Under the pieces are notes generated by a model. It was not told the DNA's origin. It saw only the letters and a program-made list of their open reading frames with translations, and did no database searches. A stretch of 64,000 nucleotides of DNA, taken from NCBI GenBank assembly GCA_017614995.1, contig JAGAAX010000045.1, positions 1-64,000 of the forward strand, in the 5' to 3' direction. This DNA is from Spirochaetaceae bacterium (GTDB lineage Bacteria; Spirochaetota; Spirochaetia; Treponematales; Treponemataceae). Shown piece by piece: positions 1 to 64,000 of the stretch (its first letter is position 1; each line of letters starts with the position of its first letter). Made by a program: the position numbers and the translations under genes.

Positions 1-108
1 GAGCTTCTTTATACTCTTTTGAAAAATAATCAGATTTATGAACCTAAAAAATTCATTCCATCAGATGGACGAATTTCAAAAATTGCAGAAGAAGCTTTAG
101 GTGCGTGA
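1..108 (+). CDS. C-terminal end of an unrecognised protein (partial)
   Basis: The window opens inside a reading frame giving 35 residues and a TGA stop at 106-108. The visible tail is lysine-rich and polar, contains EPKKFIPSDGR and ends AEEALGA. No domain can be recognised from so little sequence. A transposase or regulator tail is possible but unsupported. The frame is open from base 1 and is followed by non-coding repeat DNA, which is why I treat it as real coding sequence. Confidence 0.45.
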   Translation, partial: ELLYTLLKNNQIYEPKKFIPSDGRISKIAEEALGA

Positions 109-205
109 ATAAGAGGGCTGGGGATAAAATTAATCTAACTTCCTCTTGACAAAAAACATAGGAAAACCCCGGATAATCTACAAATAGCAGACTTGTACAT
201 TTACT

Positions 206-305
206 GTCAGTTTTTGTTTTACAAAAACTGACGCTTTTCGCCGAATAAACTTTATTTGAAGATTAGGCTGCCGCGAAAAGATGTAGATTAAGCTATTGCG
301 AAAAG
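206..305. repeat. Nested hairpin element, A-B half copy
   Basis: Stem A pairs 206-217 with 221-232 (GTCAGTTTTTGT / ACAAAAACTGAC). Stem B follows directly, pairing CTTTTCGC at 234-241 with GCGAAAAG at 273-280. A second copy of the right B arm lies at 298-305. Bases 109-205 hold no gene and nothing else I recognise. This belongs to the same family as the elements at 1354, 4228, 8013, 10403, 19160 and 25546. Confidence 0.7.
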
Positions 306-310
306 AAGAA

Positions 311-1324
311 TTATTGTGCCAGCAGTTCTGCTTTCAGTAGCTCATCTTGTCCTCGTTGCTGCATATCTCTTTCTTTTGCCTTTGAATAAACTTCCAAATC
401 ATCTTCTCTTATTGGAACTTTTATATCAGGCAGGATAAAATCTTCTTCTGCTATAATCTTCTTTTTCTCTTTTAACTTTCCGTTTCCTACAGAATAAGGC
501 GTATAAGTGAATTCCTTTCCAAGATATTTCTCTTTTGGAACTAAAGACATAGATTCTGTCTTAAAATCAAAAAAGCCGCAGCCGTAGGGGGTTATGAATT
601 CTATGCCGTCTTTTGTTGCATTATAATAAAGTATATTAGAAATAAGAACACTTTCTATTTTTTTCCCATCTTGCATTTTAAATATACTGTAACCTTGATA
701 GATAAAAGGTGTATGATAAGAAAATATAAGCCTGTCAAGAAAATCATATGCTGAATAGTTTTTCTTTAAATTTCCAAATTTATCAGTATTTTCAGTTTCA
801 TAATATTTTCCATCTTCTTTAAGCTCAAGGTAAACTCTTTTCGGTTTTTTCAGATCATTATCTTTCCAAATATCATCTATTAACAAAATATCTAGTACAA
901 GACCATTTTCATAAATTTCCCAATCTGATGCATAACAATTATAATTATAACCGCCTTCAGATCTTGATTTGCCCTTTATGGAAAAACCATCTTTTAGGCT
1001 TTCATCTTTAAGGATAATTTCTGGGAAAATCGATATACAACTATAATTGGGACTTATTCTTCTTACTCCACCTTCTTCTCTAGATATTCCCATTTCAAAA
1101 TTTGGAAAACACTGAAAATAATTATAAGATTCTGCATCAAGGTAAAGTGCATAATGAGAAATACCCATTTGGATTCTATATCTATTCTGCTTTCCGCCGC
1201 TATTAAAAGAATATTCATGGTGTGGATTTATCGAATCATAGAAACCAATCGTTCCAGATTCTGCGTACATAAACAGACTTGCAAATACGCAGACCAAAAT
1301 TAATATGAACTTTTTATTCAGCAT
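311..1324 (-). CDS. Exported protein of unknown function
   Basis: A 337-residue protein that I do not recognise. The start at 1324 is chosen because an AAGGAGA ribosome-binding site lies just upstream; an in-frame start ten codons earlier lacks one. The N-terminus is a clear signal peptide: KK, then a hydrophobic stretch ending near MYAES, so the protein is probably periplasmic or surface-exposed. The body is rich in Tyr, Phe and Asn and looks beta-rich. The C-terminal 35 residues are charged and helical (KAKERDMQQRGQDELLK). It is flanked on both sides by hairpin repeats and is AT-rich compared with the next gene. No partner gene suggests a role. Confidence 0.7.
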   Translation of the reverse strand: MLNKKFILILVCVFASLFMYAESGTIGFYDSINPHHEYSFNSGGKQNRYRIQMGISHYALYLDAESYNYFQCFPNFEMGISREEGGVRRISPNYSCISIFPEIILKDESLKDGFSIKGKSRSEGGYNYNCYASDWEIYENGLVLDILLIDDIWKDNDLKKPKRVYLELKEDGKYYETENTDKFGNLKKNYSAYDFLDRLIFSYHTPFIYQGYSIFKMQDGKKIESVLISNILYYNATKDGIEFITPYGCGFFDFKTESMSLVPKEKYLGKEFTYTPYSVGNGKLKEKKKIIAEEDFILPDIKVPIREDDLEVYSKAKERDMQQRGQDELLKAELLAQ

Positions 1325-1353
1325 AAGTCTCTCCTTTATAGAACTTCTTTGCA

Positions 1354-1400
1354 CTTTTCGCCGGTTGAGCTTTAGCTCAAGATTAATCTATTGCGAAAAG
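1354..1400. repeat. Nested hairpin element, B stem only
   Basis: Outer arms CTTTTCGC (1354-1361) and GCGAAAAG (1393-1400) enclose an inner perfect stem, TTGAGC-TTTA-GCTCAA. The inner stem has a different sequence from other B copies but keeps its pairing. Confidence 0.7.
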
Positions 1401-1402
1401 AT

Positions 1403-2452
1403 TTAGTCTTTGCTTTCAGCTTTGCTGCCGGCGTGAAAGGCTTCGTACTGGGCGCGGAAGTCGGCGAGGTGTGACGGAAGCGTTTCAAACGGCTTTAAGT
1501 GATACGGACAGCGCTCGGCACATGCGCCGCATTTTGTGCAGTTCTCGATGCGGTTCATCTTTTCAAGCCATTCTGGTGTAAGCCAGAATTCTTTGGGCGA
1601 GCGCTTTAAAAGCTGGCTCATGCGGTTTGCGTTCTCAATCGGAATTTCAGCAGGGCAGGGCTGGCAATAGCCGCAGCTTCGGCAGAAATTGCCCGAAAGC
1701 TCTTTTTGCTCGGCTTCTATTGCTGCATTAAAGGCGTCGTCAATTACAGGCGGATGCGCCTCTAAAGACAAAAACTGCTCAAGTTCAGCCTGCTGCTGAA
1801 TGCCCCAGATTGGAATTACGTTTTCAAACTGGCGTATAAAGCCGAACGCAAGCGGAATATTTGTAAGCAGCCCGCCGCAAAGTGCCTTCATTGCGATAAA
1901 GCCGATTTCAAGCTGGCTGCACATTCTTACAAGGTCAATTTCTTCGGAATTAGAAAGCAGACTGAACGGATACTGTACAGTGTCATAAAGCCCCGACAAT
2001 GCGGCATCCAGTGCCAGAATCCGCGAATGGTTTGTTATGCCGATATAGCGTATTTTTCCGTCTTTTTGAGCCTGCTTTAAGGTTTCGTAAATGCCGCTGC
2101 CGTCGCCCGGCTTTGGCACAACAGCAGGATTATGAAGCTGATAAAGGTCTATATAATCTGAATGAAGTGTCTCAAGGCTTGTGTGCAGGTCGTTAAGCAC
2201 AGCTTCTTTGGTTTTTGCGGCGGTTTTGGTCGCAATTATTATGTCGTTTCGCACATCACACAAAGCTGAAGAAATTTTGCTCTCGCTGTCGCTGTAAGCT
2301 CTGGCGGTGTCAAAAAAGTTTATGCCCGATTCGTATGCCTTTCTGATTATGGCACAGGCTTCAGATTTGTCTTTTACACGCTGAATCGGCAGCGCACCGA
2401 ATGCGGTTCGGCTTACAAGAAGCTTTGTTTTTCCTAATGTGATGTATTCCAT
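1403..2452 (-). CDS. Aldo/keto reductase with C-terminal 4Fe-4S domain
   Basis: Predicted NAD(P)H-dependent oxidoreductase of the aldo/keto reductase superfamily, 349 residues. The catalytic tetrad is visible: Asp48 and Tyr53 (FFDTARAY), Lys76 (IIATK) and His107 (LYQLHN). After the TIM barrel come two ferredoxin-like cysteine clusters, CRSCGYCQPCP near residue 257 and CTKCGACAERCP near 305, enough for two 4Fe-4S centres. This places it in the iron-sulfur-containing subfamily common in anaerobes; the physiological substrate is unknown. The ribosome-binding site is weak (AAGG). It is transcribed alone, and a large inverted repeat separates it from the next gene. Confidence 0.88.
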   Translation of the reverse strand: MEYITLGKTKLLVSRTAFGALPIQRVKDKSEACAIIRKAYESGINFFDTARAYSDSESKISSALCDVRNDIIIATKTAAKTKEAVLNDLHTSLETLHSDYIDLYQLHNPAVVPKPGDGSGIYETLKQAQKDGKIRYIGITNHSRILALDAALSGLYDTVQYPFSLLSNSEEIDLVRMCSQLEIGFIAMKALCGGLLTNIPLAFGFIRQFENVIPIWGIQQQAELEQFLSLEAHPPVIDDAFNAAIEAEQKELSGNFCRSCGYCQPCPAEIPIENANRMSQLLKRSPKEFWLTPEWLEKMNRIENCTKCGACAERCPYHLKPFETLPSHLADFRAQYEAFHAGSKAESKD

Positions 2453-2488
2453 AATAAAGCCTTGATTAGTTCATGCTGAAAAATTAGG

Positions 2489-2626
2489 GCATGGGGCTGA
2501 TTTATGTCATTCTATGCATATTCATGTCATTTTATGCATTGCAAATTGTCATTTTCGGGCTTGACCCGGAAATCTTACAGATTGCCGTATCAAGTACGGC
2601 AATGACATAAATCTGCAGCCCCATGC
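2489..2626. repeat. 138-bp inverted-repeat element containing two hairpins
   Basis: Outer arms 2489-2511 and 2601-2626 are complementary over GCATGGGGCTG and ATTTATGTCATT, with a 3-nt indel between these blocks. Inside are an imperfect hairpin at 2551-2573 around CGGGCTTGACCCG and a perfect one at 2581-2603 (ATTGCCGTA / TACGGCAAT). It fills the gap between two minus-strand genes and could act as a terminator as well as being a small mobile-type repeat. Confidence 0.7.
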
Positions 2627-2631
2627 TAAAA

Positions 2632-4077
2632 CTACTTGCGTGTGTAGTTCTTGATTTCCTGATGGATTCTTGCTGTAAGTTCAGCAACAGGAACGCGGAC
2701 TTGTTCCATAGAATCGCGGAAACGCAGTGTTACTGTATTGTATTCTGGGCTGCTTGAATCAAGTGTACCCGGATCAATTGTAACGCAGAATGGTGTACCA
2801 ACTTCGTCCTGGCGGCGGTAGCGTTTGCCGACTGTGCCGCTCTGGTCGTAGTCTGTTACAAAGTCCTCTTTAAGTTCCTGCTGAATCTCTTTAGCTTTTT
2901 CAGCCATTCCGTCTTTCTTCATCAACGGAAGCACTGCAACTGTAATAGGTGCAAGACGCGGGTCAAGGTGAAGCACTGTGCGGTAGTCTTCAGCGCCGTC
3001 TGTACCTACGTTCTGCTCTTCGTAAGCTTCACAGAGGAACATGAGGAAGTTTCTGTTAAGACCGGCAGATGTTTCAATAACATAAGGAATGTACTTCTTG
3101 TTGCCGTCGTCCTGGTCGATGTAGCTCATGTCTTTCTTTGAATATTTCATGTGCTGAGAAAGGTCAAAGTCTGTGCGGCTGTGGATTCCTTCGATTTCTT
3201 CAAAACCGATTGGGAAGTTGTATGTAATGTCGTAAGCGTCTTTTGCGTAGTGTGCAAGCTTGTCGTGGTGGTGCCACTTGAGGTTTTCTTCTTTGATGCC
3301 GTACTTCAAGTAGAACTGCCAGCGGTCTTTGCGCCATCTGTCAAATGTAGCGTCTTCTGTTCCCGGTTTGCAGAAATATTCCATTTCCATCTGCTCAAAT
3401 TCACATGTACGGAAAATGAAGTTCTTGAAGATAATCTCGTTTCGGAACGATTTGCCGACCTGTGCAACGCCGAAAGGAACTTTCATGCGGTTAGACTGAA
3501 CAATGCTCTTGAAGTCTGTAAAAATACCCTGACATGTTTCAGGACGGAGATAAACAAGAGAAGATTCTGTCGCAACCGGTCCCTGATATGTCTTAAACAT
3601 AAGGTTGAATTCGCGGACATCTGTCCAAGAATGCTTTCCGCAAGTCGGGCAGTTTATGTTTGCGTCGATAAAAGCCTTCATTTCTTCGTGGCTCATTGTA
3701 TCAACTGGTTTGTCAGTTTTTGCGTTATGGTTTTCGCAGTAGTCTTCGATAAGTGTGTCTGCTCTAAAGCGTGCCTTACATTCGCAGCAGTCTACCATCG
3801 GGTCAGAAAAGTGTCCGACGTGGCCAGAAGCTTCCCATGTTGTATGATGCTGGAAAATTGCGGAATCAAGTCCAACAACATCATCGTGAAGCTGTGTCAT
3901 GTAATGCCACCATTCGTTCTGAATATTGCGTTTAAATTCTACACCGAGTGGTCCGTAGTCCCATGCACCTGCCATGCCGCCGTAAATCTCAGAAGCCTGA
4001 TAAACAAAACCGCGTCTTTTACAAAGACTGATGATTTTGTCGAGTGTACATGCGTGTGCATCTTTTTCGTTTGCCAT
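2632..4077 (-). CDS. glyS: Glycyl-tRNA synthetase (single-chain, homodimeric type)
   Basis: Charges tRNA-Gly with glycine in the cytoplasm. The 481-residue protein is the single-chain class II enzyme of the eukaryote/archaeal/Firmicute type, not the alpha2-beta2 bacterial form. Visible features are the N-terminal KRRGFVYQASEIYGG region, the WDYGPLG motif, class II motif 2 (FRNE) and a C-terminal anticodon-binding domain starting near IAPITVAVLP. A small cysteine cluster (CCECKARFRAD, CPTCGKHSW) suggests a zinc-binding insert. The start at 4077 is preceded by AAGGAGA; an upstream in-frame extension of 28 residues has no ribosome-binding site and no family resemblance. Confidence 0.95.
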   Translation of the reverse strand: MANEKDAHACTLDKIISLCKRRGFVYQASEIYGGMAGAWDYGPLGVEFKRNIQNEWWHYMTQLHDDVVGLDSAIFQHHTTWEASGHVGHFSDPMVDCCECKARFRADTLIEDYCENHNAKTDKPVDTMSHEEMKAFIDANINCPTCGKHSWTDVREFNLMFKTYQGPVATESSLVYLRPETCQGIFTDFKSIVQSNRMKVPFGVAQVGKSFRNEIIFKNFIFRTCEFEQMEMEYFCKPGTEDATFDRWRKDRWQFYLKYGIKEENLKWHHHDKLAHYAKDAYDITYNFPIGFEEIEGIHSRTDFDLSQHMKYSKKDMSYIDQDDGNKKYIPYVIETSAGLNRNFLMFLCEAYEEQNVGTDGAEDYRTVLHLDPRLAPITVAVLPLMKKDGMAEKAKEIQQELKEDFVTDYDQSGTVGKRYRRQDEVGTPFCVTIDPGTLDSSSPEYNTVTLRFRDSMEQVRVPVAELTARIHQEIKNYTRK

Positions 4078-4171
4078 TTTATTCTCCTTTTTCCACAACT
4101 GGCTTGAAGTGGTATCTAGATATAATTGCCGAATGTTACCATGAATCTGATTTATTTTCAATTACACTTTT

Positions 4172-4187
4172 GTCAATTAGAATTGAC
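4172..4187. promoter_or_regulatory. Palindrome overlapping a possible glyS promoter
   Basis: GTCAATT and AATTGAC arms flank AG. Read on the minus strand, the right part forms a TTGACA-like -35, with TAAATC 16 nt further on. The leader to glyS would be about 70 nt. There is no T-box signature. The assignment is tentative. Confidence 0.3.
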
Positions 4188-4227
4188 GGAACTTTTAAGG
4201 GAAAGGCAAAACCCCTACTTCCGAAGC

Positions 4228-4421
4228 GGCGTTTCGCCTTGAGTTTTATCTATGGTTTTGCTTAATCTAGCGAAACGCCCAGTTTTCGCAAAGCGCAAAC
4301 TGGTAACAGGTGTACAACGTTTCGTTTGGGTTGATTCATACAGGCTGTCTGTTTTTGCTTTGCGAAAACAGACGCTTTTCGCTGAATAATCTTTATTTGT
4401 AAATAAAGCTGTTGCGAAAAG
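4228..4421. repeat. Full composite hairpin element B-A-A-B (about 194 bp)
   Basis: Stem B1 pairs 4228-4237 with 4270-4279 (GGCGTTTCGC / GCGAAACGCC). Stem A1 covers 4279-4303, stem A2 pairs 4347-4358 with 4362-4373, and stem B2 pairs 4375-4382 with 4414-4421. A further B copy follows at 4424-4466. The central gap carries GGTGTACA, shared with the copies at 10403 and 25546. Apart from this element and the weak glyS promoter, bases 4078-4470 hold no gene. Confidence 0.7.
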
Positions 4422-4470
4422 AGTTTCGCCGATTGAACTTTGTTCGTAGATTAAGCTGTTGCGAAAAGAA

Positions 4471-5322
4471 CTACCGCGAAAAGAGCTTCTCTATAATTGT
4501 GCTTATTAGAAAAATGGCGATGTTTACGGCTACTATTGTTGAGCCGACTGGGGTTGAGAACAAAATCGAAAGCAGAATGCCTGTTACGGCGCAGAAAACC
4601 GAGATTGCAGCCGAAGAAATGACCGCGCTCTTAAAGTTGTTGAAAATGCGCATTGAGGCAAGTGCCGGAAAAATTATCAGCGCAGAAATGAGGAGCGAGC
4701 CTACAAGGTTCATGGCAAGAACAATAATGATTGCTGTAATAACCGCAATCAAAAGATTGTACAAGTCCGCGCTTGTGCCTGTAGCTTTTGCAAAAGTTTC
4801 GTCAAAGGTAACGGCAAAGATTCTGTTGTAGAAAAGCACAAAGAAAATAACCACAAGCACAGAAAAAACAGAGCACATTATTACTTCGCTTTTGGTCAGC
4901 GTTAAAATCGAAGTTGAGCCGAACAATGTGCTGCACACATCGCCTGTAATGTTTGCAGAAGTCGAAAAAATGTTGAGCACAAGATAGCCGATTGCAAGTG
5001 CGCTTACAGAAAGCATGGCTATGGCGGCATCGCCTTTTATTTTGGTGTTCTGGCCTGTGCGCAAAAGTAGAATAGCGGCAACCACCGTAACCGGCATAAT
5101 AATCACAGTGTCGCTTACAAGATTAAAGATTGTTGCAACAGCCATTGCGCCAAAAGCTACGTGCGAAAGTCCGTCTCCGATAAACGAGTAGCGTTTCAGT
5201 ACAAGCGTAACGCCAAAAAGTGAAGAACAAAGCGCAATAAGCACGCCCACAATTAGCGCATAACGCACAAACGGAAAACCCATGTAAAACTGCAATGTAC
5301 TGAATATAGAAGAAAAACTCAT
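4471..5322 (-). CDS. znuB: Zinc/manganese-type ABC transporter permease
   Basis: Inner-membrane permease of the ABC-3 family, which moves Zn(II) or Mn(II) delivered by the adjacent solute-binding lipoprotein. At 283 residues it has the usual family length, with about eight hydrophobic segments. The typical FVRYALIVGVLIALCSSLFG start and a conserved GDGLSHVAFGAMA loop near residue 52 are visible. It is the last gene of a three-gene unit and overlaps the ATPase gene by 4 nt (ATGA), so translation is probably coupled. Family members carry either zinc or manganese; zinc is inferred from the His-rich partner. In Treponema the related TroABCD system is the usual comparison. Confidence 0.9.
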   Translation of the reverse strand: MSFSSIFSTLQFYMGFPFVRYALIVGVLIALCSSLFGVTLVLKRYSFIGDGLSHVAFGAMAVATIFNLVSDTVIIMPVTVVAAILLLRTGQNTKIKGDAAIAMLSVSALAIGYLVLNIFSTSANITGDVCSTLFGSTSILTLTKSEVIMCSVFSVLVVIFFVLFYNRIFAVTFDETFAKATGTSADLYNLLIAVITAIIIVLAMNLVGSLLISALIIFPALASMRIFNNFKSAVISSAAISVFCAVTGILLSILFSTPVGSTIVAVNIAIFLISTIIEKLFSR

Positions 5323-6008
5323 TTGCCCAATGTCTCCTTGTGCGCGCGCACGTAATCTGACGCGGTGCAGAAAATGCTGCTGTCTTTCTTGATGCAGAGC
5401 ACATGGCTTGCATAAGGCAGCGCGCCCATAATGTCGTGCGAAACCATGATTACGGTTATGCCTTCGGTGTTAAGCTTTTTAATAAGAAGATAAAGCTCGT
5501 TTGTTGCTTTAGGGTCTAGTCCTGTTACAGGTTCGTCAAGCAATATAAGCTTAGATGTGGCGCACAAAGCGCGCGCAAGCAGAACACGCTGCTGCTGTCC
5601 GCCTGAAAGGGTTCTGTAGCATGAGTCTTTAAGCTGAGAAATGCCCATCTTTTCAATTGAATCTAAAGCAAGCTGCTTTTCAGCCTTGCCGTAAAATGGC
5701 TTGAACCCGCATTTTGGCAGTGTGCCAGAAAGTACAATCTCAAATACAGAAGCCGGAAAATCTTTTTGAATGGCACTCTGCTGAGGAAGGTAGCCGATTT
5801 CGTTGGGCAAAAGCCCGTCGCCAGTTTGCAGACTGCCCGAAAGCGGCTTTATAAGCTTGAGCAGTGTCTTTATCAATGTGGTTTTGCCTGAACCGTTTTC
5901 GCCTATAATGCAAAGATAATCGCCTTTGCTTACAGAAAATGAAAGCGGAGCTGCGACCGGCGTGTTGTCATAACCTAATAGAAGATTTTCTGCTGTAATA
6001 TATGCCAT
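5319..6008 (-). CDS. znuC: Zinc/manganese-type ABC transporter ATPase
   Basis: Cytoplasmic ATPase that powers the permease encoded next to it. The 229-residue protein has a Walker A motif (GENGSGKTT, near residue 35), the ABC signature LSGGQQQR and a Walker B with catalytic glutamate (LILLDEP). The Q-loop (YLPQQ) and the H-switch (VSHD) are also present, so it should be active. It starts 11 nt after the binding-protein gene and overlaps the permease by 4 nt, making one operon read on the minus strand. Confidence 0.92.
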   Translation of the reverse strand: MAYITAENLLLGYDNTPVAAPLSFSVSKGDYLCIIGENGSGKTTLIKTLLKLIKPLSGSLQTGDGLLPNEIGYLPQQSAIQKDFPASVFEIVLSGTLPKCGFKPFYGKAEKQLALDSIEKMGISQLKDSCYRTLSGGQQQRVLLARALCATSKLILLDEPVTGLDPKATNELYLLIKKLNTEGITVIMVSHDIMGALPYASHVLCIKKDSSIFCTASDYVRAHKETLGK

Positions 6009-6019
6009 TCAAAATTCCT

Positions 6020-7063
6020 TTAGTTTAATGCCTTTTTTAAGACGCCCAAGTTTTTTTTCATAACGTCAAGATACTTGACACCGGCTTCTATATCTTTTGA
6101 AGTAACCGACTGCATTGAGTCAAGCTCAAGAACTTCTGCCTTTGAACCGCCTGCATTTGCGATTATGCCCTGCGCAATTTTCCGGTCAGATTTTTCAATT
6201 GTAAGCACTGCCGGAAGGTTAAGACTTGAAACTTTGTCTGCTAAAAACGCGATTGTCTCAAAGCTTGCCTCTGATTCTGCGCTGCAGCCCGAAAAAGCCG
6301 CAAAATATTCAAGCCCATAATCGTCAACCAAGTATCTGAACGGAAATCTGTCGCCAAAAACTATTGTTTTTCTTGTGGAAGCGGCGACCGCCTTTGTATA
6401 TTCCGCGTCAAGCTCTTTAAGCTGTGCGGTGTATTTTTCAGCATTTGCTTTGTAAGCATCTTTGTTTGCGCCGTCTAAGTCTGCAACCGCTTCTGCGATT
6501 TTGCTTACAAAAATTTCAGCGTTTCTTAAAGAAAGCCACACATGCTCGTCTGTATGATTGTGCCGCGCATGGTCTGAATGTTCTTCGTAAACGCGCTCAT
6601 GTTCTTCGTGGTCATGCTCATCGTTACAGTCTTCATCGTGGTGGTGCTCGTCCTGCATTTCTTCCACCGTTTCCGCAAGTTTTGCACCGCTTCCGAGCGT
6701 CTCAAGCAGATTGATGACAACCATGTTTTTGTTGGTTGCCTCTTTAAGCGAATCTTTCACCCAGACATCAGAGTTTCCGCCAATGTGAATGAACAAATCG
6801 CTTGAAGCTATGCGCACCATGTCTTGCGCCGCCGGCTGATAGTTGTGCAGGTCAGAGCCTTTATTCATAAGCAGCGTAACCGAAAATTTGTCTTCGTTTC
6901 CGGCTATAATGTTTTTTACCCAGTCATATTGAGGAAAAGTCGTGCAGACAATGCTGATTTTTTCAGTCTGCTGTGCTGATTTTGTACTTTTTGCGCAGCC
7001 TGCAAGAACAAATAAACAAAAAATTGCTGCGCAGATTATTGAAAAAACTTTTGCTGATTTCAT
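6020..7063 (-). CDS. znuA: Zinc ABC transporter substrate-binding lipoprotein
   Basis: Captures metal outside the inner membrane and hands it to the permease. The 347-residue precursor has a signal peptide with a lipobox (LAGC, Cys23). A strongly acidic and His-rich loop around residues 138-175 contains HHHDEDC, HDHEEH and HARHNH. Such loops are typical of ZnuA-type zinc binders and largely absent from manganese-binding homologues, which favours zinc. The flanking cluster-9 fold is recognisable from the IVCTTFPQYDW start and the TDEHVWLS stretch. It is the first gene of the operon, with an AGGAGA ribosome-binding site and a promoter with overlapping palindrome at 7106-7148. Confidence 0.92.
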   Translation of the reverse strand: MKSAKVFSIICAAIFCLFVLAGCAKSTKSAQQTEKISIVCTTFPQYDWVKNIIAGNEDKFSVTLLMNKGSDLHNYQPAAQDMVRIASSDLFIHIGGNSDVWVKDSLKEATNKNMVVINLLETLGSGAKLAETVEEMQDEHHHDEDCNDEHDHEEHERVYEEHSDHARHNHTDEHVWLSLRNAEIFVSKIAEAVADLDGANKDAYKANAEKYTAQLKELDAEYTKAVAASTRKTIVFGDRFPFRYLVDDYGLEYFAAFSGCSAESEASFETIAFLADKVSSLNLPAVLTIEKSDRKIAQGIIANAGGSKAEVLELDSMQSVTSKDIEAGVKYLDVMKKNLGVLKKALN

Positions 7064-7105
7064 AAAATCTCCTGCCAGATTTTGAAGCAGTCTTAGAATT
7101 GAATT

Positions 7106-7148
7106 TGCAAGTGATTTGCATTTTAGTAATATGACCGGTATGTGTCAA
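7106..7148 (-). promoter_or_regulatory. Promoter and overlapping operator of the zinc transporter operon
   Basis: On the minus strand, TTGACA (7143-7148) lies exactly 17 nt from TAAAAT (7120-7125). A palindrome, TGCAA-N5-TTGCA (7106-7120), begins at the last base of the -10 hexamer and covers the predicted start site. This is the position expected for a metal-responsive repressor. The sequence resembles the TTGCAA-N5-TTGCAA boxes of the Fur family Nur branch, from memory. Confidence 0.65.
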
Positions 7149-7238
7149 GTGAATAAGAAAATCAATGAAGAAATTGTCCATAGAGGGTGTTTTTTATTCT
7201 GTTTTAATGTATCATATATGTAAAAAGGAGAATCTATA

Positions 7239-7955
7239 ATGAAAAGTAAAAGAATTTTTGATTTTACAAAAACAGTGCTGGTTTTGTTGTTTGGCGTTGT
7301 GCTGTTTTTGTCCTGCAAAAAAGATGCAGAAGCTGAATCACAGCAGACAGTTTCAGAAAGTCAGGCGGTTGCTGTGGTAGCAGCACAAGAAACAAAAGAA
7401 GAAGCAGAACAGAAAAAAACAGCAACGGAAGATTTGAGTCTGCCAGAAAGAATGACAACAGACTATTCAAAAGTTAATTTTGATGAGTATCAAAAGAAAG
7501 ACTATGAATATGACGGCACAGGATATTACGAGAAATATTATGTTTATTACAAAAGCTATTTTTATGATGACGAAGAAACTGGTGAAACTTTTGAATGTGT
7601 AAAAGAATACTACTTTGTAGGCGAAAAAGACGGCAAAGAAGAAATAATTCTGTGCGGAAAATTCGAGAAAATTGAAAAAACTCTTTTTGCCTATATTTAT
7701 AATTCAGAAGGAAAACAAGTCCAATACGATGGAATAGGTGCTTACTTATATTACGAGGATAAAGAAAATTATAACGGACGTTCTGCAATTGTTTATGGTT
7801 TCTCTACAGATAATCTTTCTAGCATAAACTACAGAGGTTTTATTTTTAGGTATATACAGGAAGAAGATAATGGAATACAACAGGGTTCATTCTGGAGAAT
7901 AACCTATAATTTCCAGAATAACAAAGTATCGTCGTTTAACCCAATGCTAGACTAA
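7239..7955 (+). CDS. Putative lipoprotein of unknown function
   Basis: A 238-residue protein I do not recognise. The first 26 residues are a lipoprotein signal (hydrophobic stretch then LFLSC, Cys26). A low-complexity Ala/Glu/Gln linker runs to about residue 65, followed by a Tyr-, Asp- and Glu-rich domain with many YY and KEYYF pairs and a beta-rich look. A good AAGGAGA ribosome-binding site precedes the ATG. It is divergent from the zinc transporter operon, with 175 bp between, but nothing links the two functionally. Base composition is AT-rich. Confidence 0.7.
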   Translation: MKSKRIFDFTKTVLVLLFGVVLFLSCKKDAEAESQQTVSESQAVAVVAAQETKEEAEQKKTATEDLSLPERMTTDYSKVNFDEYQKKDYEYDGTGYYEKYYVYYKSYFYDDEETGETFECVKEYYFVGEKDGKEEIILCGKFEKIEKTLFAYIYNSEGKQVQYDGIGAYLYYEDKENYNGRSAIVYGFSTDNLSSINYRGFIFRYIQEEDNGIQQGSFWRITYNFQNNKVSSFNPMLD

Positions 7956-8012
7956 AATAACCGATAGCTCAAAATCAAACCTAAGATTGTCTGAGCCAGC
8001 CCTGCAATGACG

Positions 8013-8088
8013 GGTTTGCGATTAGAATAAATCTACATGATAGGCTGGTTAGGCAAACCTGGCTAGTTTTCATTTCGCGAAAACTAGC
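8013..8088. repeat. Nested hairpin element, B-A half copy
   Basis: Stem B pairs GGTTTGC (8013-8019) with GCAAACC (8053-8059). Stem A pairs GCTAGTTTTC (8062-8071) with GAAAACTAGC (8079-8088). Stem B has GGTTTGC where other copies have CGTTTCGC, with matching changes in the opposite arm. Confidence 0.65.
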
Positions 8089-8134
8089 GATGGCTTTTGT
8101 GTGCAGGCTTCTTCAGCTAAACGTGTGTGCAGAG

Positions 8135-8887
8135 CTACTGAATGTTTAAAGCTGCTTTTTCGGCTGGGGTGAGTTCGCGCGCTTCGCCGGGCTGCAAATT
8201 TGGGTCAAGCTCAATTGTGCCTTCTTTTACGCGCTTAAGATATACTACCTCGTTGCCAAGCACTTTGAACATGCGTTTAACCTGGTGGTATTTTCCCTCA
8301 TAAATTGTAAGAAGGCACTCATTTGGGCTGCTCTGCCAGACAAGCTCAGCGCTTTTTGCGGTAAAAGCTTCTTCGTTGTGCTCGCGCGGCACTTCAAGGC
8401 TGTTCTTGAATTTTTCAGTATATTCTGCTTTTTCTTCGTCAGAGAGAGAATCTCTTAGACGCACAAAATAAGTCTTTGCAATATTGTGCTTGGGCGAAGT
8501 CAGCCGGTGCGTCAAGTTCCCGTCGGTTGTAAGCAGAAGAAGTCCCTCTGTGTCAATGTCGAGCCTGCCAATTAGGTGAAGGTCGCCGCCGAGGGTGCGG
8601 TGCGCAAATTCAGTTTCAAGCAGGTCAAAAACGGTTTTATGCACGCCGTCTTTGGTTGAACTTACAACACCTGCCGGCTTATTCATCATAAGATAGACGT
8701 GCTTTTGGAAGGCAAGCTCTTCGCCGTCAACAATAACTTGAGATTTTTCGGTGTTGACATGAAAATCGGCGGCTGTTACCACTGCGCCGTCAACTGTAAC
8801 GGTGCCGGTGTGCAGCAGTTTCCGCACGTCTTTTCTTGAGCCAAAACCAGAAAGGGCTAAAAGCTTGTCGATTCTTTCTATAGACAT
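8135..8887 (-). CDS. Pseudouridine synthase of the RsuA/RluB family
   Basis: Converts a specific uridine in rRNA to pseudouridine. The 250-residue protein has an N-terminal S4 RNA-binding domain (ERIDKLLALSGFGSRKDVRKLL) and the family catalytic motif GRLDIDTEGLLLLTTDG near residue 108, whose aspartate is the nucleophile. Length fits RsuA, RluB or RluE, and motifs alone do not tell which rRNA site is modified. The start overlaps the citrate synthase stop (TAATG) with no ribosome-binding site of its own, so it is probably translated by coupling. Confidence 0.88.
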   Translation of the reverse strand: MSIERIDKLLALSGFGSRKDVRKLLHTGTVTVDGAVVTAADFHVNTEKSQVIVDGEELAFQKHVYLMMNKPAGVVSSTKDGVHKTVFDLLETEFAHRTLGGDLHLIGRLDIDTEGLLLLTTDGNLTHRLTSPKHNIAKTYFVRLRDSLSDEEKAEYTEKFKNSLEVPREHNEEAFTAKSAELVWQSSPNECLLTIYEGKYHQVKRMFKVLGNEVVYLKRVKEGTIELDPNLQPGEARELTPAEKAALNIQ

Positions 8888-10245
8888 TAGATGCGGTCGT
8901 CCATCGGAATGTATTCGCGAGGCTGAAGAATGTTCTTATAAGCAGGGCGGTAAATGCGGTTGCCTGCTACAACTTCCTCAATGCGGTGTGCCGACCAGCC
9001 TGCAATACGCGAAATTGCAAAAAGCGGCGTGAACAGCGAGCGCGGAATATTGAGCATTGAATAGACAAAGCCTGAGAACAGGTCAACGTTTGCGCAGATG
9101 CGCTTGTCGCTTTTTTTCTCCTCGTGGAAAATATCCGGTGTAAGTTTTTCAATAAGGCAGTAAAGATTGAATTCTTCAAGACAGCCTTTTTTTCTTGCGA
9201 GCTGTTCAGCCTTTCGTTTAAGCTGGCACGCGCGCGGGTCGCTTATTGTGTAGATTGCGTGACCCATGCCGTAAACCAAGCCTGTGCCGTTGCCGGCTTC
9301 TTTGCGCAAAATCTTTCTAATATAATCTGAAACTTCTTTTTCGCTTGACCAGTCTTTTACGTTTTTCTTGATTTCGTCCATCATGCTCATAACCTGAAGG
9401 TTAGCGCCACCGTGGCGGCGTCCTTTAAGAGAGCCTACACCTGCCGCAATAGCAGAGTATGTGTCTGTGTCGGCAGATGAAACTACATGAACCGTAAAAC
9501 TTGAGTTGTTACCGCCGCCATGCTCGGCATGAAGAATGAGCGCAAGGTCAAGCAGTTCTGCCTCAAGGCGGTCGTATTGGGCGTCAAAACGGATAAGCCG
9601 CAAAAAGTTTTCGGCTGTTGAAATAGAAGGGTCAGAAAAGTGAATGTACATACTCTGACCGTCGTAATAGCGGCGCTTTGCCTGATATGCGTTTGAAACT
9701 AGGGCAGGGAATCTTGCGATTAATTCGATGCACTGGCGGATAACGTTTGCGATGCTCACGTCTTCTGGTGAAGCGTCATAAGAGTAGCTTGCAAGAACGC
9801 CGCGCGCAAGTTTATTCATAATGTCCGGCGACGGTGCTTTTAGAATCATGTCCTCTGTAAAAAAAGACGGAAGTTCGCGGCGGCTGCCAAGAAACTGGCA
9901 GAATTCCTCAAGCTGGTCTTTTGTCGGCAGCTCGCCAAAAATAAGAAGATAAGCTGTCTGTTCAAAGCCAAACTGATTGTGTGCTTCTGCATCTTTAATA
10001 AGCTGCTCTACATCGTAACCGCGGTAGTAGAGCTTGCCGGGTACTGCCACTTTCTGTCCGTTCTGCATCTCATAGCCGACAACGTCACCAATCTGGGTCA
10101 GACCGACAAGAACACCGCGCCCGTCGCTGTAACGCAAGCCGCGCTTTACGTCGTAAGTCTGATAAAGAGCCTGGTCAATCGGGTCGTTATGACAGGCAAT
10201 ATCTGACAATTTATTAATAAATGCTTTTTCACTGTAATCAGCCAT
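8887..10245 (-). CDS. gltA: Citrate synthase
   Basis: Condenses acetyl-CoA and oxaloacetate to citrate; a 2-methylcitrate activity cannot be excluded. The 452-residue protein has the expected catalytic residues: His in HAEHGGGNNS, His in GMGHAIYTISDPR and Asp in NVDLFSGF. The SLKGRRHGGAN segment that contacts CoA is also present. A treponeme with citrate synthase but no visible TCA neighbours probably uses it for glutamate synthesis, which is inference. It has its own promoter upstream (10307-10335) and an AAGGTGG ribosome-binding site. Confidence 0.93.
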   Translation of the reverse strand: MADYSEKAFINKLSDIACHNDPIDQALYQTYDVKRGLRYSDGRGVLVGLTQIGDVVGYEMQNGQKVAVPGKLYYRGYDVEQLIKDAEAHNQFGFEQTAYLLIFGELPTKDQLEEFCQFLGSRRELPSFFTEDMILKAPSPDIMNKLARGVLASYSYDASPEDVSIANVIRQCIELIARFPALVSNAYQAKRRYYDGQSMYIHFSDPSISTAENFLRLIRFDAQYDRLEAELLDLALILHAEHGGGNNSSFTVHVVSSADTDTYSAIAAGVGSLKGRRHGGANLQVMSMMDEIKKNVKDWSSEKEVSDYIRKILRKEAGNGTGLVYGMGHAIYTISDPRACQLKRKAEQLARKKGCLEEFNLYCLIEKLTPDIFHEEKKSDKRICANVDLFSGFVYSMLNIPRSLFTPLFAISRIAGWSAHRIEEVVAGNRIYRPAYKNILQPREYIPMDDRI

Positions 10246-10306
10246 CTCGCCACCTTATTTGCATTATTTTGTATTTTTATGCGTATTTTTCTTAATTTCA
10301 AGCATA

Positions 10307-10335
10307 ATTATACAAATTATCGGAACTGTACGCAA
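10307..10335 (-). promoter_or_regulatory. Predicted promoter of citrate synthase
   Basis: Minus-strand TTGCGT (10330-10335), a 17-nt spacer and TATAAT (10307-10312). The leader would be about 55 nt and ends in a good ribosome-binding site. Confidence 0.55.
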
Positions 10336-10402
10336 TAGTCTGAAATGCGTTTTATTAAAGCTTTTCTTTAAAAACTGAATTAATATACAGTTTAGGGGAA
10401 AG

Positions 10403-10590
10403 CGTTTCGCCTTTGGCTTTATCTATTGACTGGCTTAATCTGGCGAAACGGCCAAGTTTTGCTTCGCAAAACTTGTAAATGGTGTACATGAGGAGAATCT
10501 GTGTACCAACCTTTACTAGTTTTTGCAGAGCAAAAACTAGCAGGGTTTGCCGATAAAGCTAATTTGTAGATTTATCCCAAATGCAAACCC
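10403..10590. repeat. Full composite hairpin element B-A-A-B (about 188 bp)
   Basis: Stem B pairs CGTTTCGCC (10403-10411) with GGCGAAACG (10442-10450). Stem A pairs AAGTTTTGC with GCAAAACTT (10454-10474). A second A pairs CTAGTTTTTGC with GCAAAAACTAG (10516-10540), and a second B pairs GGGTTTGC (10543-10550) with GCAAACCC (10583-10590). It has the same layout and nearly the same length as the copy at 4228. The rest of 10246-10700 holds the citrate synthase promoter and the yhbY promoter. Confidence 0.75.
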
Positions 10591-10665
10591 GGGTAACGGA
10601 TTTCCGCCAAGCAAAATCACATTCTACTGCCTTCATGCTGAATCAGTGGGGCTCGGTGCGTTGGC

Positions 10666-10700
10666 TTGTTTTGTGGCTTGGTTTATGCTAATATGCTTGC
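10666..10700 (+). promoter_or_regulatory. Promoter giving a probably leaderless yhbY mRNA
   Basis: TTGTTT (10666-10671), 17 nt, TAATAT (10689-10694), then six bases before the ATG. No ribosome-binding site is present. The -35 is weak. Confidence 0.5.
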
Positions 10701-10997
10701 ATGATTGAATTGACAAGCAAACAGCGCAGAAATCTTGAGAAGATTGCGCATGACATTGAGCCTGTGGTAATTGTCGGTGCTGCAGGTGTTACAGACGGTG
10801 TCATCAAGATGGTGCAGGCATCGCTTGATGCACACGAGCTTATAAAGATAAAGTTCAACGAATATAAAGACGAAAAAACCGAACTTACGCAGAAAATCTG
10901 CACCGCTACAGACGCAACATTGGTGCGCATTATCGGCAACAGGGCAATTCTCTACAAACAGGCAGAAAAACCCGAAGACAGAAAAATCACTATATAG
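10701..10997 (+). CDS. yhbY: YhbY-family (CRM domain) ribosome-assembly RNA-binding protein
   Basis: A 98-residue single CRM domain that binds pre-50S ribosomal RNA in studied homologues. It begins LTSKQRRNLEK as in YhbY, and the GxxG-type loop is present as GAAGVTDG. The HELIKIKF strand and the VRIIGNRAILYK segment complete the fold. The start codon sits six bases after a -10 hexamer and lacks a ribosome-binding site, suggesting a leaderless transcript. The next gene begins three bases after the stop, so the two form an operon. Confidence 0.9.
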   Translation: MIELTSKQRRNLEKIAHDIEPVVIVGAAGVTDGVIKMVQASLDAHELIKIKFNEYKDEKTELTQKICTATDATLVRIIGNRAILYKQAEKPEDRKITI

Positions 10998-11000
10998 TCT

Positions 11001-12263
11001 ATGAAAAGACGTCCGCGATTTGCAAAAAGAGCAGCGCAGTTTTTAACGCTCGTAAGTACGCTGTTCTTTAAAAATGATTTGCTGACCTATGCCGCAGCCG
11101 GTTCTTACGGCTTTTTGTGTTCTCTTGTGCCGGTTATAATGCTCATTGCCGGTATCCTTATCCGTTTTTTTAAAACTACGCCTGACTCTCTTATTAATGT
11201 GCTTAATCAGACTTCGATAATGCAGGCTTTTGATTTGCAGAATGTTCTGCGCTCAATTTTATCGGTTAAAAAAGCCGGTATTTTCGAGATTATCATTACA
11301 GTTTTTATTCTGCTTATGGCAAGGCGCTTTTTCAATTATTTGACGCGCGGTTTCAGACAGATTTTCCGCGACGCTGTACCGCAGCGCCCCTTGCTTGCCG
11401 GAATCATCACATTTTCTTCTGAAGTGCTGCTTGTTCTCGGCGTGGCGCTTTTAGTGTTTGTGCTCAATGTTTTTCAGACTTTCATCAATGTTACTGGGCT
11501 TGTCACTTACGCGCCATGGTTCTTAAAAAAGTCGGGCGAGCTTTTTTTGAATGTAATTCCTGTGGCGTCAATGTTTCTTATAATCACGATGTTCTATCAT
11601 TTTGTGCCCGGAAGCAAGCCCAAATTCAGTTATTGTGCATTTTTTTCAGCCTTATGTACGTTTTCGTTCTGGATTTTTGACATATTTTTCCATGTATTTT
11701 TGAACATGGGACGTTACAACGTAGTTTACGGCGTTTTAAGCAATCTTATTGTTTTGCTGCTCGAAGTCTATGTGTTTTTTATTCTGCTTCTGTTCTTTGC
11801 TGAATGTATTTTTGTAAGGCAGTTTTACGAAATTTTAAGCTTTGAGCAGCTTTATCTGCTTCCGCCGGAAAATTCGAGAACGCCGCTTGACGCATTTACA
11901 AGAGTGCTTTTTAAAGAGCCCGAATCTGTGCTGGACGCTGTTGAGATTAACTTGCAGAAAGGGCAGAATGTCTATGAGAGCGACACAAAAAGCGGATGCA
12001 TCTATTACGTTGCTTCGGGGCAGATTTCTTATTTTGAGAACAACCACATCGAATATTATTCAGCCGGAACTTTTTTTGGCGAAATTGACTGCTTGACTAA
12101 AAGAAAGCGTAAAAGCGCGGCTGTCGCAGAAACCGATGCCAAGCTTTTCAGCATTTCTTACGAGACGTTTAGAGAGCTTTTGGATTTCAGCTCCGACTCA
12201 AACAAAAAGATGGTTGAAACCATGAACGCCTTCTACAACCGCACAAACACAAGCGCCGAATAA
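11001..12263 (+). CDS. YihY/BrkB-family membrane protein fused to a cyclic-nucleotide-binding-like domain
   Basis: A 420-residue protein in two parts. Residues 1-280 are a polytopic YihY/BrkB (RBN) family membrane domain with about six hydrophobic segments; the typical DLLTYAAAGSYGFLCSLVPVI start and an FNYLTRGFRQIF loop are visible. The family was once called ribonuclease BN, but a transport or envelope role is more likely. Residues 300-415 look like a cNMP-binding fold: short beta strands, GCIYYVASGQISYF, then AGTFFGEIDCLTKRKRKSAAVAET. That last segment matches the GExFGExxLL...RxATVxA phosphate cassette only loosely. It could therefore be a sensor without cNMP binding. It sits 3 nt after yhbY with no ribosome-binding site. 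Confidence 0.8.
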   Translation: MKRRPRFAKRAAQFLTLVSTLFFKNDLLTYAAAGSYGFLCSLVPVIMLIAGILIRFFKTTPDSLINVLNQTSIMQAFDLQNVLRSILSVKKAGIFEIIITVFILLMARRFFNYLTRGFRQIFRDAVPQRPLLAGIITFSSEVLLVLGVALLVFVLNVFQTFINVTGLVTYAPWFLKKSGELFLNVIPVASMFLIITMFYHFVPGSKPKFSYCAFFSALCTFSFWIFDIFFHVFLNMGRYNVVYGVLSNLIVLLLEVYVFFILLLFFAECIFVRQFYEILSFEQLYLLPPENSRTPLDAFTRVLFKEPESVLDAVEINLQKGQNVYESDTKSGCIYYVASGQISYFENNHIEYYSAGTFFGEIDCLTKRKRKSAAVAETDAKLFSISYETFRELLDFSSDSNKKMVETMNAFYNRTNTSAE

Positions 12264-12269
12264 CCAAGT

Positions 12270-13151
12270 TTACTGCGATAATTTCTGTGCATTGTGCCAG
12301 AATGTTTCAAGCTCTTCTTTTGTGCAGTTGGCTAAGTCTTTGTGGTTTTCTTTTGCCTGTGCCTCTACAGAACTGAAACGGCTGTAAAATCTGGTGTTGG
12401 CGCTCTCCAAAGCGGCGTTCGGGTCTACTTTCAAGAGCCGCGCAAGATTTACGGCACAGGCAAGCAGTTCACCGGCTTCTGCTTCTACAGTCTGTGCATT
12501 TTCATTTTGGGCGGCATTCTTTAGTTCAGCCAGCTTGTTTTCAAGCTTTTTGAATGCGCTTTCTTTGTCGTCAATCTCAAAGCCTGCTTTTGCCGCTTTT
12601 TTGCGCATTTTGTAAGCTTTTAAAAGCGGCGGAAAGCCCTTCGGAATTTCGTCCAATATGCTTTTTTCGCCGCCTCTGTTTTCTATGCCGCGCTTAATTG
12701 CGTCCCATTGGGTTAAAACCTGCTCGGCTGTTTTTGCGCCGCCTTCAAGTGCATTCTGCTGTCCTTCAGAATTCGGAAAAACATGCGGATGCCGCCGTAT
12801 AATTTTGTCGGAAACTTCGTTGAGCACGTCTGCCGCAGTAAAATTGCCGAGCTGCTCGTTCATGTAGGTAATCATTGCGGTGTTCAAAAACACGTCGCCG
12901 AGCTCTTCTTTTATATGCGGCGTGTCGTTCTGTGTAATTGCGTCAACCGCTTCAAAAGTTTCTTCTATTAAGTCGCTCCGCATTGTAAGCGGCGTCTGTT
13001 CTCTGTCCCAGGGACAGCCGTCCGGGGCGCGTAATTTCTGTATAATTGAATAAAGTCTGCCGAAAGCCTCTTTTGTGTCTTGTCCGTTCATGTCTTGAAG
13101 TGTACACACCTGCCCGTTTTTATACAAGCCCGGTGTTGTCCGGACGTACAT
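12270..13151 (-). CDS. mazG: MazG nucleoside triphosphate pyrophosphohydrolase
   Basis: Hydrolyses NTPs or dNTPs to monophosphates and pyrophosphate. The motifs LRAPDGCPWDREQT, EETFEAVDAI and ELGDVFLNTAM supply the EExxE...ExxD metal-binding set of the MazG fold, followed by the KIIRRHPHVF segment that is specific to MazG proper. A second, weaker MazG-like half near residue 190 (GFEIDDKESAFKKLENKLAEL) matches the two-domain architecture. The start is uncertain: neither the ATG at 13151 nor the one at 13091, which begins nearer the domain, has a convincing ribosome-binding site. It converges on the BrkB gene with 6 bp between. Confidence 0.9.
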   Translation of the reverse strand: MYVRTTPGLYKNGQVCTLQDMNGQDTKEAFGRLYSIIQKLRAPDGCPWDREQTPLTMRSDLIEETFEAVDAITQNDTPHIKEELGDVFLNTAMITYMNEQLGNFTAADVLNEVSDKIIRRHPHVFPNSEGQQNALEGGAKTAEQVLTQWDAIKRGIENRGGEKSILDEIPKGFPPLLKAYKMRKKAAKAGFEIDDKESAFKKLENKLAELKNAAQNENAQTVEAEAGELLACAVNLARLLKVDPNAALESANTRFYSRFSSVEAQAKENHKDLANCTKEELETFWHNAQKLSQ

Positions 13152-13251
13152 GGCTCAGTTAAGGTAATTTCTTGCAGATTTTGTTTTGTGGGCTGGTTTG
13201 CGGCTGCCGGAAAGTTTCCGGCAGTCAGCGTTTTGATTAGAATGAAACCGT

Positions 13252-13800
13252 TTATTGGAACGATTTCATGATGCTTTTAATTGCGGCTTCACCGTCTAAA
13301 GTTGTAACAATAATTGACAGAAAATATTTGTCCTGTTCGCGGGAAAAATACTTTTGGGTCAGAGTCATTCCGTTTACAGTTGATGTCGCAACAAATGTGG
13401 TGTATTCCTTGCCTGCAACTTTTTCTTTTGAAAGATCACTGATTCCATATTTAATGTTTTTGAGCGCAAGCAGTTTGTTTTTCATGTTGGTCATGTACTG
13501 CTCTGTAGACATGTCTGCAACAGCTTCTTTGCAAATTACCATTATGTTTTCGTTTGTCTCAATATTATTTGCAATTACAAGTGTTGTTGTGTCGTTAGCC
13601 TGGTTTGCCGGAATTTTATCAGTGTCAAACTTAGTCCAGCCGTTCTGCAATTTGAATTTCAAGTTAAAAAAGCGGTTGGTGTATACATTGTTATTCCATG
13701 AACCAGTTAAATCTGAGTTATCAGATGCTTTGTTTTCCTGTGCAGCAGCAATTACTGATACACACAAAAGAATCATAAAAACAACTAAAAATTTTTTCAT
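13252..13800 (-). CDS. Exported protein of unknown function
   Basis: A 182-residue protein with a clean signal peptide (MKKFLVVFMILLCVSVIAAAQE, cleavage near AAA-Q). The mature part has alternating beta-type sequence, with NRFFNLKFKLQNGW and KEYTTFVATSTVNGMTLTQKYF. This pattern is seen in small periplasmic proteins of the PsbP/DUF1795 kind, but I cannot assign it. A strong AAGGAAGG ribosome-binding site precedes the ATG. It stands alone between mazG and a hairpin-rich gap. Confidence 0.65.
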   Translation of the reverse strand: MKKFLVVFMILLCVSVIAAAQENKASDNSDLTGSWNNNVYTNRFFNLKFKLQNGWTKFDTDKIPANQANDTTTLVIANNIETNENIMVICKEAVADMSTEQYMTNMKNKLLALKNIKYGISDLSKEKVAGKEYTTFVATSTVNGMTLTQKYFSREQDKYFLSIIVTTLDGEAAIKSIMKSFQ

Positions 13801-13982
13801 ATTCCTTCCTTTTGCACTACGTCGGCTTGTCTAAAGACATTCTGTTTTAGTGCTTATACTACTTTTGCATATTTATCTCTAAATTTCAAGAATTTTTTTC
13901 ATGCAGAGAGAAAAAATGAAACCAGCAAAATAATTTCTTGCGGTTTCAATTTTGTGGGGCTATAATACATGAAATACATGGA

Positions 13983-14104
13983 ACCTCTAAAAACTTCAGT
14001 TTTTAGAGGTAACTATGAAAATGCGATGTTGTAAATCGCGCCATCTTAGCGATTTACAACTCGGCGGCAATTTCTAAAAAGTCACGATAGTGAGTTTTTA
14101 GAAA
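13983..14104. repeat. Cluster of three perfect or near-perfect hairpins
   Basis: Hairpin 1 is 13983-13995 / 13998-14010 (ACCTCTAAAAACT with its complement). Hairpin 2 is GTTGTAAATCGC (14028-14039) with GCGATTTACAAC (14049-14060). Hairpin 3 is 14071-14104, TTTCTAAAAA and TCAC paired with GTGA and TTTTTAGAAA around GATA. They lie in front of the gene at 14140. Between 13801 and 13982 I see nothing further. Confidence 0.65.
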
Positions 14105-14139
14105 TGCCCATATTTTATGCATACACTACGGAGGAAAGT

Positions 14140-14595
14140 ATGGCATCAAAGAACAAATCATCTTTAGGAATGTTGATTTTGCAGATTGCTTTAGGCTGCT
14201 TTTTGCTGGCTTTTGGTATTCTGACACTTCAGCTCGACAAAGGCATTTTGGGCAAGCTTCAGGCTGGCGTTACAGGAAACGAAGTTGCAATTGCTGTTAA
14301 TCAGATATTGAAAGGTGATGCTGCAAATATCGTAATCATTCTCTTGGGCGTTTGTGAAATAGTTTCAGGCGCATTCCTTTTGCTTTCGCTTTTCACTTCT
14401 TTGGGCAAAATCGCTTCTTTGTTCAATCTTATTGTATTGATTGCATGGATTGTTGTAATCGTTGTAATTGATTTTATGGGACCATGTGGTCTTTTGAACG
14501 GTGCATTCAAAAACATGTGGACATTCCTGTTCTTCTTAAAGACACTTGCTATGCACATGCTTGTTTTGGGCGCAATTCTTACAGTAAGATCTTGA
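14140..14595 (+). CDS. Small integral membrane protein of unknown function
   Basis: A 151-residue protein with four hydrophobic segments (roughly residues 9-30, 55-85, 87-110 and 122-148) and a conserved-looking DFMGPCGL loop. The arrangement is reminiscent of DoxX-like membrane proteins, but I see no diagnostic residue. The start at 14140 is set by a GGAGG ribosome-binding site; twelve upstream in-frame codons have none. A cluster of hairpins lies immediately upstream and may influence expression. Confidence 0.65.
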   Translation: MASKNKSSLGMLILQIALGCFLLAFGILTLQLDKGILGKLQAGVTGNEVAIAVNQILKGDAANIVIILLGVCEIVSGAFLLLSLFTSLGKIASLFNLIVLIAWIVVIVVIDFMGPCGLLNGAFKNMWTFLFFLKTLAMHMLVLGAILTVRS

Positions 14596-14675
14596 ATTTG
14601 AAATACGGGCTGCATGGAGTTGCTCCGGCAGCCTGTGTCTTGGGGTGTAATCTATAAGTTGAGGGAGTTTTCTTT

Positions 14676-15527
14676 ATGAGAAGATTATCAGCAGTTTTGA
14701 TTTTAGTAAGCATACTGTGCCTGCTTTCAAGCTGTGCGACAATAAATTCTTCTAAAACTGTTTCAGGCGTACACCCTGCCAACGTTGACCTAAATGGTGC
14801 AAAGACAATAACGGTAATGCCTTTTACCGTTGATTCAAAGGCACAGCTTTCCGGACAGACCGGTGCAGCCGAGGCGCAGACCGCTGCCGACTATATCCGC
14901 GAGTGCCTTATTGCAGAACTTGAAAAATCAAAAAATCTGAAATACAAAACCAGCGGCGCAGATGTCGCTATAAGCGGCAGAATAACAAAATACATTGTCG
15001 AGACTGAAAAGACCGGCACAGGTTCGGGCTTTATACGTTCTGTTGTTGCCGCCGTCGAATACGATATTCAGAACACCAAAAGCAGCACAATTCTTGCAAA
15101 GAACAATACTTCTATAAGTGCAGAATCAAAAGCTTACGCGGCGGCAAAACGGCTTCCGGCTGCTTATACATTGATAGAACCAAAATTACCGCGCATTTCG
15201 ACAGTAATTTTGCAGGACGTCCAGCCGTACACAATCGTCAACCGCATTTCGCTTATTAAGGTGAAAAGAAACCGCGCTATGCGCAGGGCATATAAGCTTT
15301 TTGCGGAAGGCAGATATTCTGATTCTATGCAGTCTTATCTTGAAATCTATAAGAATACAAATCTGTTTGAAGCAGGCTATAATGCAGCCCGCCTTATGCA
15401 GATAAAAGGCGACCTGGAATCAGCAAAAAGACTTTCAACAGAGTTGTTCACAAAATTTAAAGATACGCGCGCCGCAAATGTCCTTCATGAAATTGAAAAT
15501 CAGCAGAAATTCGTAAAGACCGAATAA
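14676..15527 (+). CDS. Lipoprotein with C-terminal TPR-like helices
   Basis: A 283-residue lipoprotein precursor (lipobox LSSC, Cys20). Residues 40-150 carry a GNA1162/CsgG-like pattern of an envelope lipoprotein: KTITVMPFTVDSKA, then AADYIRECLIAELEKSKNLKYK, then VAISGRITKYIVE. The C-terminal 90 residues form a TPR-like helical stretch (RRAYKLFAEGRYSDSMQSYLEIYKN split by turns), suggesting a protein-interaction module. The GAGGGAG ribosome-binding site is good. Function is unassigned; an outer-membrane assembly or secretion accessory role is only a guess. Confidence 0.65.
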   Translation: MRRLSAVLILVSILCLLSSCATINSSKTVSGVHPANVDLNGAKTITVMPFTVDSKAQLSGQTGAAEAQTAADYIRECLIAELEKSKNLKYKTSGADVAISGRITKYIVETEKTGTGSGFIRSVVAAVEYDIQNTKSSTILAKNNTSISAESKAYAAAKRLPAAYTLIEPKLPRISTVILQDVQPYTIVNRISLIKVKRNRAMRRAYKLFAEGRYSDSMQSYLEIYKNTNLFEAGYNAARLMQIKGDLESAKRLSTELFTKFKDTRAANVLHEIENQQKFVKTE

Positions 15528-15557
15528 GCCGTCATCGCCGGGGCTTGCGCTCTTGTC

Positions 15558-15580
15558 ATTGTCTGGCGTGACCCGACAAT
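15558..15580. repeat. Hairpin repeat around CTGGCGTGACCCGA
   Basis: ATTGTCTGG and CCCGACAAT arms with one mismatch. The same hairpin occurs as a perfect form at 25661-25683 and a variant at 2551-2573. Confidence 0.6.
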
Positions 15581-15602
15581 CTCTCCTAGTACCCTCAATT
15601 TC

Positions 15603-15737
15603 GAGTTTTTAAATTCATACTTTTTAACGAAAATCGGTTATTGAGCGGAGTCGAAATAACCGATTTTCAATTTTAGAAAAAAAATTCTGCTTATTATGGC
15701 TTCGACTACGCTCAGCCACCGCAATCTTAAAAAACTC
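15603..15737. repeat. Nested inverted repeat between convergent genes
   Basis: Outer arms GAGTTTTT (15603) and AAAAAACTC (to 15737) enclose a perfect 14-bp stem, GAAAATCGGTTATT (15629-15642) with AATAACCGATTTTC (15655-15668). Its loop contains GAGCGGAGTCGA, a motif repeated in complement near 15700. It could end transcription from both sides. Confidence 0.55.
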
Positions 15738-15747
15738 AAAGTTCGTG

Positions 15748-16677
15748 CTAATAAGCATATCTGAGCAACAGACCGTTCGGCAGAATTCGGGCTGTAAGGC
15801 CTCTGCCAGACTTATTAAGCTGGGCAAAATATGTGTGCAGAATAGGCACTAAAAGACCTGTGTTTGTTCCTATTACAGCACCGGTGAGCACGTCTGTAAA
15901 GAAGTGGTTGCCGCTCCGCATGCGCATGTAGGCTGTAGCCGCGGCAAGAGAATAAGACGCAGCAATAACAGGCAGCTTCAGCTTAGAATCAGGAAAATAA
16001 GTGCCGAAAGTGTAGCTTGTAAAAGCCGCCGCATTAAACGCAAGCGTTGTGTGCCCAGACGGAAAAGACTTGTGCCAGTCGCCCGAATCAACTTCGCTCT
16101 GCGGGTAGCCTGAATAGTACATATATGGGCGTATTCTGTTCGCAATGTTCTTGCCGAATTCTTTCGCGCTGTATGCCCAGAGCACAGACTCAAGATACAT
16201 CATACCGATTGTAAGAAAATCCGATTTTGGCGCTTTCAGCATTACTATTGCCGGTGTAAGCATTGTGGCAATTTGCAGAACATCGCCTGTAATGTCGAGG
16301 TTCTTCGAATACGGATTCATAAAAACGCTGTCAATGCCTGTAATAGAATCCGGGTCATAAGGAGAGCCGATGAATATCGGCGCATTGTTCTTTTTTTCGT
16401 TTCTTTTTTCAATGAGATAATCAACGCCGAGAAAAGCCACGCCGCCGAGCGTTATCACTGTGTCGCCGACAGGATCAAGCGCAAACGGATGCTCTTCTTT
16501 AGTCGGTACAAAATCCTGCGCGTATTTGCCTTCTTTCTGGGCGCGCAGCCCGTTCGCAATGTCGCTTTTAGACTGTGCCGAAAGCGGAATTTGAGCACAC
16601 AAAATGAAGAACATTAAAGCCATAATGCAGTGCGGAAACTTATGTTGATTAGTAAAGCCGTTTCTTGTTGCGCTCAT
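15748..16677 (-). CDS. PAP2-family membrane phosphatase
   Basis: Predicted phosphatidic acid or undecaprenyl-pyrophosphate type phosphatase, about 309 residues. All three PAP2 motifs are present: K-N-I-A-N-R-I-RP (KX6RP), PSGH (SFPSGHTTLAF) and RX5HX3D (RMRSGNHFFTD). The N-terminus has a signal peptide-like hydrophobic segment ending PLSAQS and the catalytic half is polytopic, so the active site should face the periplasm. The start at 16677 is seven bases after a TATCAT -10 box, with no ribosome-binding site; a TTG seven codons upstream would lie across that promoter and is unlikely. Confidence 0.85.
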   Translation of the reverse strand: MSATRNGFTNQHKFPHCIMALMFFILCAQIPLSAQSKSDIANGLRAQKEGKYAQDFVPTKEEHPFALDPVGDTVITLGGVAFLGVDYLIEKRNEKKNNAPIFIGSPYDPDSITGIDSVFMNPYSKNLDITGDVLQIATMLTPAIVMLKAPKSDFLTIGMMYLESVLWAYSAKEFGKNIANRIRPYMYYSGYPQSEVDSGDWHKSFPSGHTTLAFNAAAFTSYTFGTYFPDSKLKLPVIAASYSLAAATAYMRMRSGNHFFTDVLTGAVIGTNTGLLVPILHTYFAQLNKSGRGLTARILPNGLLLRYAY

Positions 16678-16684
16678 AAACTGA

Positions 16685-16713
16685 ATGATACCATGCAAAA
16701 GCGAAAACTACAA
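16685..16713 (-). promoter_or_regulatory. Promoter giving a probably leaderless PAP2 mRNA
   Basis: Minus-strand TTGTAG (16708-16713), 17 nt, TATCAT (16685-16690), then seven bases to the ATG at 16677. Confidence 0.55.
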
Positions 16714-16739
16714 CAGCTCCAGAACAGAATTGCAGAATG

Positions 16740-17279
16740 CTAAAGCTGATTGCCCTGTAGGGCGGCGAGGAAGGCGCGCTTTTCTTCTTTTGATTTGAAC
16801 ACAGTTTTCGGCACAAGCTCAATCTGGTTGGGTGCAAGATAAACCGCAATAGAAAGCGGTGTTTCAAAAACAAGGTTGATAAGCTTTAATGGCACAACCG
16901 AAAGCCTTCCGGTTTCTTCCTCTAAAGTAAGCGTGTTGTTTTCAATTTTTATAGTTGTTCTGACCGGCTGCCAGATTTCCGGGTTTGCGCTTATTCTGCT
17001 CCGGCAGTTGCGCGAGACAAGTTTCGGTATAAAAAACAGAGACGGAATCCGCCAGAAATTGTACATAATTATAATTGAGCCGTAGAGAAGCAGGTAAGAG
17101 ATAATATTTTCCGTCATAAACACAGAATGAACAAAAAAAGCCAGTACAAACAGCAGATTCAAGATACTCCATAGAACAATCTGAAGCCCGCGATTCTGCA
17201 TACTCTCAATGCGCCGCTTAGCCTGCGTCATGGCGAAATCTACAATCTGGTCGTCAGTCTGCGTGTATGTGTATTCCAT
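16740..17279 (-). CDS. YcxB-like membrane protein
   Basis: About 179 residues, beginning MEYTYTQTDDQIVDFAMTQ. Two adjacent transmembrane segments (around residues 35-80) are followed by a C-terminal cytosolic beta-rich domain. This contains TTIKIENNTLTLEEETG and ends with LVPKTVFKSKEEKRAFLAAL, as in YcxB-like proteins of unknown function. The ATG at 17279 lies six bases after a TATCAT -10 box and lacks a ribosome-binding site. An upstream TTG at 17324 would place coding sequence over the promoter and is rejected. Confidence 0.75.
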   Translation of the reverse strand: MEYTYTQTDDQIVDFAMTQAKRRIESMQNRGLQIVLWSILNLLFVLAFFVHSVFMTENIISYLLLYGSIIIMYNFWRIPSLFFIPKLVSRNCRSRISANPEIWQPVRTTIKIENNTLTLEEETGRLSVVPLKLINLVFETPLSIAVYLAPNQIELVPKTVFKSKEEKRAFLAALQGNQL

Positions 17280-17285
17280 GCTTGA

Positions 17286-17314
17286 ATGATACAATAAAAA
17301 AAATGCACTGTAAA
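17286..17314 (-). promoter_or_regulatory. Promoter giving a probably leaderless YcxB-like mRNA
   Basis: Minus-strand TTTACA (17309-17314), 17 nt, TATCAT (17286-17291), six bases, ATG at 17279. This is one of the clearest leaderless arrangements in the window. Confidence 0.65.
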
Positions 17315-17349
17315 CGAAAATCAATTTCTATACATAAGCTGAATCAATC

Positions 17350-17448
17350 AAGAGCCTGCTCTCGGCGGATTTTCGTTTCGCAAAACGGCTTCACCCCTTC
17401 GGGGTTGCAGAGTGTTTTGCTCACAAAAATCCGCCTACGCAGGCTCTT
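17350..17448. repeat. 99-bp multi-stem cruciform
   Basis: Four concentric stems pair in order: AAGAGCCTGC (17350-17359) with GCAGGCTCTT (17439-17448), GGCGGATTTT with AAAATCCGCC, GCAAAAC with GTTTTGC, and CCCC with GGGG around a TTC loop. Small unpaired bulges lie between them. It sits between the YcxB-like promoter and the 41-bp array. Confidence 0.75.
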
Positions 17449-17499
17449 GTAGATGCACATTAATATAGTTTGATTTTCTAGCTGGAAGGTGGAGTGAAC

Positions 17500-17764
17500 A
17501 ATCGTAATGATTACGATTTGAGAAAATGAGCAAAGTGGGCAATCGTAATGATTACGATTCAAGAAAATGGCGAAAGTGAACAATCGTTATAATTACGATT
17601 TGAAAAAATGACGAAAGTGAACAATCGTAATAATTACGATTTGAGAAAATGACGAAAGTGAGCAAACGTAATGATTACGTTTTGAGAAAATGACCAAAGT
17701 GGGCGAACGTCATGATGACGTTTCATGAAAATCATCAAATTGAACAAACGTCATGATGACGTTG
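17500..17764. repeat. Array 1: seven 19-bp palindromes at an exact 41-bp pitch
   Basis: Palindromes start at 17500, 17541, 17582, 17623, 17664, 17705 and 17746. The first is AATCGTAATGATTACGATT (9-bp arms, 1-nt centre). Unit 5 changes T to A in the left arm and A to T in the right; units 6-7 also change A to C with T to G, so symmetry is kept. The 22-bp spacers are alike (GAAAATGACGAAAGTGA core) and end TGGGC, TGAAC or TGAGC. The cores of units 1, 2 and 4 are perfect TCGTAAT-N-ATTACGA sequences. Confidence 0.9.
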
Positions 17765-17791
17765 TACAAAGCTTGAAAGTGATTTTTTTCA

Positions 17792-17820
17792 TTGACAGTT
17801 AAAAGCCCCTTCTTTATACT
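17792..17820 (+). promoter_or_regulatory. Strong sigma70-type promoter
   Basis: TTGACA (17792-17797), 17 nt, TATACT (17815-17820). It begins 27 bp after the last palindrome of array 1 and drives a leader of about 150 nt to the gene at 17976. Confidence 0.75.
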
Positions 17821-17832
17821 TATAAAAGCTTC

Positions 17833-17962
17833 ATGGTAAAGCTTGCAGCCAGTGCGAAGATCAAATCATACCATATCCACATCTTAAATACCTAAGAGCA
17901 TCGGGGTTATTGTTGCTTTAAGGTACTGGCAAAATAAACTAAAGCAATAATGTAAGATGCTC
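17833..17962 (+). promoter_or_regulatory. Structured 5' leader with complementary hairpin loops
   Basis: Hairpin 1 pairs ATGGTA (17833-17838) with TACCAT (17869-17874). Hairpin 2 pairs GAGCATC (17896-17902) with GATGCTC (17956-17962), with an inner stem GCTTTA (17915-17920) / TAAAGC (17940-17945). GCCAGT in loop 1 (17848-17853) is the exact complement of ACTGGC in loop 2 (17925-17930). The ribosome-binding site AGAGGTG follows directly. The leader does not match any riboswitch I know. Confidence 0.5.
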
Positions 17963-17975
17963 AAAGAGGTGTTTT

Positions 17976-18662
17976 ATGACAAATCTTGAATTCTTCAAGA
18001 ATGAAGCCAAGAAATTCTTAAAAGATTGGCGGACACAAACCCAAACAGTAGGAAGTGATGGAGCAATTTCTTATCACTATGATTGGATGTTCTACGATGT
18101 AGGCGACCTGTTCTTTTATTATGAATTAGATGATAAAGATGAACAGAATATAAAGCTTGCAAGAGCCCAGCATTACATTGCGAACATGCTTGGTTATAAA
18201 AAGTGGGATAATTTAATTCATGCTTCTGATACAGAACTTGAGCTTGCAGAATTTCTTCTTCGTCATTTTAAAAATGCACAAGATGTACAAGGCTGGCAAG
18301 AAACTTTAATGTTCACTGGAATAGAACAATATGGTGAAGAAGCTGTTCTTGAGTATGCTAAGCAATATTACATGCTTAAAGATACAAAAGAAAACATACA
18401 GCTTCCTAGACCAACAATTTTGTTTGGACAGACAAAAATTGCAGGACTCCAAAGAGGTATTGAAGCTTTTGGAATGTTTAAAATGGACACAAAAGTTCGT
18501 TGTTTTCATTGCGGAAGAGAATATCTGTACAAGGAAGCATCTGTTGTTCAATTTCCTTATGATGATGAGCCTTCGGTTTTCTGTAAACATTATCCAGAAT
18601 GTAATGGTTCTTTGATTGATATGGATATAGTTGACGAAGTGAAAGACACAATAGAAATATAA
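17976..18662 (+). CDS. Unknown protein with C-terminal zinc ribbon
   Basis: A 228-residue soluble protein. The N-terminal part is helical. A segment near residues 70-95 (AQHYIANMLGYKKWDNLI) resembles the short helical module found in so-called glyoxalase-related and ankyrin-type bacterial proteins. The C-terminal 60 residues carry CFHCGREY near 172 and, about 30 residues later, CKHYPEC, a C-x2-C...C-x5-C arrangement that should bind zinc. It is AT-rich compared with the surrounding genes. It has a strong promoter, a structured leader and array 1 upstream, and is followed 19 bp later by a small lipoprotein gene. Function unknown. Confidence 0.7.
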   Translation: MTNLEFFKNEAKKFLKDWRTQTQTVGSDGAISYHYDWMFYDVGDLFFYYELDDKDEQNIKLARAQHYIANMLGYKKWDNLIHASDTELELAEFLLRHFKNAQDVQGWQETLMFTGIEQYGEEAVLEYAKQYYMLKDTKENIQLPRPTILFGQTKIAGLQRGIEAFGMFKMDTKVRCFHCGREYLYKEASVVQFPYDDEPSVFCKHYPECNGSLIDMDIVDEVKDTIEI

Positions 18663-18681
18663 ATACAAAGGAGCATTTATT

Positions 18682-19065
18682 ATGAAGAAACTCTCAGTTT
18701 TAGTTCTTGTTTTTTTGTTCATGGTTTTGTTAGTTTCATGCGAAACTGCAAGTGGAACAAATGTCGTTACAGGCAAGCAAAGACCTGCAACTAATCCGAA
18801 TGACGTTATTCTATATGCAGAACCACCAGCAAATTACGAAGTGATTGGAGTTGTAACTGCTTCTAGTGATTCTGGCTGGACAGAACAAGAAGATTTGAAT
18901 TATGCAATTGCTGAATTGAAAAAGCAGGCTGCAAAAATCGGTGCGAATGGTGTTATTCTTGAAAATATAAGCACTACAGAAAGTGGCGGAATCATCAGCA
19001 ATGGAATATACTTTCCTGCAACTGCAAAGAATATTTCTGGAAAAGCTATTTATGTAAAGAAATAA
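18682..19065 (+). CDS. Small lipoprotein of unknown function
   Basis: A 127-residue precursor with a lipobox (LLVSC, Cys20). The mature part contains a YEVIGVV strand, then AIAELKKQAAKIGANGVILENI. This layout of a beta strand plus a helix ending GANGVI recurs in small envelope lipoproteins of the RcsF/YbjQ kind. Resemblance is structural only. An AAGGAG ribosome-binding site is present and the gene follows the zinc-ribbon gene by 19 bp, so the two are probably co-transcribed. Confidence 0.65.
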   Translation: MKKLSVLVLVFLFMVLLVSCETASGTNVVTGKQRPATNPNDVILYAEPPANYEVIGVVTASSDSGWTEQEDLNYAIAELKKQAAKIGANGVILENISTTESGGIISNGIYFPATAKNISGKAIYVKK

Positions 19066-19159
19066 TTATCAACACTTCAAGAGGTTTTTCATCGTCTGGT
19101 GAAGAACCTCTGCTTTAAATTGCCAAAGGCATGAGGGTGCGGAGCATGGTATATAAGCT

Positions 19160-19235
19160 GTCGGTTTTTGTGCAAACAAAAAGCGACACTTTTTGCCGAA
19201 TAAGCTCCATTCGTAGATTGGGCTATTGCGAAAAG
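19160..19235. repeat. Nested hairpin element, A-B half copy, with adjoining small hairpins
   Basis: Stem A pairs GTCG and TTTTTGT with ACAAAAA and CGAC (19160-19187). Stem B pairs CTTTTTGC (19189-19196) with GCGAAAAG (19228-19235). Downstream, CGGTT-TTG-AACCG and CTCCGCAAGCGTAAGCCG follow; the latter recurs at 26012 after array 2. The remaining bases of 19066-19372 show no gene. Confidence 0.6.
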
Positions 19236-19372
19236 AGTATCGCGCGGTTTTGAACCGTGCTCCGCAAGCGTAAGCCGTTTGCAAGTTGTATGCTCTTGAG
19301 GCTAAAGCTGAAAAAGGCTAAACTGTTCCATACTTTTTTCCATTTCCATTTTCAATAGAAGGTTATCGCGTT

Positions 19373-20515
19373 ATGAAAAATGCTCAGAAAAACCGCGCAA
19401 AGTTTTTCTTTTTCGGAATTATTATTGTCTGCATTGCTGCTGCCGCCATGTTTTTGATGCCGCAGACGGAAAAGGCGGCTTATTCAAAGTTTCAGACTGA
19501 CTTAAAGGCAGACGCAATAGAAACTGTGGTTTTTCAGGGTGACACGCTCGGTGTAACTCTCAAAGACGGAACAAAATACACCGCGCCGAACCCGGATTCG
19601 CCTGTGCTTAAAGAAGAGCTGCTTCTAAAAGACGTAAAAGTCTCTGACGGCAAAACTTTTGAAGAGACGCTCTCGCTTGTGTTTGACGCGGCGTTCTATC
19701 TGTTCTTTTTCGGCATTATATTTGTGGCTTTCCGCAAATTTATAAGCCCGAACACTTTCAAAGTTGTGCGCAAAACCGGCGTAACTTTCAAAGACGTAAT
19801 CGGAATGAATCAGCTTAAAAAAGACATGCTTCAGATAATCGACGTAATGCAGCACCCTGCGGAATACGCAAAAAAAGGCATAAGAATGCCGAAAGGCGTG
19901 CTGCTTGAGGGCGCGCCCGGCAACGGCAAGACGCTTTTTGCGCGTGCGCTTGCAGGCGAGGGCAAAATCAATTTTATTCCGGCTAAGGCAACCGATTTTG
20001 AGAGCATGTTCATGGCAATCGGTCCGCTGAAAGTCAAGCTGCTTTTCAAAAAGGCAAGACGGCACGCGCCCTGCATTGTGTTCATAGACGAATTTGACGG
20101 AATCGGCACGAAGCGCAATTATTCAGGCTCGGCAATTGAAACTGAAAACACGCGCATTGTCACTGCGCTTTTGAACGAGCTTGACGGCTTTACACCGAAT
20201 CAGGGCATTCTTGTGCTTGCTGCCACAAACAGCCGCAAAGCTTTGGACGAAGCTCTTATCCGCGCAGGACGCTTTGACGCAAAATACGAAGTTCCTTTCC
20301 CTGACTTTGAAATGCGCAAAGAACTTGCATCAAAGTTCCTTGAAGCAAAGCATTACGCTGAAGATGTTTCTGCTGAAGTTCTTGCAAGGCAGTTTGACGG
20401 CTTCTGCGCCGCTCAAATTGAGTCTGTAATCAACAAGGCGGCTCTTGTTGCCGGTCAGCAGGGCAGAGAAAATTTCAGTCTTGCCGACATAAAGGCAGCT
20501 CTAAAAGAAATCTGA
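19373..20515 (+). CDS. FtsH-like membrane AAA ATPase lacking the peptidase domain
   Basis: A 380-residue protein with the N-terminal layout of FtsH: a transmembrane segment (residues 12-32), a small periplasmic FtsH_ext-like domain (about 35-100) and a second transmembrane segment (about 105-125). The AAA module has Walker A GAPGNGKT, Walker B CIVFIDEFD and an arginine-finger region (DEALIRAGRFD). The pore loop reads MFMAIG where FtsH has MFVGVG. The protein stops at the AAA lid, so the M41 zinc-protease domain with HExxH is absent. No protease remnant follows before the next gene. It may act as an unfoldase or membrane-protein chaperone. Confidence 0.85.
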   Translation: MKNAQKNRAKFFFFGIIIVCIAAAAMFLMPQTEKAAYSKFQTDLKADAIETVVFQGDTLGVTLKDGTKYTAPNPDSPVLKEELLLKDVKVSDGKTFEETLSLVFDAAFYLFFFGIIFVAFRKFISPNTFKVVRKTGVTFKDVIGMNQLKKDMLQIIDVMQHPAEYAKKGIRMPKGVLLEGAPGNGKTLFARALAGEGKINFIPAKATDFESMFMAIGPLKVKLLFKKARRHAPCIVFIDEFDGIGTKRNYSGSAIETENTRIVTALLNELDGFTPNQGILVLAATNSRKALDEALIRAGRFDAKYEVPFPDFEMRKELASKFLEAKHYAEDVSAEVLARQFDGFCAAQIESVINKAALVAGQQGRENFSLADIKAALKEI

Positions 20516-20566
20516 TTTGTTAGCCCTTCTTTACAAAAGACAGGAATGATGCGAAAATGACTTGTT

Positions 20567-23167
20567 ATGGAGAAGCTTCATTTTGATGTAAAGGGCATGT
20601 CTTGCGGAGCGTGTTCTGCAAGGGTTGAAAAAGCTGTTAATTCTTTAGATTGCATAAAAAAGGCTGATGTAAATCTGCTCGCAGGTACAATGCAGGTTGA
20701 AACTGCTGAAAATATAGAAGCCAAAGAGGCTGTGCCGCTGATTGTCAGTGCGGTAGAAAAAGCCGGTTATCAGGCGGAGTTTCAGCAGAAAAAAAAGCCT
20801 GCCGAAAATGCCGCTAATGCCGGCAAAGCTGCAAAAGGCGGTGCACCGATTGAGACAGACGCTCTTTTAGAAGCCGCGGAGCATTTAAAGTTCCGCTTCT
20901 GGTTTTCGCTCTGCTTTTTAGTTCCACTTATGTACATTGCAATGCATCAGATGCTGCCTTTTCCTGTTCCGGCGGCAGTTAAGCTTTTATTTGACGGGCA
21001 CGAGAACGCGCTTATTTTTGTGCTTTCGCAGTTTATGCTTGTGCTGCCAATCTGCTATGCAAACCGCGCCTATTTTTCTTCGGGCTTTAAGAAGCTTTTT
21101 CATTTTCAGCCTAACATGGACAGCCTTATTGCCGTAGGTGCAAGTGCCGCGGCGGTTTACGGCGTAGCCGTTCTTTTCAGGCTTGCCTACGCTATGGGGC
21201 ATGGCAACACAGCGCTTGTGCATGAACTTATGCACACAGTCTATTTTGAGTCGGCAGGCTCAATTTTGACGCTTGTAACTTTCGGCAAATGGCTTGAAGC
21301 TAAAAGCAAGGGCAAGACGCGCGACGCAATCAAAAAGCTTATAAAGCTTGCGCCAAAAACTGCGCTGGTCGAAAAAAACGGCGCAGAAGTCGAAGTTGAT
21401 GTTGAAACGCTTAGTGTGGGCGATGTTGTAATCGTAAAGCCGGGTACACAAATTCCGGTTGACGGTGTAATTGTTTCAGGCGACGCCTCAATAGACGAAT
21501 CTTCTCTTACCGGCGAGAGCGTGCCTGTCTTTAAGAAAGTGAATGATTCTGTAAGAGCGGCTACGCTCAATGTGAGCGGCTTTTTGAAAATTCGTTCCGA
21601 AGCTGTCGGCAGCGACACCGCTTTTTCAAGAATAATTGCTCTTGTAGAAGAAGCCGCCTCAAGCAAAGCGCCTGTTGCAAAAGCCGCAGACACAGTGGCA
21701 CTTTATTTTGTTCCGGCTGTAATGCTTATTGCGGCTGTTACTTTTGTTGTGTGGCTTTCAAAAGGAGCGGCTTTTCAAGATGCATTGTCGTGCGCAATTT
21801 CTGTGCTTGTAATTTCGTGCCCATGCGCGCTTGGCTTGGCAACGCCTGTCGCAATTATGGTTGGTACAACAAAGGGCGCAGAGAACGGCATATTAATCAA
21901 GTCCGGCGAAGACCTTCAGACTCTCAACAAAGTTGACACAATTGTGCTAGACAAGACCGGCACTGTTACAGAAGGCCGCCTTTCAGTTTCTGATGTGGAA
22001 GTGCTTGCAAAAGACGTTTTTGACGAAAATCACCTGCTCAATCTTGCGTCTGCAATTGAGTCTTTAAGTGAACATCCTGTGGCAAAGGCAATAGTTGAGA
22101 GCGTGCAGAAAAAGGCTTTTTTTGACAAAAACGCAAAATACACTTGCACAGATTTTGTCTCGGTTGCAGGCAAGGGCGTAAAAGGCGTTGTAAACGGCGT
22201 GCATTATGCGGCCGGCAACGCGGGGCTTTTCAGCAGTGTGCCAGAAGCCATTCTCGCCAAAGTAAATGCGCTTGCTTCGCAGGGCAAGACAATCGTGCTT
22301 ATTGCTGAAGCTAACGCCCACAACTCGCCGGGCGGTGCGGTTCTGGCGCAGAAATTCTTAGGTCTTATCGCGTGCACAGACAAAATCAGAGAAACTACAA
22401 AAGAAGCTGTTGCCGCCTTTAAAAACGAAAAATGTTCTGTTATTATGCTTACCGGCGACAACGAAAAAGCCGCAAAATATATTGCTTCTCTTGCAGGCAT
22501 AGACAATGTCATTTCAGAAGTTCTGCCTAATGAAAAAGAAGCCGAAATAAGGCGCTTGAAAGAGCAGGGGCACAAAGTTGCAATGATTGGCGACGGCATA
22601 AATGACGCGCCTGCCTTAGTCCGCGCCGACTCTGGCATTGCAATCGGTGCAGGCACAGATGTTGCCATAGAAAGCGCCGGCATCATTCTTGTAAGAAATG
22701 ACTTGCGCGATGCAGTTAATGCCCTGCGGCTTTCTAAGGCTGTAATGCGCAATATAAAGCAGAATCTTTTCTGGGCGTTTTTCTATAATACGCTCGGAAT
22801 TCCATTGGCCGCAGGGGCTTTTTACGGGCTTCTCGGCATAAAGCTCAGCCCTATGATTGGTTCTGCAGCTATGGGCTTGAGCAGTGTTTGTGTAGTTTCT
22901 AACGCGCTTAGACTGCGCTTTTTCAAGACTAAATATAAATCTGGGGGTAACGGTATGTCTAAAAAAATTGAAATTGTCATTGACGGAATGATGTGTTCTC
23001 ATTGCAGCGGAAGAGTTGAACAGGCTTTGAACGCTGTTGAAGGTGTTTCTGCAACTGTTAATCTTGAAAAGAAAACAGCTTATATAGAGGCTGCCGATTC
23101 AGTTTCTAATGACGTTTTGAAAGCGGCTGTTACAAACGCCGGTTATACGGTAGTTTCAATAAAATAG
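20567..23167 (+). CDS. copA: Copper-exporting P1B-type ATPase with N- and C-terminal metal-binding domains
   Basis: Pumps Cu(I) out of the cytoplasm. The 866-residue protein starts with an HMA domain (GMSCGACS, Cys13/Cys16) and a linker to about residue 105. The transmembrane core has the CPC metal site at 418-420 (ISCPCALG). Also present are the phosphorylation motif DKTGT at Asp462, the HP motif (SEHPVAKA) and GDGINDAP. A second HMA domain forms the C-terminus (GMMCSHCS, Cys810/Cys813). The C-terminal position is uncommon. No good ribosome-binding site precedes the ATG; a five-codon frame starts 25 bp upstream. Confidence 0.95.
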   Translation: MEKLHFDVKGMSCGACSARVEKAVNSLDCIKKADVNLLAGTMQVETAENIEAKEAVPLIVSAVEKAGYQAEFQQKKKPAENAANAGKAAKGGAPIETDALLEAAEHLKFRFWFSLCFLVPLMYIAMHQMLPFPVPAAVKLLFDGHENALIFVLSQFMLVLPICYANRAYFSSGFKKLFHFQPNMDSLIAVGASAAAVYGVAVLFRLAYAMGHGNTALVHELMHTVYFESAGSILTLVTFGKWLEAKSKGKTRDAIKKLIKLAPKTALVEKNGAEVEVDVETLSVGDVVIVKPGTQIPVDGVIVSGDASIDESSLTGESVPVFKKVNDSVRAATLNVSGFLKIRSEAVGSDTAFSRIIALVEEAASSKAPVAKAADTVALYFVPAVMLIAAVTFVVWLSKGAAFQDALSCAISVLVISCPCALGLATPVAIMVGTTKGAENGILIKSGEDLQTLNKVDTIVLDKTGTVTEGRLSVSDVEVLAKDVFDENHLLNLASAIESLSEHPVAKAIVESVQKKAFFDKNAKYTCTDFVSVAGKGVKGVVNGVHYAAGNAGLFSSVPEAILAKVNALASQGKTIVLIAEANAHNSPGGAVLAQKFLGLIACTDKIRETTKEAVAAFKNEKCSVIMLTGDNEKAAKYIASLAGIDNVISEVLPNEKEAEIRRLKEQGHKVAMIGDGINDAPALVRADSGIAIGAGTDVAIESAGIILVRNDLRDAVNALRLSKAVMRNIKQNLFWAFFYNTLGIPLAAGAFYGLLGIKLSPMIGSAAMGLSSVCVVSNALRLRFFKTKYKSGGNGMSKKIEIVIDGMMCSHCSGRVEQALNAVEGVSATVNLEKKTAYIEAADSVSNDVLKAAVTNAGYTVVSIK
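22955..23167 (+). CDS. Possible separately translated CopZ-like copper chaperone inside copA
   Basis: The C-terminal HMA domain of the ATPase begins exactly at an internal ATG (residue 797). A GGGGG run at 22943-22947 sits seven bases before it and can pair with the 16S anti-Shine-Dalgarno. The 70-residue product (KKIEIVIDGMMCSHCSGR) has the size and fold of free CopZ. This is a proposal from sequence layout; it may simply be a domain. Confidence 0.35.
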   Translation: MSKKIEIVIDGMMCSHCSGRVEQALNAVEGVSATVNLEKKTAYIEAADSVSNDVLKAAVTNAGYTVVSIK

Positions 23168-23185
23168 AAAATAGGAAAAATCAAA

Positions 23186-23680
23186 GTGAATGTTGAAGAA
23201 GTAAAAAAACGGGCAAAAGAGAATTTTATGAACGGCTTTAACTGCGCCCAGTCTGTGTTCTGCGCCTTTGTAGAAGAGCTTGGCGAAGAGAAAGCCGGCA
23301 TGAGCCTTGAAACTGCACAGAAGCTCAGCTCTTCTTTTGGCGGCGGAATGGGCAGACTGCGCGAAGTCTGCGGTGCTGTAAGCGGAATGTTTATGGCAGC
23401 AGGCATTGTTTACGGCTATTCTTCAAGCTCAGAGCCTGACGCAAAGGCAAAGCACTACGCATTGATTCAGGAACTTGCGAAAAAATTTGCCGCCAAAAAC
23501 GGCTCGATAATCTGCCGCGAGCTTTTACAGCTTCCGCCAAAAACTTCTGGTCTTGCGCCTGACAGCCCTGTGCCCGAAGCACGCACAAAACAGTATTACC
23601 AGAAACGCCCGTGTGCCGACCTTGTTGCCGATGCCGCAGAAATTTTTGCAGAATATTATGAAAGCGCAGGCAAATCTTAA
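23186..23680 (+). CDS. C_GCAxxG_C_C family (putative redox) protein
   Basis: A 164-residue protein of the family defined by conserved cysteines and a GCAxxG-like motif. Visible are GFNCAQSVFCAF near residue 18, SSFGGGMGRLREVCGAVSGMFMA near 50, IICRELL, and a C-terminal PCADLVADAAEI. Homologues are often next to metal or redox genes in anaerobes, with no proven reaction. The start is the GTG at 23186, 18 nt after copA, so co-transcription with the copper pump is likely; whether it acts in copper or redox handling is inference. Confidence 0.85.
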   Translation: MNVEEVKKRAKENFMNGFNCAQSVFCAFVEELGEEKAGMSLETAQKLSSSFGGGMGRLREVCGAVSGMFMAAGIVYGYSSSSEPDAKAKHYALIQELAKKFAAKNGSIICRELLQLPPKTSGLAPDSPVPEARTKQYYQKRPCADLVADAAEIFAEYYESAGKS

Positions 23681-23689
23681 AAAAATGAT

Positions 23690-23724
23690 TTGAGAAAAAA
23701 CAAAAAGTATACTAGAATATAGCC
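23690..23724 (+). promoter_or_regulatory. Promoter giving a probably leaderless MCP mRNA
   Basis: TTGAGA (23690-23695), 17 nt, TAGAAT (23713-23718), then six bases before the ATG at 23725. No ribosome-binding site is present. Confidence 0.65.
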
Positions 23725-25545
23725 ATGAAACTATTACAGTCATTTCAGGTTAAATTCCTTGCGCTTATAAGTTCTTTAATTATTGTAGTTGTAATTTGTC
23801 TTTCTTTTTACGCAATCAAAAAGATGACAAGAACCTCATCTGCGGTTTATCAGTCGCAGGCTACGCAGGTAGTAAGAGCCGCGCAGGGCGTTATTGACGG
23901 CGATATATTTCAACGGTACGCCAAATCTCTTGACCCGAACGACTTTGATTATATTGAAACATGCCGCAAGCTGCTTAAGATAAGATACGAGCAGCACTGT
24001 ACATATCTTTATACGATGGTTCTTAAAGACGACAAGACCGGCGTTTTTATTGCAGACGGAAGCGACGAGCCAGACGGAGACCAATTTTCACCGTTAGGTT
24101 CAGAAGAAGACATTTCTGATTATGGCGAAGATCTGCTTACTTGCTATAAGACTGCCCAAGCTATAACCGGCGACCTTGTATATCAGCCGGCTTGGGGCTG
24201 GACTGTTTCAGCTTATGCGCCAATCAAAAACAGTGCCGGAGAGCTTGTCGGAATTATCGGCTGTGACTATAACGGCAGTTCTATAGCAAAAGAGCTGCGG
24301 AATACTAGAAACGCGCTGATTCTTTTCGGCATTTTGGTAACAATTATAGCTATTATTCTTACGTTCTTCTTTACAATGCCTTTCTTTAAGCGGATTAAAG
24401 GCGTTTCGTCTTCTCTTGAACAGATTTCTGGCGGTGCAGGTGATTTAACTCAGGCTCTCCCTGTAAAGAAAGACGATGAAGTCGGCGCGCTTGCCCGCAA
24501 CTTCAATAAAGTTATTGCAAGTCTCTGTCAGATGATTCAGTCTATAAAAGACTCTACATTCAAGCTTGACATGACGAGCGAGAACCTGCTTGTTCAGATT
24601 GAGGGCGCAAAAGAAGCCATGCTTGTTGCCGGTTCTGAAATCATGGACATTACGACAAAGACACAGGCTCAGACTTCGTGCATGAACGACGTTGTTGTGG
24701 GCATTTCAAAGACCGAAGAAGAAATCGCCGAGCTTGACAAGCGTCTGAACAGCGTTTCTGTTTCAATTGAGAATTCTTCTAACGCCATGAAAGAAATGAC
24801 TGTGAATGTCAGCAATTTTAATAACGGAATGAACGAAATCGCCACATCTTGTACCGCGCTTGTTAATAATTCTGAAGAAGGCCGCGCGCTTCAGCAGGAA
24901 GTAGCCGACAAGGTTGCGCTTGTTGTTGAGCAGGCAAGAAACCTTGCAGACGCTAACACCGCAATCGCCAATATTTCGTCACAGACCAACCTTCTTGCGA
25001 TGAACGCTTCAATTGAGGCAGCTCATGCCGGTAACGCCGGTAAAGGTTTTGCCGTAGTTGCAGGCGAAATCCGAAAGCTTGCAGAAAGTTCTGCAAAGCA
25101 GTCTGAATCGATTAACAACCTGCTTAAAGACATTACTGATGCAATCAACGGAATTGTCCACTCATCTGATGCTTCGCGCAAATCATTTGAGGGAATCGGA
25201 AAGCAGATTCAGGGCATTGACCAGATGATTAAGGATTTGCAGCTCGGCATGAACGAGCAGGACAGCGCAATCCGCGGTGTTGCCGAGACAACCAGAATCA
25301 TCAATGAAACTGCACAGGCTATCAATGTTTCTTCTTCTAAGATGAAGCAGCAGAGTGCTGACGCTTTCGGCAAGATTGACCTTCTCAAGACCCAGACTAA
25401 CGAAATCGGCTCAAAGGTTGACAATATTGTAATGAAGACTATGGAAGTTCAGTCGCTTATCACCAACGTTGCCGACGCTTCCGAGTCAAACAAGCAGACC
25501 GCCACCGACGTATCTGAGCTTATAAACAAGTTCAAAACGATGTAG
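23725..25545 (+). CDS. Methyl-accepting chemotaxis protein
   Basis: A 606-residue transducer that signals to CheA/CheW. Transmembrane helix 1 is at about residues 8-30. A periplasmic sensing domain (about 31-192) follows, with Cache-like features (YETC, then a [25 protein letters not shown] strand run). Helix 2 lies at about 193-217, then a HAMP domain ([21 protein letters not shown]). The signalling coiled coil has its tip at [19 protein letters not shown]. The start codon lies six bases after a -10 box, implying a leaderless mRNA. The stop codon abuts a hairpin element. Confidence 0.93.
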
Positions 25546-25620
25546 CGTTTTGCCTTTGGAATTATCTTCAGTTTGGGATTAATCTAGCAAAACGGCCAAG
25601 TTTCCGCTGTGCGGAAACTT
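25546..25620. repeat. Nested hairpin element, B-A half copy
   Basis: Stem B pairs CGTTTTGC (25546-25553) with GCAAAACG (25587-25594), a compensated variant of the CGTTTCGC stem. Stem A is perfect: AAGTTTCCGC (25598-25607) with GCGGAAACTT (25611-25620). It begins right after the MCP stop codon and may act as its terminator. GGTGCACA follows, as in the other copies. Confidence 0.7.
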
Positions 25621-25660
25621 GTAACTGGTGCACATCGTTGCTCAATCAGGAAGAACTGTC

Positions 25661-25683
25661 ATTGTCGGGCGTGACCCGACAAT
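25661..25683. repeat. Perfect hairpin ATTGTCGGG / CCCGACAAT
   Basis: Nine-bp arms around CGTGA. Related hairpins occur at 15558 and 2551. Similar GGG-CTTGA-CCC repeats are common in bacterial intergenic DNA. Confidence 0.65.
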
Positions 25684-25747
25684 CTTTGATATAGGCGAAA
25701 AGCGCCGCTTTTGACTTCGCAAAACCGGCAGTGCTGCGTTCTAAGCT

Positions 25748-26011
25748 AAATTTCAAATGAAATTTGTTTTCTTTTCGTATTTTGGGCAAAATATCAAATG
25801 ATAATTGCTTCCTTTTTGCATTTTGAACGAAATATCAAATGAAATTTGCTTCCTTTTCACGTTTTGAGCGAAATATCAAATGATATTTGTCTCCTTTTCT
25901 CATTTTGGGCAAAATATCATTTGATAATTGAAAGAAGTTTTTATATCCAACGAAATATCATTTGATAATTGACTGAAACTTTTATATCCAATTAAATATC
26001 AAATGATATTT
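25748..26011. repeat. Array 2: seven 18-bp palindromes at an exact 41-bp pitch
   Basis: Palindrome left edges are 25748, 25789, 25830, 25871, 25912, 25953 and 25994. Arms are AAATATCA / TGATATTT or variants, with a 2-nt AA or TT centre; unit 1 is AAATTTCAAATGAAATTT, changed symmetrically in both arms. Units 1, 4 and 7 are perfect, while 2, 3, 5 and 6 have imperfect right arms. The spacers of units 1-4 are T-rich and end TGGGC, TGAAC or TGAGC, as in array 1. The array ends 119 bp before the aspartate kinase gene. Apart from the listed repeats, 25546-26130 holds no gene. Confidence 0.9.
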
Positions 26012-26130
26012 ACTCCGCAAGCGTTAGCCGTTTGTTGTACTCAAAAAAAATAAGTCTTGTCCGTTTTGATGTTTTTCGGTAGACTGTCATATAAATTGCC
26101 ATTCCGGCTTAATGAAAAACGAGGATTTGT

Positions 26131-27462
26131 ATGATTGTCATGAAATTCGGCGGTTCTTCCGTTGCCAATGCAGAACGGATTCGCCATGTTGCTTCTATTA
26201 TCAAAACTTATGCGGATAAAAGACCGGCTGTTGTGCTCTCTGCAATGGGCGACACAACCGATTACCTGCTTGAAGCAGCCGATCTTGCATTGACCGGCAA
26301 AGTCGATATTTCAAATGTAGAAAAACTCCACAGAGACACAGCAAAAGATTTGGGCGTTGCAATCGACAGCGTAAACGAGCTGCTCGACGAGCTGAAATTT
26401 CTGCTTACAGGCATTTCAATGCTCAAAGAACTTACAAAACGTACAAGAGACTATCTTGTTTCGTTCGGCGAGCGTCTTTCTGTGCGGATGATGGCAGCAT
26501 ATTTAAACGCGAACGGTGTTCCTGCAAAATTTTATGACGCATGGGACGTTGGCTTTGTTTCAGACTCAAATTTTATGTCAGCAGAACTGCTTGACGAAGT
26601 TTGGAAGACAATTCCGGCTCACCTTTCAGATTACGCAAAGGGGAAAGACAAAAATATTCCGATTATTACCGGTTTTATAGCAAAAGACAAAAACGGCTAT
26701 ATCACAACACTGGGCCGCGGCGGCAGTGACTTAAGTGCAACAATGATTGGTGCAGCCATGAACGCCGATGAGGTTCAGACTTGGAAAGACGTTGAGGGCA
26801 TTCTTACAGCAGACCCGCGTACCGTTAAAAACGCAAGAACTGTAGCAGAAGTAACTTACGATGAAGCAGCCGAGCTTGCATATTTTGGCGCACAGGTTCT
26901 GCACCCGCGCTCAATGAATCCATGCCGCGTAAACGGCACGCCGGTTCGCGTAAAGAACTCTTACAATATAGACTTTCCGGGTTCGGTAATTGTCGCAAAA
27001 CATTCAGGCGAAAGACCGCCGGTAACAGCAATTACATCAAAGAAGAACAACATCGTCATCGACCTTGTTTCCACAAGAATGATTGGCTTACCGGGCTTTT
27101 TAGCTCATGTTTTCAATCAGTTCTTGAAATGGGAAATCAGCATTGACGTTATCGCCACATCAGAAGTTTCAGTTTCTTTGACGATAAACACAGACAAACC
27201 GCTTGACGGCTTGAAAGCAGACCTTGAGCGCTACGCTTCTGTTGATATTAAGCGCGGAAAATCAATTGTTACGATTATCTGCGATGTAGCGCGTTCTTCG
27301 GAGATTCTTCAGTCTGCATTCAAGGTGCTTTCTGAAGAAAAGGTAAACGTGCAGATGATAAGCCAGGGCGCTTCTAAAGTTAATATAAGCTTTATCGTTG
27401 ATGATGCAGAGGCAAACACTGTTGTCAAAGCCTTGCACAAAGCATATTTCGGGGAAAACTAA
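26131..27462 (+). CDS. lysC: Aspartate kinase
   Basis: Phosphorylates aspartate, the first step toward lysine, threonine, methionine and diaminopimelate. The 443-residue monofunctional enzyme starts with the family signature VMKFGGSSVANAERI and has FGERLSVRMMAAYL, TLGRGGSDLSATMIG and the C-terminal ACT regulatory pair (ISIDVIATSEVSVSLTI; VNVQMISQGASKVNISF). The ribosome-binding site CGAGGA is acceptable. It is followed 12 bp later by dapB, making a diaminopimelate-oriented unit. Array 2 lies upstream; a weak promoter (TTGATG, 18 nt, TATAAA) may lie near 26070-26099. Confidence 0.95.
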   Translation: MIVMKFGGSSVANAERIRHVASIIKTYADKRPAVVLSAMGDTTDYLLEAADLALTGKVDISNVEKLHRDTAKDLGVAIDSVNELLDELKFLLTGISMLKELTKRTRDYLVSFGERLSVRMMAAYLNANGVPAKFYDAWDVGFVSDSNFMSAELLDEVWKTIPAHLSDYAKGKDKNIPIITGFIAKDKNGYITTLGRGGSDLSATMIGAAMNADEVQTWKDVEGILTADPRTVKNARTVAEVTYDEAAELAYFGAQVLHPRSMNPCRVNGTPVRVKNSYNIDFPGSVIVAKHSGERPPVTAITSKKNNIVIDLVSTRMIGLPGFLAHVFNQFLKWEISIDVIATSEVSVSLTINTDKPLDGLKADLERYASVDIKRGKSIVTIICDVARSSEILQSAFKVLSEEKVNVQMISQGASKVNISFIVDDAEANTVVKALHKAYFGEN

Positions 27463-27474
27463 AAGGAGAATGCG

Positions 27475-28254
27475 ATGAAATTAGCTTTAGTTGGTTACGG
27501 TCAGATGGGGCACATGCTCCGTTCTGTTGCTGAAAAACGCGGACATAAAGTAGTGCTTACGGTTGACCCGTTTGCAGAAGACGCTGATTTTAAGCCGGCT
27601 TCTCCTGCTGAAACAGCCGCAAAGATTAAAGAATCCGGGGCAGAGGGCATTATCGAATTCTCGCACCCGACTTCAGTTATGGGCAACATCGAAGCTTTGC
27701 TGCCGCTCAAACTGCCGCTTGTTGTCGGCACTACCGGCTGGAACGACAAGCGCGCCGAAGTTGAGCAGCTTGCACTTAAAAACGGCTCGTTTATCTTTCA
27801 TGCTGCAAACTATTCGATTGGCGTCAATCTCTTTTATAAGATTGTCGCACAGGCTGCAAAGCTTGTCTCAAATTACGACGAATATGACTGCGCGCTTTGG
27901 GAAGCCCACCACACAAAAAAGCTTGACAGCCCTTCCGGCACAGCTTTGGAAATTGCGCAGATTGTCCTCGACAATATGCCTTCAAAAAAGACAATCGTTA
28001 CAGAAGCTTTCCACGACAGACCAAAAAAAGAAGAGCTTCATGTTTCAAGCACACGCCTCGGCAGTGTTCCGGGCACTCATACCGTTTTCTTTGATTCGGC
28101 TGCCGACACAATTGAGCTTACGCACACTGTAAGAAACCGCGAGGGTCTTGCTATGGGTGCTGTTCGCGCATTGGAATGGCTCCGCGCAGGCGTAGACGGC
28201 GGTTCTGTAAAGCCGGGCATGTATTCAATGGAAAATATTCTGAGCGGCCTGTGA
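27475..28254 (+). CDS. dapB: 4-Hydroxy-tetrahydrodipicolinate reductase
   Basis: Reduces hydroxy-tetrahydrodipicolinate with NAD(P)H in the diaminopimelate and lysine pathway, which feeds peptidoglycan synthesis. The 259-residue protein has a nucleotide-binding start (LALVGYGQMGHML), the catalytic EAHHTKKLDSPSGTA motif with the lysine and histidines expected, and a C-terminal substrate region (HTVRNREGLAMGAVRALEW). The glycine-rich loop is GYGQMG where the classic form is GxxGxMG. A strong AAGGAG ribosome-binding site is present, 12 bp after lysC. Confidence 0.95.
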   Translation: MKLALVGYGQMGHMLRSVAEKRGHKVVLTVDPFAEDADFKPASPAETAAKIKESGAEGIIEFSHPTSVMGNIEALLPLKLPLVVGTTGWNDKRAEVEQLALKNGSFIFHAANYSIGVNLFYKIVAQAAKLVSNYDEYDCALWEAHHTKKLDSPSGTALEIAQIVLDNMPSKKTIVTEAFHDRPKKEELHVSSTRLGSVPGTHTVFFDSAADTIELTHTVRNREGLAMGAVRALEWLRAGVDGGSVKPGMYSMENILSGL

Positions 28255-28256
28255 TA

Positions 28257-29615
28257 ATGGCGGTTTTGCACCACAAAATGCAGAAAAGCCTTTTTTGCTG
28301 TTTCTGCGCATTGGTTCTGGCTTTTGTATCGTGCAGCAAGACTGAAAGCGCTGCTCTTGAAGCCGCCGGAGCTGAAGCGCAGTTGAGCAGCACCGCTGAA
28401 ATTGAGGCTGAAAAAAGGCGCGCCGAAGAAAAAGCTTTGCTTGAAGAAAAGGCAAAAATTGATTCGGCAATAGACGCTTATTTAGACAAACTCACACTTG
28501 ACGAAAAAATCGCACAGCTTTTTGCAGTCGGCATTGACGGCAACGACATTCTTCATTCTTATGCAAAAAAAGAATTCGCTGGCGGCGCGCCCGGCTCTTT
28601 TCTGCTTTTTGACGCTAATATAGGTGAAACTGCGGAACAGACCATAAATTTTACGGATTCTGTGCTAAGCTGGTTTATCGGACAGAATCTTGTGCCGCCA
28701 TTTTTTATGATTGACAACGAGGGCGGCGGTGTCTACCGTTTTGACGGCATAGGCTCAAAGCTGCTTTCGCCGCAGCGCATGACCGAGTGCTTTTCGCAGG
28801 AAGAAGCCGAAAACTATTATTATTTGATTGGGCTTCAGATGAAGGCTGTGAACATTCATCTGAATCTTGCGCCGCTTGTAGAAGTCAAAAACGAAAACAA
28901 TGCCGCTTTTTTGGGACGGCGTTCATTCGGTACTTTTGAGAATGTCGAAAAATACGGCGAAGCCTGCATTAAAGGCTTTGATAAATCCGGCGTGGGCACA
29001 ACTTTAAAGCATTTTCCGGGTAACACTGATGTAGACCCGCACATAGGGCTTCCGCACCTTGCTTCAAGCAGGGAAGAAATCGAATCTTTGTATATTGAGC
29101 CTTTTAAGCGGCTTTCAGCTTTCGGTGCTGATGCGGTTTTAATCTCGCATATTGTGGTTGATTCGCTTGATAAAGGCGTGCCAGCCTGTTTTTCTTCAAA
29201 GGTGGTTTGCTCTGAATTGAGAGACACTTTCTGGCACGACGGGCTTGTAATTTCAGACGATTTGTACATGGGCGCGTTGAGCAAAAACGGCTATCCGCCC
29301 GAAGTTGCGGTTGTAAAAGCTCTCAAAGCCGGAATTGATATTCTGATGATTTCAGAAAAGCGCTTTTCAAAGGCGGCACAGGCTATAAAAGCAGAAGCCG
29401 AAGCTGACGCGCAGTTTAAGGCGCGCATCGACGACGCTGTGCGGCACATATTGCGCTTCAAGATTAAGCGCAATGTGCTTGAGCTTAAACCGATTGAGGA
29501 CGGTTCGGGCTATATTGTTGCGCCGGTTCAGTTAAAAGATGCAGCCGAAAGCTTAGAAGCGTTTAACGCCGCAAAAGCAAAAGCAGATAAAATCTACGCA
29601 GAACACATAAAATAG
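28257..29615 (+). CDS. Glycoside hydrolase family 3 lipoprotein (NagZ-like)
   Basis: Probable beta-N-acetylglucosaminidase-like hydrolase for cell-wall sugars. The lipobox is LAFVSC and an Ala/Glu-rich linker leads to the GH3 barrel. Barrel motifs are MIDNEGGGVYRFDG and TLKHFPGNTDVDPHIGLPH, with the nucleophile region LVISDDLYMGAL. Canonical NagZ has KHFPGHG...DSH, so the His-bearing loop is altered here. ATG 28257 follows dapB by two bases; ATG 28278 is an alternative nearer the signal peptide. Acting outside the inner membrane is inferred from the lipid anchor. Confidence 0.85.
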   Translation: MAVLHHKMQKSLFCCFCALVLAFVSCSKTESAALEAAGAEAQLSSTAEIEAEKRRAEEKALLEEKAKIDSAIDAYLDKLTLDEKIAQLFAVGIDGNDILHSYAKKEFAGGAPGSFLLFDANIGETAEQTINFTDSVLSWFIGQNLVPPFFMIDNEGGGVYRFDGIGSKLLSPQRMTECFSQEEAENYYYLIGLQMKAVNIHLNLAPLVEVKNENNAAFLGRRSFGTFENVEKYGEACIKGFDKSGVGTTLKHFPGNTDVDPHIGLPHLASSREEIESLYIEPFKRLSAFGADAVLISHIVVDSLDKGVPACFSSKVVCSELRDTFWHDGLVISDDLYMGALSKNGYPPEVAVVKALKAGIDILMISEKRFSKAAQAIKAEAEADAQFKARIDDAVRHILRFKIKRNVLELKPIEDGSGYIVAPVQLKDAAESLEAFNAAKAKADKIYAEHIK

Positions 29616-29620
29616 AAATT

Positions 29621-30424
29621 ATGGCTAAAAAAGACAAAAAACTTTCCGGGGCAGAATTATTTGACGCTTATTACTCTGAACTTTACGGGGAGCGGTGGAA
29701 CAGCTTGAAAGCCGCCCTGCTTGGCGACCCATGCCAGTGCGGCTATTCGCATAATCTTTTAAAGACTTATTACCTTGATACAGGCAGTGTGCGTGCTGCA
29801 AAAGCTCTGCCGCTTGAGGGCGCAGAACAAATCGCAGACTTTTGCGCCGCTCCGGGTGGAAAATCTCTGGTTATAGCATCAACGATGCCGGGCGGCGCAA
29901 CTTTAGTCTCAAACGAGCGTTCGCGCGACCGTAAGACGCGGCTTCAAAAAGTGCTTGACGAACATCTTCCTGAAGAAACCAGAAGCCGCGTTTCAGTTTC
30001 TGGCTTTGACGCAAGCTGCTGGTGCAACCATGAGCGCGAAGCTTACGACAGAATTCTGCTTGACGCGCCATGTTCGTCTGAACGGCATGTTATGGCAGAC
30101 CTGAAATATCTGGCTTTGTGGACACCGGCGCGCGTGCGCAATCTTGCTGTCGCGCAGTGGGCTTTGCTCTCTTCTGCCTTTCTGGTGCTTAAAAGCGGCG
30201 GCTATATGGTTTATTCAACATGCGCGCTTGCTTATGCGGAAAACGACGGTGTAATCAAAAAGCTTTTGAAAAAGTACGAAGGCGCGTCTGTTGTCAGCCT
30301 GCCGGAGATCGATCCGGACGGTTTGTGCAACGGCGAAAAGACAGAATTTGGTATTCACGTACTGCCGGATAAACAGAATGGGGCAGGCCCGTTATATTTT
30401 GCTTTGATACACAAAGAATTTTAG
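29621..30424 (+). CDS. RsmB/NOP-family RNA (cytosine-5) methyltransferase
   Basis: A 267-residue SAM-dependent enzyme that would methylate a cytosine C5 in rRNA or tRNA. Motif I is ADFCAAPGGKSL. Motif IV is ILLDAPCSSERH and supplies the first catalytic cysteine; motif VI is MVYSTCAL and supplies the second. The protein lacks the N-terminal NusB-like and the C-terminal PUA domains of RsmB and RsmF, so the target cannot be inferred. It starts five bases after the GH3 gene without a ribosome-binding site. Confidence 0.88.
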   Translation: MAKKDKKLSGAELFDAYYSELYGERWNSLKAALLGDPCQCGYSHNLLKTYYLDTGSVRAAKALPLEGAEQIADFCAAPGGKSLVIASTMPGGATLVSNERSRDRKTRLQKVLDEHLPEETRSRVSVSGFDASCWCNHEREAYDRILLDAPCSSERHVMADLKYLALWTPARVRNLAVAQWALLSSAFLVLKSGGYMVYSTCALAYAENDGVIKKLLKKYEGASVVSLPEIDPDGLCNGEKTEFGIHVLPDKQNGAGPLYFALIHKEF

Positions 30425-30479
30425 TCATAAATTATGGACGAAATCATATATATGGTATAGAATCATTTTTGGGTGAAAT

Positions 30480-31715
30480 ATGTCCAATACGTCTAGTGTT
30501 AGAGAAGAAAAATTAAAACGAATCATTGAGCTCGAAAAGGTCTTGAATGAGATTCAAGATATTGACGTTTTGCTCGAACGCATTCTTACCGAAGCCAGAA
30601 ACATCGTGCATGCAGACGCCGGTTCTATCTACGTCTATGAGCATGGTATGCTTGGAATCCGTTATGGTCAGAATGAAACTCAGCAGAAAAAGCTTGCACC
30701 CGGACAAAAACTCCCTTACAACTTTTTCACGTTCCCTGTAAACGAAAAATCTATGTGCGGCTATGCCGTTCTTACAGGTTCAATTCTGAATGTACCTGAT
30801 GTTTACAACCTTGTTGACAGACCTTTTGTATTCAACAAGCAGCCGGATACATTGACTGGTTACCGCACAAAAGCAGTTCTTACTGTTCCTTTAAAGACTG
30901 CAACAAACAAAGTTTTGGGCGTTCTTCAGATTATAAACCCACAGACTGACGATGGTCAGCTCTCTGAATTTGATGAAGCTTCTGTTTTGTATATAGAGCA
31001 TTTTGCGACAAGTGCCACTCAGGCTCTTGAGCGCGCGCATTTGACACGTGCAATGATTTTGCGCATGGTTCAGATGGCAGAGTTCCGCGACCCGAAAGAG
31101 ACCGGCGCGCACGTAAACAGAGTTTCTAACTACGCTGTAGAAATCTATGACCACTGGGCTTTTAAGCACAATGTTTCTGTTGCAGAGTCTGAAAAATACA
31201 GAGATGCCTTGAAGATTGCCGCAATGCTTCACGATGTGGGCAAAGTAGCTATTTCTGATGTTATTCTTAGAAAGCCTTCAAGACTTACTGACGAAGAGTA
31301 TAAGATTATTCAGAACCACACATTGATAGGCTCGCGCCTCTTTGACGATATTCAGTCTCCTTTGGATGCAATGTCTAGAGATGTTGCGCTGCGTCACCAT
31401 GAGCGCTGGGACGGCTTGGGCTACCCGGGAAAAATTGACCTTAATTCTGGTGAACCGCTTGAGCTGAACCCGGAAACTGGCAAAGCGGCAGGTCTCTCGG
31501 GAGAAGAAATTCCGCTTGCTGCAAGAATTGTGTCTTTGGCTGATGTTTTTGATGCCTTGTCTTCAAAGCGTGTCTACAAAGAGTCTTGGTCTGAAGTTGA
31601 AGTTTTGAACGAGATTCAGTCTCAGGCTGGAAAGCAGTTTGACCCAGAACTGGTTATGAGCTTCTTTGAAGTTCTGCCGAATATCCGCCAGATTCAGATG
31701 GCATGGCCGGACTAA
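30480..31715 (+). CDS. GAF domain plus HD-GYP phosphodiesterase
   Basis: Predicted cyclic-di-GMP phosphodiesterase, 411 residues and cytoplasmic. An N-terminal helix leads into a GAF domain (about 20-185: ARNIVHADAGSIYVYE, TAVLTVPLK-type strands, VLGVLQIIN). The HD-GYP domain follows, with AAMLHDVGKVAISDVIL, NHTLIGSRLFDD and RHHERWDGLGYPGKI, so the metal ligands and the GYP signature are all present. The GAF domain should sense a small molecule or redox state. It is monocistronic with a GGGTGA ribosome-binding site. Confidence 0.93.
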   Translation: MSNTSSVREEKLKRIIELEKVLNEIQDIDVLLERILTEARNIVHADAGSIYVYEHGMLGIRYGQNETQQKKLAPGQKLPYNFFTFPVNEKSMCGYAVLTGSILNVPDVYNLVDRPFVFNKQPDTLTGYRTKAVLTVPLKTATNKVLGVLQIINPQTDDGQLSEFDEASVLYIEHFATSATQALERAHLTRAMILRMVQMAEFRDPKETGAHVNRVSNYAVEIYDHWAFKHNVSVAESEKYRDALKIAAMLHDVGKVAISDVILRKPSRLTDEEYKIIQNHTLIGSRLFDDIQSPLDAMSRDVALRHHERWDGLGYPGKIDLNSGEPLELNPETGKAAGLSGEEIPLAARIVSLADVFDALSSKRVYKESWSEVEVLNEIQSQAGKQFDPELVMSFFEVLPNIRQIQMAWPD

Positions 31716-31721
31716 AGCTTT

Positions 31722-32864
31722 TTACAGATTCCACTTCCGCTTAAAGTCTTCGTTAATTTCGCTGAACAAGGGCATGTTCTGTTTTGCAGACGACAAAAGC
31801 TGTTTAAAAATCTTAAGAACAGCGCTCCTCGTTTCAGGCTCAATTCTTGCCAGAGCCTTAATTACGGCGCTTGATTTTTTAAGCCAGTTATCAGACAAAT
31901 CTGACAAGGTACGTGCTTCTGTTGCGTAGAGCACTTCAAAGAGCGTGTCTATAAACATTTCGCGCTGTTTGTTGTCAAGCTGCTCAAGCCAGTCTTTAAT
32001 TGTTGAATCTATAAATTTGCTGTCGTTTGTAAGCCCGTCAACCTTTACAAAAGTTCTGGCTGTTACAAACCATGTAAACGGGTCATGCTGAAAAATTCCC
32101 ATTGATTCGGAACTTTTGATTTCAATACATTCTTCGCGGTGGTTGAACAATATGCCGACAACAGACGACTGCGGTAGGTAAGTTGTAAGCTTCGGCAGCA
32201 TTTTCGCAAATTCAGCAGACTGAAGAATATTCTGCTCAAAGCCCGGCCCGTCAAAGTTATAGACTTTTGTTATCTGTTTCTGTGTCTTTGCATCGCAAAA
32301 AACCGAAGAATAAATCGCAAGGTTGCCGCCTTTTGAGTGGCCGCCGACAATAAGACTTCGCTTTTTGTCGGCATTTGCACAGGCGGCAAGATATGTTACG
32401 GCGTCTTTCTGCGCCGGTACAGGCGACATGAACGCCATGTTAAAGTCTTCTTTCCAGCCGACAATTGTGCCGTCTGTGCCTCTAAAAGCTACAAAAGCCA
32501 TGCCTTTTGCAAATTCAAAGGTTATGGCGGCAAACTGCTTTTCTGTTACATCGTCTGTATGTGAAACAAAACCCGAAACAAGCACTTCGCCGAAACGGTG
32601 CGTCAGCGAAGCTTCCTTTAGAAACGGAAAATTGTCTTTGCCCATTGTCTCGCTGTTCTTTTTGCGCTGCTCAAAATCGGGCGCATTTTCGAACATTGCC
32701 GCGGCATCTTTCAGGCGCATCGGCTTTGCAAATGATTCGCTTACGATAGAAGAATAGTCAAGGTAAGAAAGCTGACAGAAAATAAGACAGTCAACTTCGT
32801 TTATAGGAGATGCTTCAAATGAAAGGTCGCCGCGCCAGTCAAAATATTCGGTAATGGTATTCAT
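31722..32864 (-). CDS. DUF2974 (Mbeg1-like) alpha/beta hydrolase
   Basis: A 380-residue protein of the Mbeg1-like lipase-type family. It opens with TITEYFDWRGDLSFEASPINEVDCLIFCQLSYL, typical of this family. The nucleophile elbow is GGHSKGGNLAIYS with the serine in place, and VAFRGTDGTIVGWKEDF supplies the oxyanion region. Substrate is unknown; related proteins are widespread in gut bacteria. It begins two bases after a membrane protein gene on the same strand and converges on the HD-GYP gene. Confidence 0.82.
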   Translation of the reverse strand: MNTITEYFDWRGDLSFEASPINEVDCLIFCQLSYLDYSSIVSESFAKPMRLKDAAAMFENAPDFEQRKKNSETMGKDNFPFLKEASLTHRFGEVLVSGFVSHTDDVTEKQFAAITFEFAKGMAFVAFRGTDGTIVGWKEDFNMAFMSPVPAQKDAVTYLAACANADKKRSLIVGGHSKGGNLAIYSSVFCDAKTQKQITKVYNFDGPGFEQNILQSAEFAKMLPKLTTYLPQSSVVGILFNHREECIEIKSSESMGIFQHDPFTWFVTARTFVKVDGLTNDSKFIDSTIKDWLEQLDNKQREMFIDTLFEVLYATEARTLSDLSDNWLKKSSAVIKALARIEPETRSAVLKIFKQLLSSAKQNMPLFSEINEDFKRKWNL

Positions 32865-32866
32865 GT

Positions 32867-33610
32867 TTATTCAAGCGTTTTTGCGGCAGATTTTGCAAGA
32901 AGCGGAAGTGCGGCAAACGAAATAAAAATGTAGACAACCGAAAGAATTGCCCAAATCTGTGCGTCTGCGCCTAAAAACCATGCGGTTTCAATAACAGTCG
33001 GAGCAAAAAACATAATTACAAAAAGCGGCACTGTAACAATGCCTCTTGCTATTCCCTTGCCGGAAGCCGACGGCTGCAAAAGTGCAAAAATATTATAGAC
33101 AGAAAAGCACAAGCCAAGCTGAAGAACCGGCCGTATAAAAAGCAGAAACGGCGAGAGTATGCTGTATCTTTCCATTATAAAGTAGGGCAGCTGAACCGCG
33201 TAAAAACCGAAGAGAATATAGGCAAATGTTCTAAGCTTGTATTTGAAAGATTCTCTGAACAGAACGGCGAGCGGCACAAGGCAGAGCACAAACGGTATAA
33301 AGACTTCTGCAATGCAGAGCGACAAAAATTCTTTAATATAGCTGTATACCGCAAAGTGAACCGGCAGAAAAAATATCCAGTCGCATGCGCAGTACAATGC
33401 GCCGAGAACAAGTCCCCAGAACGCCAGAAAACATGCGGTGTGTTTATTCGGAAAAAGTACGTCGCGCGACAGACCGTTTGCAAAAAACAGAGCCGCCGCC
33501 GGAAAAAGAATCAGCATAAAAAGTCTCATGCCTATAAAATAGCATAAACTCGCGCGCCTTACAAGAAGCAGAATTAAAGAAAAATTTCTTACCCTATAGA
33601 CATTTTTCAT
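32867..33610 (-). CDS. Polytopic membrane protein of unknown function
   Basis: About 247 residues with six or seven hydrophobic segments, for example FAAALFFANG, FLAFWGLVLGALYCA and YILFGFYAVQLPYF. I cannot name the family. The start is uncertain: ATG 33610 lacks a ribosome-binding site. ATG 33529 would give a more usual signal-anchor start (MRLFMLILFPAAALFF) but also has only a weak site. A TATTAA box at the right distance from 33613 hints at a leaderless start. It is probably co-transcribed with the hydrolase gene that follows. Confidence 0.6.
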   Translation of the reverse strand: MKNVYRVRNFSLILLLVRRASLCYFIGMRLFMLILFPAAALFFANGLSRDVLFPNKHTACFLAFWGLVLGALYCACDWIFFLPVHFAVYSYIKEFLSLCIAEVFIPFVLCLVPLAVLFRESFKYKLRTFAYILFGFYAVQLPYFIMERYSILSPFLLFIRPVLQLGLCFSVYNIFALLQPSASGKGIARGIVTVPLFVIMFFAPTVIETAWFLGADAQIWAILSVVYIFISFAALPLLAKSAAKTLE

Positions 33611-33678
33611 CAAAATCTGTTAATATGATTTACATGCTTTGTAAATAAGTACGGATTTTACCGTGCATAGGAGGATTG

Positions 33679-34197
33679 TTGGCAGACAAAGGATTGCGGG
33701 TTAATGAACAAATCCGCGTACGTGAGGTCAGACTCATAGACAGTGAGGGGGAACAAAAAGGGATAGTTCCCACCATTGAGGCTCTTAAAATGGCCAGGGA
33801 AAACGAGCTTGATCTTGTGGAAGTTGCACCAAATGCAAATCCACCGGTTTGCAAAATTCTTGATTACGGTAAATATCGTTTTGAAATGGAGAAGAAGCTC
33901 CGTGACTCCAAGAAAAACCAAAAAGTACTTAAACTTAAAGAAATCCGTATGCAGCCAAAAATTGCAGACGGAGACATTGAGTTCAAATCAAAGCACATTA
34001 AAGAATTTCTTGCTGAAGGTAATAAGGTAAAAGTAACGGTGCGTTTTCGGGGACGCGAACTTGCTCATACCGATCTCGGTTTAGATGTTCTGAATCAAGT
34101 ACTAGAACGCATTGAGGGTGAGTATGTCATGGAAAAACAGCCTGCTATGGAGGGCCGTTTTATGTCAATGACTCTTGCGCCAAAAGCGAAGAAATGA
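33679..34197 (+). CDS. infC: Translation initiation factor IF-3
   Basis: Controls start-codon choice and subunit dissociation. The 172-residue protein has the usual [22 protein letters not shown] start, the linker lysine region ([18 protein letters not shown]) and the C-domain ([14 protein letters not shown]). No ATG is available. An AGGAGG at 33669-33674 precedes two TTG codons, and TTG 33679 has the better, if short, four-base spacing. A non-AUG start fits the known autoregulation of infC genes, where IF-3 rejects rare starts, although the classic example is AUU. It forms an operon with rpmI and rplT. Confidence 0.95.
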
Positions 34198-34207
34198 GGT
34201 TAGATCT

Positions 34208-34408
34208 ATGCCAAAGATGAAATCAAAGCGCTCTGCCGCAAAACGTTTTTCATTGACTGGAACTGGAAAAGTTAAGTACAAGAAAATGAATCTCCGCCAT
34301 ATTCTTACAAAAAAGGATAAGAAGCGTAAGAGACAGCTGCGTGCAGCAGGTATCCTTGCTGAATCAGAAGCAAGAAGAATGCGCAAACAGCTTATACCTT
34401 ATAGCTGA
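34208..34408 (+). CDS. rpmI: 50S ribosomal protein L35
   Basis: The 66-residue basic protein starts PKMKSKRSAAKRF and contains RHILTKKDKKRKR, both characteristic of bL35. It starts 11 bp after infC; its GAGG ribosome-binding site overlaps the infC stop codon, which couples the two. Confidence 0.95.
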   Translation: MPKMKSKRSAAKRFSLTGTGKVKYKKMNLRHILTKKDKKRKRQLRAAGILAESEARRMRKQLIPYS

Positions 34409-34431
34409 TAACTGATTTTAAACAATCAACG

Positions 34432-34447
34432 GTGGCAGCTAAGCCAC
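34432..34447 (+). promoter_or_regulatory. Small hairpin in the rpmI-rplT gap
   Basis: GTGGC-AGCTAA-GCCAC, 19 bp before the rplT start. L20 is known to repress its operon by binding mRNA in other bacteria; this stem is too short to claim as that site. Confidence 0.3.
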
Positions 34448-34466
34448 TTATTCAAGGAGATTATAT

Positions 34467-34826
34467 ATGTCTAGAGCAATAGACGGAACAAAGCGTAAGG
34501 AACGCCGCAAGAAGATTCTTAAACTTGCTAAAGGTTTCCGCGGCAGACGCGGAACAAACTATAAAGCTGCAAAAGATGCCGTAACACAGGCATTGTCAGA
34601 TGCTTATGTAGGACGCCGCGACAAAAAAGGTGCAATGCGCTCTTTGTGGATTGCACGTTTGAATGCAGCATGCCGCGCTGAAGGCATCACATATTCACGC
34701 TTCATTGAAGGTTTGACAAAAGCTAACGTAATCATTAACCGCAAAGCATTGTCAAACATGGCCATTGAAGATCCTGCAGCTTTTAAAGAAGTTGTAGCTG
34801 TTGCAAAAAAAGCAATTGGAGCATAA
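34467..34826 (+). CDS. rplT: 50S ribosomal protein L20
   Basis: Binds 23S rRNA early in 50S assembly. The 119-residue protein begins MSRAIDGTKRKERRKKILK and carries KGFRGRRGTNYKAAKDAV, the family signature, and the C-terminal GLTKANVIINRKALSNMA. An AAGGAGA ribosome-binding site lies eight bases before the ATG. It is the third gene of infC-rpmI-rplT. Confidence 0.96.
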   Translation: MSRAIDGTKRKERRKKILKLAKGFRGRRGTNYKAAKDAVTQALSDAYVGRRDKKGAMRSLWIARLNAACRAEGITYSRFIEGLTKANVIINRKALSNMAIEDPAAFKEVVAVAKKAIGA

Positions 34827-34829
34827 CAC

Positions 34830-35306
34830 ATGATTTCACTCGATCAGGTTCAGCTTCTTGAACATAAAGTAGAAACAGCAGTAGCAAAAATAGCTGACTT
34901 GCAGAAAGAAAATGATTTTTTGCGTAATAAGTTTTCTGAACTCAAGGTTCAGTATGATGAAATGCAGAAAGCTAATGTAGAACTTTCCGCAAAGGTTTCT
35001 CTTTTTGAGCAGAACCAGCCTACGATCGAAAGTGGAATTATGAAAGCTCTTGAGCGTTTGAACAACATTGAAGATTCTGTTCTGCGTGTAAGCGGTGGCA
35101 GCATTGAGTCATCGGTTACAATGCCGGAACAGAATGTGGCTGCAAAGCCTTCTACAGAAAGTGCAGGTGTTCAGTCTTCGCCGCAGTTTGTTGCGAGTGC
35201 CCAGCCTGCACAGACCACACCTTCTATAGATCCTTTTTCAACAATTACTTCTTCGGTAGCTCAACAGAAAGCACCCGGAGAAACACAGCAGCTTGATATT
35301 TTTTAA
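34830..35306 (+). CDS. Coiled-coil protein, probable ZapB-like division factor
   Basis: A 158-residue protein whose first 75 residues form a continuous heptad coiled coil (LLEHKVETAVAKIADLQKE, then LKVQYDEMQKANVELS). The second half is low-complexity Ser, Gln, Thr and Pro. The coiled coil looks like ZapB-type proteins, and the next gene is zapA, which supports a role around the FtsZ ring. The link to ZapB is inference from shape and neighbour. It starts three bases after rplT without its own ribosome-binding site. Confidence 0.65.
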   Translation: MISLDQVQLLEHKVETAVAKIADLQKENDFLRNKFSELKVQYDEMQKANVELSAKVSLFEQNQPTIESGIMKALERLNNIEDSVLRVSGGSIESSVTMPEQNVAAKPSTESAGVQSSPQFVASAQPAQTTPSIDPFSTITSSVAQQKAPGETQQLDIF

Positions 35307-35316
35307 GGCTTAAGCG

Positions 35317-35622
35317 ATGGCAAAAGGAACCCTTCAGATAAATCTTTTAGGAACTTCTTTTTCGATTCAGGCTGACGAAGATTCATTATATCTTGAAAAA
35401 TTGCTGGCTCATTATAAAGAAACGGTTGACGGCTTAATGCAGTCTACTGACTTAAAAGAGCCTTTGAAAATTGCAATTTTAGCCGGAATTATGATAACCG
35501 ACGAACTTGCAAAAGAGCGCCGCAATGTTCCTAATACAGACACTCTGATGGTTAATGCCGAATTAAGCGAAGCCGAGAAGATTGTTCTGCAATTAACTAA
35601 AAAAATCGACCAGGTTTTATAG
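35317..35622 (+). CDS. zapA: Cell division protein ZapA
   Basis: A small FtsZ-binding protein that bundles protofilaments. The 101-residue protein has the ZapA pattern: an N-terminal beta strand pair (LQINLLGTSFSIQADED), then a long helix (YLEKLLAHYKETVDGLM), then LKIAILAGIMITDELAKERR. AAGG precedes the ATG by eight bases. Its place after the coiled-coil gene suggests a division pair. Confidence 0.85.
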   Translation: MAKGTLQINLLGTSFSIQADEDSLYLEKLLAHYKETVDGLMQSTDLKEPLKIAILAGIMITDELAKERRNVPNTDTLMVNAELSEAEKIVLQLTKKIDQVL

Positions 35623-35626
35623 CCGC

Positions 35627-36106
35627 ATGGACGCAAGAAATTTCCGTATTTGGATAGATGCGGACTCATGCCCTGTGCAGGTGCGCGATCTGACTGTGCG
35701 CTTTGCACTAAGACTGAAAATACCCGTAAAATTTGTAGCAAATCACGATATTCCGTTTAAGAAAAACGAGCTTTTTGAGATGATTGTCTGTGAAAACGAA
35801 AAAGATGCCGCAGACGATTACATAGTCGAAAATGCAAAGCCCGAAGATCTTGTAATAACAAGAGATATTCCGCTTGCTTCACGTCTTGTAGACAAAAAAA
35901 TTGCCGTAATAAACGACCGAGGCTGTGTCTTTACAGAATCAAATATCGCGGAAAAATTAGCCACAAGAAATCTGCATTATATGCTCATGGAGAACGGCTC
36001 GCTGCCTGAAATAAAACGTGCCGGTACTTTTGGCAAAAAGGAACTCAATCTTTTTGCAAACAGCCTCGACCGCGAGCTTCAGAAAAAAATAAAAGCATAC
36101 AATTAA
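35627..36106 (+). CDS. UPF0178 (YaiI/YqxD) family protein
   Basis: A 159-residue protein of the YaiI/YqxD family, a PIN-like fold with no assigned reaction. The conserved acidic residues are visible: FRIWIDADSCPVQVRD, ENEKDAADDYI and DLVITRDIPLASRLVDK. These could bind a metal ion, consistent with nuclease ancestry. It follows zapA by four bases. Confidence 0.9.
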   Translation: MDARNFRIWIDADSCPVQVRDLTVRFALRLKIPVKFVANHDIPFKKNELFEMIVCENEKDAADDYIVENAKPEDLVITRDIPLASRLVDKKIAVINDRGCVFTESNIAEKLATRNLHYMLMENGSLPEIKRAGTFGKKELNLFANSLDRELQKKIKAYN

Positions 36107-36119
36107 CACAATTAAAAAC

Positions 36120-36148
36120 TTGACATAATGCAAAAAGAAAAATAGACT
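36120..36148 (+). promoter_or_regulatory. Promoter of the MCP at 36202
   Basis: TTGACA (36120-36125), 17 nt, TAGACT (36143-36148). A leader of about 45 nt ends with AGGGGA. This MCP thus uses a normal leader, unlike the one at 23725. Confidence 0.65.
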
Positions 36149-36201
36149 ATGCAATGTAAAATTTGTATAAATATTTGCTGCATCAATAGATAGGGGATTT
36201 T

Positions 36202-38097
36202 ATGAAACTGACAAGAAACTATCTTATTATATTTTTGCTTTTGTCTTATGCAGGCGGTTTTTATCTCCGCTGGTATCAGCTTGAATTTTTTTACAGAATT
36301 CTCCCGACGTTTTTTTCTGGAATAGGCTCTACATTATTAGCCACATTTGTGCTTATGATAACAATGGGTTCGTACAACTTTGTTGTTCTTAACAGATTCA
36401 CGAAAGTTATACAAAAAATCAAGAACGGTGAAAAAATAACAGACGAAGAGCGTAAAATGGCAATCCGCTCGCAGTCAAAGATAAACATAATCTCGTTGAT
36501 TACAAATATGATAGGTTTTGGTGTCGGTCAGGCTTTTGCCATTATTGTAGACGTAAAGAATGGCGTTATCGTGCCCGTTCCCAGCCGTCTAACGCTGATT
36601 ATGATTCAGGCAATACTTGTCGGCTGTCTTATTGCGATTTTTGAAATCTTTATAGTCGGTGTGCTTATGCGTGATGACCGCCGTCTGCTTAAGATTCACT
36701 CGGTTGACGAGCTTGACCACGATATAAGCTTTTCAATCAAATATAAGATTATCTTTTCAAGCGTTGTGATTCTCGGACTTATGGGCTTGCAGTGTTTCTG
36801 CCTTCCGTATCAGATTATATTTGGCGACTGCGGCGCGCCTGTTGAAGACATGATGAGCGAATACCTAAAGAATTTTCCGAAAGTATTTATTGCAACCTTT
36901 ATTCCTTGTATTGCTTTGGTTTATGTTCTTGCAACAGACATCAAGGCGCGCATTCAGCATACGGCAGGGCGTGTGCGCGACATCGGCAGCAAGGGCGATT
37001 TGACCTCGCGCATCGACATTGCCATGAAAGACGACATCGGCGCGCTTTCGTCTGAAATCAACCTTTTTATGAGCGATTTGTCGTCAATGGTGCAGGACAT
37101 AAAGACAGAAACTTATATAGTAGAGAATTCTGCTGAAAACTTAAGTGAGTCGCTTAAAGTTTCAAATGACGCCTTGAAAAACATGAAACAGACCGCTGAA
37201 AAAATCATGGAAGAGGGCGAACATCAGAAGTCGCTTGTAGAAAACGCAAGAAACGATGTCGTCAACGTAACGCGGAGCGTTCTTGACGTTGAGCAGCAGA
37301 TAGAACAGCAGACGGCTTCTGTGCGCAACAGTTCAAGCTCTGTATCTGAAATGGCAGAAAATATTGAAGCTGTCGCTGAACTTGCCCAGCAGGCTGATAC
37401 TGTTTCAACCAGCCTGAAAGAAGCAAGCGAAAAAGGTGAGAGTGCTATAAAAACTGCTGTCAACGCAATTATGGAAATACAGACTGCTTCAAATGAAGTT
37501 CAGGATATTGTCAAAGTTATTCAGAAAATTGCATCGCAGACAAACCTGCTTTCAATGAACGCCGCAATTGAGGCGGCTCATGCCGGTGCAATCGGTCAGG
37601 GCTTTGCAGTTGTTGCTGACGAAGTCCGTTCGCTTGCTTCTTCCAGTTCTGTGAGCGCAAAGAATATTGCAGTTCATATCAAGGATATGGTCGGAAAAAT
37701 CCAGAACGGTGTAGAATCAATTCAGCAGGCAGGAAATGCTTTTACAGAAATAAACGCCGGTATTGCAAATACTTCAGATTTGGTAAGAACTATCGCGCAC
37801 TCAATGGAAGCGCAGCGTGTAGGCGCAAATGACACGATAAAGTCTACGGAGTCTGTTGTAGCTTCAATTGAGTTAATTCAGAGTCTGACAAAACAGCAGC
37901 ATGAATTTGCAGAAAATGTTGAATCTTCGATTAATAAGATTGTTAATGCTTCGCAAGAGATTGCCTCTTCACTTGAAAAGAACACTGAAAATTCACGCAA
38001 ACTTGAATGTGCTATAGACGGTGTTGATTCTTGTGTTGAAAACAACAGCATGGCTGTTTCAAAAATGCTTGACTGCATTAACGTGTTCAATGTTTAA
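36202..38097 (+). CDS. Methyl-accepting chemotaxis protein with polytopic membrane sensor
   Basis: A 631-residue transducer. Instead of the usual two transmembrane helices around a periplasmic domain, the first 250 residues hold about six hydrophobic helices with short loops: near 7-28, 35-60, 90-118, 125-155, 180-205 and 228-245. A HAMP-like segment (about 250-300, DLTSRIDIAMKDDIGALSSEI) follows, then the methylation helices and the tip (ASQTNLLSMNAAIEAAHAG) near residue 455. Sensing is probably within the membrane or by short loops. A terminator-like hairpin follows the stop. Confidence 0.9.
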   Translation: MKLTRNYLIIFLLLSYAGGFYLRWYQLEFFYRILPTFFSGIGSTLLATFVLMITMGSYNFVVLNRFTKVIQKIKNGEKITDEERKMAIRSQSKINIISLITNMIGFGVGQAFAIIVDVKNGVIVPVPSRLTLIMIQAILVGCLIAIFEIFIVGVLMRDDRRLLKIHSVDELDHDISFSIKYKIIFSSVVILGLMGLQCFCLPYQIIFGDCGAPVEDMMSEYLKNFPKVFIATFIPCIALVYVLATDIKARIQHTAGRVRDIGSKGDLTSRIDIAMKDDIGALSSEINLFMSDLSSMVQDIKTETYIVENSAENLSESLKVSNDALKNMKQTAEKIMEEGEHQKSLVENARNDVVNVTRSVLDVEQQIEQQTASVRNSSSSVSEMAENIEAVAELAQQADTVSTSLKEASEKGESAIKTAVNAIMEIQTASNEVQDIVKVIQKIASQTNLLSMNAAIEAAHAGAIGQGFAVVADEVRSLASSSSVSAKNIAVHIKDMVGKIQNGVESIQQAGNAFTEINAGIANTSDLVRTIAHSMEAQRVGANDTIKSTESVVASIELIQSLTKQQHEFAENVESSINKIVNASQEIASSLEKNTENSRKLECAIDGVDSCVENNSMAVSKMLDCINVFNV

Positions 38098-38139
38098 GGC
38101 ATCTCGAAAAAAAACGCTATTGGCGGTTTTCAAGATGCC
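38098..38139. terminator. Probable terminator after the MCP
   Basis: GGCATCT-C-GAAAA pairs with TTTTC-A-AGATGCC. The stem is long with one mismatch; no strong T-run follows on the plus strand. Confidence 0.45.
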
Positions 38140-38150
38140 CTTTAGCGTTT

Positions 38151-38768
38151 TCAGCCTGTAATAAACTCTTCGCTGCCGGTCTTTTTGGTGTAAGTCGGTT
38201 TTGACGAATAAGCCTGCGTGTTAAACTGCTTTTCGGATTTTATGGTAGAAGGCGGCCCATGCCCCGGCATGATTACAAGCTCTTCGTTCTGGCTTAAAAT
38301 CTTTGTCTTTATGTTTGTTTTCAGTATTTTTTCGGCGTAGGCATTGTTTGTGTTACCTATAAGCCCCGCCGTCAAAGCGTCGCCTGTAAATAGAATCTGC
38401 CCGATTTTGTAGACCATTGAGTCGGCTGTGTGACCCGGCACAGAAAGATAGCCGACATTTGTGCCAATAATCTTTAAGATGCCGTCACCTTTGATAATCT
38501 TTGTGTCGTCAGCGGCAAGCTCATAGTCGGCGGTATAGACTTTGGGCTTGTAAATTTTGCGCAGCGTTCTAAGCCCCTTATAGTGGCTGAAATGGTTGTG
38601 CGTTATAAGAACGGCTTCAAGTGAATAATGATTCTGCTCAATCTGCATAATCATTTCTTTGTTTACCGTTCCGGGGTCAATTATAAGAGCCTGTTTTGTC
38701 TGGTCATTTTCAACGATGTAGCAGTTTGAGAAGCCTTCAAGACACAAGTGAAAATAAACTTTAATCAT
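38151..38768 (-). CDS. Metallo-beta-lactamase-fold hydrolase with altered metal motif
   Basis: A 205-residue protein of the glyoxalase II-like branch of the metallo-beta-lactamase fold. The usual HxHxDH motif is here HNHFSH (residues near 57-62), so the aspartate that ligates the second metal is serine. Later ligands look intact: PGHTADS (His), FTGDAL (Asp) and MPGHGPPST (His). One-metal activity or a non-hydrolytic role is possible. The start overlaps the preceding pentapeptide gene by eight bases. Confidence 0.82.
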   Translation of the reverse strand: MIKVYFHLCLEGFSNCYIVENDQTKQALIIDPGTVNKEMIMQIEQNHYSLEAVLITHNHFSHYKGLRTLRKIYKPKVYTADYELAADDTKIIKGDGILKIIGTNVGYLSVPGHTADSMVYKIGQILFTGDALTAGLIGNTNNAYAEKILKTNIKTKILSQNEELVIMPGHGPPSTIKSEKQFNTQAYSSKPTYTKKTGSEEFITG

Positions 38769-39213
38769 TCTGAAGTTCCACTCCTTCTGAAAAATTTGCT
38801 TCTCTTGTGTTTGAGTGTTTGAAAGAAACGTTCTCGAAACTTGCTTCTTGAAAAGAGCTTTGCTTTATGTTGCAGTTTCTAATTGACGTGTTGAAAAGCT
38901 TTGCGCGTATAAACCTTGAATTGTATAAGTCTGAATCGTCAAATGACGACTGCTGGGCTGTTATTCCGTTAAAATTATTGTGCACTAAGTCTGAATTGGT
39001 GAAAAGTACGTGCGAAAAAGTGCTGCCGCTAAAGCTTGTGAACTGCATGTTTGAGTTAAGCAGGTTGCAGTCGCTGAAAAGTGAAAAGTCAAGCATTGTC
39101 ATGCGCATTCTGCAAAATTCAGAGTGAATAGAAGAAAATGTGCAGTTTCTTAAGTCACAGCCGTAAAACTTTTTGCCGCTCAAGTCTATGTCGCTGAAGT
39201 GAATGCCTGACAT
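38761..39213 (-). CDS. Pentapeptide-repeat protein, downstream part of a split gene
   Basis: A 150-residue right-handed beta-helix protein. Pentapeptide units of the A(D/N)LXX type run throughout, for example DLSGKKFYGCDLRNCTF, NSNMQFTSFSGSTFSH and DSDLYNSRFIRAKLFN. Its ATG has no ribosome-binding site. Upstream the same frame stays open for 19 codons to a TAA at 39271-39273 and then for another 42 codons (see 39271-39399). I therefore read this as the larger part of a gene interrupted by one nonsense codon. Confidence 0.75.
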   Translation of the reverse strand: MSGIHFSDIDLSGKKFYGCDLRNCTFSSIHSEFCRMRMTMLDFSLFSDCNLLNSNMQFTSFSGSTFSHVLFTNSDLVHNNFNGITAQQSSFDDSDLYNSRFIRAKLFNTSIRNCNIKQSSFQEASFENVSFKHSNTREANFSEGVELQND

Positions 39214-39270
39214 GCTTAAGCCAATTATTTTGTCGTGGTTCTCTATATATTTGTAGACATTGTAGCGCGT

Positions 39271-39399
39271 TTATTCGGCTTTTTCGTCGTGTTCAAGGCA
39301 GAAAACTTCTGCGTTGCTTAAAATGCTGCCGTTTTCGTCAATACGCGACACTGCTAAATTTCTGCATCCGGGATATTGGCATAATCCAATTGAAAACAT
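39271..39399 (-). pseudogene. Upstream fragment of the split pentapeptide gene
   Basis: Forty-two codons encode a small cysteine-containing module: CQYPGCRNLAVSRIDENG, then VFCLEH. The two Cys, a third Cys and a His could bind zinc. It is in frame with the pentapeptide protein: after the TAA stop the frame continues YNVYKYIENHDKIIGLS into the next ATG. Without the stop the product would be about 212 residues. A TAACAT box six bases before its ATG marks this as the original start. A sequencing error could also explain the stop. Confidence 0.55.
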
Positions 39400-39405
39400 G
39401 CAATA

Positions 39406-39434
39406 ATGTTACCACATAGACCGAGCTTTGAAAA
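39406..39434 (-). promoter_or_regulatory. Promoter for the split pentapeptide gene (leaderless)
   Basis: Minus-strand TTTTCA (39429-39434), 17 nt, TAACAT (39406-39411), six bases, ATG 39399. It is moderate in match. It is back to back with the plus-strand promoter at 39450. Confidence 0.4.
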
Positions 39435-39449
39435 GCTTGAAACAGAAAA

Positions 39450-39478
39450 TTGCAATTTTTGGTGGAATCTTCTATAAT
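39450..39478 (+). promoter_or_regulatory. Promoter giving a probably leaderless zinc-ribbon mRNA
   Basis: TTGCAA (39450-39455), 17 nt, perfect TATAAT (39473-39478), then exactly six bases to the ATG at 39485, the expected +1. Confidence 0.7.
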
Positions 39479-39484
39479 GGGCGC

Positions 39485-39775
39485 ATGTGTTGGAAATGCG
39501 GAACTGATAACAAAGTAGAGAACCCTGTTTCAAGAAGTGCGGTTTGCGAAAATTGCGGTGCAGATTTGCGCTGCTGCAAAAACTGTGCCTTTTACGCACC
39601 CAGCTCTCATTATGATTGTAGAGAAAATGTCGATGAGCTTGTAACCGACAAAGAAAGGGCAAATTTTTGCGGTTATTTCAAATATTCGGCTGAAAGTGTC
39701 GGCGCGAAAAAATCAGACGGAAGCAAAAAAGCCGAAGATGCAAGAAAAGCTTTCAACAGTTTGTTTGGTGACTAA
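39485..39775 (+). CDS. Small cysteine-rich protein with zinc-ribbon motifs
   Basis: A 96-residue protein beginning MCWKCGTDNKV. The cysteine pairs CWKC, CENC and CCKNC are followed by a later Cys-rich loop (HYDCRENV, NFCGYF). Two zinc sites are likely. The C-terminal 30 residues are Lys, Ala and Ser rich. Proteins of this shape occur in many treponemes next to murI, with no known function. The ATG is six bases downstream of a perfect -10 box, so translation probably starts at the mRNA end; an upstream in-frame ATG at 39428 would overlap the promoter. Confidence 0.8.
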   Translation: MCWKCGTDNKVENPVSRSAVCENCGADLRCCKNCAFYAPSSHYDCRENVDELVTDKERANFCGYFKYSAESVGAKKSDGSKKAEDARKAFNSLFGD

Positions 39776-39780
39776 AAAAC

Positions 39781-40599
39781 ATGGACAGAATTCAAATTCT
39801 ATTTTTAGATTCCGGCACCGGTGGTCTTCCGTATATGCTTAGACTGAAAGAACTTGCGCCTGAAGTCCGCTGTGTTTATATAGGCGATACTGCGAATTTT
39901 CCCTATGGTGAAAAAACATTGGCACAGATTGAGTGTATGGCGCGAGAAACGACTGAACGCGCCATAAAGTGCTTTAACCCGCAGATTGTGGTTGTTGCCT
40001 GCAATACAATGTCTGTGGCGGCGTTGAAGAGCCTCCGCGCAAGTTTTGACGTGCCGTTTGTGGGCACTGTGCCTGCAATAAAGCTTGCAGCTAAATCTAC
40101 GCAAAACAAGAAAATAGGTCTGCTCGCGACGCGCCACACAATCGAAGACCCTTATACCGAAGATTTAATCAGCCAGTTTGCGCCAGACTGCAAAGTTTAC
40201 AAACGTGGCGACGGCGAGCTTATCTCTTTTATTGAGCACCATCTTTTTACAGCTTCTGCCGACGAACGTCTTGCGGCAGTTGCACCCGCTGTTGAGTTTT
40301 TTAAAACTTGCGGAGTTGATACGGTTGTGCTTGCCTGCACCCATTTTCTTCATCTGTTTTCGGAATTTGAGACAGCATTCGGCAAAAGCATAAATGTGAT
40401 AGATTCAAGAGAGGGTGTTGCAAAACAGGCGCTGAGGCTTCTTAGTGAAAGCCCCAAACTCGAAGATTTTTCCCGAGAAATAAAAGATGTTCCGGATATG
40501 GGCGTTTATGTTACTTCGCTTAAAACCGCCAGCGACGAGTTTGAGTACAAAAACTGGTGTCGGCTCTCAAATGTGCCCTTCATGGGGCTTCTGCCGTAA
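39781..40599 (+). CDS. murI: Glutamate racemase
   Basis: Supplies D-glutamate for peptidoglycan. The 272-residue protein starts IQILFLDSGTGGLPYMLRL and carries the two catalytic cysteines, VVACNTMSVAAL and VVLACTHFLHL, with the acidic partner near GDTANFPYG. It follows the zinc-ribbon gene by five bases and so shares its promoter. A bidirectional terminator lies just after it. Confidence 0.94.
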   Translation: MDRIQILFLDSGTGGLPYMLRLKELAPEVRCVYIGDTANFPYGEKTLAQIECMARETTERAIKCFNPQIVVVACNTMSVAALKSLRASFDVPFVGTVPAIKLAAKSTQNKKIGLLATRHTIEDPYTEDLISQFAPDCKVYKRGDGELISFIEHHLFTASADERLAAVAPAVEFFKTCGVDTVVLACTHFLHLFSEFETAFGKSINVIDSREGVAKQALRLLSESPKLEDFSREIKDVPDMGVYVTSLKTASDEFEYKNWCRLSNVPFMGLLP

Positions 40600-40647
40600 A
40601 TAGACGATTTATAAGTATTTGATTTTTAATCAGATTTTTCAATAAAA

Positions 40648-40676
40648 AAAGCCCTGAACGTGTGTTCAGGGCTTTT
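40648..40676. terminator. Bidirectional terminator between murI and fba
   Basis: GCCCTGAAC (40651-40659) pairs with GTTCAGGGC (40664-40672), flanked by a run of A on the left and T on the right. Confidence 0.85.
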
Positions 40677-40695
40677 TGCTTATAGTGCCGTACTA

Positions 40696-41694
40696 TTAGA
40701 GCTTGTCGTTTGAACCGAGTACGTTCACGATTTTGTGAATGTACATCTTTTTCATGTTCTCGCGTGCTGGTGTGAGGTACTGGCGCGGGTCAAAGTGAGC
40801 TGGGTTTTCAGCCAAATATTTGCGGATAGCTGCTGTCATTGCAAGACGAGAGTCTGAGTCAATGTTGATTTTGCATACAGCTGATTTTGAAGCTTCGCGG
40901 AGCTGTTCTTCTGGAATACCAACAGCGTCCGGGAGTTTTCCGCCGAACTTGTTGATTGTGTCAACTTCGTCCTGTGGAACTGATGAAGAACCATGAAGAA
41001 CGATTGGGAATCCAGGGAGTTTCTTTTCGATTGCATGAAGAACGTCGAAAGCTAATGGTGGTGGAACAAGCTTGCCTGTTTTCGGGTCGCGTGTGCACTG
41101 TTCTGGCTTGAATTTGTAAGCACCATGTGAAGTACCGATAGAAATTGCAAGAGAGTCACAGCCAGAGCGTTTTGCAAAGTCGATAACTTCTTCTGGCTTT
41201 GTGTAGTGAGAAACTTCTGAAGCAACTTCGTCTTCAACACCGGCAAGAACACCGAGCTCTGCTTCTACGGTTACATCATATTTGTGAGCATAGTCTACAA
41301 CTTTCTTTGTAAGAGCAATGTTCTCTTCATAAGGAAGTGAAGAACCGTCAATCATTACTGAGCTGAAGCCCATGTCGATACAGTCTTTGCAAAGTTCAAA
41401 AGAATCACCATGGTCAAGGTGAAGAACAATCTGTGGTTTTGCGCAGCCGAGTTCTTTTGCATATTCAACAGCACCCTGTGCCATGTAGCGGAGGATTGTT
41501 GCGTTTGCGTATTTGCGTGCGCCTTTAGAAACCTGCATAATTACAGGTGATTTTGTTTCAACTGCAGCCTGAACGATAGCCTGCATCTGTTCCATTGTGT
41601 TGAAGTTAAAAGCTGGAATTGCATATCCGCCTTTTACGGCTTTTGCAAACATTTCTTTTGTGTTTACAAGACCGAGATCTTTATAGCTTGTCAT
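40696..41694 (-). CDS. fba: Class II fructose-bisphosphate aldolase
   Basis: Glycolytic enzyme that splits fructose-1,6-bisphosphate to two triose phosphates, zinc dependent. The 332-residue protein has AIPAFNFNTMEQMQAI, the metal ligand His in LHLDHGDSFE, the GFSSVMIDGSSL turn, the VEAELGVLAGVEDE loop and VLHGSSSVPQDE, all standard for the class II family. It has a strong AAGGAG ribosome-binding site. A TATAAT-like -10 box lies on the minus strand at 41721-41726 with a poor -35. The long gap 41695-42007 holds this and the flaA promoter; nothing else is seen there. Confidence 0.95.
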   Translation of the reverse strand: MTSYKDLGLVNTKEMFAKAVKGGYAIPAFNFNTMEQMQAIVQAAVETKSPVIMQVSKGARKYANATILRYMAQGAVEYAKELGCAKPQIVLHLDHGDSFELCKDCIDMGFSSVMIDGSSLPYEENIALTKKVVDYAHKYDVTVEAELGVLAGVEDEVASEVSHYTKPEEVIDFAKRSGCDSLAISIGTSHGAYKFKPEQCTRDPKTGKLVPPPLAFDVLHAIEKKLPGFPIVLHGSSSVPQDEVDTINKFGGKLPDAVGIPEEQLREASKSAVCKINIDSDSRLAMTAAIRKYLAENPAHFDPRQYLTPARENMKKMYIHKIVNVLGSNDKL

Positions 41695-41923
41695 TTTAGC
41701 TCCTTAGAATTGGATAAAATATTATAGCAATAGTATTAATTTCATGGAAAATAATCAATAGAGAAAACAAAATTGGCGGCTCTTTCCGTATGAAAAATGT
41801 AATGCAGACGCAGTGTTTTACAGGGTTAAGTTTTAGGCACTTTGAGCCGATATTTAATAAGTATTCTTATCTTTACATAGCTGCAATTTTAGCGGTGTGT
41901 CTGCAATTACCGTTGTAAATTGT

Positions 41924-41953
41924 TTGACAAAGCTATGGCAAGGGGAATATAAT
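41924..41953 (+). promoter_or_regulatory. Promoter of the flaA pair
   Basis: TTGACA (41924-41929), 18 nt, perfect TATAAT (41948-41953). The leader is about 48 nt and ends in AAAGGAGA. This sheath operon uses a sigma70-type promoter. Confidence 0.7.
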
Positions 41954-42007
41954 ATCTCGGTAAGAAGTGTAACGAGCTTTTTCTGACAATAACAAAAGGA
42001 GATTTGG

Positions 42008-42736
42008 ATGAAACAGGGCAGATTAAGTGTTTGTCTCGTCCTCGTAAGTTTGCTGTTATTGCTGCCTATTTTTGGTCAGACGGTAACAACAACAAGTTAC
42101 GATTCTTTGATGGTCGATGATTTTGATCAGACCGCTGAGAATGGGGACTGGGTTTGGTACGTTCAGGGCAGCAGATTTGTTGCTGACGGTTATCCCAAAC
42201 TGCAATATTTTGAGGGAGCGCCGAACTCGGTTAAATACCTTCTCAAAGAGGGAGTTGTCGGCAAGGTATTAGGCGTTGAATTTGCTTTTAACCGTAAAGG
42301 TGACAACTGGGTAGAGATTTTCCCTGCAAAACAAGATGCAAACGGAAAATATGTTCCACAGAACCTTCCGTTGAAAGGTGATGTTGACCACGTAGATGTT
42401 TGGGTTTGGGGCGGCGGATATTCATATAATTTGGATTTGCTTATTCGCGACGCTGACGGACGTGTACATTCACTTCCTATGACAAAACTTTCGTATGTTG
42501 GTTGGAGAAACGTTAAGACAACAATTCCTGGTTGGATTAATCAGCATTCTCGCTTCCGCTCTGGAGCAAAAACATTGCAGTTTGTAGGATTCCGTATCAG
42601 AACAGATCCACAGGCTCCAGTAGATATCTTTACAGTATACTTTGATCAGTTTAAATATCTTACAAATACATTCGCAAATGTATATGACGGATATGATCTT
42701 GAATCTGTTGTTTTTGATGAGGGGGCTGGACGATGA
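42008..42736 (+). CDS. Flagellar filament outer-layer (sheath) protein, FlaA family
   Basis: Part of the proteinaceous sheath around the periplasmic flagellar filament of spirochaetes. The 242-residue precursor has a signal peptide (LVLVSLLLLLPIFGQT) and the FlaA pattern of paired aromatic strands: GVEFAFNRKGDNWVEIFP, VDVWVWGGGYSYNLDLLIRD, GWRNVKTTIPGWI and LQFVGFRIRTDP. The ribosome-binding site is strong. The next FlaA gene overlaps by four bases. T. pallidum has a similar tandem pair; which FlaA paralogue each is cannot be told here. Confidence 0.9.
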   Translation: MKQGRLSVCLVLVSLLLLLPIFGQTVTTTSYDSLMVDDFDQTAENGDWVWYVQGSRFVADGYPKLQYFEGAPNSVKYLLKEGVVGKVLGVEFAFNRKGDNWVEIFPAKQDANGKYVPQNLPLKGDVDHVDVWVWGGGYSYNLDLLIRDADGRVHSLPMTKLSYVGWRNVKTTIPGWINQHSRFRSGAKTLQFVGFRIRTDPQAPVDIFTVYFDQFKYLTNTFANVYDGYDLESVVFDEGAGR

Positions 42737-43449
42737 AAAAGCTTCTAGTTGCAGCATTAGTACTTTTTATGGCTTTCGGCGTTTTTGCACAGTCTTCTTT
42801 GTCTGATGCAGATCCAGAAATGCTTGGTGTAGACGCTGCTCGTCAGGCTCTTAGAGAAGTTTCTCTTGACCTGTTTGAGCGTGAAGGCTCTTGGGACGTT
42901 GCAATGCCTATCGATGACGGTATTGTATCTGCTAGATTGTTTGACGGTGCTCCGGCTGCTAAAGAACCTCTTCCTGCCGGTGTTCCTGAGGGACAGGATG
43001 ACAGCAAAGTTCTCGGTGTTAAAGTTGACTTTATGCACCGCGGCTACTCAAGCTTCACAATTAAAGCTACAAGACCTATTCCTATTGAAGGTGTTACAAA
43101 GACAGTTTCAATGTGGGTATGTGGACGCAATAACGATCATACATTGACAATCCTCGTTCAGGATTTCTTTGGAAAGAGCTATGAGCTTTATGTAGGAAAA
43201 CTGAACTTCTCTGGATGGAAGAAAATGGTTGTTGCTATTCCACCTTCTCCAGATGGAAAGCGCGGCATTGTTCAGGCTGATCCACGCTACGGCGACAATC
43301 CTGGACTTCGTGTAGTCGGATTCCGCGTTGATTGTGATCCGCTTCAGGCATACGGTTCTTATTACATTTATTTCGATGATTTGCGTGCTGTTACAGACTT
43401 GTACGCAATGGAAAACCGTGATAAAGACGATATGTCAGACAACTGGTAA
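42733..43449 (+). CDS. Flagellar filament outer-layer protein, second FlaA family member
   Basis: A 238-residue precursor with a signal peptide (LVAALVLFMAFGVFAQS). The same fold as its neighbour is visible: GVKVDFMHRGYSSFTIKA, VSMWVCGRNNDHTLTILVQD, GWKKMVVAIPPS and GLRVVGFRVDCDPLQAYGSYYIYFDDL. It begins at the ATGA overlap with the first FlaA gene, so the two are coupled. Divergence between them suggests different positions in the sheath. A strong terminator follows. Confidence 0.9.
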   Translation: MKKLLVAALVLFMAFGVFAQSSLSDADPEMLGVDAARQALREVSLDLFEREGSWDVAMPIDDGIVSARLFDGAPAAKEPLPAGVPEGQDDSKVLGVKVDFMHRGYSSFTIKATRPIPIEGVTKTVSMWVCGRNNDHTLTILVQDFFGKSYELYVGKLNFSGWKKMVVAIPPSPDGKRGIVQADPRYGDNPGLRVVGFRVDCDPLQAYGSYYIYFDDLRAVTDLYAMENRDKDDMSDNW

Positions 43450-43467
43450 AATATCTGCCAGTTAGCG

Positions 43468-43497
43468 AAAAGGCTGTCATTTTGGCAGCCTTTTTTG
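43468..43497 (+). terminator. Terminator after the flaA pair
   Basis: AAAAGGCTG and CAGCCTTTT form the stem, followed by a T-run. The next gene is on the opposite strand, so it may serve both. Confidence 0.85.
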
Positions 43498-43510
43498 TTT
43501 TTAAAGCACT

Positions 43511-44206
43511 TTAGTTGATAAAGTTGTAAAACTTTTCGTTGCCTTTCTTTAAGCATTCTTCAACTGCATTAAGTTTTTTCAACGTCCAAAGAATGTGGCC
43601 TGCATATTTTTTGCAGCACCTGTTCTGTTTAAGCTGTTTTAGCGAAAAAGGTTCGTCTGCAATAATGCTTTTTGCAAGCTTTATATAACAGTCTGAAGAA
43701 TCAAAAATAATTTCTGAATTGATTTTGATTAGCTCTTTGTTCTGTTTGTACCAGTCTTTTTTCCACCGCCGCGAGTTGTTCCTAAGCTGAATTGGGCGGT
43801 CTGTTTTTATTCTAGTTTCTAAAATTTCAGTCTTTAAAAGGATTATCTTAAAATTCGGGTTGTCTAAAAACGGCAGAAGTTTTGTCGTTTCTTTGAACAG
43901 TCTGCTCTCGTTTTCCTTCTTTGGGCTTGCTCTTTTTGAAAGAATCTCGCCGTTTTCGGTCTTGCTTTGAATTATTGTCCGTTCTGCTATCGGAAAGACA
44001 ACCGTAACAGAATAAGTGCCTGTAAGGCGGCTTATCTTGTCCGCAAGCGATGAGAGATTGGCTGTCTGGATTTCGTATATTTCCTTGCCTGAAACCACAT
44101 CACAAAAAAAGCCTTCGATTTCGGTTTCGGTTTTTCCGTTTAAAACTTCTGCGTAATGGTTTTTGAGTGTTTCGTGCAAAGAAGATTCGTTGTATGTATT
44201 AATCAC
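43511..44206 (-). CDS. Unknown protein, DUF8091-like
   Basis: A 231-residue protein with no signal peptide. The N-terminal half has an EVLNGKTETEIEGFFCDVV and GKEIYEIQTANLSSL layout that resembles a small nuclease-like core. A conserved-looking stretch then reads VVFPIAERTIIQSKTENGEILSKRASPKK. The C-terminal half is helical and basic. This matches my memory of the DUF8091 family, whose role is not known. It begins at a GTG seven bases after a TATAGT -10 box with no ribosome-binding site, and diverges from mraZ. Confidence 0.6.
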   Translation of the reverse strand: MINTYNESSLHETLKNHYAEVLNGKTETEIEGFFCDVVSGKEIYEIQTANLSSLADKISRLTGTYSVTVVFPIAERTIIQSKTENGEILSKRASPKKENESRLFKETTKLLPFLDNPNFKIILLKTEILETRIKTDRPIQLRNNSRRWKKDWYKQNKELIKINSEIIFDSSDCYIKLAKSIIADEPFSLKQLKQNRCCKKYAGHILWTLKKLNAVEECLKKGNEKFYNFIN

Positions 44207-44213
44207 GAAATTA

Positions 44214-44242
44214 ACTATACAGACGTATAATGTAAAAGTAAA
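44214..44242 (-). promoter_or_regulatory. Promoter giving a probably leaderless DUF8091-like mRNA
   Basis: Minus-strand TTTACT (44237-44242), 17 nt, TATAGT (44214-44219), seven bases, then the GTG start at 44206. Confidence 0.5.
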
Positions 44243-44281
44243 GCATTTGTTAGTTTTTTTACAGTTTTGTAAATTTGAGCG

Positions 44282-44350
44282 TTGACAATCTGATTATCTC
44301 TGATAAAATGGAATTAAGTGGGAGAAAGTGGGGAAAAGTAGGTAAAAGTG
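44282..44350 (+). promoter_or_regulatory. mraZ promoter with four MraZ-type boxes over the ribosome-binding site
   Basis: TTGACA (44282-44287), 16 nt, TAAAAT (44304-44309). Four GTGGG-like boxes then repeat at a 10-bp pitch from 44318: GTGGG, GTGGG, GTAGG and GTGGA, each separated by five A/G-rich bases. MraZ is known to bind GTGGG-N5 repeats and repress its own operon. The last boxes also act as the ribosome-binding site. Confidence 0.8.
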
Positions 44351-44351
44351 G

Positions 44352-44795
44352 ATGGAGCTTCTTACCGGTGAATACCGTAACACACTTGACGAAAAAGGCA
44401 GAATTCTTTTTCCGACAAGATTACGGACTGAGCTGACAGACAATGTTCTCGTTCTGACGCAGGCGTTAGACAAGTGTCTCTGGCTGTTTACGCCGGAGGA
44501 ATGGAGAGAATTGTCTGCAAAGATAATGGCTAATTCATCACCTTTTAATGCACAGGCACGTCTTGTGCTCCGCCGTCTTATTGCCCCTGCTCAAGAAGTT
44601 GAGTTTGACAAATCTGGTCGAATATCAATTCCTCAAAGCCTCCGCGATTATGCAAATTTAACAAAAGATTGTGTTGTGCTCGGTGTGAACAAATACATTG
44701 AATTGTGGGACAGCGCAACATATCAAGATTATCTTTCTGAAAGCGAATCCTCATTCCAGGAAGCAGCAGAAGGGTTGTCTTCTATTTGTTTTTAA
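44352..44795 (+). CDS. mraZ: Transcriptional regulator MraZ
   Basis: Ring-forming DNA-binding protein that controls the division cluster. The 147-residue protein has the two SpoVT-AbrB-like halves: GEYRNTLDEKGRILFPTRLR near the start and PAQEVEFDKSGRISIPQSLRDYA in the second half. Both carry the DxxGRxxxP motif. It is the first gene of the division cluster and lies directly behind its probable own operator. Confidence 0.95.
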   Translation: MELLTGEYRNTLDEKGRILFPTRLRTELTDNVLVLTQALDKCLWLFTPEEWRELSAKIMANSSPFNAQARLVLRRLIAPAQEVEFDKSGRISIPQSLRDYANLTKDCVVLGVNKYIELWDSATYQDYLSESESSFQEAAEGLSSICF

Positions 44796-44841
44796 AAGTG
44801 CAGAAAAAAATATTGCAGTTTGTATAAAAAGGGGAATCTAA

Positions 44842-45798
44842 TTGGAAATTGTTCATACGTCAGTTTTGCTGAACGAATGCCTGTCCTATTTGTCGCCAGA
44901 AAACGAAAATTATGGTGATTCTCCTCTTATGATAGATTCTACGCTCGGAGAAGGAGGTCACTCAGAAGCTTTTCTTACAAAATACAAAAATTTGAGAATA
45001 ATCGGAATTGATGCCGACCCTGTCATTCAGGCAAGGGCAAAAGAGCGGCTTGCTCCATTCGGTGAGCGTATGTCTTTTTATTCGGGCTGGTTCGACGATT
45101 TTTATGCTGAATTCAATAATGAAGCCGACAGACCTTCGCTCATTCTTTTTGACTTGGGCATTTCGCTGTTTCATTATGAAAAATCAGGCAGGGGCTTTTC
45201 TTTTAGAATGGACGAGCCTTTGGATATGCGTCTTTCGCCTAAGGCAGACGTTTCTGCGGCTGATTTGATTCAGTCTTTGAACGAAAATGATTTGGCTGAC
45301 ATGATTTATGCTTATGGCGAGGAAAGATACAGCCGCCGCATTGCAAGTGCCATTGTTGAGGCACGCCGTTCTGCCAGAATTGAAAATGCAAAAGACTTGG
45401 CCGATATTATTTATAGAGCTGTACCTGCACAGTACAGGCATGGTGCAATTCATCCGGCTACAAAGACTTTTCAGGCTTTGCGCATTGCCGTAAACAAAGA
45501 ATTAGAGCGGCTTCCGCGGGTGCTTGATTCTGCGTTTAAGGTGCTTAAAGTCGGCGGAAAGCTCGGCGTTATTACGTTTCATTCGCTTGAAGACAGAATT
45601 GTCAAAGTGCATTTCAGAAATCTTGCGAAAGAATGTATTTGCCCGCCGGAACAGGCTGTATGCACTTGCGGAGGAAGCCGCAGGGCTGATTTGCTTACAA
45701 GAAAGCCGGTTGACCCGACACCTGAAGAAATCAAAAGAAATTCGCCGTCTAGAAGTGCAAGACTGCGTGTTGTAAGAAAGGTGAGAGAAAGTATATGA
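44842..45798 (+). CDS. rsmH: 16S rRNA m4C1402 methyltransferase RsmH
   Basis: Methylates N4 of C1402 in 16S rRNA. The 318-residue protein has HTSVLLNECLSYL, DSTLGEGGHSEAFL (SAM site), ILFDLGISLFHYEKSGRGFSF, HPATKTFQALRIAVN and GVITFHSLEDRIVKVHF. It starts at TTG 44842 after AAGGGGA; no ATG in frame is near. It overlaps ftsL by four bases. Confidence 0.94.
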   Translation: MEIVHTSVLLNECLSYLSPENENYGDSPLMIDSTLGEGGHSEAFLTKYKNLRIIGIDADPVIQARAKERLAPFGERMSFYSGWFDDFYAEFNNEADRPSLILFDLGISLFHYEKSGRGFSFRMDEPLDMRLSPKADVSAADLIQSLNENDLADMIYAYGEERYSRRIASAIVEARRSARIENAKDLADIIYRAVPAQYRHGAIHPATKTFQALRIAVNKELERLPRVLDSAFKVLKVGGKLGVITFHSLEDRIVKVHFRNLAKECICPPEQAVCTCGGSRRADLLTRKPVDPTPEEIKRNSPSRSARLRVVRKVRESI

Positions 45799-46097
45799 AA
45801 ATCGAATGTGTAATGAAGAACATTTTTATATGTGTTTTGGCTCTTTCTATTCCTGCGCTTTTAATCTTGAACACGCTGCAGGCTCAAAAATATGCAAGAC
45901 TTGAAGAATCCGTACAGGCTATCGAAAAAAAGCAGTACGAAATCATAGAAGAAAACAAACGCCTCGTCGCAAGCATCTCAAAACTTTCCAGCCCGGACAG
46001 AATCGAGATGATTGCCACAGAGACATTGAATATGGAAAAAGCAAAACCTGAAGATATAATTCGTGTTGAAGTAAAAGGCAAAAAAAATGGAAACTAA
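45795..46097 (+). CDS. ftsL: FtsL-like division protein
   Basis: A 100-residue bitopic membrane protein: short cytoplasmic N-terminus, one transmembrane helix (about 8-28, IFICVLALSIPALLILNTL), then a periplasmic coiled coil (LEESVQAIEKKQYEIIEENKRL). It ends with the SSPDRIEMIATETLNM motif common to FtsL. Sequence is poorly conserved, so the call relies on shape and on its place between rsmH and murF. It overlaps both neighbours. Confidence 0.8.
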   Translation: MKIECVMKNIFICVLALSIPALLILNTLQAQKYARLEESVQAIEKKQYEIIEENKRLVASISKLSSPDRIEMIATETLNMEKAKPEDIIRVEVKGKKNGN

Positions 46098-47493
46098 TAC
46101 TCTTCTTAGTTTTGAAAATTTAATTGATGCTGTCGGCGGCAGCCTGATTGGAAGCAAAAGCAGTAATTTTTGTTTCTCGACTGTTGCCATTGACAGCAGA
46201 AAATGTGTCAAAAACTCGCTGTTTGTGCCGCTTATCGGCACTGTGCAGAACGGGCACATCTACATAAAGCAGGCGCTTGAAAGCGGCGCGTCTGTAGTTT
46301 TTGTAGCCAATTCTGAATTAAGCGAAAATAAGTCGAATTTTGAAAATCTTGCAAAAGAATTTGACGCAACTTTTATTGCTGTTGAAAACACAATGACGGC
46401 TCTTCAAAAAGCTGCAAAACGCTATGTAGAGCAGTTTCCAAGTCTTATAAAAATTGGTGTAACAGGTTCTTCGGGCAAAACAACCACAAAAGAGATAATC
46501 GCTTCGGTTTTGTCTCAAAAATATTCGGTAGTAACTAATGAAGGCAATTTAAATTCCGAGACAGGCCTTCCGCTTTCGGTTTTTAAAATACGCGCCGAAC
46601 ACGAAGTCGGCATTTTTGAAATGGGCATGAACCGCAGAGGTGAAATATCTGAAATTGCTTCTGTTCTTTTTCCTTCGGTTGCTGTAATTACAAACATAGG
46701 TACTGCCCATATCGGAATTCTCGGCACACAGGATGCAATAGCTGAAGAGAAAAAAATGATTTTTTCAAATTTTTCAGATAACTGCATCGGTTTTGTGCCT
46801 GAAAACGACAAATACGCTTCTTTTTTGCAGAAAGTGAAAAAAGGACGCGTAGAAAAATACGGAATTAAGTCAAACCGCAAAATCCGCGAAGTGTCTTCTT
46901 CGGGCTTAGACGGAACAACTTTTGAGTATGACGGCGTGTTTATTAGATTTCCTGTGCCGGGCAAGCACAATTTTTCAAATGCTCTGGCTGCAATTTCTGT
47001 CGCCGAATATCTGCATCTGTCTACAGCCGAAATCAAAAAAGGCTTGGAGGGCGTAAAGACAATTTTTGGACGCAGCCAGATTTACCGCGGCGAAAAGACT
47101 TTGGTGCATGACTGCTACAACGCAAATCCTGACTCAATGGAAAGTGCAATCACTTTTTGCGACGACCTCGAATGGAAAGGCAAAAAGATTTACGTTTTGG
47201 GCGATATGCTTGAGCTTGGTGAAAAATCAAAAAGCCTTCATGCAGAGCTTGGTGAAAAAGCCGCAAAGTCAAAGGCTGATTATGTAATTTTCTTTGGCAG
47301 CGAGATGAAAAACGCTTATCTTGCCTGCAAAGACAAAAAGAGAAGCTTCTGGAGTGACAAAATCGAGGATATTTCAGAAGAATTGGAAACTGCTGTCTGC
47401 AACGGCGATTTAATTCTTCTCAAAGCTTCTAAGGGAATGGAATTGTGGCGTGCTGCCGACGCTCTCAAGATTAAGCTTGGAGGCCACGCATGA
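46087..47493 (+). CDS. murF: UDP-MurNAc-tripeptide D-Ala-D-Ala ligase MurF
   Basis: Adds D-alanyl-D-alanine to the peptidoglycan precursor. The 468-residue protein has the Mur ligase P-loop GVTGSSGKTTTKE (near residue 128), ETGLPLSVFKIR, GIFEMGMNRRGEI, VAVITNIGTAHIG and LVHDCYNANPDSMESAI, all MurF-type. It overlaps ftsL by 11 bases and ftsW by four, so the cluster is translationally coupled. Confidence 0.94.
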   Translation: METNTLLSFENLIDAVGGSLIGSKSSNFCFSTVAIDSRKCVKNSLFVPLIGTVQNGHIYIKQALESGASVVFVANSELSENKSNFENLAKEFDATFIAVENTMTALQKAAKRYVEQFPSLIKIGVTGSSGKTTTKEIIASVLSQKYSVVTNEGNLNSETGLPLSVFKIRAEHEVGIFEMGMNRRGEISEIASVLFPSVAVITNIGTAHIGILGTQDAIAEEKKMIFSNFSDNCIGFVPENDKYASFLQKVKKGRVEKYGIKSNRKIREVSSSGLDGTTFEYDGVFIRFPVPGKHNFSNALAAISVAEYLHLSTAEIKKGLEGVKTIFGRSQIYRGEKTLVHDCYNANPDSMESAITFCDDLEWKGKKIYVLGDMLELGEKSKSLHAELGEKAAKSKADYVIFFGSEMKNAYLACKDKKRSFWSDKIEDISEELETAVCNGDLILLKASKGMELWRAADALKIKLGGHA

Positions 47494-48635
47494 TGCTGAA
47501 TAACAATTTCTTTCATTCGTCTGAAAAAATTATTATCGGAAAAAAGACGGACATCGGTTTTCTTGTTTCATTTATTCTGCTTTTGGGTCTTGGACTCGTT
47601 ACATTGTACAGCGTTTCAATTAATCCGGGCTTGCGCATTAAAAATGACGAGCTGTTTTTTGTTAAGCGCCAGCTTTTGTTTTTGTTAATCGGCATTGTCG
47701 TTGTCTTTTTTCTTTCAATGATTGACCTTGACAGGGTAAGAGGAATTCTCCCGGCAATTGTGCTTGCCTCAATATTTTTGTGCATGATTACATGTATTCC
47801 GGGAATCGGCATTGAAAAGAACGGCGCAAGACGCTGGATTGGTATCGCCGGCATTGAGTTTCAGTCTTCTGAGCCTGCAAAGCTTGTTATAGTTTTGTAC
47901 CTTGCTCATTTGTTCGCAAAAAAGCACGACAAGCTTGACGAGCTTGCAGCTACAATAATTCCGGCTGTAATAATGACATCAGTTTTTGTTATTTTTATTT
48001 ATCTTCAGAACGATTTCTCAACTTCGCTTATAGTTATGGTTTTGAGCTTTGTTCTTTTTTTCTTTTCGGGCATAAAATTGCGGTGGTTCGTTATCTTTTT
48101 CTGTCTGGTTCTGCCTGTTGTTCTGCTGTTTGTTTTTACAGAGCCTTACCGCGTTGAGCGAATCATTTCGTTTTTGAATCCGTCTATTGACCCTTACGGC
48201 GGCGGCTATCAGCTTAATATGGCAAGAAAGGCTGTTTCTGGCGGCGGCTTCTGGGGACAGGGAATAGGCGGCTTATTCAGAGGAAGCATTTCAATTCCAG
48301 AAGTTCAGTCTGACTTTATTTTTGCCGGTTGGGCTGAAGAAATGGGCTTCTTCGGTATTGTTCTGTATTTTGTTGTTCTGTCATATTTCATAATAAGAGG
48401 TTATATGATTGCATTAGTTTGCAAAGACAGATTCAGAAGCCTGCTGGCTTTTGGCTGTGTCAGCGCAATACTAATTCAGTCTATAATGAATTGCGGCGTT
48501 GTCTGCGGTCTGTTCCCTTCAACAGGAATTCCGCTGCCGTTCTTTTCTTCGGGCGGAACTTCGTTAATTGTGTCAATGAGCTTTTGCGGTTTAATAATAA
48601 ATGTATCCAGATGGAATAAAGGAGAGGGTAACTGA
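47490..48635 (+). CDS. ftsW: Peptidoglycan polymerase FtsW (SEDS family)
   Basis: Septal glycan polymerase, about ten transmembrane helices, 381 residues. SEDS signatures visible are RWIGIAGIEFQSSEPAKL, LQNDFSTSLIVMVL, YGGGYQLNMARKAVSGGGFWGQGIGG, DFIFAGWAEEMGF and PSTGIPLPFFSSGG. It normally works with a cognate PBP (FtsI), which is not encoded in this cluster. It overlaps murF by four bases. Confidence 0.94.
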   Translation: MMLNNNFFHSSEKIIIGKKTDIGFLVSFILLLGLGLVTLYSVSINPGLRIKNDELFFVKRQLLFLLIGIVVVFFLSMIDLDRVRGILPAIVLASIFLCMITCIPGIGIEKNGARRWIGIAGIEFQSSEPAKLVIVLYLAHLFAKKHDKLDELAATIIPAVIMTSVFVIFIYLQNDFSTSLIVMVLSFVLFFFSGIKLRWFVIFFCLVLPVVLLFVFTEPYRVERIISFLNPSIDPYGGGYQLNMARKAVSGGGFWGQGIGGLFRGSISIPEVQSDFIFAGWAEEMGFFGIVLYFVVLSYFIIRGYMIALVCKDRFRSLLAFGCVSAILIQSIMNCGVVCGLFPSTGIPLPFFSSGGTSLIVSMSFCGLIINVSRWNKGEGN

Positions 48636-48637
48636 AA

Positions 48638-49531
48638 ATGGGTGATATGTACAGTTTTGCAGATGCAGATCGTTATTGTTCTCAAAAAGAGAGATTGAGC
48701 AAGGTGAAAAAAGCAAAAACAGCTGATATGCGCACTAATATTCTGAAAATATTGGTCGCAGTGCTTTTTGCTGTGCTTATTATCGAGGCTGTAGTTTATG
48801 TGGTAATTATTCCATGTACTGCGTCTGTCAAGGTTCATTTTTCGGGCTTAAGCCAATACTCGCCCGAAGACATAATACGCTTGTGTGGTCTTAATGTAAG
48901 ACAGACCTGGATAAATTTTGACACCGGCGCTTTGTCTTCTAAGCTGAAAAAGCTGCCGCTTTTTGAGAGCGTTCAAGTTGAAAAGAGCTTTCCAGATCAG
49001 GTTATAATCACTGTTACAGAAAGAAAAACCGCAGCCATTGCAATTGCTGAAGTAGACGGAAAATCTGTTGCAGTTCAGATTGACAAGACAGGCTATGTGT
49101 ACCGCGTAGACGGCAGCCTTCCGAGTGGAAATGTTCCGATTATAAGCGGTCTGACTTTTGAGAACCCGCACCCGGGAATCCGTCTTAATACAAAGCTTAG
49201 GCCGCTTCTCAAGCAGATTGGCACAATTCTTGAAACAAAGCCTGCATATTTCAGTGCAATTTCAGAAATTAGAATTTCACCTAAAGATTATGGTGAATAT
49301 GACCTTATATTATACCCAATGCATTCAAAAATCCGTGTTTTAGCCGATAAAGAATTGAATGAAGAATCATTACAGTATATGATGGTTGTGCTTGATGTGA
49401 TTGATTCCCTTGATCCTGATGTGACTGAGGTTGATTTGCGCTACGGTGCTGTTTCTTATAAAACTAGAAATTCAGACCGTTCATATCAGCTTAGGGGTGG
49501 AGCTTTTAATAATGATTCTAATCGCCGGTAG
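48638..49531 (+). CDS. ftsQ: FtsQ/DivIB division protein
   Basis: A 297-residue bitopic protein: cytoplasmic lysine-rich N-terminus (1-30), transmembrane helix (about 33-55) and a periplasmic POTRA domain (about 60-130, ASVKVHFSGLSQYSPEDI through SFPDQVIITVTERKTAAI). The beta domain YDLILYPMHSKIRV and VTEVDLRYG follow. It fits FtsQ/DivIB by order and layout. It begins two bases after ftsW. Confidence 0.88.
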   Translation: MGDMYSFADADRYCSQKERLSKVKKAKTADMRTNILKILVAVLFAVLIIEAVVYVVIIPCTASVKVHFSGLSQYSPEDIIRLCGLNVRQTWINFDTGALSSKLKKLPLFESVQVEKSFPDQVIITVTERKTAAIAIAEVDGKSVAVQIDKTGYVYRVDGSLPSGNVPIISGLTFENPHPGIRLNTKLRPLLKQIGTILETKPAYFSAISEIRISPKDYGEYDLILYPMHSKIRVLADKELNEESLQYMMVVLDVIDSLDPDVTEVDLRYGAVSYKTRNSDRSYQLRGGAFNNDSNRR

Positions 49532-49542
49532 GGAGCTGGATT

Positions 49543-50808
49543 TTGAATAATGTAATTGTCGGACTGGACATAGGAACATGTAATGTAAGGGCTGTTATAG
49601 CCGAATTATCTGAAGACGGAAGCTTGAATGTAACAGGTGTCGGCTCAAGCCCGTCAACAGGTCTTAGAAAGGGTGTTGTTCTTAATATCGAGGCTACTTT
49701 AAAAGCCATTCAATCTGCAATTGAAGCCGCTGAATTAATGTCTGCTTGTGAAGTAACATCTTGTTATGTTGCGATTGGCGGTTCTCAAATTGAAAGTTTC
49801 AATTCAAAAGGTCTTGTTGCAGTTTCAAACAAAGGAAAAGAAAACAAAGAAATAGATCAGTCTGATATTGACCGCGTAATTGATGCAGCGCGTGCAATTA
49901 TGATTCCGATGGACCGCGAGATTCTCCATGTAATTCCGCAGTCTTATATAGTTGACGGACAGGGCGGCTTAAAAGAACCGCGTGCCATGATTGGTGTCCG
50001 TCTTGAAGTAGAAGTTCATATCGTTACAGCTTCTGTTACAGCTACACAGAATATCGTCAGATGTGTAAACCGCGCTGCTTACGGCGTAGACGGCATTATG
50101 CTTAAGACTTTGGCTGCCGCCCGTTCTGTAATGACTCAGGAAGAGCGCAATCTCGGTTCAATTTTAATTGATCTTGGCGGCGGAACAACTGATGTGCTTG
50201 TTCTCTGTGATGATGCTCCTGTCTGCTCATGTTCAATTCCAATCGGCGGCCAGATGGTCACAAACGATATTTCTATTGTTAAGGGAATATCTGCTGAAAA
50301 TGCAGAAAAGATAAAGATTGATGCCGGCTGCTGTTGGGAGCCTCTTCTTGATACATACGAAGAAGTATTGCTTCCTGGTGTCGGAGGCAGAGCGCCGGAG
50401 ATTATTACACGCCAGGAATTATGTCAGATAATTCAGCCGCGCGTTCAGGAAATTCTTGAAATGACACGCGACAAGCTTGCTCTTCTTACAAAATCAAAGC
50501 AGCTTTCAGGCAATATTGTTTTGTGCGGCGGCGGTGCATTAATGCATGGTATTGCAGATTTGACATCGTATGTTTTTGATACATCTGCTGTCAGAATCGG
50601 TAATGCTGCAAAAATGGGCGGCTTGTTTGATGAATATCATTCACCTCAATTTGCTACAGCCACAGGTATTGTTCTTACACAGGCTGATGTCCGCAGAAAG
50701 GCAATTGAGTCCGGTGAATTGCAGATTAGAGAAACAAAACAGAGGGATAATACTTTAACTAAAGACCTGTTTGCAGGCATAAAAGAATTTTTCAAGGCAT
50801 TTTTCTAG
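49543..50808 (+). CDS. ftsA: Cell division protein FtsA
   Basis: Actin-like ATPase that tethers FtsZ to the membrane. The 421-residue protein has the phosphate-1 motif VGLDIGTCNVRAVIAEL, the connect region SILIDLGGGTTDVLVL and adenosine motif NIVLCGGGALMHG. The C-terminal amphipathic membrane-binding helix KDLFAGIKEFFKAFF is intact. It starts at TTG 49543 after AGGGAG. A hairpin follows before ftsZ. Confidence 0.95.
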   Translation: MNNVIVGLDIGTCNVRAVIAELSEDGSLNVTGVGSSPSTGLRKGVVLNIEATLKAIQSAIEAAELMSACEVTSCYVAIGGSQIESFNSKGLVAVSNKGKENKEIDQSDIDRVIDAARAIMIPMDREILHVIPQSYIVDGQGGLKEPRAMIGVRLEVEVHIVTASVTATQNIVRCVNRAAYGVDGIMLKTLAAARSVMTQEERNLGSILIDLGGGTTDVLVLCDDAPVCSCSIPIGGQMVTNDISIVKGISAENAEKIKIDAGCCWEPLLDTYEEVLLPGVGGRAPEIITRQELCQIIQPRVQEILEMTRDKLALLTKSKQLSGNIVLCGGGALMHGIADLTSYVFDTSAVRIGNAAKMGGLFDEYHSPQFATATGIVLTQADVRRKAIESGELQIRETKQRDNTLTKDLFAGIKEFFKAFF

Positions 50809-50813
50809 AGCTG

Positions 50814-50842
50814 AAACTGTGCAGTTTTTTTTGCACAGTTTT
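50814..50842 (+). terminator. Possible terminator between ftsA and ftsZ
   Basis: AAACTGTGCA pairs with TGCACAGTTT around a T-rich loop. It may reduce read-through into ftsZ. Confidence 0.55.
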
Positions 50843-50873
50843 ACAGCCTGTTCATAAATCCTCTAATTTTTTC

Positions 50874-50902
50874 TTGAAAATATCCGATTCTTTTGATATA
50901 TA
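50874..50902 (+). promoter_or_regulatory. Separate ftsZ promoter
   Basis: TTGAAA (50874-50879), 17 nt, TATATA (50897-50902). The leader would be about 55 nt and ends with GGGAGG. Confidence 0.55.
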
Positions 50903-50964
50903 GTAGCAGTAAAAAATTTTTAATGCATATTTTACACGTTTTCCTATGAGTGGTGGGAGGAAAC

Positions 50965-52179
50965 ATGATGGATATTGAAGTTCTTAGTCAGCAGAATGTA
51001 AGCCCGACAGTTATTAAAGTAATTGGCGCAGGCGGCGGCGGCTCAAATGCAGTAAACCGCATGATTGCCTGTGGTCTTGAAAATGTAGAATTTATCGTAG
51101 CAAATACTGATGTTCAGGCATTGAATTATTCAAATGCAACTCAAAAAATTGGTATCGGTTCAAAATTGACCGGCGGTCTTGGTGCTGGCGGCAAACCTGA
51201 AATCGGAGAAAAGGCTGCTCAGGAAGATACTGAAACAATCAAAGAAATCTTGAAAGGTGCAAACATGGTCTTTGTTACTGCCGGAATGGGCGGAGGAACA
51301 GGAACCGGTGCAGCACCAGTTATTGCTAAAATTGCGCGCGATCAGGGTGCATTGACTGTAGGCGTTGTTACAAAGCCTTTTGATTATGAAGGCAAAGTCA
51401 AGATGGCACTTGCAGAAGAAGGAATCAGAAAGCTCCGTGCTGCAGTTGATACGCTTATAGTTATTCCTAATCAGAATCTTCTTAAAATTGTAGACAAAAA
51501 AACACCTATAAAAGAAGCCTACCGCATGGCTGATGATGTTCTCCGTCAGGGTGTTCAGTGTATTTCAGACTTGATTACAAAGCCGGGCTTTGTCAATGTT
51601 GACTTTGCTGACGTAAAGACAACAATGGAAAACAAGGGCGATGCAATTATGGGTTCTGGTCTTGGCAAAGGCGAAAACAGAGCTGTAGATGCTGCAACTG
51701 CCGCAATCAACAACCCGCTGCTTGAAGATTCAAGGATTGAAGGCGCAAAGAACATTCTTATCAGTATTACCGGCGATGATTCGCTTTCTTTGGTTGAAAC
51801 TGAAGAAATTGCAAAAATCATTACAGCAACTGCTGACCCGGAAGCACTTATCATTACCGGTACAGCAATTGACCAGAACATGAATGAAGAAGTTTTGGTT
51901 TCTGTTATTGCAACAGGCTTTAACGCTGATTTTAGAACTAACAAAGCTACAGACAGAGATATAATCGCTGATGCTGTTAAAGAAAAGCAGCCTGAAATTA
52001 AAGACGACAAAAACGAAGTTTTCTCAAGAAATGAATGGATACGTCTTTCAGGCGGCGGATCAGAAAGCAAGCCGGGGCAGCCTTCCCGTTTGGCAGGACA
52101 AAGAACTTTTGCAGATGATCTTGACAGACCTGCCTGCCAGCGCAAAGGAACAATTAATCTTACACCAAAAAACAATTAG
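50965..52179 (+). CDS. ftsZ: Cell division protein FtsZ
   Basis: Tubulin-like GTPase that forms the division ring. The 404-residue protein has [16 protein letters not shown], the GTP loop [16 protein letters not shown] and [11 protein letters not shown] (T7 loop region). The start is ATG 50965 or 50968 behind GGGAGG. The C-terminal tail ends in a basic peptide ([12 protein letters not shown]) and lacks a clear IPxFLR-like peptide that usually binds FtsA and ZipA. It has its own promoter after the ftsA hairpin. Confidence 0.95.
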
Positions 52180-52185
52180 TTCTTT

Positions 52186-53133
52186 ATGGAATTCTGTTGC
52201 CATGCAGTAAAGCAGTTTTACGCTTATTTACTTACCGTAAGTCATAAAGCCAGGCTTTCTGCAGAAACATACGCTTTGAGTTTAACCGCCTTGTACCATT
52301 GGCTTGAGACGCCCGATGGTGCAGCAGGCGGTTTTTCTATTAATGACATGATTCCAGTTCAGGAACTTTCAAGGTTTTTGTTGTGGCGCAAAACCGAGGG
52401 CGCAGACGAGCGCACAATAGCAAAAGACATTTCGGCTTTGCGTGCATACGGCGAATTTATGACCTCGCTTAATTCTTGGAATGACAATCCTGCTTTATTG
52501 CTTGAAAAGCCAAAATATCACAGAACATTGCCGCGGGTTTTGTCTGTTGAAGAAGTGGACGCACTTCTTGCTTCAATTGATGTTTCAACTCCATTGGGCG
52601 TACGCGACAGGGCATTATTTGAGCTTATATATTCTTGCGGGCTGCGCATAAGTGAAGCCGCCGGTCTGCAAATGGTACAGATTCATCTTTCAGAGAGAAT
52701 GATTCTTGTAAGCGGCAAAGGCTCAAAAGAGCGCATTGTGCCATTTGGCGGCGCTGCTTACGACTGGCTTAAGAAATGGCTTGAAGAAGCGCGTCCAAAA
52801 ATTGTGGGAGAAAGGCTTGTGCCCACCGTTTTTGTAAATTATCAGGCAAAACAGCTTTCAAGAAAGGGCATCTGGAAGCGCTTTCAAGAGCTTGAGGCAA
52901 AATCCGGCGTAACTGCGAAAGTACATACATTACGCCACTCTTATGCAACACACATGCTTGCAGGCGGTGCAGACTTGCGCTCTGTTCAGGCTCTTCTCGG
53001 ACATTCAGACATTTCCACAACACAGATTTATACTCACGTTGACAATGAGTCTCTTCACGACTATTACAACGAATATTTTCCGCAAAATTCAAAAAATATT
53101 AAAAATAAACAGCCTTCTGGTACAGAAAAATAA
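52186..53133 (+). CDS. Tyrosine recombinase, XerC/XerD type (copy 1)
   Basis: Site-specific recombinase for resolving chromosome dimers at dif. The 315-residue protein has a SAM-like N-terminal core-binding domain and a full catalytic set: Arg in SCGLRISEAAG, Lys in GKGSKERIVP, His-x-x-Arg in HTLRHSYATH, His in LLGHSDISTTQ and Tyr in IYTHVD. It starts six bases after ftsZ. A second Xer gene lies 4 kb away, so the two may be partners. Confidence 0.9.
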   Translation: MEFCCHAVKQFYAYLLTVSHKARLSAETYALSLTALYHWLETPDGAAGGFSINDMIPVQELSRFLLWRKTEGADERTIAKDISALRAYGEFMTSLNSWNDNPALLLEKPKYHRTLPRVLSVEEVDALLASIDVSTPLGVRDRALFELIYSCGLRISEAAGLQMVQIHLSERMILVSGKGSKERIVPFGGAAYDWLKKWLEEARPKIVGERLVPTVFVNYQAKQLSRKGIWKRFQELEAKSGVTAKVHTLRHSYATHMLAGGADLRSVQALLGHSDISTTQIYTHVDNESLHDYYNEYFPQNSKNIKNKQPSGTEK

Positions 53134-53154
53134 AAAAAATCATATATATTATCT

Positions 53155-53907
53155 ATGGGAAACATTATGAATAAACGGACTTTGATTTTTGCAGGCATTT
53201 TTATCTGCTGCATCGTACTAAGCTATTTTGTCTTTGGCGGAAAGAATTCTGACAGACAGAAGATAAAGCACCTTGAAACGCTTGAGGCAGGCGTTGAAAA
53301 TCCTTCCAGTGTTGAAGAGCTAAAAGAAGCAATAGCAAAATACGAAGCAAGCGCTGAAGAGCTGCTTTCTTTGCAGGAACAGACTGGAAACTGGTACAAA
53401 ATTCTTGCGGTAAAGTACATTGACGGAGAAATGTACGGCGAGGCTTTGGACGCACTTCAAAAAGCAGTGCAGTATTATCCCCAGAATCAGAATCTTTTCT
53501 ATTACATAGGCGTTTCCGCAGGTTTTATGGCAAAAGCCTCGCTTGACTTTAATGCAGACGGAAAAACTACAGAGCGCGACAACTATCTTCTGCTTGCAGA
53601 ATCTGGCTACAAAAGGGCGGTGGAGCTTGAACCGGACTACTTTAGGGCGCTTTATGGTCTTGCAGTTTTATACGTTCTGGAGATGAACCAGCCGGCAAAA
53701 GCTGTTCCTCTGCTTGAAAAAGCACTTTCAATTGAAGAAAAAAACACTGACGCAATGATGCTTTTGGGACATGCCTATTACATGATTTTTGACTACGACG
53801 CGGCAGTAGCAATGTATGACAAGGTGATAGCGGCAGACACTTCAAAAGAGCGTAAAGAAGCTGCTGCCGCAAATAAAAAGGCGGTTCTGGATGCCATGTA
53901 TGAATAA
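53155..53907 (+). CDS. Membrane-anchored TPR protein
   Basis: A 250-residue protein with an N-terminal signal-anchor (TLIFAGIFICCIVLSYFVFGG) and then tetratricopeptide repeats. The TPRs are clear at residues 85-250: YGEALDALQKAVQYYPQNQNLFYYIG, ALYGLAVLYVLEMNQPAKAVPLLEKALSI and AMMLLGHAYYMIFDYDAAVAMYDKVIA. It probably scaffolds an envelope complex. The ATG at 53155 lies six bases after TATATA with no ribosome-binding site; ATG 53167 (after GGGA) is an alternative. Confidence 0.75.
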   Translation: MGNIMNKRTLIFAGIFICCIVLSYFVFGGKNSDRQKIKHLETLEAGVENPSSVEELKEAIAKYEASAEELLSLQEQTGNWYKILAVKYIDGEMYGEALDALQKAVQYYPQNQNLFYYIGVSAGFMAKASLDFNADGKTTERDNYLLLAESGYKRAVELEPDYFRALYGLAVLYVLEMNQPAKAVPLLEKALSIEEKNTDAMMLLGHAYYMIFDYDAAVAMYDKVIAADTSKERKEAAAANKKAVLDAMYE

Positions 53908-54811
53908 TCTGCCGCTTGCGCTCGGCATCTCATATATGGCGTTTTTAAAGCCCGGCGAGAAGCGCGTTTTAAGCGGAAATATTACAAGCCTAAAAGAGCT
54001 TGTGCAGCTTTCAATAAAAGATATTTCCAAAATCGTAAGGCGCGAAATAAAGAGCAGCGCATGGTTTCCAGAGAGGCTTGAAAAGCAGGTAGAATACGCA
54101 TTAAAAATAATGCAGGCTTATAACATAAAGACCTGCCTCTTAGATGACAGAGATTATCCGTTTCTGTTAAAAGAGATTTTTGACCCACCGTTTATGCTTT
54201 TCTGGCGTGGAAACATCGGCTGCCTTGCAGAAAAGACTGCCGCTGTTGTAGGCACGCGCCGCGCCTCTGCACAGGGTTTGAAGGCAGCATTTGAAATATC
54301 AAAAAGCCTAGCTGAAAACGGTGTAACTGTAGTTTCAGGGCTTGCACATGGCATTGACGGCGCGGCGCACAAGGGTGCGGTTTCTGCCAAAACCGCAAAG
54401 CCTGACAGCGGCGCAAGCACATGCGCTGTTCTTGCCTGCGGTGTCGAGAACATTTACCCGGAAGGACACAAACGGTTAAGCCGCGTAATGCTCGAAAAGG
54501 GCGGCTGCATCTTAAGCGAGTACCCGCCGGCATGGAGTACGCAAAAATGGTGCTTTCCTGCGCGCAATAGAATAATTTCGGGATTATCGTTAATTACCGC
54601 GGTTATAGAAGCTCCTGCGGGCTCTGGCGCGCTTATAACGGCAGATTTTGCGATAGAGCAGGGCAGAGAGCTTGTTTTTCACGAGTGCTGTACGAGACAG
54701 CTCAAACAAGAATTGACACAAACCAAAAAAATGGACATAAATCAATATATCAATGACGGTGCGCCTGTTATAAGCAGCGCAGACGAGATTCTGGCAGTAA
54801 TTCAGCATTAA
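53900..54811 (+). CDS. dprA: DNA processing protein DprA
   Basis: Protects incoming single-stranded DNA and loads RecA. The 303-residue protein has the Rossmann-like core: AVVGTRRASAQGL, VVSGLAHGIDGAAHKGA, LACGVENIYPEGHK and FPARNRIISGLS. It has no obvious C-terminal winged-helix domain. It overlaps the TPR gene by eight bases. Natural transformation in treponemes is not established, so a general ssDNA role is possible. Confidence 0.92.
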   Translation: MNNLPLALGISYMAFLKPGEKRVLSGNITSLKELVQLSIKDISKIVRREIKSSAWFPERLEKQVEYALKIMQAYNIKTCLLDDRDYPFLLKEIFDPPFMLFWRGNIGCLAEKTAAVVGTRRASAQGLKAAFEISKSLAENGVTVVSGLAHGIDGAAHKGAVSAKTAKPDSGASTCAVLACGVENIYPEGHKRLSRVMLEKGGCILSEYPPAWSTQKWCFPARNRIISGLSLITAVIEAPAGSGALITADFAIEQGRELVFHECCTRQLKQELTQTKKMDINQYINDGAPVISSADEILAVIQH

Positions 54812-54935
54812 TTCAGTTTTTTGGTTTTTTATAGAAGAATCTGCCGGTGTTTTTGAATAAAAATAATGAAAATATAATTTTTCATTAACAATTAATAGAA
54901 AAAATAGCGATGTAAAAGATATAGAGGACGTATTT

Positions 54936-57077
54936 ATGCCAGAAAAGAAAACTGCCGCCAAAAAGAAAGCAAAGAAACAGACATTAGTAATTGTAGAGTC
55001 GCCGGCAAAAGCAAAAACTATTGAAAAATATTTAGGCCCGGGCTACACCGTCCGTGCTTCTATGGGACATTTGATTGATTTGCCAAAATCCAGACTGGCT
55101 GTAAATGTAGAGAATAATTTTCAGCCTGAATATATTACAGTGCGCGGACGTGCAAAATTATTAAAGGAATTGCAGAAAGAAGCAAAGAAAGCAGATGAAG
55201 TTCTGCTTGCAAGTGATAATGACCGCGAAGGAGAAGCCATTGCGTATCATCTGCGGTCAGCATTTGCTGATAAAGTAAAAGCACCTATTCACCGCATTGT
55301 TTTCAACGAAATTACTCCGCAGGCAATTCTTGAGGCTGTAAAAAGCCCTTCTGACATTGACGAGGCAAAAGTAAACGCACAGAAAGCCCGCCGCGTTTTA
55401 GACAGGCTTGTAGGCTATAATCTTTCACCGCTTTTGTGGAAAAAAGTAAAAAACGGGCTTTCTGCCGGACGCGTTCAGTCTGTAGCGCTAAAGCTTATCT
55501 GCGAGCGCGAAAAAGAAGTAGAAAACTTTATTCCGGAAGAATACTGGACGCTTGATGCCGACTTCATGAAAGGCAAGAGCAAATTTACTGCCCAGCTTGT
55601 TCAGTATGACGGCAAAAAGCCGGCTCTTTCAAACGAAAAATCTGTAAATGACATTATTGCAGAAATTAAGAATGCAAAATGCGTTATCAGCGACATAAAA
55701 GATACTGACAAATCTGTTAAACCGAAACCTCCGTTTACAACATCTAAGCTTCAGCAGGCAGCCGCTAACCGTCTCGGCTTTACGTCTAAAAAGACAATGC
55801 AGGTTGCGCAGCAGCTTTATGAAGGCGTAAATATCGGCTCTAACCGCGTCGGTTTAATCACATACATGCGTACAGACTCTGTGCGTATCTCGCCTGTTGC
55901 AATTGAGGAAGTGCGCAAATTCATCGGCGAAAATTACCCGAAAGAACTTCCGGCTGAGCCAATCGAATATTCTGTCGGCAAAAAGGCACAGGATGCGCAT
56001 GAAGCAATCCGCCCGACTTATGTAACATATACGCCGGACTATGTTAAGGAATTTCTTACAAGAGACCAGCTCCGTCTTTATTCGATTATCTGGGAACGCT
56101 TTGTTTCTAGCCAGATGATAAATGCCAAAAACCGCACGACAAGCGTAGATATTCAGGCTGGCAGCGCATTGTTCAGACTTTCTGCAACAAAAGTAGTAGA
56201 GAAAGGCTTTTACCGCGCAATCAAGATTCTTTCTTCAAAAGAAGACAAGGGAGTTTCATTGCCGTCTCTTTCTGTAGGCGAAAATCTTGAGCCGCTCAAG
56301 TTCTACCCGGAGCAGCACTTCACACAAGGCCCGGCACGCTACACAGACGCTTCTATCGTAAAAATGCTTGAAGAAAAGGGCATTGGCCGTCCGTCAACTT
56401 ATGCGCCGATTATTTCGGTATTGCTTGACCGCTATTATGTGAACAGAAGCAACAAGCAGCTTGTGCCTACACCTCTCGGCAGAATGATTTGCGACATCCT
56501 TGTTGAATCATTCCCTGAAGTGATAAACGAAAATTTTACAGCCGAAGTAGAAGACAATCTCGACAAGATTGAGGACGACAAGCTCGACTGGACAAAAATG
56601 ATGGGCGACTTCTTCTTTGGCTTCAAAGACCGCGTTGACGAGCTTATGGGCTCGCTTGAAAGCTACAAAGGCATGATGGACGAAAAGACCGACAAGGTCT
56701 GCGAATTGTGCGGAAAGCCTATGGTCAAAAAGCTCGGACGCTTCGGCTTTTTCCTTGCCTGTTCGGGCTTTCCGGAGTGCAGAAACACACGCTCGATTCC
56801 GCTTGCAAAGTGTCCGCGCCCTGGCTGTAACGGCGAGATTGTCGCAAGAAAAACAAAGAGCCGCGGCAAAGAATTTTACGGCTGTACAAATTACCCTGAA
56901 TGTGACTTTATCAGCCACTTTAAGCCGATTAATGCAACCTGCCCGAAATGCGGACAGTTCCTCGTTGAGAAATACACAAAGAAGCATGGCACAATCAAAT
57001 CGTGCATCAACCCTGAATGTGACTATCTGCATACTTCAGAAGATGAGGGCGCGGACGCAGAGGGTGCAGACGAATAA
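54936..57077 (+). CDS. topA: DNA topoisomerase I
   Basis: Relaxes negative supercoils. The 713-residue type IA enzyme starts with a Toprim domain (LVIVESPAKAKTIEKYL, LLASDNDREGEAIAYHL) and has the active-site tyrosine in RVGLITYMRTDSVR. Three C-terminal zinc-ribbon modules follow: CELCGKPM, CPRPGCNGE and CPKCGQFL, each with a later C-x-x-x-C type pair. An AGAGGA ribosome-binding site precedes the ATG; the Lys/Ala-rich start is short and may be disordered. Confidence 0.96.
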   Translation: MPEKKTAAKKKAKKQTLVIVESPAKAKTIEKYLGPGYTVRASMGHLIDLPKSRLAVNVENNFQPEYITVRGRAKLLKELQKEAKKADEVLLASDNDREGEAIAYHLRSAFADKVKAPIHRIVFNEITPQAILEAVKSPSDIDEAKVNAQKARRVLDRLVGYNLSPLLWKKVKNGLSAGRVQSVALKLICEREKEVENFIPEEYWTLDADFMKGKSKFTAQLVQYDGKKPALSNEKSVNDIIAEIKNAKCVISDIKDTDKSVKPKPPFTTSKLQQAAANRLGFTSKKTMQVAQQLYEGVNIGSNRVGLITYMRTDSVRISPVAIEEVRKFIGENYPKELPAEPIEYSVGKKAQDAHEAIRPTYVTYTPDYVKEFLTRDQLRLYSIIWERFVSSQMINAKNRTTSVDIQAGSALFRLSATKVVEKGFYRAIKILSSKEDKGVSLPSLSVGENLEPLKFYPEQHFTQGPARYTDASIVKMLEEKGIGRPSTYAPIISVLLDRYYVNRSNKQLVPTPLGRMICDILVESFPEVINENFTAEVEDNLDKIEDDKLDWTKMMGDFFFGFKDRVDELMGSLESYKGMMDEKTDKVCELCGKPMVKKLGRFGFFLACSGFPECRNTRSIPLAKCPRPGCNGEIVARKTKSRGKEFYGCTNYPECDFISHFKPINATCPKCGQFLVEKYTKKHGTIKSCINPECDYLHTSEDEGADAEGADE

Positions 57078-57986
57078 ATGGGGTCTACAGTTTCAAAAAT
57101 CGAAGAATTTTTGTCTTATATTTACGGCGTAAGAAACCTTTCGGAAAATACGCTTGAAGGCTATAAGCACGACCTTGACCTGTTTGTTGAATTGCTGGGC
57201 AATGAATCTGAACTTGAAGATATTACGCTCGGCGATTTGCAGCTTTGCGTTGCGCAATTAACCGAAAAAAAATTTGCGGCTACAAGCATAAACCGCTTTA
57301 TTTCGGCTGTGCGCTCGTTTTTCAAGTATGCATTCAGAATGGGCTACATTAAGGTAAATCCGGCTTTAAGACTGAAAACAATAAAAGCACCGCAAAAAAT
57401 GCCGCGCTTTCTTTATCCGTCTGAAACGGAGGAATTCTGTGCCCAGCCCGAAAAGACTAATCTGCTTTGGCCAAGCCGCGATGAAGCAATTATCAAATGC
57501 CTTTATTCGTCGGGCTGCCGTGTCGGCGAGCTTGCAGGGCTTAAATTAAGAGATTTGTCGTCTGATTTAAGCTCTGCTATTGTTCTTGGAAAAGGCAAAA
57601 AAGAGCGGCGCGTGTTTTTTTCGGCTGAAACTGTAGCTGCGCTTAAGAAATATCTTTTAGAAAGAAAACAGCACATAAAAAAAGACTCAAATGTTGACGC
57701 GCTTTTTGTCAATCAGCAGGCAACAGCTTTAACAATCAGAGGAATCCGCTACATCATCAACAGATATTCAGGCATTGAGGGCACAAACCACCACATTTCG
57801 CCGCACGCGCTGCGCCACACTTTTGCCACTACGCTTCTTTCTAACGGCGCTGATATAAGAGTTGTGCAGGAACTTTTGGGTCATGCTTCTATTTCTACAA
57901 CGCAGCGCTACACCCACATTACAACCGAACAGCTTGTAAAGACCTACAACCAGGCTCACCCTCACGGCGGAAAAACTTCTGAATAA
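57078..57986 (+). CDS. Tyrosine recombinase, XerC/XerD type (copy 2, CodV-like position)
   Basis: A 302-residue recombinase with a core-binding N-terminus (LSENTLEGYKHDLDLFVEL) and the full catalytic set: Arg in GCRVGELAG, Lys in GKGKKERRV, His-x-x-Arg in HALRHTFATT, His in LLGHASISTT and Tyr in RYTHITTEQ. Its place between topA and hslV matches codV in Bacillus. It begins directly after the topA stop with no spacer and no ribosome-binding site of its own. Confidence 0.9.
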   Translation: MGSTVSKIEEFLSYIYGVRNLSENTLEGYKHDLDLFVELLGNESELEDITLGDLQLCVAQLTEKKFAATSINRFISAVRSFFKYAFRMGYIKVNPALRLKTIKAPQKMPRFLYPSETEEFCAQPEKTNLLWPSRDEAIIKCLYSSGCRVGELAGLKLRDLSSDLSSAIVLGKGKKERRVFFSAETVAALKKYLLERKQHIKKDSNVDALFVNQQATALTIRGIRYIINRYSGIEGTNHHISPHALRHTFATTLLSNGADIRVVQELLGHASISTTQRYTHITTEQLVKTYNQAHPHGGKTSE

Positions 57987-58108
57987 GCTGCATAACAGGC
58001 TGCATCTCTCAAAAGCCGGTCTCACCGCGCTGACGTGCCGCTGACACTACACAAGAACACAAAAAATTGATACATTAGTAAAGGCTGTTTTTCAGCCGGT
58101 TCAGTTTT

Positions 58109-58144
58109 AGGAGGTCAAGAAAAGCCCCTGCTTTTCTTTTTAAG
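58109..58144 (+). promoter_or_regulatory. Hairpin-bridged ribosome-binding site of hslV
   Basis: AGGAGGT (58109-58115) is followed by a perfect 9-bp hairpin, AAGAAAAGC (58117-58125), loop CCCT, GCTTTTCTT (58130-58138). The ATG is at 58145. The linear gap of 29 nt is too long; folding removes 22 nt and leaves seven, the usual spacing. No start codon is in frame between. Confidence 0.65.
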
Positions 58145-58681
58145 ATGAAAACACCAAAAGTACGCAGTACAACAGTTATTGCAGTTAAAAAAGACGGAAA
58201 GGTTGCCATGGCCGGAGACGGACAGGTAACTATGGGAAATACTGTTATGAAAGGCAATGCACGCAAAGTGCGCCGCATGTACGACGGCAAAGTTTTGACA
58301 GGTTTTGCCGGTGCAACAGCAGATGCCTTCAACCTTTTTGATAAATTCGAGGCTAAGCTTCAGGAATATAACGGCGACATTACACGCGCTGCTGTAGAGC
58401 TTGCAAAACTCTGGCGCACAGACAAGGCTTTGCGTAACCTTGAAGCACTGCTGCTTATCGCAAGCAAGGAGAAAATCCTTTTGATTTCCGGCAACGGCGA
58501 TGTAATAGAGCCGGAGCACGATATTCTTGCAATCGGTTCAGGCGGAAACTACGCTTACGCCGCTGCCCTTGCTTATATGGAATCAAATCTTTCTGCTAGA
58601 GAAATTGCTGAAAAAAGTCTGGCTATTGCCGGCTCAATCTGTATTTATACAAACGACCACATCACTGTAGAGGAGCTTTAA
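58145..58681 (+). CDS. hslV: HslV protease subunit of HslUV (ClpQ)
   Basis: Proteasome-like threonine protease chamber. The 178-residue protein begins with a short leader and then [24 protein letters not shown]. The catalytic N-terminal Thr follows removal of the leader residues. The [12 protein letters not shown] stretch matches family members. It is translated from a hairpin-bridged ribosome-binding site and is followed without a gap by hslU. Confidence 0.95.
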
Positions 58682-60121
58682 ATGAGCGAACCAGACGTAT
58701 CAACTAAAAACCTTGAGGAATTGACCCCGCGCGAGATAGTAAGCCGCCTCGATAATTACATCATAGGGCAGCATAAAGCCAAGAAAGCTGTTGCAATTGC
58801 TTTAAGAAACAGAACGCGCCGCCTCAAGTTGCCGAAAGAAATCCGCGAAGAAATAGCGCCTAAAAACATTCTGATGATTGGCCCTACAGGCGTAGGTAAA
58901 ACTGAAATTGCACGCCGCCTTGCAAAGCTGTGTGGTGCTCCGTTTTTAAAAGTTGAGGCTACAAAATATACAGAAGTCGGCTATGTCGGCCGCGACGTTG
59001 AATCAATGATTAGAGATCTCATGGCTGTAGGCTACAATGTGGTAAAAGCCGAAATGCAGGAGCAGATGAAGTCTTCCGCAGAAGAAAAAGTTGAGGAAGC
59101 CCTGCTTGACCTGCTGCTGCCTGGAAGCAACCCGAAGCAGAAGAACGATATGCCGCCGCCTGATAATCTGCCTGCATTTACGGACGTTACTAACACACAT
59201 TTTGCAGAACAGCCTGCCGCACCTGCCGGCGACATGTCTGCAACACGCGAGAAATTCAGACAGATGCTCCGCGAGGGCAAGCTTGAAGAGCGCGAAGTTG
59301 AAGTAAGTGTAAACAGACGTCCGCAAGGCCCGACAATGGAAATCTTTGCAGGCGGCAACATCGAAGATCTTGAATCAACGATGATGAACCTTACAAACAT
59401 GATTTCCGGTTCACGCTCAAAGAAAAAGCTTGTAACTGTAAAAGAAGCCCGCGAAATTATTATAGCCGAGCAGCTCGACAAGATGATTGACCCGGACAAA
59501 GTCTGTGACGAAGCCAAGCGCCGCGTTGAGCAGATGGGCATCATCTTTATAGATGAAATTGACAAAATTGCTGTAAGAGGCGAGCGCGGCGGCGGACAGG
59601 ACGTTTCACGCGAAGGTGTTCAGCGTGATATTCTGCCGATTGTAGAAGGCTCAAACGTAAATACAAAATACGGTGTTGTTGACACTACGCATATTCTGTT
59701 TATTGCAGCCGGTGCTTTTTCAGTTTCTAAGCCTAGCGACTTGATTCCTGAACTTCAGGGACGCTTTCCGCTCCGCGTAGAGCTTGAGTCTCTGAATGCA
59801 GAAGATTTCAGACGCATTCTGCTTGAACCAAAAAACGCATTGATTAAGCAGTATACTGAACTTCTTGCGACAGAAGGCGTTACCATTAAGTTTAACGATG
59901 ATGCGATTAACAGAATGAGCTCGCTTGCTGAAGAAGTTAATACACGCATGGAAAACATCGGTGCGCGCCGCCTTCATACGATTATGGAAAATCTGCTTGA
60001 GGACTTGTCTTTTGAGGCAGATGCCCATGCCGGCGAGACTATCGAAATAACGGCAGATTATGTAGACGAGCACTTGAAAGACGTTGTACAAGATCAGGAT
60101 CTGTCAAAATATATTCTGTAA
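58682..60121 (+). CDS. hslU: HslU unfoldase subunit (ClpY)
   Basis: AAA+ ATPase that unfolds substrates for HslV. The 479-residue protein has LTPREIVSRLDNYIIGQHKAKKAVAIALRN, Walker A GPTGVGKTE, the GYVGRDVESMIRDL segment, an intermediate domain (about 115-270), Walker B IIFIDEIDKIA and the C-terminal YIL tail that docks HslV. The ribosome-binding site AGAGGAG lies within the end of hslV. A strong terminator follows. Confidence 0.96.
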   Translation: MSEPDVSTKNLEELTPREIVSRLDNYIIGQHKAKKAVAIALRNRTRRLKLPKEIREEIAPKNILMIGPTGVGKTEIARRLAKLCGAPFLKVEATKYTEVGYVGRDVESMIRDLMAVGYNVVKAEMQEQMKSSAEEKVEEALLDLLLPGSNPKQKNDMPPPDNLPAFTDVTNTHFAEQPAAPAGDMSATREKFRQMLREGKLEEREVEVSVNRRPQGPTMEIFAGGNIEDLESTMMNLTNMISGSRSKKKLVTVKEAREIIIAEQLDKMIDPDKVCDEAKRRVEQMGIIFIDEIDKIAVRGERGGGQDVSREGVQRDILPIVEGSNVNTKYGVVDTTHILFIAAGAFSVSKPSDLIPELQGRFPLRVELESLNAEDFRRILLEPKNALIKQYTELLATEGVTIKFNDDAINRMSSLAEEVNTRMENIGARRLHTIMENLLEDLSFEADAHAGETIEITADYVDEHLKDVVQDQDLSKYIL

Positions 60122-60139
60122 AGACTGAAAAATGTTGTC

Positions 60140-60166
60140 AAAAGCCGGTTCTGACCGGCTTTTTCA
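60140..60166 (+). terminator. Terminator after hslU
   Basis: AAAAGCCGGT (60140-60149) and ACCGGCTTTT (60154-60163) with a TCTG loop, followed by T-rich sequence. Confidence 0.88.
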
Positions 60167-60276
60167 TTTTTAAAAAAGTAAATGTTGTGATACAATTAAA
60201 CAATAAAAAGAATATTTTGTATAAAAAAGGGGATAAATAATTTTTACAGTATTGCTTCTAAAAAAAATCAAAACAC

Positions 60277-60303
60277 TTAAGTCTTTATTTTGTTTGCCGA
60301 CAA
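60277..60303 (+). promoter_or_regulatory. Candidate sigma28 promoter of the flgB operon
   Basis: TTAA (60277-60280), 15 nt, GCCGACAA (60296-60303). The sigma28 consensus is TAAA-N15-GCCGATAA, so there is one mismatch in each box. Confidence 0.6.
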
Positions 60304-60309
60304 TGAAAT

Positions 60310-60347
60310 TGTATGGAACTTTCTGCAATTTGCGTTAATTCCATACA
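60310..60347 (+). promoter_or_regulatory. Inverted repeat in the flgB leader
   Basis: TGTATGGAA (60310-60318) and TTCCATACA (60339-60347) form a perfect 9-bp stem just before GGGTAGG, the flgB ribosome-binding site. It lies at the expected start of the mRNA. Confidence 0.55.
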
Positions 60348-60359
60348 GGGTAGGTCAAT

Positions 60360-60773
60360 ATGAATAGTTTTACAAGAACAACTGACATGCTTCACCGTGC
60401 AATGGATGTAAGCACCTTGCGTTATCAGGTTACAGCCAATAACCTTGCAAATTCAGAAGTTCCAAATTACAAGCGTGTTGAAGTAAATTTTGAAAGTGAG
60501 CTCAAACGCGCTCTTGAAACAGAGAAAAACCAGGGCGAAGCTTTCAAAATGCGGACAACAAATGAGAAACACATTCAGTCTGAAGGTTTCCGTGATTACC
60601 GCACAGTAGAACCGCGCCGTGTACGCGACTATTTAACTACCACAAAAGCAAATGGAAATAACGTTGATGCAGAAACAGAGGCAATGAATGTACTCAAGAT
60701 TCAGCTCAACTATCAATTATTGACTCAGTTGCAAACTTTTGAGTTCTCTCAAGTCAAATCTGTGTTAAAATAG
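60360..60773 (+). CDS. flgB: Flagellar basal-body rod protein FlgB
   Basis: Proximal rod subunit of the periplasmic flagellum. The 137-residue protein has the rod family N-terminus (MLHRAMDVSTLRYQVTANNLANSEVPNYKR, broken here only by the start) and the C-terminal heptad helix (AMNVLKIQLNYQLLTQLQ). It is the first gene of a flagellar operon with a sigma28-like promoter and hairpin leader. Confidence 0.94.
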   Translation: MNSFTRTTDMLHRAMDVSTLRYQVTANNLANSEVPNYKRVEVNFESELKRALETEKNQGEAFKMRTTNEKHIQSEGFRDYRTVEPRRVRDYLTTTKANGNNVDAETEAMNVLKIQLNYQLLTQLQTFEFSQVKSVLK

Positions 60774-60780
60774 GAGTTAG

Positions 60781-61239
60781 ATGATGGGTCTTTTTTCAAG
60801 TATTAATATTGCTGCAACAGGAATGAGCGTTGAACGCTTGCGAACCGACGTTATATCGGATAATATAGCTAATGCGTCTACTACAAGAACACAGGACGGC
60901 GGACGTTTTAAACGCTCGCGTGTTGTTCTTCAGCCAATAAATGAAGAGATGACTTGGCGCGGTCCTTTTGTTTCAGACGAAATGGACAAAGGTCTTGGTC
61001 AGGGTGTACGTGTTTCTAAAATCGTAAAAGACGATTCTCCGGGACGCCTTGTTTATGATCCGCAGCATCCGGATGCTATTCTTAGCGGACCAAACGCAGG
61101 ATATGTTGAATATCCTAATGTTAATATAGTTAATGAAATGGTAGACTTAATTGCTGCCAATCGTGCATACGAAGCAAATTCATCTGTTGTTCAGGGCTCA
61201 AAGGAAATGTTCATGAAAGCCCTTGAAATCGGGAGGTAA
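60781..61239 (+). CDS. flgC: Flagellar basal-body rod protein FlgC
   Basis: Proximal rod subunit. The 152-residue protein has the characteristic FSSINIAATGMSVERLRTDVISDNIANASTTRT start and the C-terminal NIVNEMVDLIAANRAYEANSS. Two adjacent ATGs lie behind AGGAG; 60781 is used here and 60784 is equally possible. It starts seven bases after flgB. Confidence 0.95.
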   Translation: MMGLFSSINIAATGMSVERLRTDVISDNIANASTTRTQDGGRFKRSRVVLQPINEEMTWRGPFVSDEMDKGLGQGVRVSKIVKDDSPGRLVYDPQHPDAILSGPNAGYVEYPNVNIVNEMVDLIAANRAYEANSSVVQGSKEMFMKALEIGR

Positions 61240-61242
61240 TAG

Positions 61243-61590
61243 ATGATAACCAGCTTGGGCACATTGTCAATGATCCGCACTGATCCGGCACATATCGGAG
61301 CAGAGCCGCTGACATCGATGATGACGCAAGATATTAGAAGAAAGCAGGAAACTGAAACCGGAAAAACAAAAGGTGCTTTTGAACAGTACCTTTTGAATGC
61401 TGTTAGTTCGGTAAATGACAAGCAGATGGCAAGCGATACAATCGCCCAGCAGCTTATTACAGACCCGGATTCAGTTGATGTACATGATGTTACAATTGCA
61501 ATGGCAGAAGCAAGTCTTTCGCTTAATTTAGCGCAGACAGTCATTGACAGAGTTATTAAAGATTGGAATGAAATTACTACCACACGGTAA
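61243..61590 (+). CDS. fliE: Flagellar hook-basal body protein FliE
   Basis: Links the MS ring to the rod. The 115-residue protein has an extended N-terminus and the conserved C-terminal part: FEQYLLNAVSSVNDKQMASD, then VDVHDVTIAMAEASLSLNLAQTVIDRVIKDWNEI. GGAGG precedes the ATG. It is three bases after flgC. Confidence 0.93.
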   Translation: MITSLGTLSMIRTDPAHIGAEPLTSMMTQDIRRKQETETGKTKGAFEQYLLNAVSSVNDKQMASDTIAQQLITDPDSVDVHDVTIAMAEASLSLNLAQTVIDRVIKDWNEITTTR

Positions 61591-61671
61591 GGAATAAAAT
61601 TTTGAAAGAAGGCAGAAACAAACTGAACAGTAAGTTTCTCATTCGATATGTTCGTTCACGGGAGGGGTGTC

Positions 61672-63378
61672 ATGAACGAATGGCTTAAAAAGCTGTTGGC
61701 ACAAATTAAAGAGTTATGGTCTAAGTGGACCGTTGTACAGCGCGCAATATTAATTGCTATTGTTGCTGTTGTAATTATTGCGCTTGTTTTAGTCACACGC
61801 ATTTCAGCAAAACCGTCTTCAGTACCGCTGTTTAATACAGCAATTACAGATGAAGCTGCAAGAGACAGAATCACGCTTCGTCTTGCTGAAGAAAACGTTG
61901 AATCACAGGTTAATGCTGCCGGAATCATTTCAGTAAAAGATGAAGCTACAGCCCGCCGTATGCGTGCGGTTTTGGTCAGAGAAGATTTAGTTCCTTCTTC
62001 TGTAGATCCTTGGGCTTTGTTTGATATTGAACGCTGGACAACTACAGACTTTGAACGCAACGTTAACTTGCGCCGTTCAATCACAGAAGTTGTAAAACAG
62101 CACATTGAATCTCTCGATGATGTTGATCGCGCTAATGTTGTTATTCAAATACCTGAGAATGCACTTTTTGTTGAAGATCAGAATCCTACAACGGCAAGTA
62201 TCGTTCTTTATACAAAGCCGGGCAGCGATCTGCCTACAAATAGAAAGAAGATTGAAGGTGTTCAGAAGATAGTTCTTAAAGCTATTACAGGCCTTACTGC
62301 TGACAATGTTGTTATTTCAGATTCACAGGGAAATATCTTAAACGACTTTGAAGGCATGGCTGAAATGGATAACGTTTCTGTTACTGAGAAAGAGCAGAAG
62401 CTTATTCAGAAGCAGGAAGCTATTTACCGTGCTAAGGTTTTGAATGCTTTGCAGCAGACATTCGGCAATGACCGTGTCCGCGACTTGAACATTAAAATCG
62501 ACATGGATATGTCTAAGCAGAAAATTGAAGCTAAAGAGTATTCACCGATTATAATTAAAGCTGATAACCCTGATACACCTTACGATGACTCTGAGATTGT
62601 TCCTTCTGTTACAATTTCTTCAGAAGAAGTTCATAAGGAATGGAAAGGCACTGGTTACAACCCTGAAGGACCTGCCGGCGTAGAAGGACAGAATCCGCCA
62701 GTTTATTCAGATATGTCTAACTTGTACGGCGTATCAACAGAAAGCGGTGTTAAGAAGAACGAAGTTATCAACGAACGCCAGGTTTCTTCAGAAAAGAGAC
62801 CGACAATTGACCGTGTTACAGTTTCTGTGAATATTGACGGTACATGGCAGAAGAAATATGATGAGAACGGCAAATTAGTAGTTCTTAACAACGGCAGACT
62901 TGACAGAGAATATCTTCCTGTTTCAGATGAAGATATTTCAAAGGCAACACTGCTTGTTCAGAATGCTATCGGTTATGACCGTTCACGCGGTGATGCTGTT
63001 TCAGTTGTATGTATTCAGTTTGACCGCACAAGACAGTTTGAAGAAGAAGACGCATTGTACTTCAGACAGCTTCAGACACGCCAGACTTTGATTATTACCG
63101 GTATCGGTATTGCAGTATTGCTCGTGGCTTTTATTCTCTTCCGTATTATCAGCCGCGAAATGGAACGCCGCCGCCGTCTCAAGGAAGAAGAGATTCTGCG
63201 TCGTCACCAGGCAGAGCGCGAGCGTGCTTTGTGGGAAGCAGAGCAACAGGGCATGGAAGTATCTATGTCTGTTGAAGAGCGCAAGCGTCTTGAATTGCAG
63301 GAAAATGCAATTGCTATGGCAAAAGAACACCCTGAAGATGTGGCGTTGCTTATCCGCACATGGTTGATGGAGGAATAG
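61672..63378 (+). CDS. fliF: Flagellar MS-ring protein FliF
   Basis: Forms the membrane MS ring on which the rotor builds. The 568-residue protein has a transmembrane helix near residues 25-45 and ring-building motifs (VPLFNTAITDEAARDRITLRL; RSITEVVKQHIESLDDV; NVVIQIPENALFVEDQNPTTASIVL). A second transmembrane helix is near 475-495 and a C-terminal cytoplasmic tail binds FliG (EHPEDVALLIRTWL). The start at 61672 is set by GGGAGGGG; eight upstream codons lack one. Confidence 0.95.
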   Translation: MNEWLKKLLAQIKELWSKWTVVQRAILIAIVAVVIIALVLVTRISAKPSSVPLFNTAITDEAARDRITLRLAEENVESQVNAAGIISVKDEATARRMRAVLVREDLVPSSVDPWALFDIERWTTTDFERNVNLRRSITEVVKQHIESLDDVDRANVVIQIPENALFVEDQNPTTASIVLYTKPGSDLPTNRKKIEGVQKIVLKAITGLTADNVVISDSQGNILNDFEGMAEMDNVSVTEKEQKLIQKQEAIYRAKVLNALQQTFGNDRVRDLNIKIDMDMSKQKIEAKEYSPIIIKADNPDTPYDDSEIVPSVTISSEEVHKEWKGTGYNPEGPAGVEGQNPPVYSDMSNLYGVSTESGVKKNEVINERQVSSEKRPTIDRVTVSVNIDGTWQKKYDENGKLVVLNNGRLDREYLPVSDEDISKATLLVQNAIGYDRSRGDAVSVVCIQFDRTRQFEEEDALYFRQLQTRQTLIITGIGIAVLLVAFILFRIISREMERRRRLKEEEILRRHQAERERALWEAEQQGMEVSMSVEERKRLELQENAIAMAKEHPEDVALLIRTWLMEE

Positions 63379-63379
63379 A

Positions 63380-64000
63380 ATGGCTACCACAACGACAACA
63401 ACTTCTAAAGAGAAATCGAATTCGAAGAAGGTTAAAGATTACAAGAGCCTTACCGGAAAGCAGAAGGCTGCAATCTTCCTTGTTTCTCTTGGATCTGAAA
63501 TATCTGCTGAAATCTTCAAGCATCTGCGCGAAGATGAAATTGAAACACTTACTTTTGAAATTGCACGCCTTGAAAGCGTTGAAGCTGATTTCAAAGATGC
63601 TGTTCTTGAAGAATTTCAGGAACTTATGCAGGCACAGAACTTTATCACTTCTGGTGGTATCGACTATGCGCGTGAGTTGTTGGAAAAATCTTTGGGCAGC
63701 CAGAAAGCGATTGATATTATTAACCGCTTGACGAGCAGCCTTCAGGTTCGTCCGTTCGACTTTATCCGCCGTACAGACCCTGCACATTTGCTGAACTTTA
63801 TTCAGCAGGAACACCCGCAGACTGTTGCGCTTATTCTTGCTTATCTTGAGCCGAACAAGGCTTCATATATTTTGCAGAACATCCCTGAAGAGCTTCAGAG
63901 CGATGTTGCGCGCCGTATTGCTACGATGGACCGTACATCTCCTGATGTTCTCCGCGAAGTTGAGCGCGTTCTTGAGAAGAAGCTTTCAAGCTTGTCAAGC
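63380..64000 (+). CDS. fliG: Flagellar motor switch protein FliG (partial, runs off the window)
   Basis: Rotor protein that couples torque and binds FliF. The visible 207 residues include a Thr/Ser/Lys-rich start, then LTGKQKAAIFLVSLG, LREDEIETLTFEIARLESVE, GGIDYARELLEKSLGSQKAIDII, and the middle domain (FIRRTDPAHLLNFIQQEHPQTVALILAYLEP). The torque domain lies beyond the window. ATG 63380 follows the fliF stop by one base with AGGA just upstream. Confidence 0.95.
   Translation, partial: MATTTTTTSKEKSNSKKVKDYKSLTGKQKAAIFLVSLGSEISAEIFKHLREDEIETLTFEIARLESVEADFKDAVLEEFQELMQAQNFITSGGIDYARELLEKSLGSQKAIDIINRLTSSLQVRPFDFIRRTDPAHLLNFIQQEHPQTVALILAYLEPNKASYILQNIPEELQSDVARRIATMDRTSPDVLREVERVLEKKLSSLSS

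Follow-up and report, generated by a model that had tools for sequence, protein, structure and literature searches.

The 64,000-nucleotide stretch of DNA analyzed here (the window) carries, between a gene for a methyl-accepting chemotaxis protein (MCP) and the aspartokinase gene lysC, a row of seven palindromes set at exactly 41 bp. What is such an array, and does it belong to the gene beside which it lies?

Two arrays and their relatives in one genome

The array occupies 25748–26011 on the forward strand and is composed of seven dyads of the form AAATWTCA-WW-TGAWATTT, located at 25748–25765, 25789–25806, 25830–25847, 25871–25888, 25912–25929, 25953–25970 and 25994–26011, with centers at 25756.5 + 41n, just as the preliminary description had placed them. 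Four spacers of one type (A-type, CTTCCTTTTCGCATTTTGAAC) fill the zone from 25766 to 25911, with dyads 2–4 between them, followed at 25930–25993 by two of another type (B-type, GACTGAAACTTTTATATCCAA) with dyad 6 between them, all on the forward strand. We call this array (window array 2) and its relatives family A. The second array in the window (window array 1), on the reverse strand at 17499–17765, likewise has seven dyads at a 41-bp pitch with the core ATCGTAAT/ACGTCAT and defines family B. When pitches of 20 to 80 bp were scanned across the 64-kb window without regard to sequence, chains of at least four dyads occurred at 41 bp only, and the scan at this pitch returned exactly two arrays, both of which had been named beforehand. 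Local shuffles (20 shuffles × 11 pitches) gave no dyad chains, and Tandem Repeats Finder (TRF) independently reported a period of 41 at both arrays. The two arrays resemble each other best in reverse complement, with the common spacer form TTGCTnnCTTTnnnCATTTT, so the TGRRC spacer ending that they had been said to share is probably coincidental. Beside array 1, at 17352–17450, lies a long inverted repeat (AAGAGCCTGC...GCAGGCTCTTG), a relative of which is found at C32 near another family B remnant.

The two arms of a dyad tend to change together. Positions 6 and 12 of family B read A..T in 41 units, C..G in 26 and are mixed in 2 (Fisher p ~1e-16), and symmetric arm changes in family A gave p ~3e-5. 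Symmetric arm changes, first noticed in a single dyad, are statistically real and far commoner than independent change of the arms would give. Their intermediates are mainly mismatches of A-A or T-T and not wobble pairs, and both orientations of the dyad center occur, a combination unlike that of a hairpin RNA under selection. Symmetric arm changes and flips can also arise without selection, by template switching in palindromes.

Relatives of both arrays were sought in the genome from which the window comes (G000) using patterns, two covariance models and sampled stretches. Family A was found at C22 (the window), C25, C29, C40, C48, C56 and C60, and family B at C10, C21, C22, C34 (twice) and C48; C32 and C52 hold short remnants of family B. 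Another 400 kb of G000, sampled away from the known arrays, contained no more arrays. All are intergenic, in tandem, convergent and divergent gene arrangements alike. The idea that each array has a core, and hence a specificity, of its own needs revision: the core goes with the family, that of the window array recurring at six other loci of G000. Nor is a copy number of seven constant, since family A arrays hold ~4 to 7 dyads and those of family B ~3 to 11, seven being common.

Family A behaves as a block of fixed order, in which four A-type spacers come first and one or two of the B-type follow, dyads being interspersed. The A-then-B order of the window array is also present in the copies at C40, C56 and C60, and the flanks of family A copies are unrelated (15–38% identity). 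The window array matches the copy at C40 in core, spacer order and its seven dyads, and has the same orientation as that copy, which lies upstream of a gene for a DUF6261 protein. The array at C56 has orthologues in G006 (C218) and G007 (C9), in which the majority of dyads are perfect and some centers are flipped. The array at 25748–26011 is probably a dispersed, gene-less copy of this block element.

The lysC site with and without the array

The neighbors of the array, the MCP gene upstream (23725–25545, forward strand) and lysC downstream (26131–27462, forward strand), are bystanders. In G007, a close relative whose LysC is 98% identical, the MCP-lysC junction is present without the array. 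The left flank of the insertion site (25722–25747, forward strand, AAACCGGCAGTGC) is common to the array-free site of G007, apart from its last 13 bases, which differ, and the right flank (26012–26130, forward strand), running from ACTCCGCAA up to lysC, is kept in G007 and partly in G001. The junction thus reads GGCAGTGCATGTAT directly followed by ACTCCGCAA in G007, versus GGCAGTGCTGCGTTCTAAGCT, the array and then ACTCCGCAA in the window. On the right the array junction is exact to the base; on the left the window and G007 differ over ~13 bases, with no target-site duplication visible. The array is also absent from the MCP-lysC junction of G001 (L257), where several hundred bp of other DNA stand instead, so the place may be an insertion hot spot. 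Since neither G007 nor G001 carries the array at this junction, it is a block that was gained, or else cleanly lost in both, and not a conserved control element of lysC. The tie to lysC-dapB that the preliminary description had drawn does not survive this comparison, as the closest relative keeps this MCP-lysC junction but has no array there. A lysine riboswitch or lysC attenuator was rejected on the strength of the same array-free relatives together with a search of the window, lysC leader included, against Rfam, which returned no matches at gathering scores. Another dispersed imperfect palindrome, GGCGAAAAGCGCCGCTTTTGACTTCGCAAAACCGGCAG, lies at ~25694–25733; it is also found near the arrays at C25 and C60, and G007 retains it at its own lysC site, where the array is absent.

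DUF6261 genes and the 41/42-bp period

Arrays with differing cores have a common downstream gene, which encodes DUF6261 (PF19775), an uncharacterized protein. The linked copy of family A lies ~115 bp upstream of the DUF6261 gene at G000:C40, and the linked, parent-like copy of family B directly upstream of a second DUF6261 gene at G000:C10. Among relatives, the arrays have the cores AACCTTAT-N-ATAAGGTT (G007), AAACGTAC-TNA-GTACGTTT (G161), TTCCGCAAAATGCGGAA (G005) and CGGAAT-N-ATTCCG (G201). A dispersed family paired with a resident DUF6261 array was also found in G001, G005, G007, G161 and G162, and in another phylum G583 likewise pairs a dispersed array, found by blind sampling, with a resident one. 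No DUF6261 gene was found in G006, which has family A arrays and an assembly ~80% complete, and no DUF6261 gene matching the family A arrays of G006 and G007 was found in assemblies that are 80–84% complete. At C52 (L105, 4951–5224) a family B remnant precedes the promoter leader known from the DUF6261 gene at C10, the DUF6261 gene itself being absent, and lies downstream of a paralogue of a DNA-methylase-like gene that the C10 locus also has; it is the relic of a duplicated locus.

The association was quantified in the 47 DUF6261 genes for which 300 bp or more of upstream sequence was available, using a self-match of 68/123 at a lag of 41 or 42 as the threshold; a sample of 395 genomes from a second phylum, Bacteroidota, had supplied 21 further DUF6261 matches in 11 genomes. 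An array with a 41/42-bp period was present upstream of 37 of the 47 genes (24/26 from the Treponema family and 13/21 from Bacteroidota), compared to none of the 47 downstream regions and 1 of 640 background blocks drawn from 400 kb each of G000 and G583, the single block fitting one dispersed array that TRF reported there. The corresponding Fisher p-values, 8e-51 against background and 5e-17 against downstream DNA, overstate the case because relatives among the genes of one genome are not independent observations; the effect nonetheless spans unrelated unit sequences. Of 45 lags compared, 41 or 42 gave the best match in 43/47 upstream regions versus 45/640 background blocks. Palindromy was clear in fewer cases, with 9 of 40 consensus units beating shuffles at 5%: the period is the general feature, and dyads are frequent. 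Near 41, the ordinary tandem repeats of the sampled stretches showed no excess. The 41-bp spacing is accordingly not a coincidence confined to the window, and the proposal of a distinct element type, constant in geometry and variable in core, holds, there being at least six core families at 41/42 bp, in two phyla, attached to DUF6261 genes.

Several further repeats were seen along the way. G162, a genome of 2.4 Mb, has ten DUF6261 matches (L166, L173, L179, L183, L186, L188 and L190–L193), most with long arrays of up to ~27 units and differing cores. The window also holds a 47-bp direct repeat (TTTCGCCGAATAAACTTTATTCGTAAATAAAGCTGTTGCGAAAAGAG) at 4377–4469; repeats of period 47 occur near the DUF6261 genes at G000:C51 and G007:C12 as well, the one at G000:C51 being clearly related to that of the window. 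Matches to a generic three-dyad pattern in Bacteroidetes and Ca. Parabeggiatoa contigs belong to other repeats, and the genomes concerned yielded no DUF6261. Ca. Parabeggiatoa (a metagenome-assembled genome) has tandem arrays of its own, with the dyad ATTCGTTATWATAACGGAT at a ~40-bp pitch (L123, 2880–3290, and L124, 1260–1620).

Geometry and sequence part company as the proteins diverge. Unit sequences are alike, in the same strand orientation, only where the DUF6261 proteins share ~60% identity or more; at lower identity the similarity of units is at chance (~0.41), while the 41/42-bp period persists down to ~20% protein identity. On a maximum-likelihood DUF6261 tree, whose long branches leave the deepest joins unsure, periods 41 and 42 cluster, with 6 and 5 changes versus 14.7 and 11.4 when shuffled, and none of 500 shuffles gave a count as low. 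A kept period with drifting sequence is expected if the protein reads spacing, and equally if array and gene are inherited together. A length of 41–42 bp corresponds to about four helical turns of DNA, and all sites of an array would therefore sit on one face.

The position of the arrays bears on how they act. Their ends lie 46–319 bp upstream of the DUF6261 start codon, and at G000:C10, G000:C40 and G001:C4 a TTTACA-17-TATAAT/TATTAT site stands between array and start codon. Since this promoter-like site follows the array, and no terminator was found between array and gene at C10 and C40, the array is placed upstream of the likely promoter, an arrangement that favors action as DNA. At most other DUF6261 loci, promoter-like sites were no better than in shuffles.

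The protein itself offers few clues. No known DNA-binding or recombinase domain was found in DUF6261; Pfam returned nothing but DUF6261 above cut-off, PADLOC-DB no match, and sequence comparison with the PDB chance-level matches only. A single-sequence fold was all-helical and poorly predicted (pLDDT 52). DUF6261 was not found in plasmids, phages or viral contigs, and a profile built from 30 of its members held no stretch with enough conservation to scan viral sequences. The literature searched, most subscription journals lying outside it, yielded no description of DUF6261 arrays; PF19775 was not found named there, and DUF6261 was named only in an unrelated context.

A candidate protein-DNA partnership

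Taken together, the evidence points to an undescribed protein-DNA partnership. In our proposal, every DUF6261 protein would recognize the array that belongs to it, with a dimer or larger unit on each repeat; neighboring units would make contact over a distance of four helical turns, along a single DNA face, and so build an assembly along the array. It is because of this proposed contact that spacing would be held by selection, while the sequence being read could drift together with the protein. The array upstream of its own DUF6261 gene would be an autoregulatory site, and the gene-less copies elsewhere would have spread in trans as whole blocks. Taken as a whole, this reading, in which DUF6261 binds a cognate array at one unit per four turns and the arrays that lack a gene have been spread in trans, is probably correct. 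Its parts differ in strength: binding of the array by DUF6261 is rather likely, regulation of its own gene through the array has a little less than an even chance, and participation of DUF6261 in the spreading of arrays seems unlikely, if conceivable. We suggest, tentatively and with somewhat more doubt than conviction, that DUF6261 and its arrays form a novel type of genetic element, found in two or more phyla, in which a protein reads DNA by spacing, specificity diversifies with the core, and several independent pairs per genome each spread gene-less arrays in trans. For an uncharacterized protein family the association offers a first way into function, and it is an unusual case in which geometry, not sequence, is the DNA feature conserved across phyla. 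If the proposed binding is true, a class of intergenic repeats found in Bacteroidota and in spirochaetes of the Treponema family would have its explanation, and the many natural pairs with differing cores would form a set from which to learn how specificity changes at a fixed oligomer spacing.

Could the array instead act as RNA? It would then be transcribed and cut into ~41-nt units bound by DUF6261, as in a type III toxin-antitoxin system, with the dispersed arrays serving as decoys or orphan antitoxins. Tandem repeats upstream of a gene, a unit length kept while sequence diverges, and repeats that track the protein tree are all features of type III systems (PMC5086642). In those systems, however, a single promoter precedes the repeats and a terminator separates them from the toxin gene, whereas at C10 and C40 a promoter-like site comes after the array and no terminator was found. 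The absence of a toxin or defense-family match for DUF6261 in Pfam and PADLOC-DB, the route of the arm changes through A-A and T-T mismatches instead of wobble pairs, the occurrence of the dyad center in both orientations, and the presence of gene-less arrays in all gene arrangements also speak against an RNA, which we regard as improbable. We give the same low standing to the view that the arrays do no more than form the control region in front of DUF6261 genes, as a phased operator or curved DNA, and that the dispersed ones are immobile leftovers of lost loci. The distance of 46–319 bp to the start codon and the C10-type leader that persists at C52 without a DUF6261 gene would suit such a control region, but the other gene-less copies have no leader or gene remnant alongside, their flanks are unrelated, and the lysC site is known both with and without an array.

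Two further explanations are much harder to sustain. If a Y1 (RAYT) transposase had spread REP-like palindromes, the DUF6261 link being secondary, one would understand why the palindromes are intergenic and dispersed, lie in arrays and often stand 3' of genes; yet Y1_Tnp (PF01797) was not found in the array-bearing genomes G000, G006, G007, G161 and G162, and a constant 41/42-bp pitch and a link to DUF6261 are foreign to REP, so this account is largely refuted and very unlikely. PF01797 was present in G001, G005, G201, G583 and G622, and control genomes gave the expected signal. Least probable, if by little, is that the arrays are a functionless by-product of replication slippage and palindrome correction. 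The dyad centers flipped between orthologous arrays (C56 versus G006:C218 and G007:C9) fit this, template switching can make symmetric arm changes, and the process may explain part of the arm symmetry. It is refuted for the period, which is one and the same in unrelated units, in two phyla and upstream of one gene family, and shows no excess near 41 among the ordinary tandem repeats sampled.

The proposed partnership can be set beside several known systems. REP and BIME elements are families of intergenic palindromes spread across one chromosome, with clustered repeats and a linked copy beside a single-copy gene, and REP palindromes carry a GTAG or CGTC tag at the foot (PMC3733652). DUF6261 arrays are like these elements and their RAYT partners in being dispersed, clustered intergenic palindromes with a linked copy beside a gene. 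They differ in that their units are direct, whereas REP units alternate, and stand at a fixed 41/42-bp pitch with a core that varies by pair; the partner here is DUF6261, and no unpaired GTAG or CGTC tag was seen beside family A dyads.

Type III toxin-antitoxin systems (ToxIN, CptIN and TenpIN) likewise have tandem repeats upstream of a protein gene, of kept unit length and divergent sequence that tracks the protein tree (PMC5086642). In contrast to them, DUF6261 loci show no terminator (C10 and C40) and have a promoter-like site after the array at several loci. They also have many gene-less copies, up to ~27 units, and units of 41–42 bp versus 34–36 bp in ToxIN examples, and DUF6261 is predicted to be all-helical with no match to ToxN, CptN or TenpN in Pfam or PADLOC-DB. 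MITEs offer another likeness: they too are short blocks whose copies have defined ends and sit at intergenic places unrelated to one another, and the lysC site is found with and without the element in G000 and G007, respectively. Unlike MITEs, the DUF6261-linked element contains an internal multi-dyad array at constant pitch, and no transposase of known type was identified as its driver. At the lysC site, where the left junction differs over ~13 bases, no target-site duplication was visible.

In phased operator, partition-site and iteron arrays, the repeats lie in phase next to the gene for their own binding protein. Above cut-off, DUF6261 had no match among known families of partition or replication proteins, and no plasmid or phage relative of it was found. 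The arrays linked to it differ from all three kinds in being chromosomal and present in many copies.
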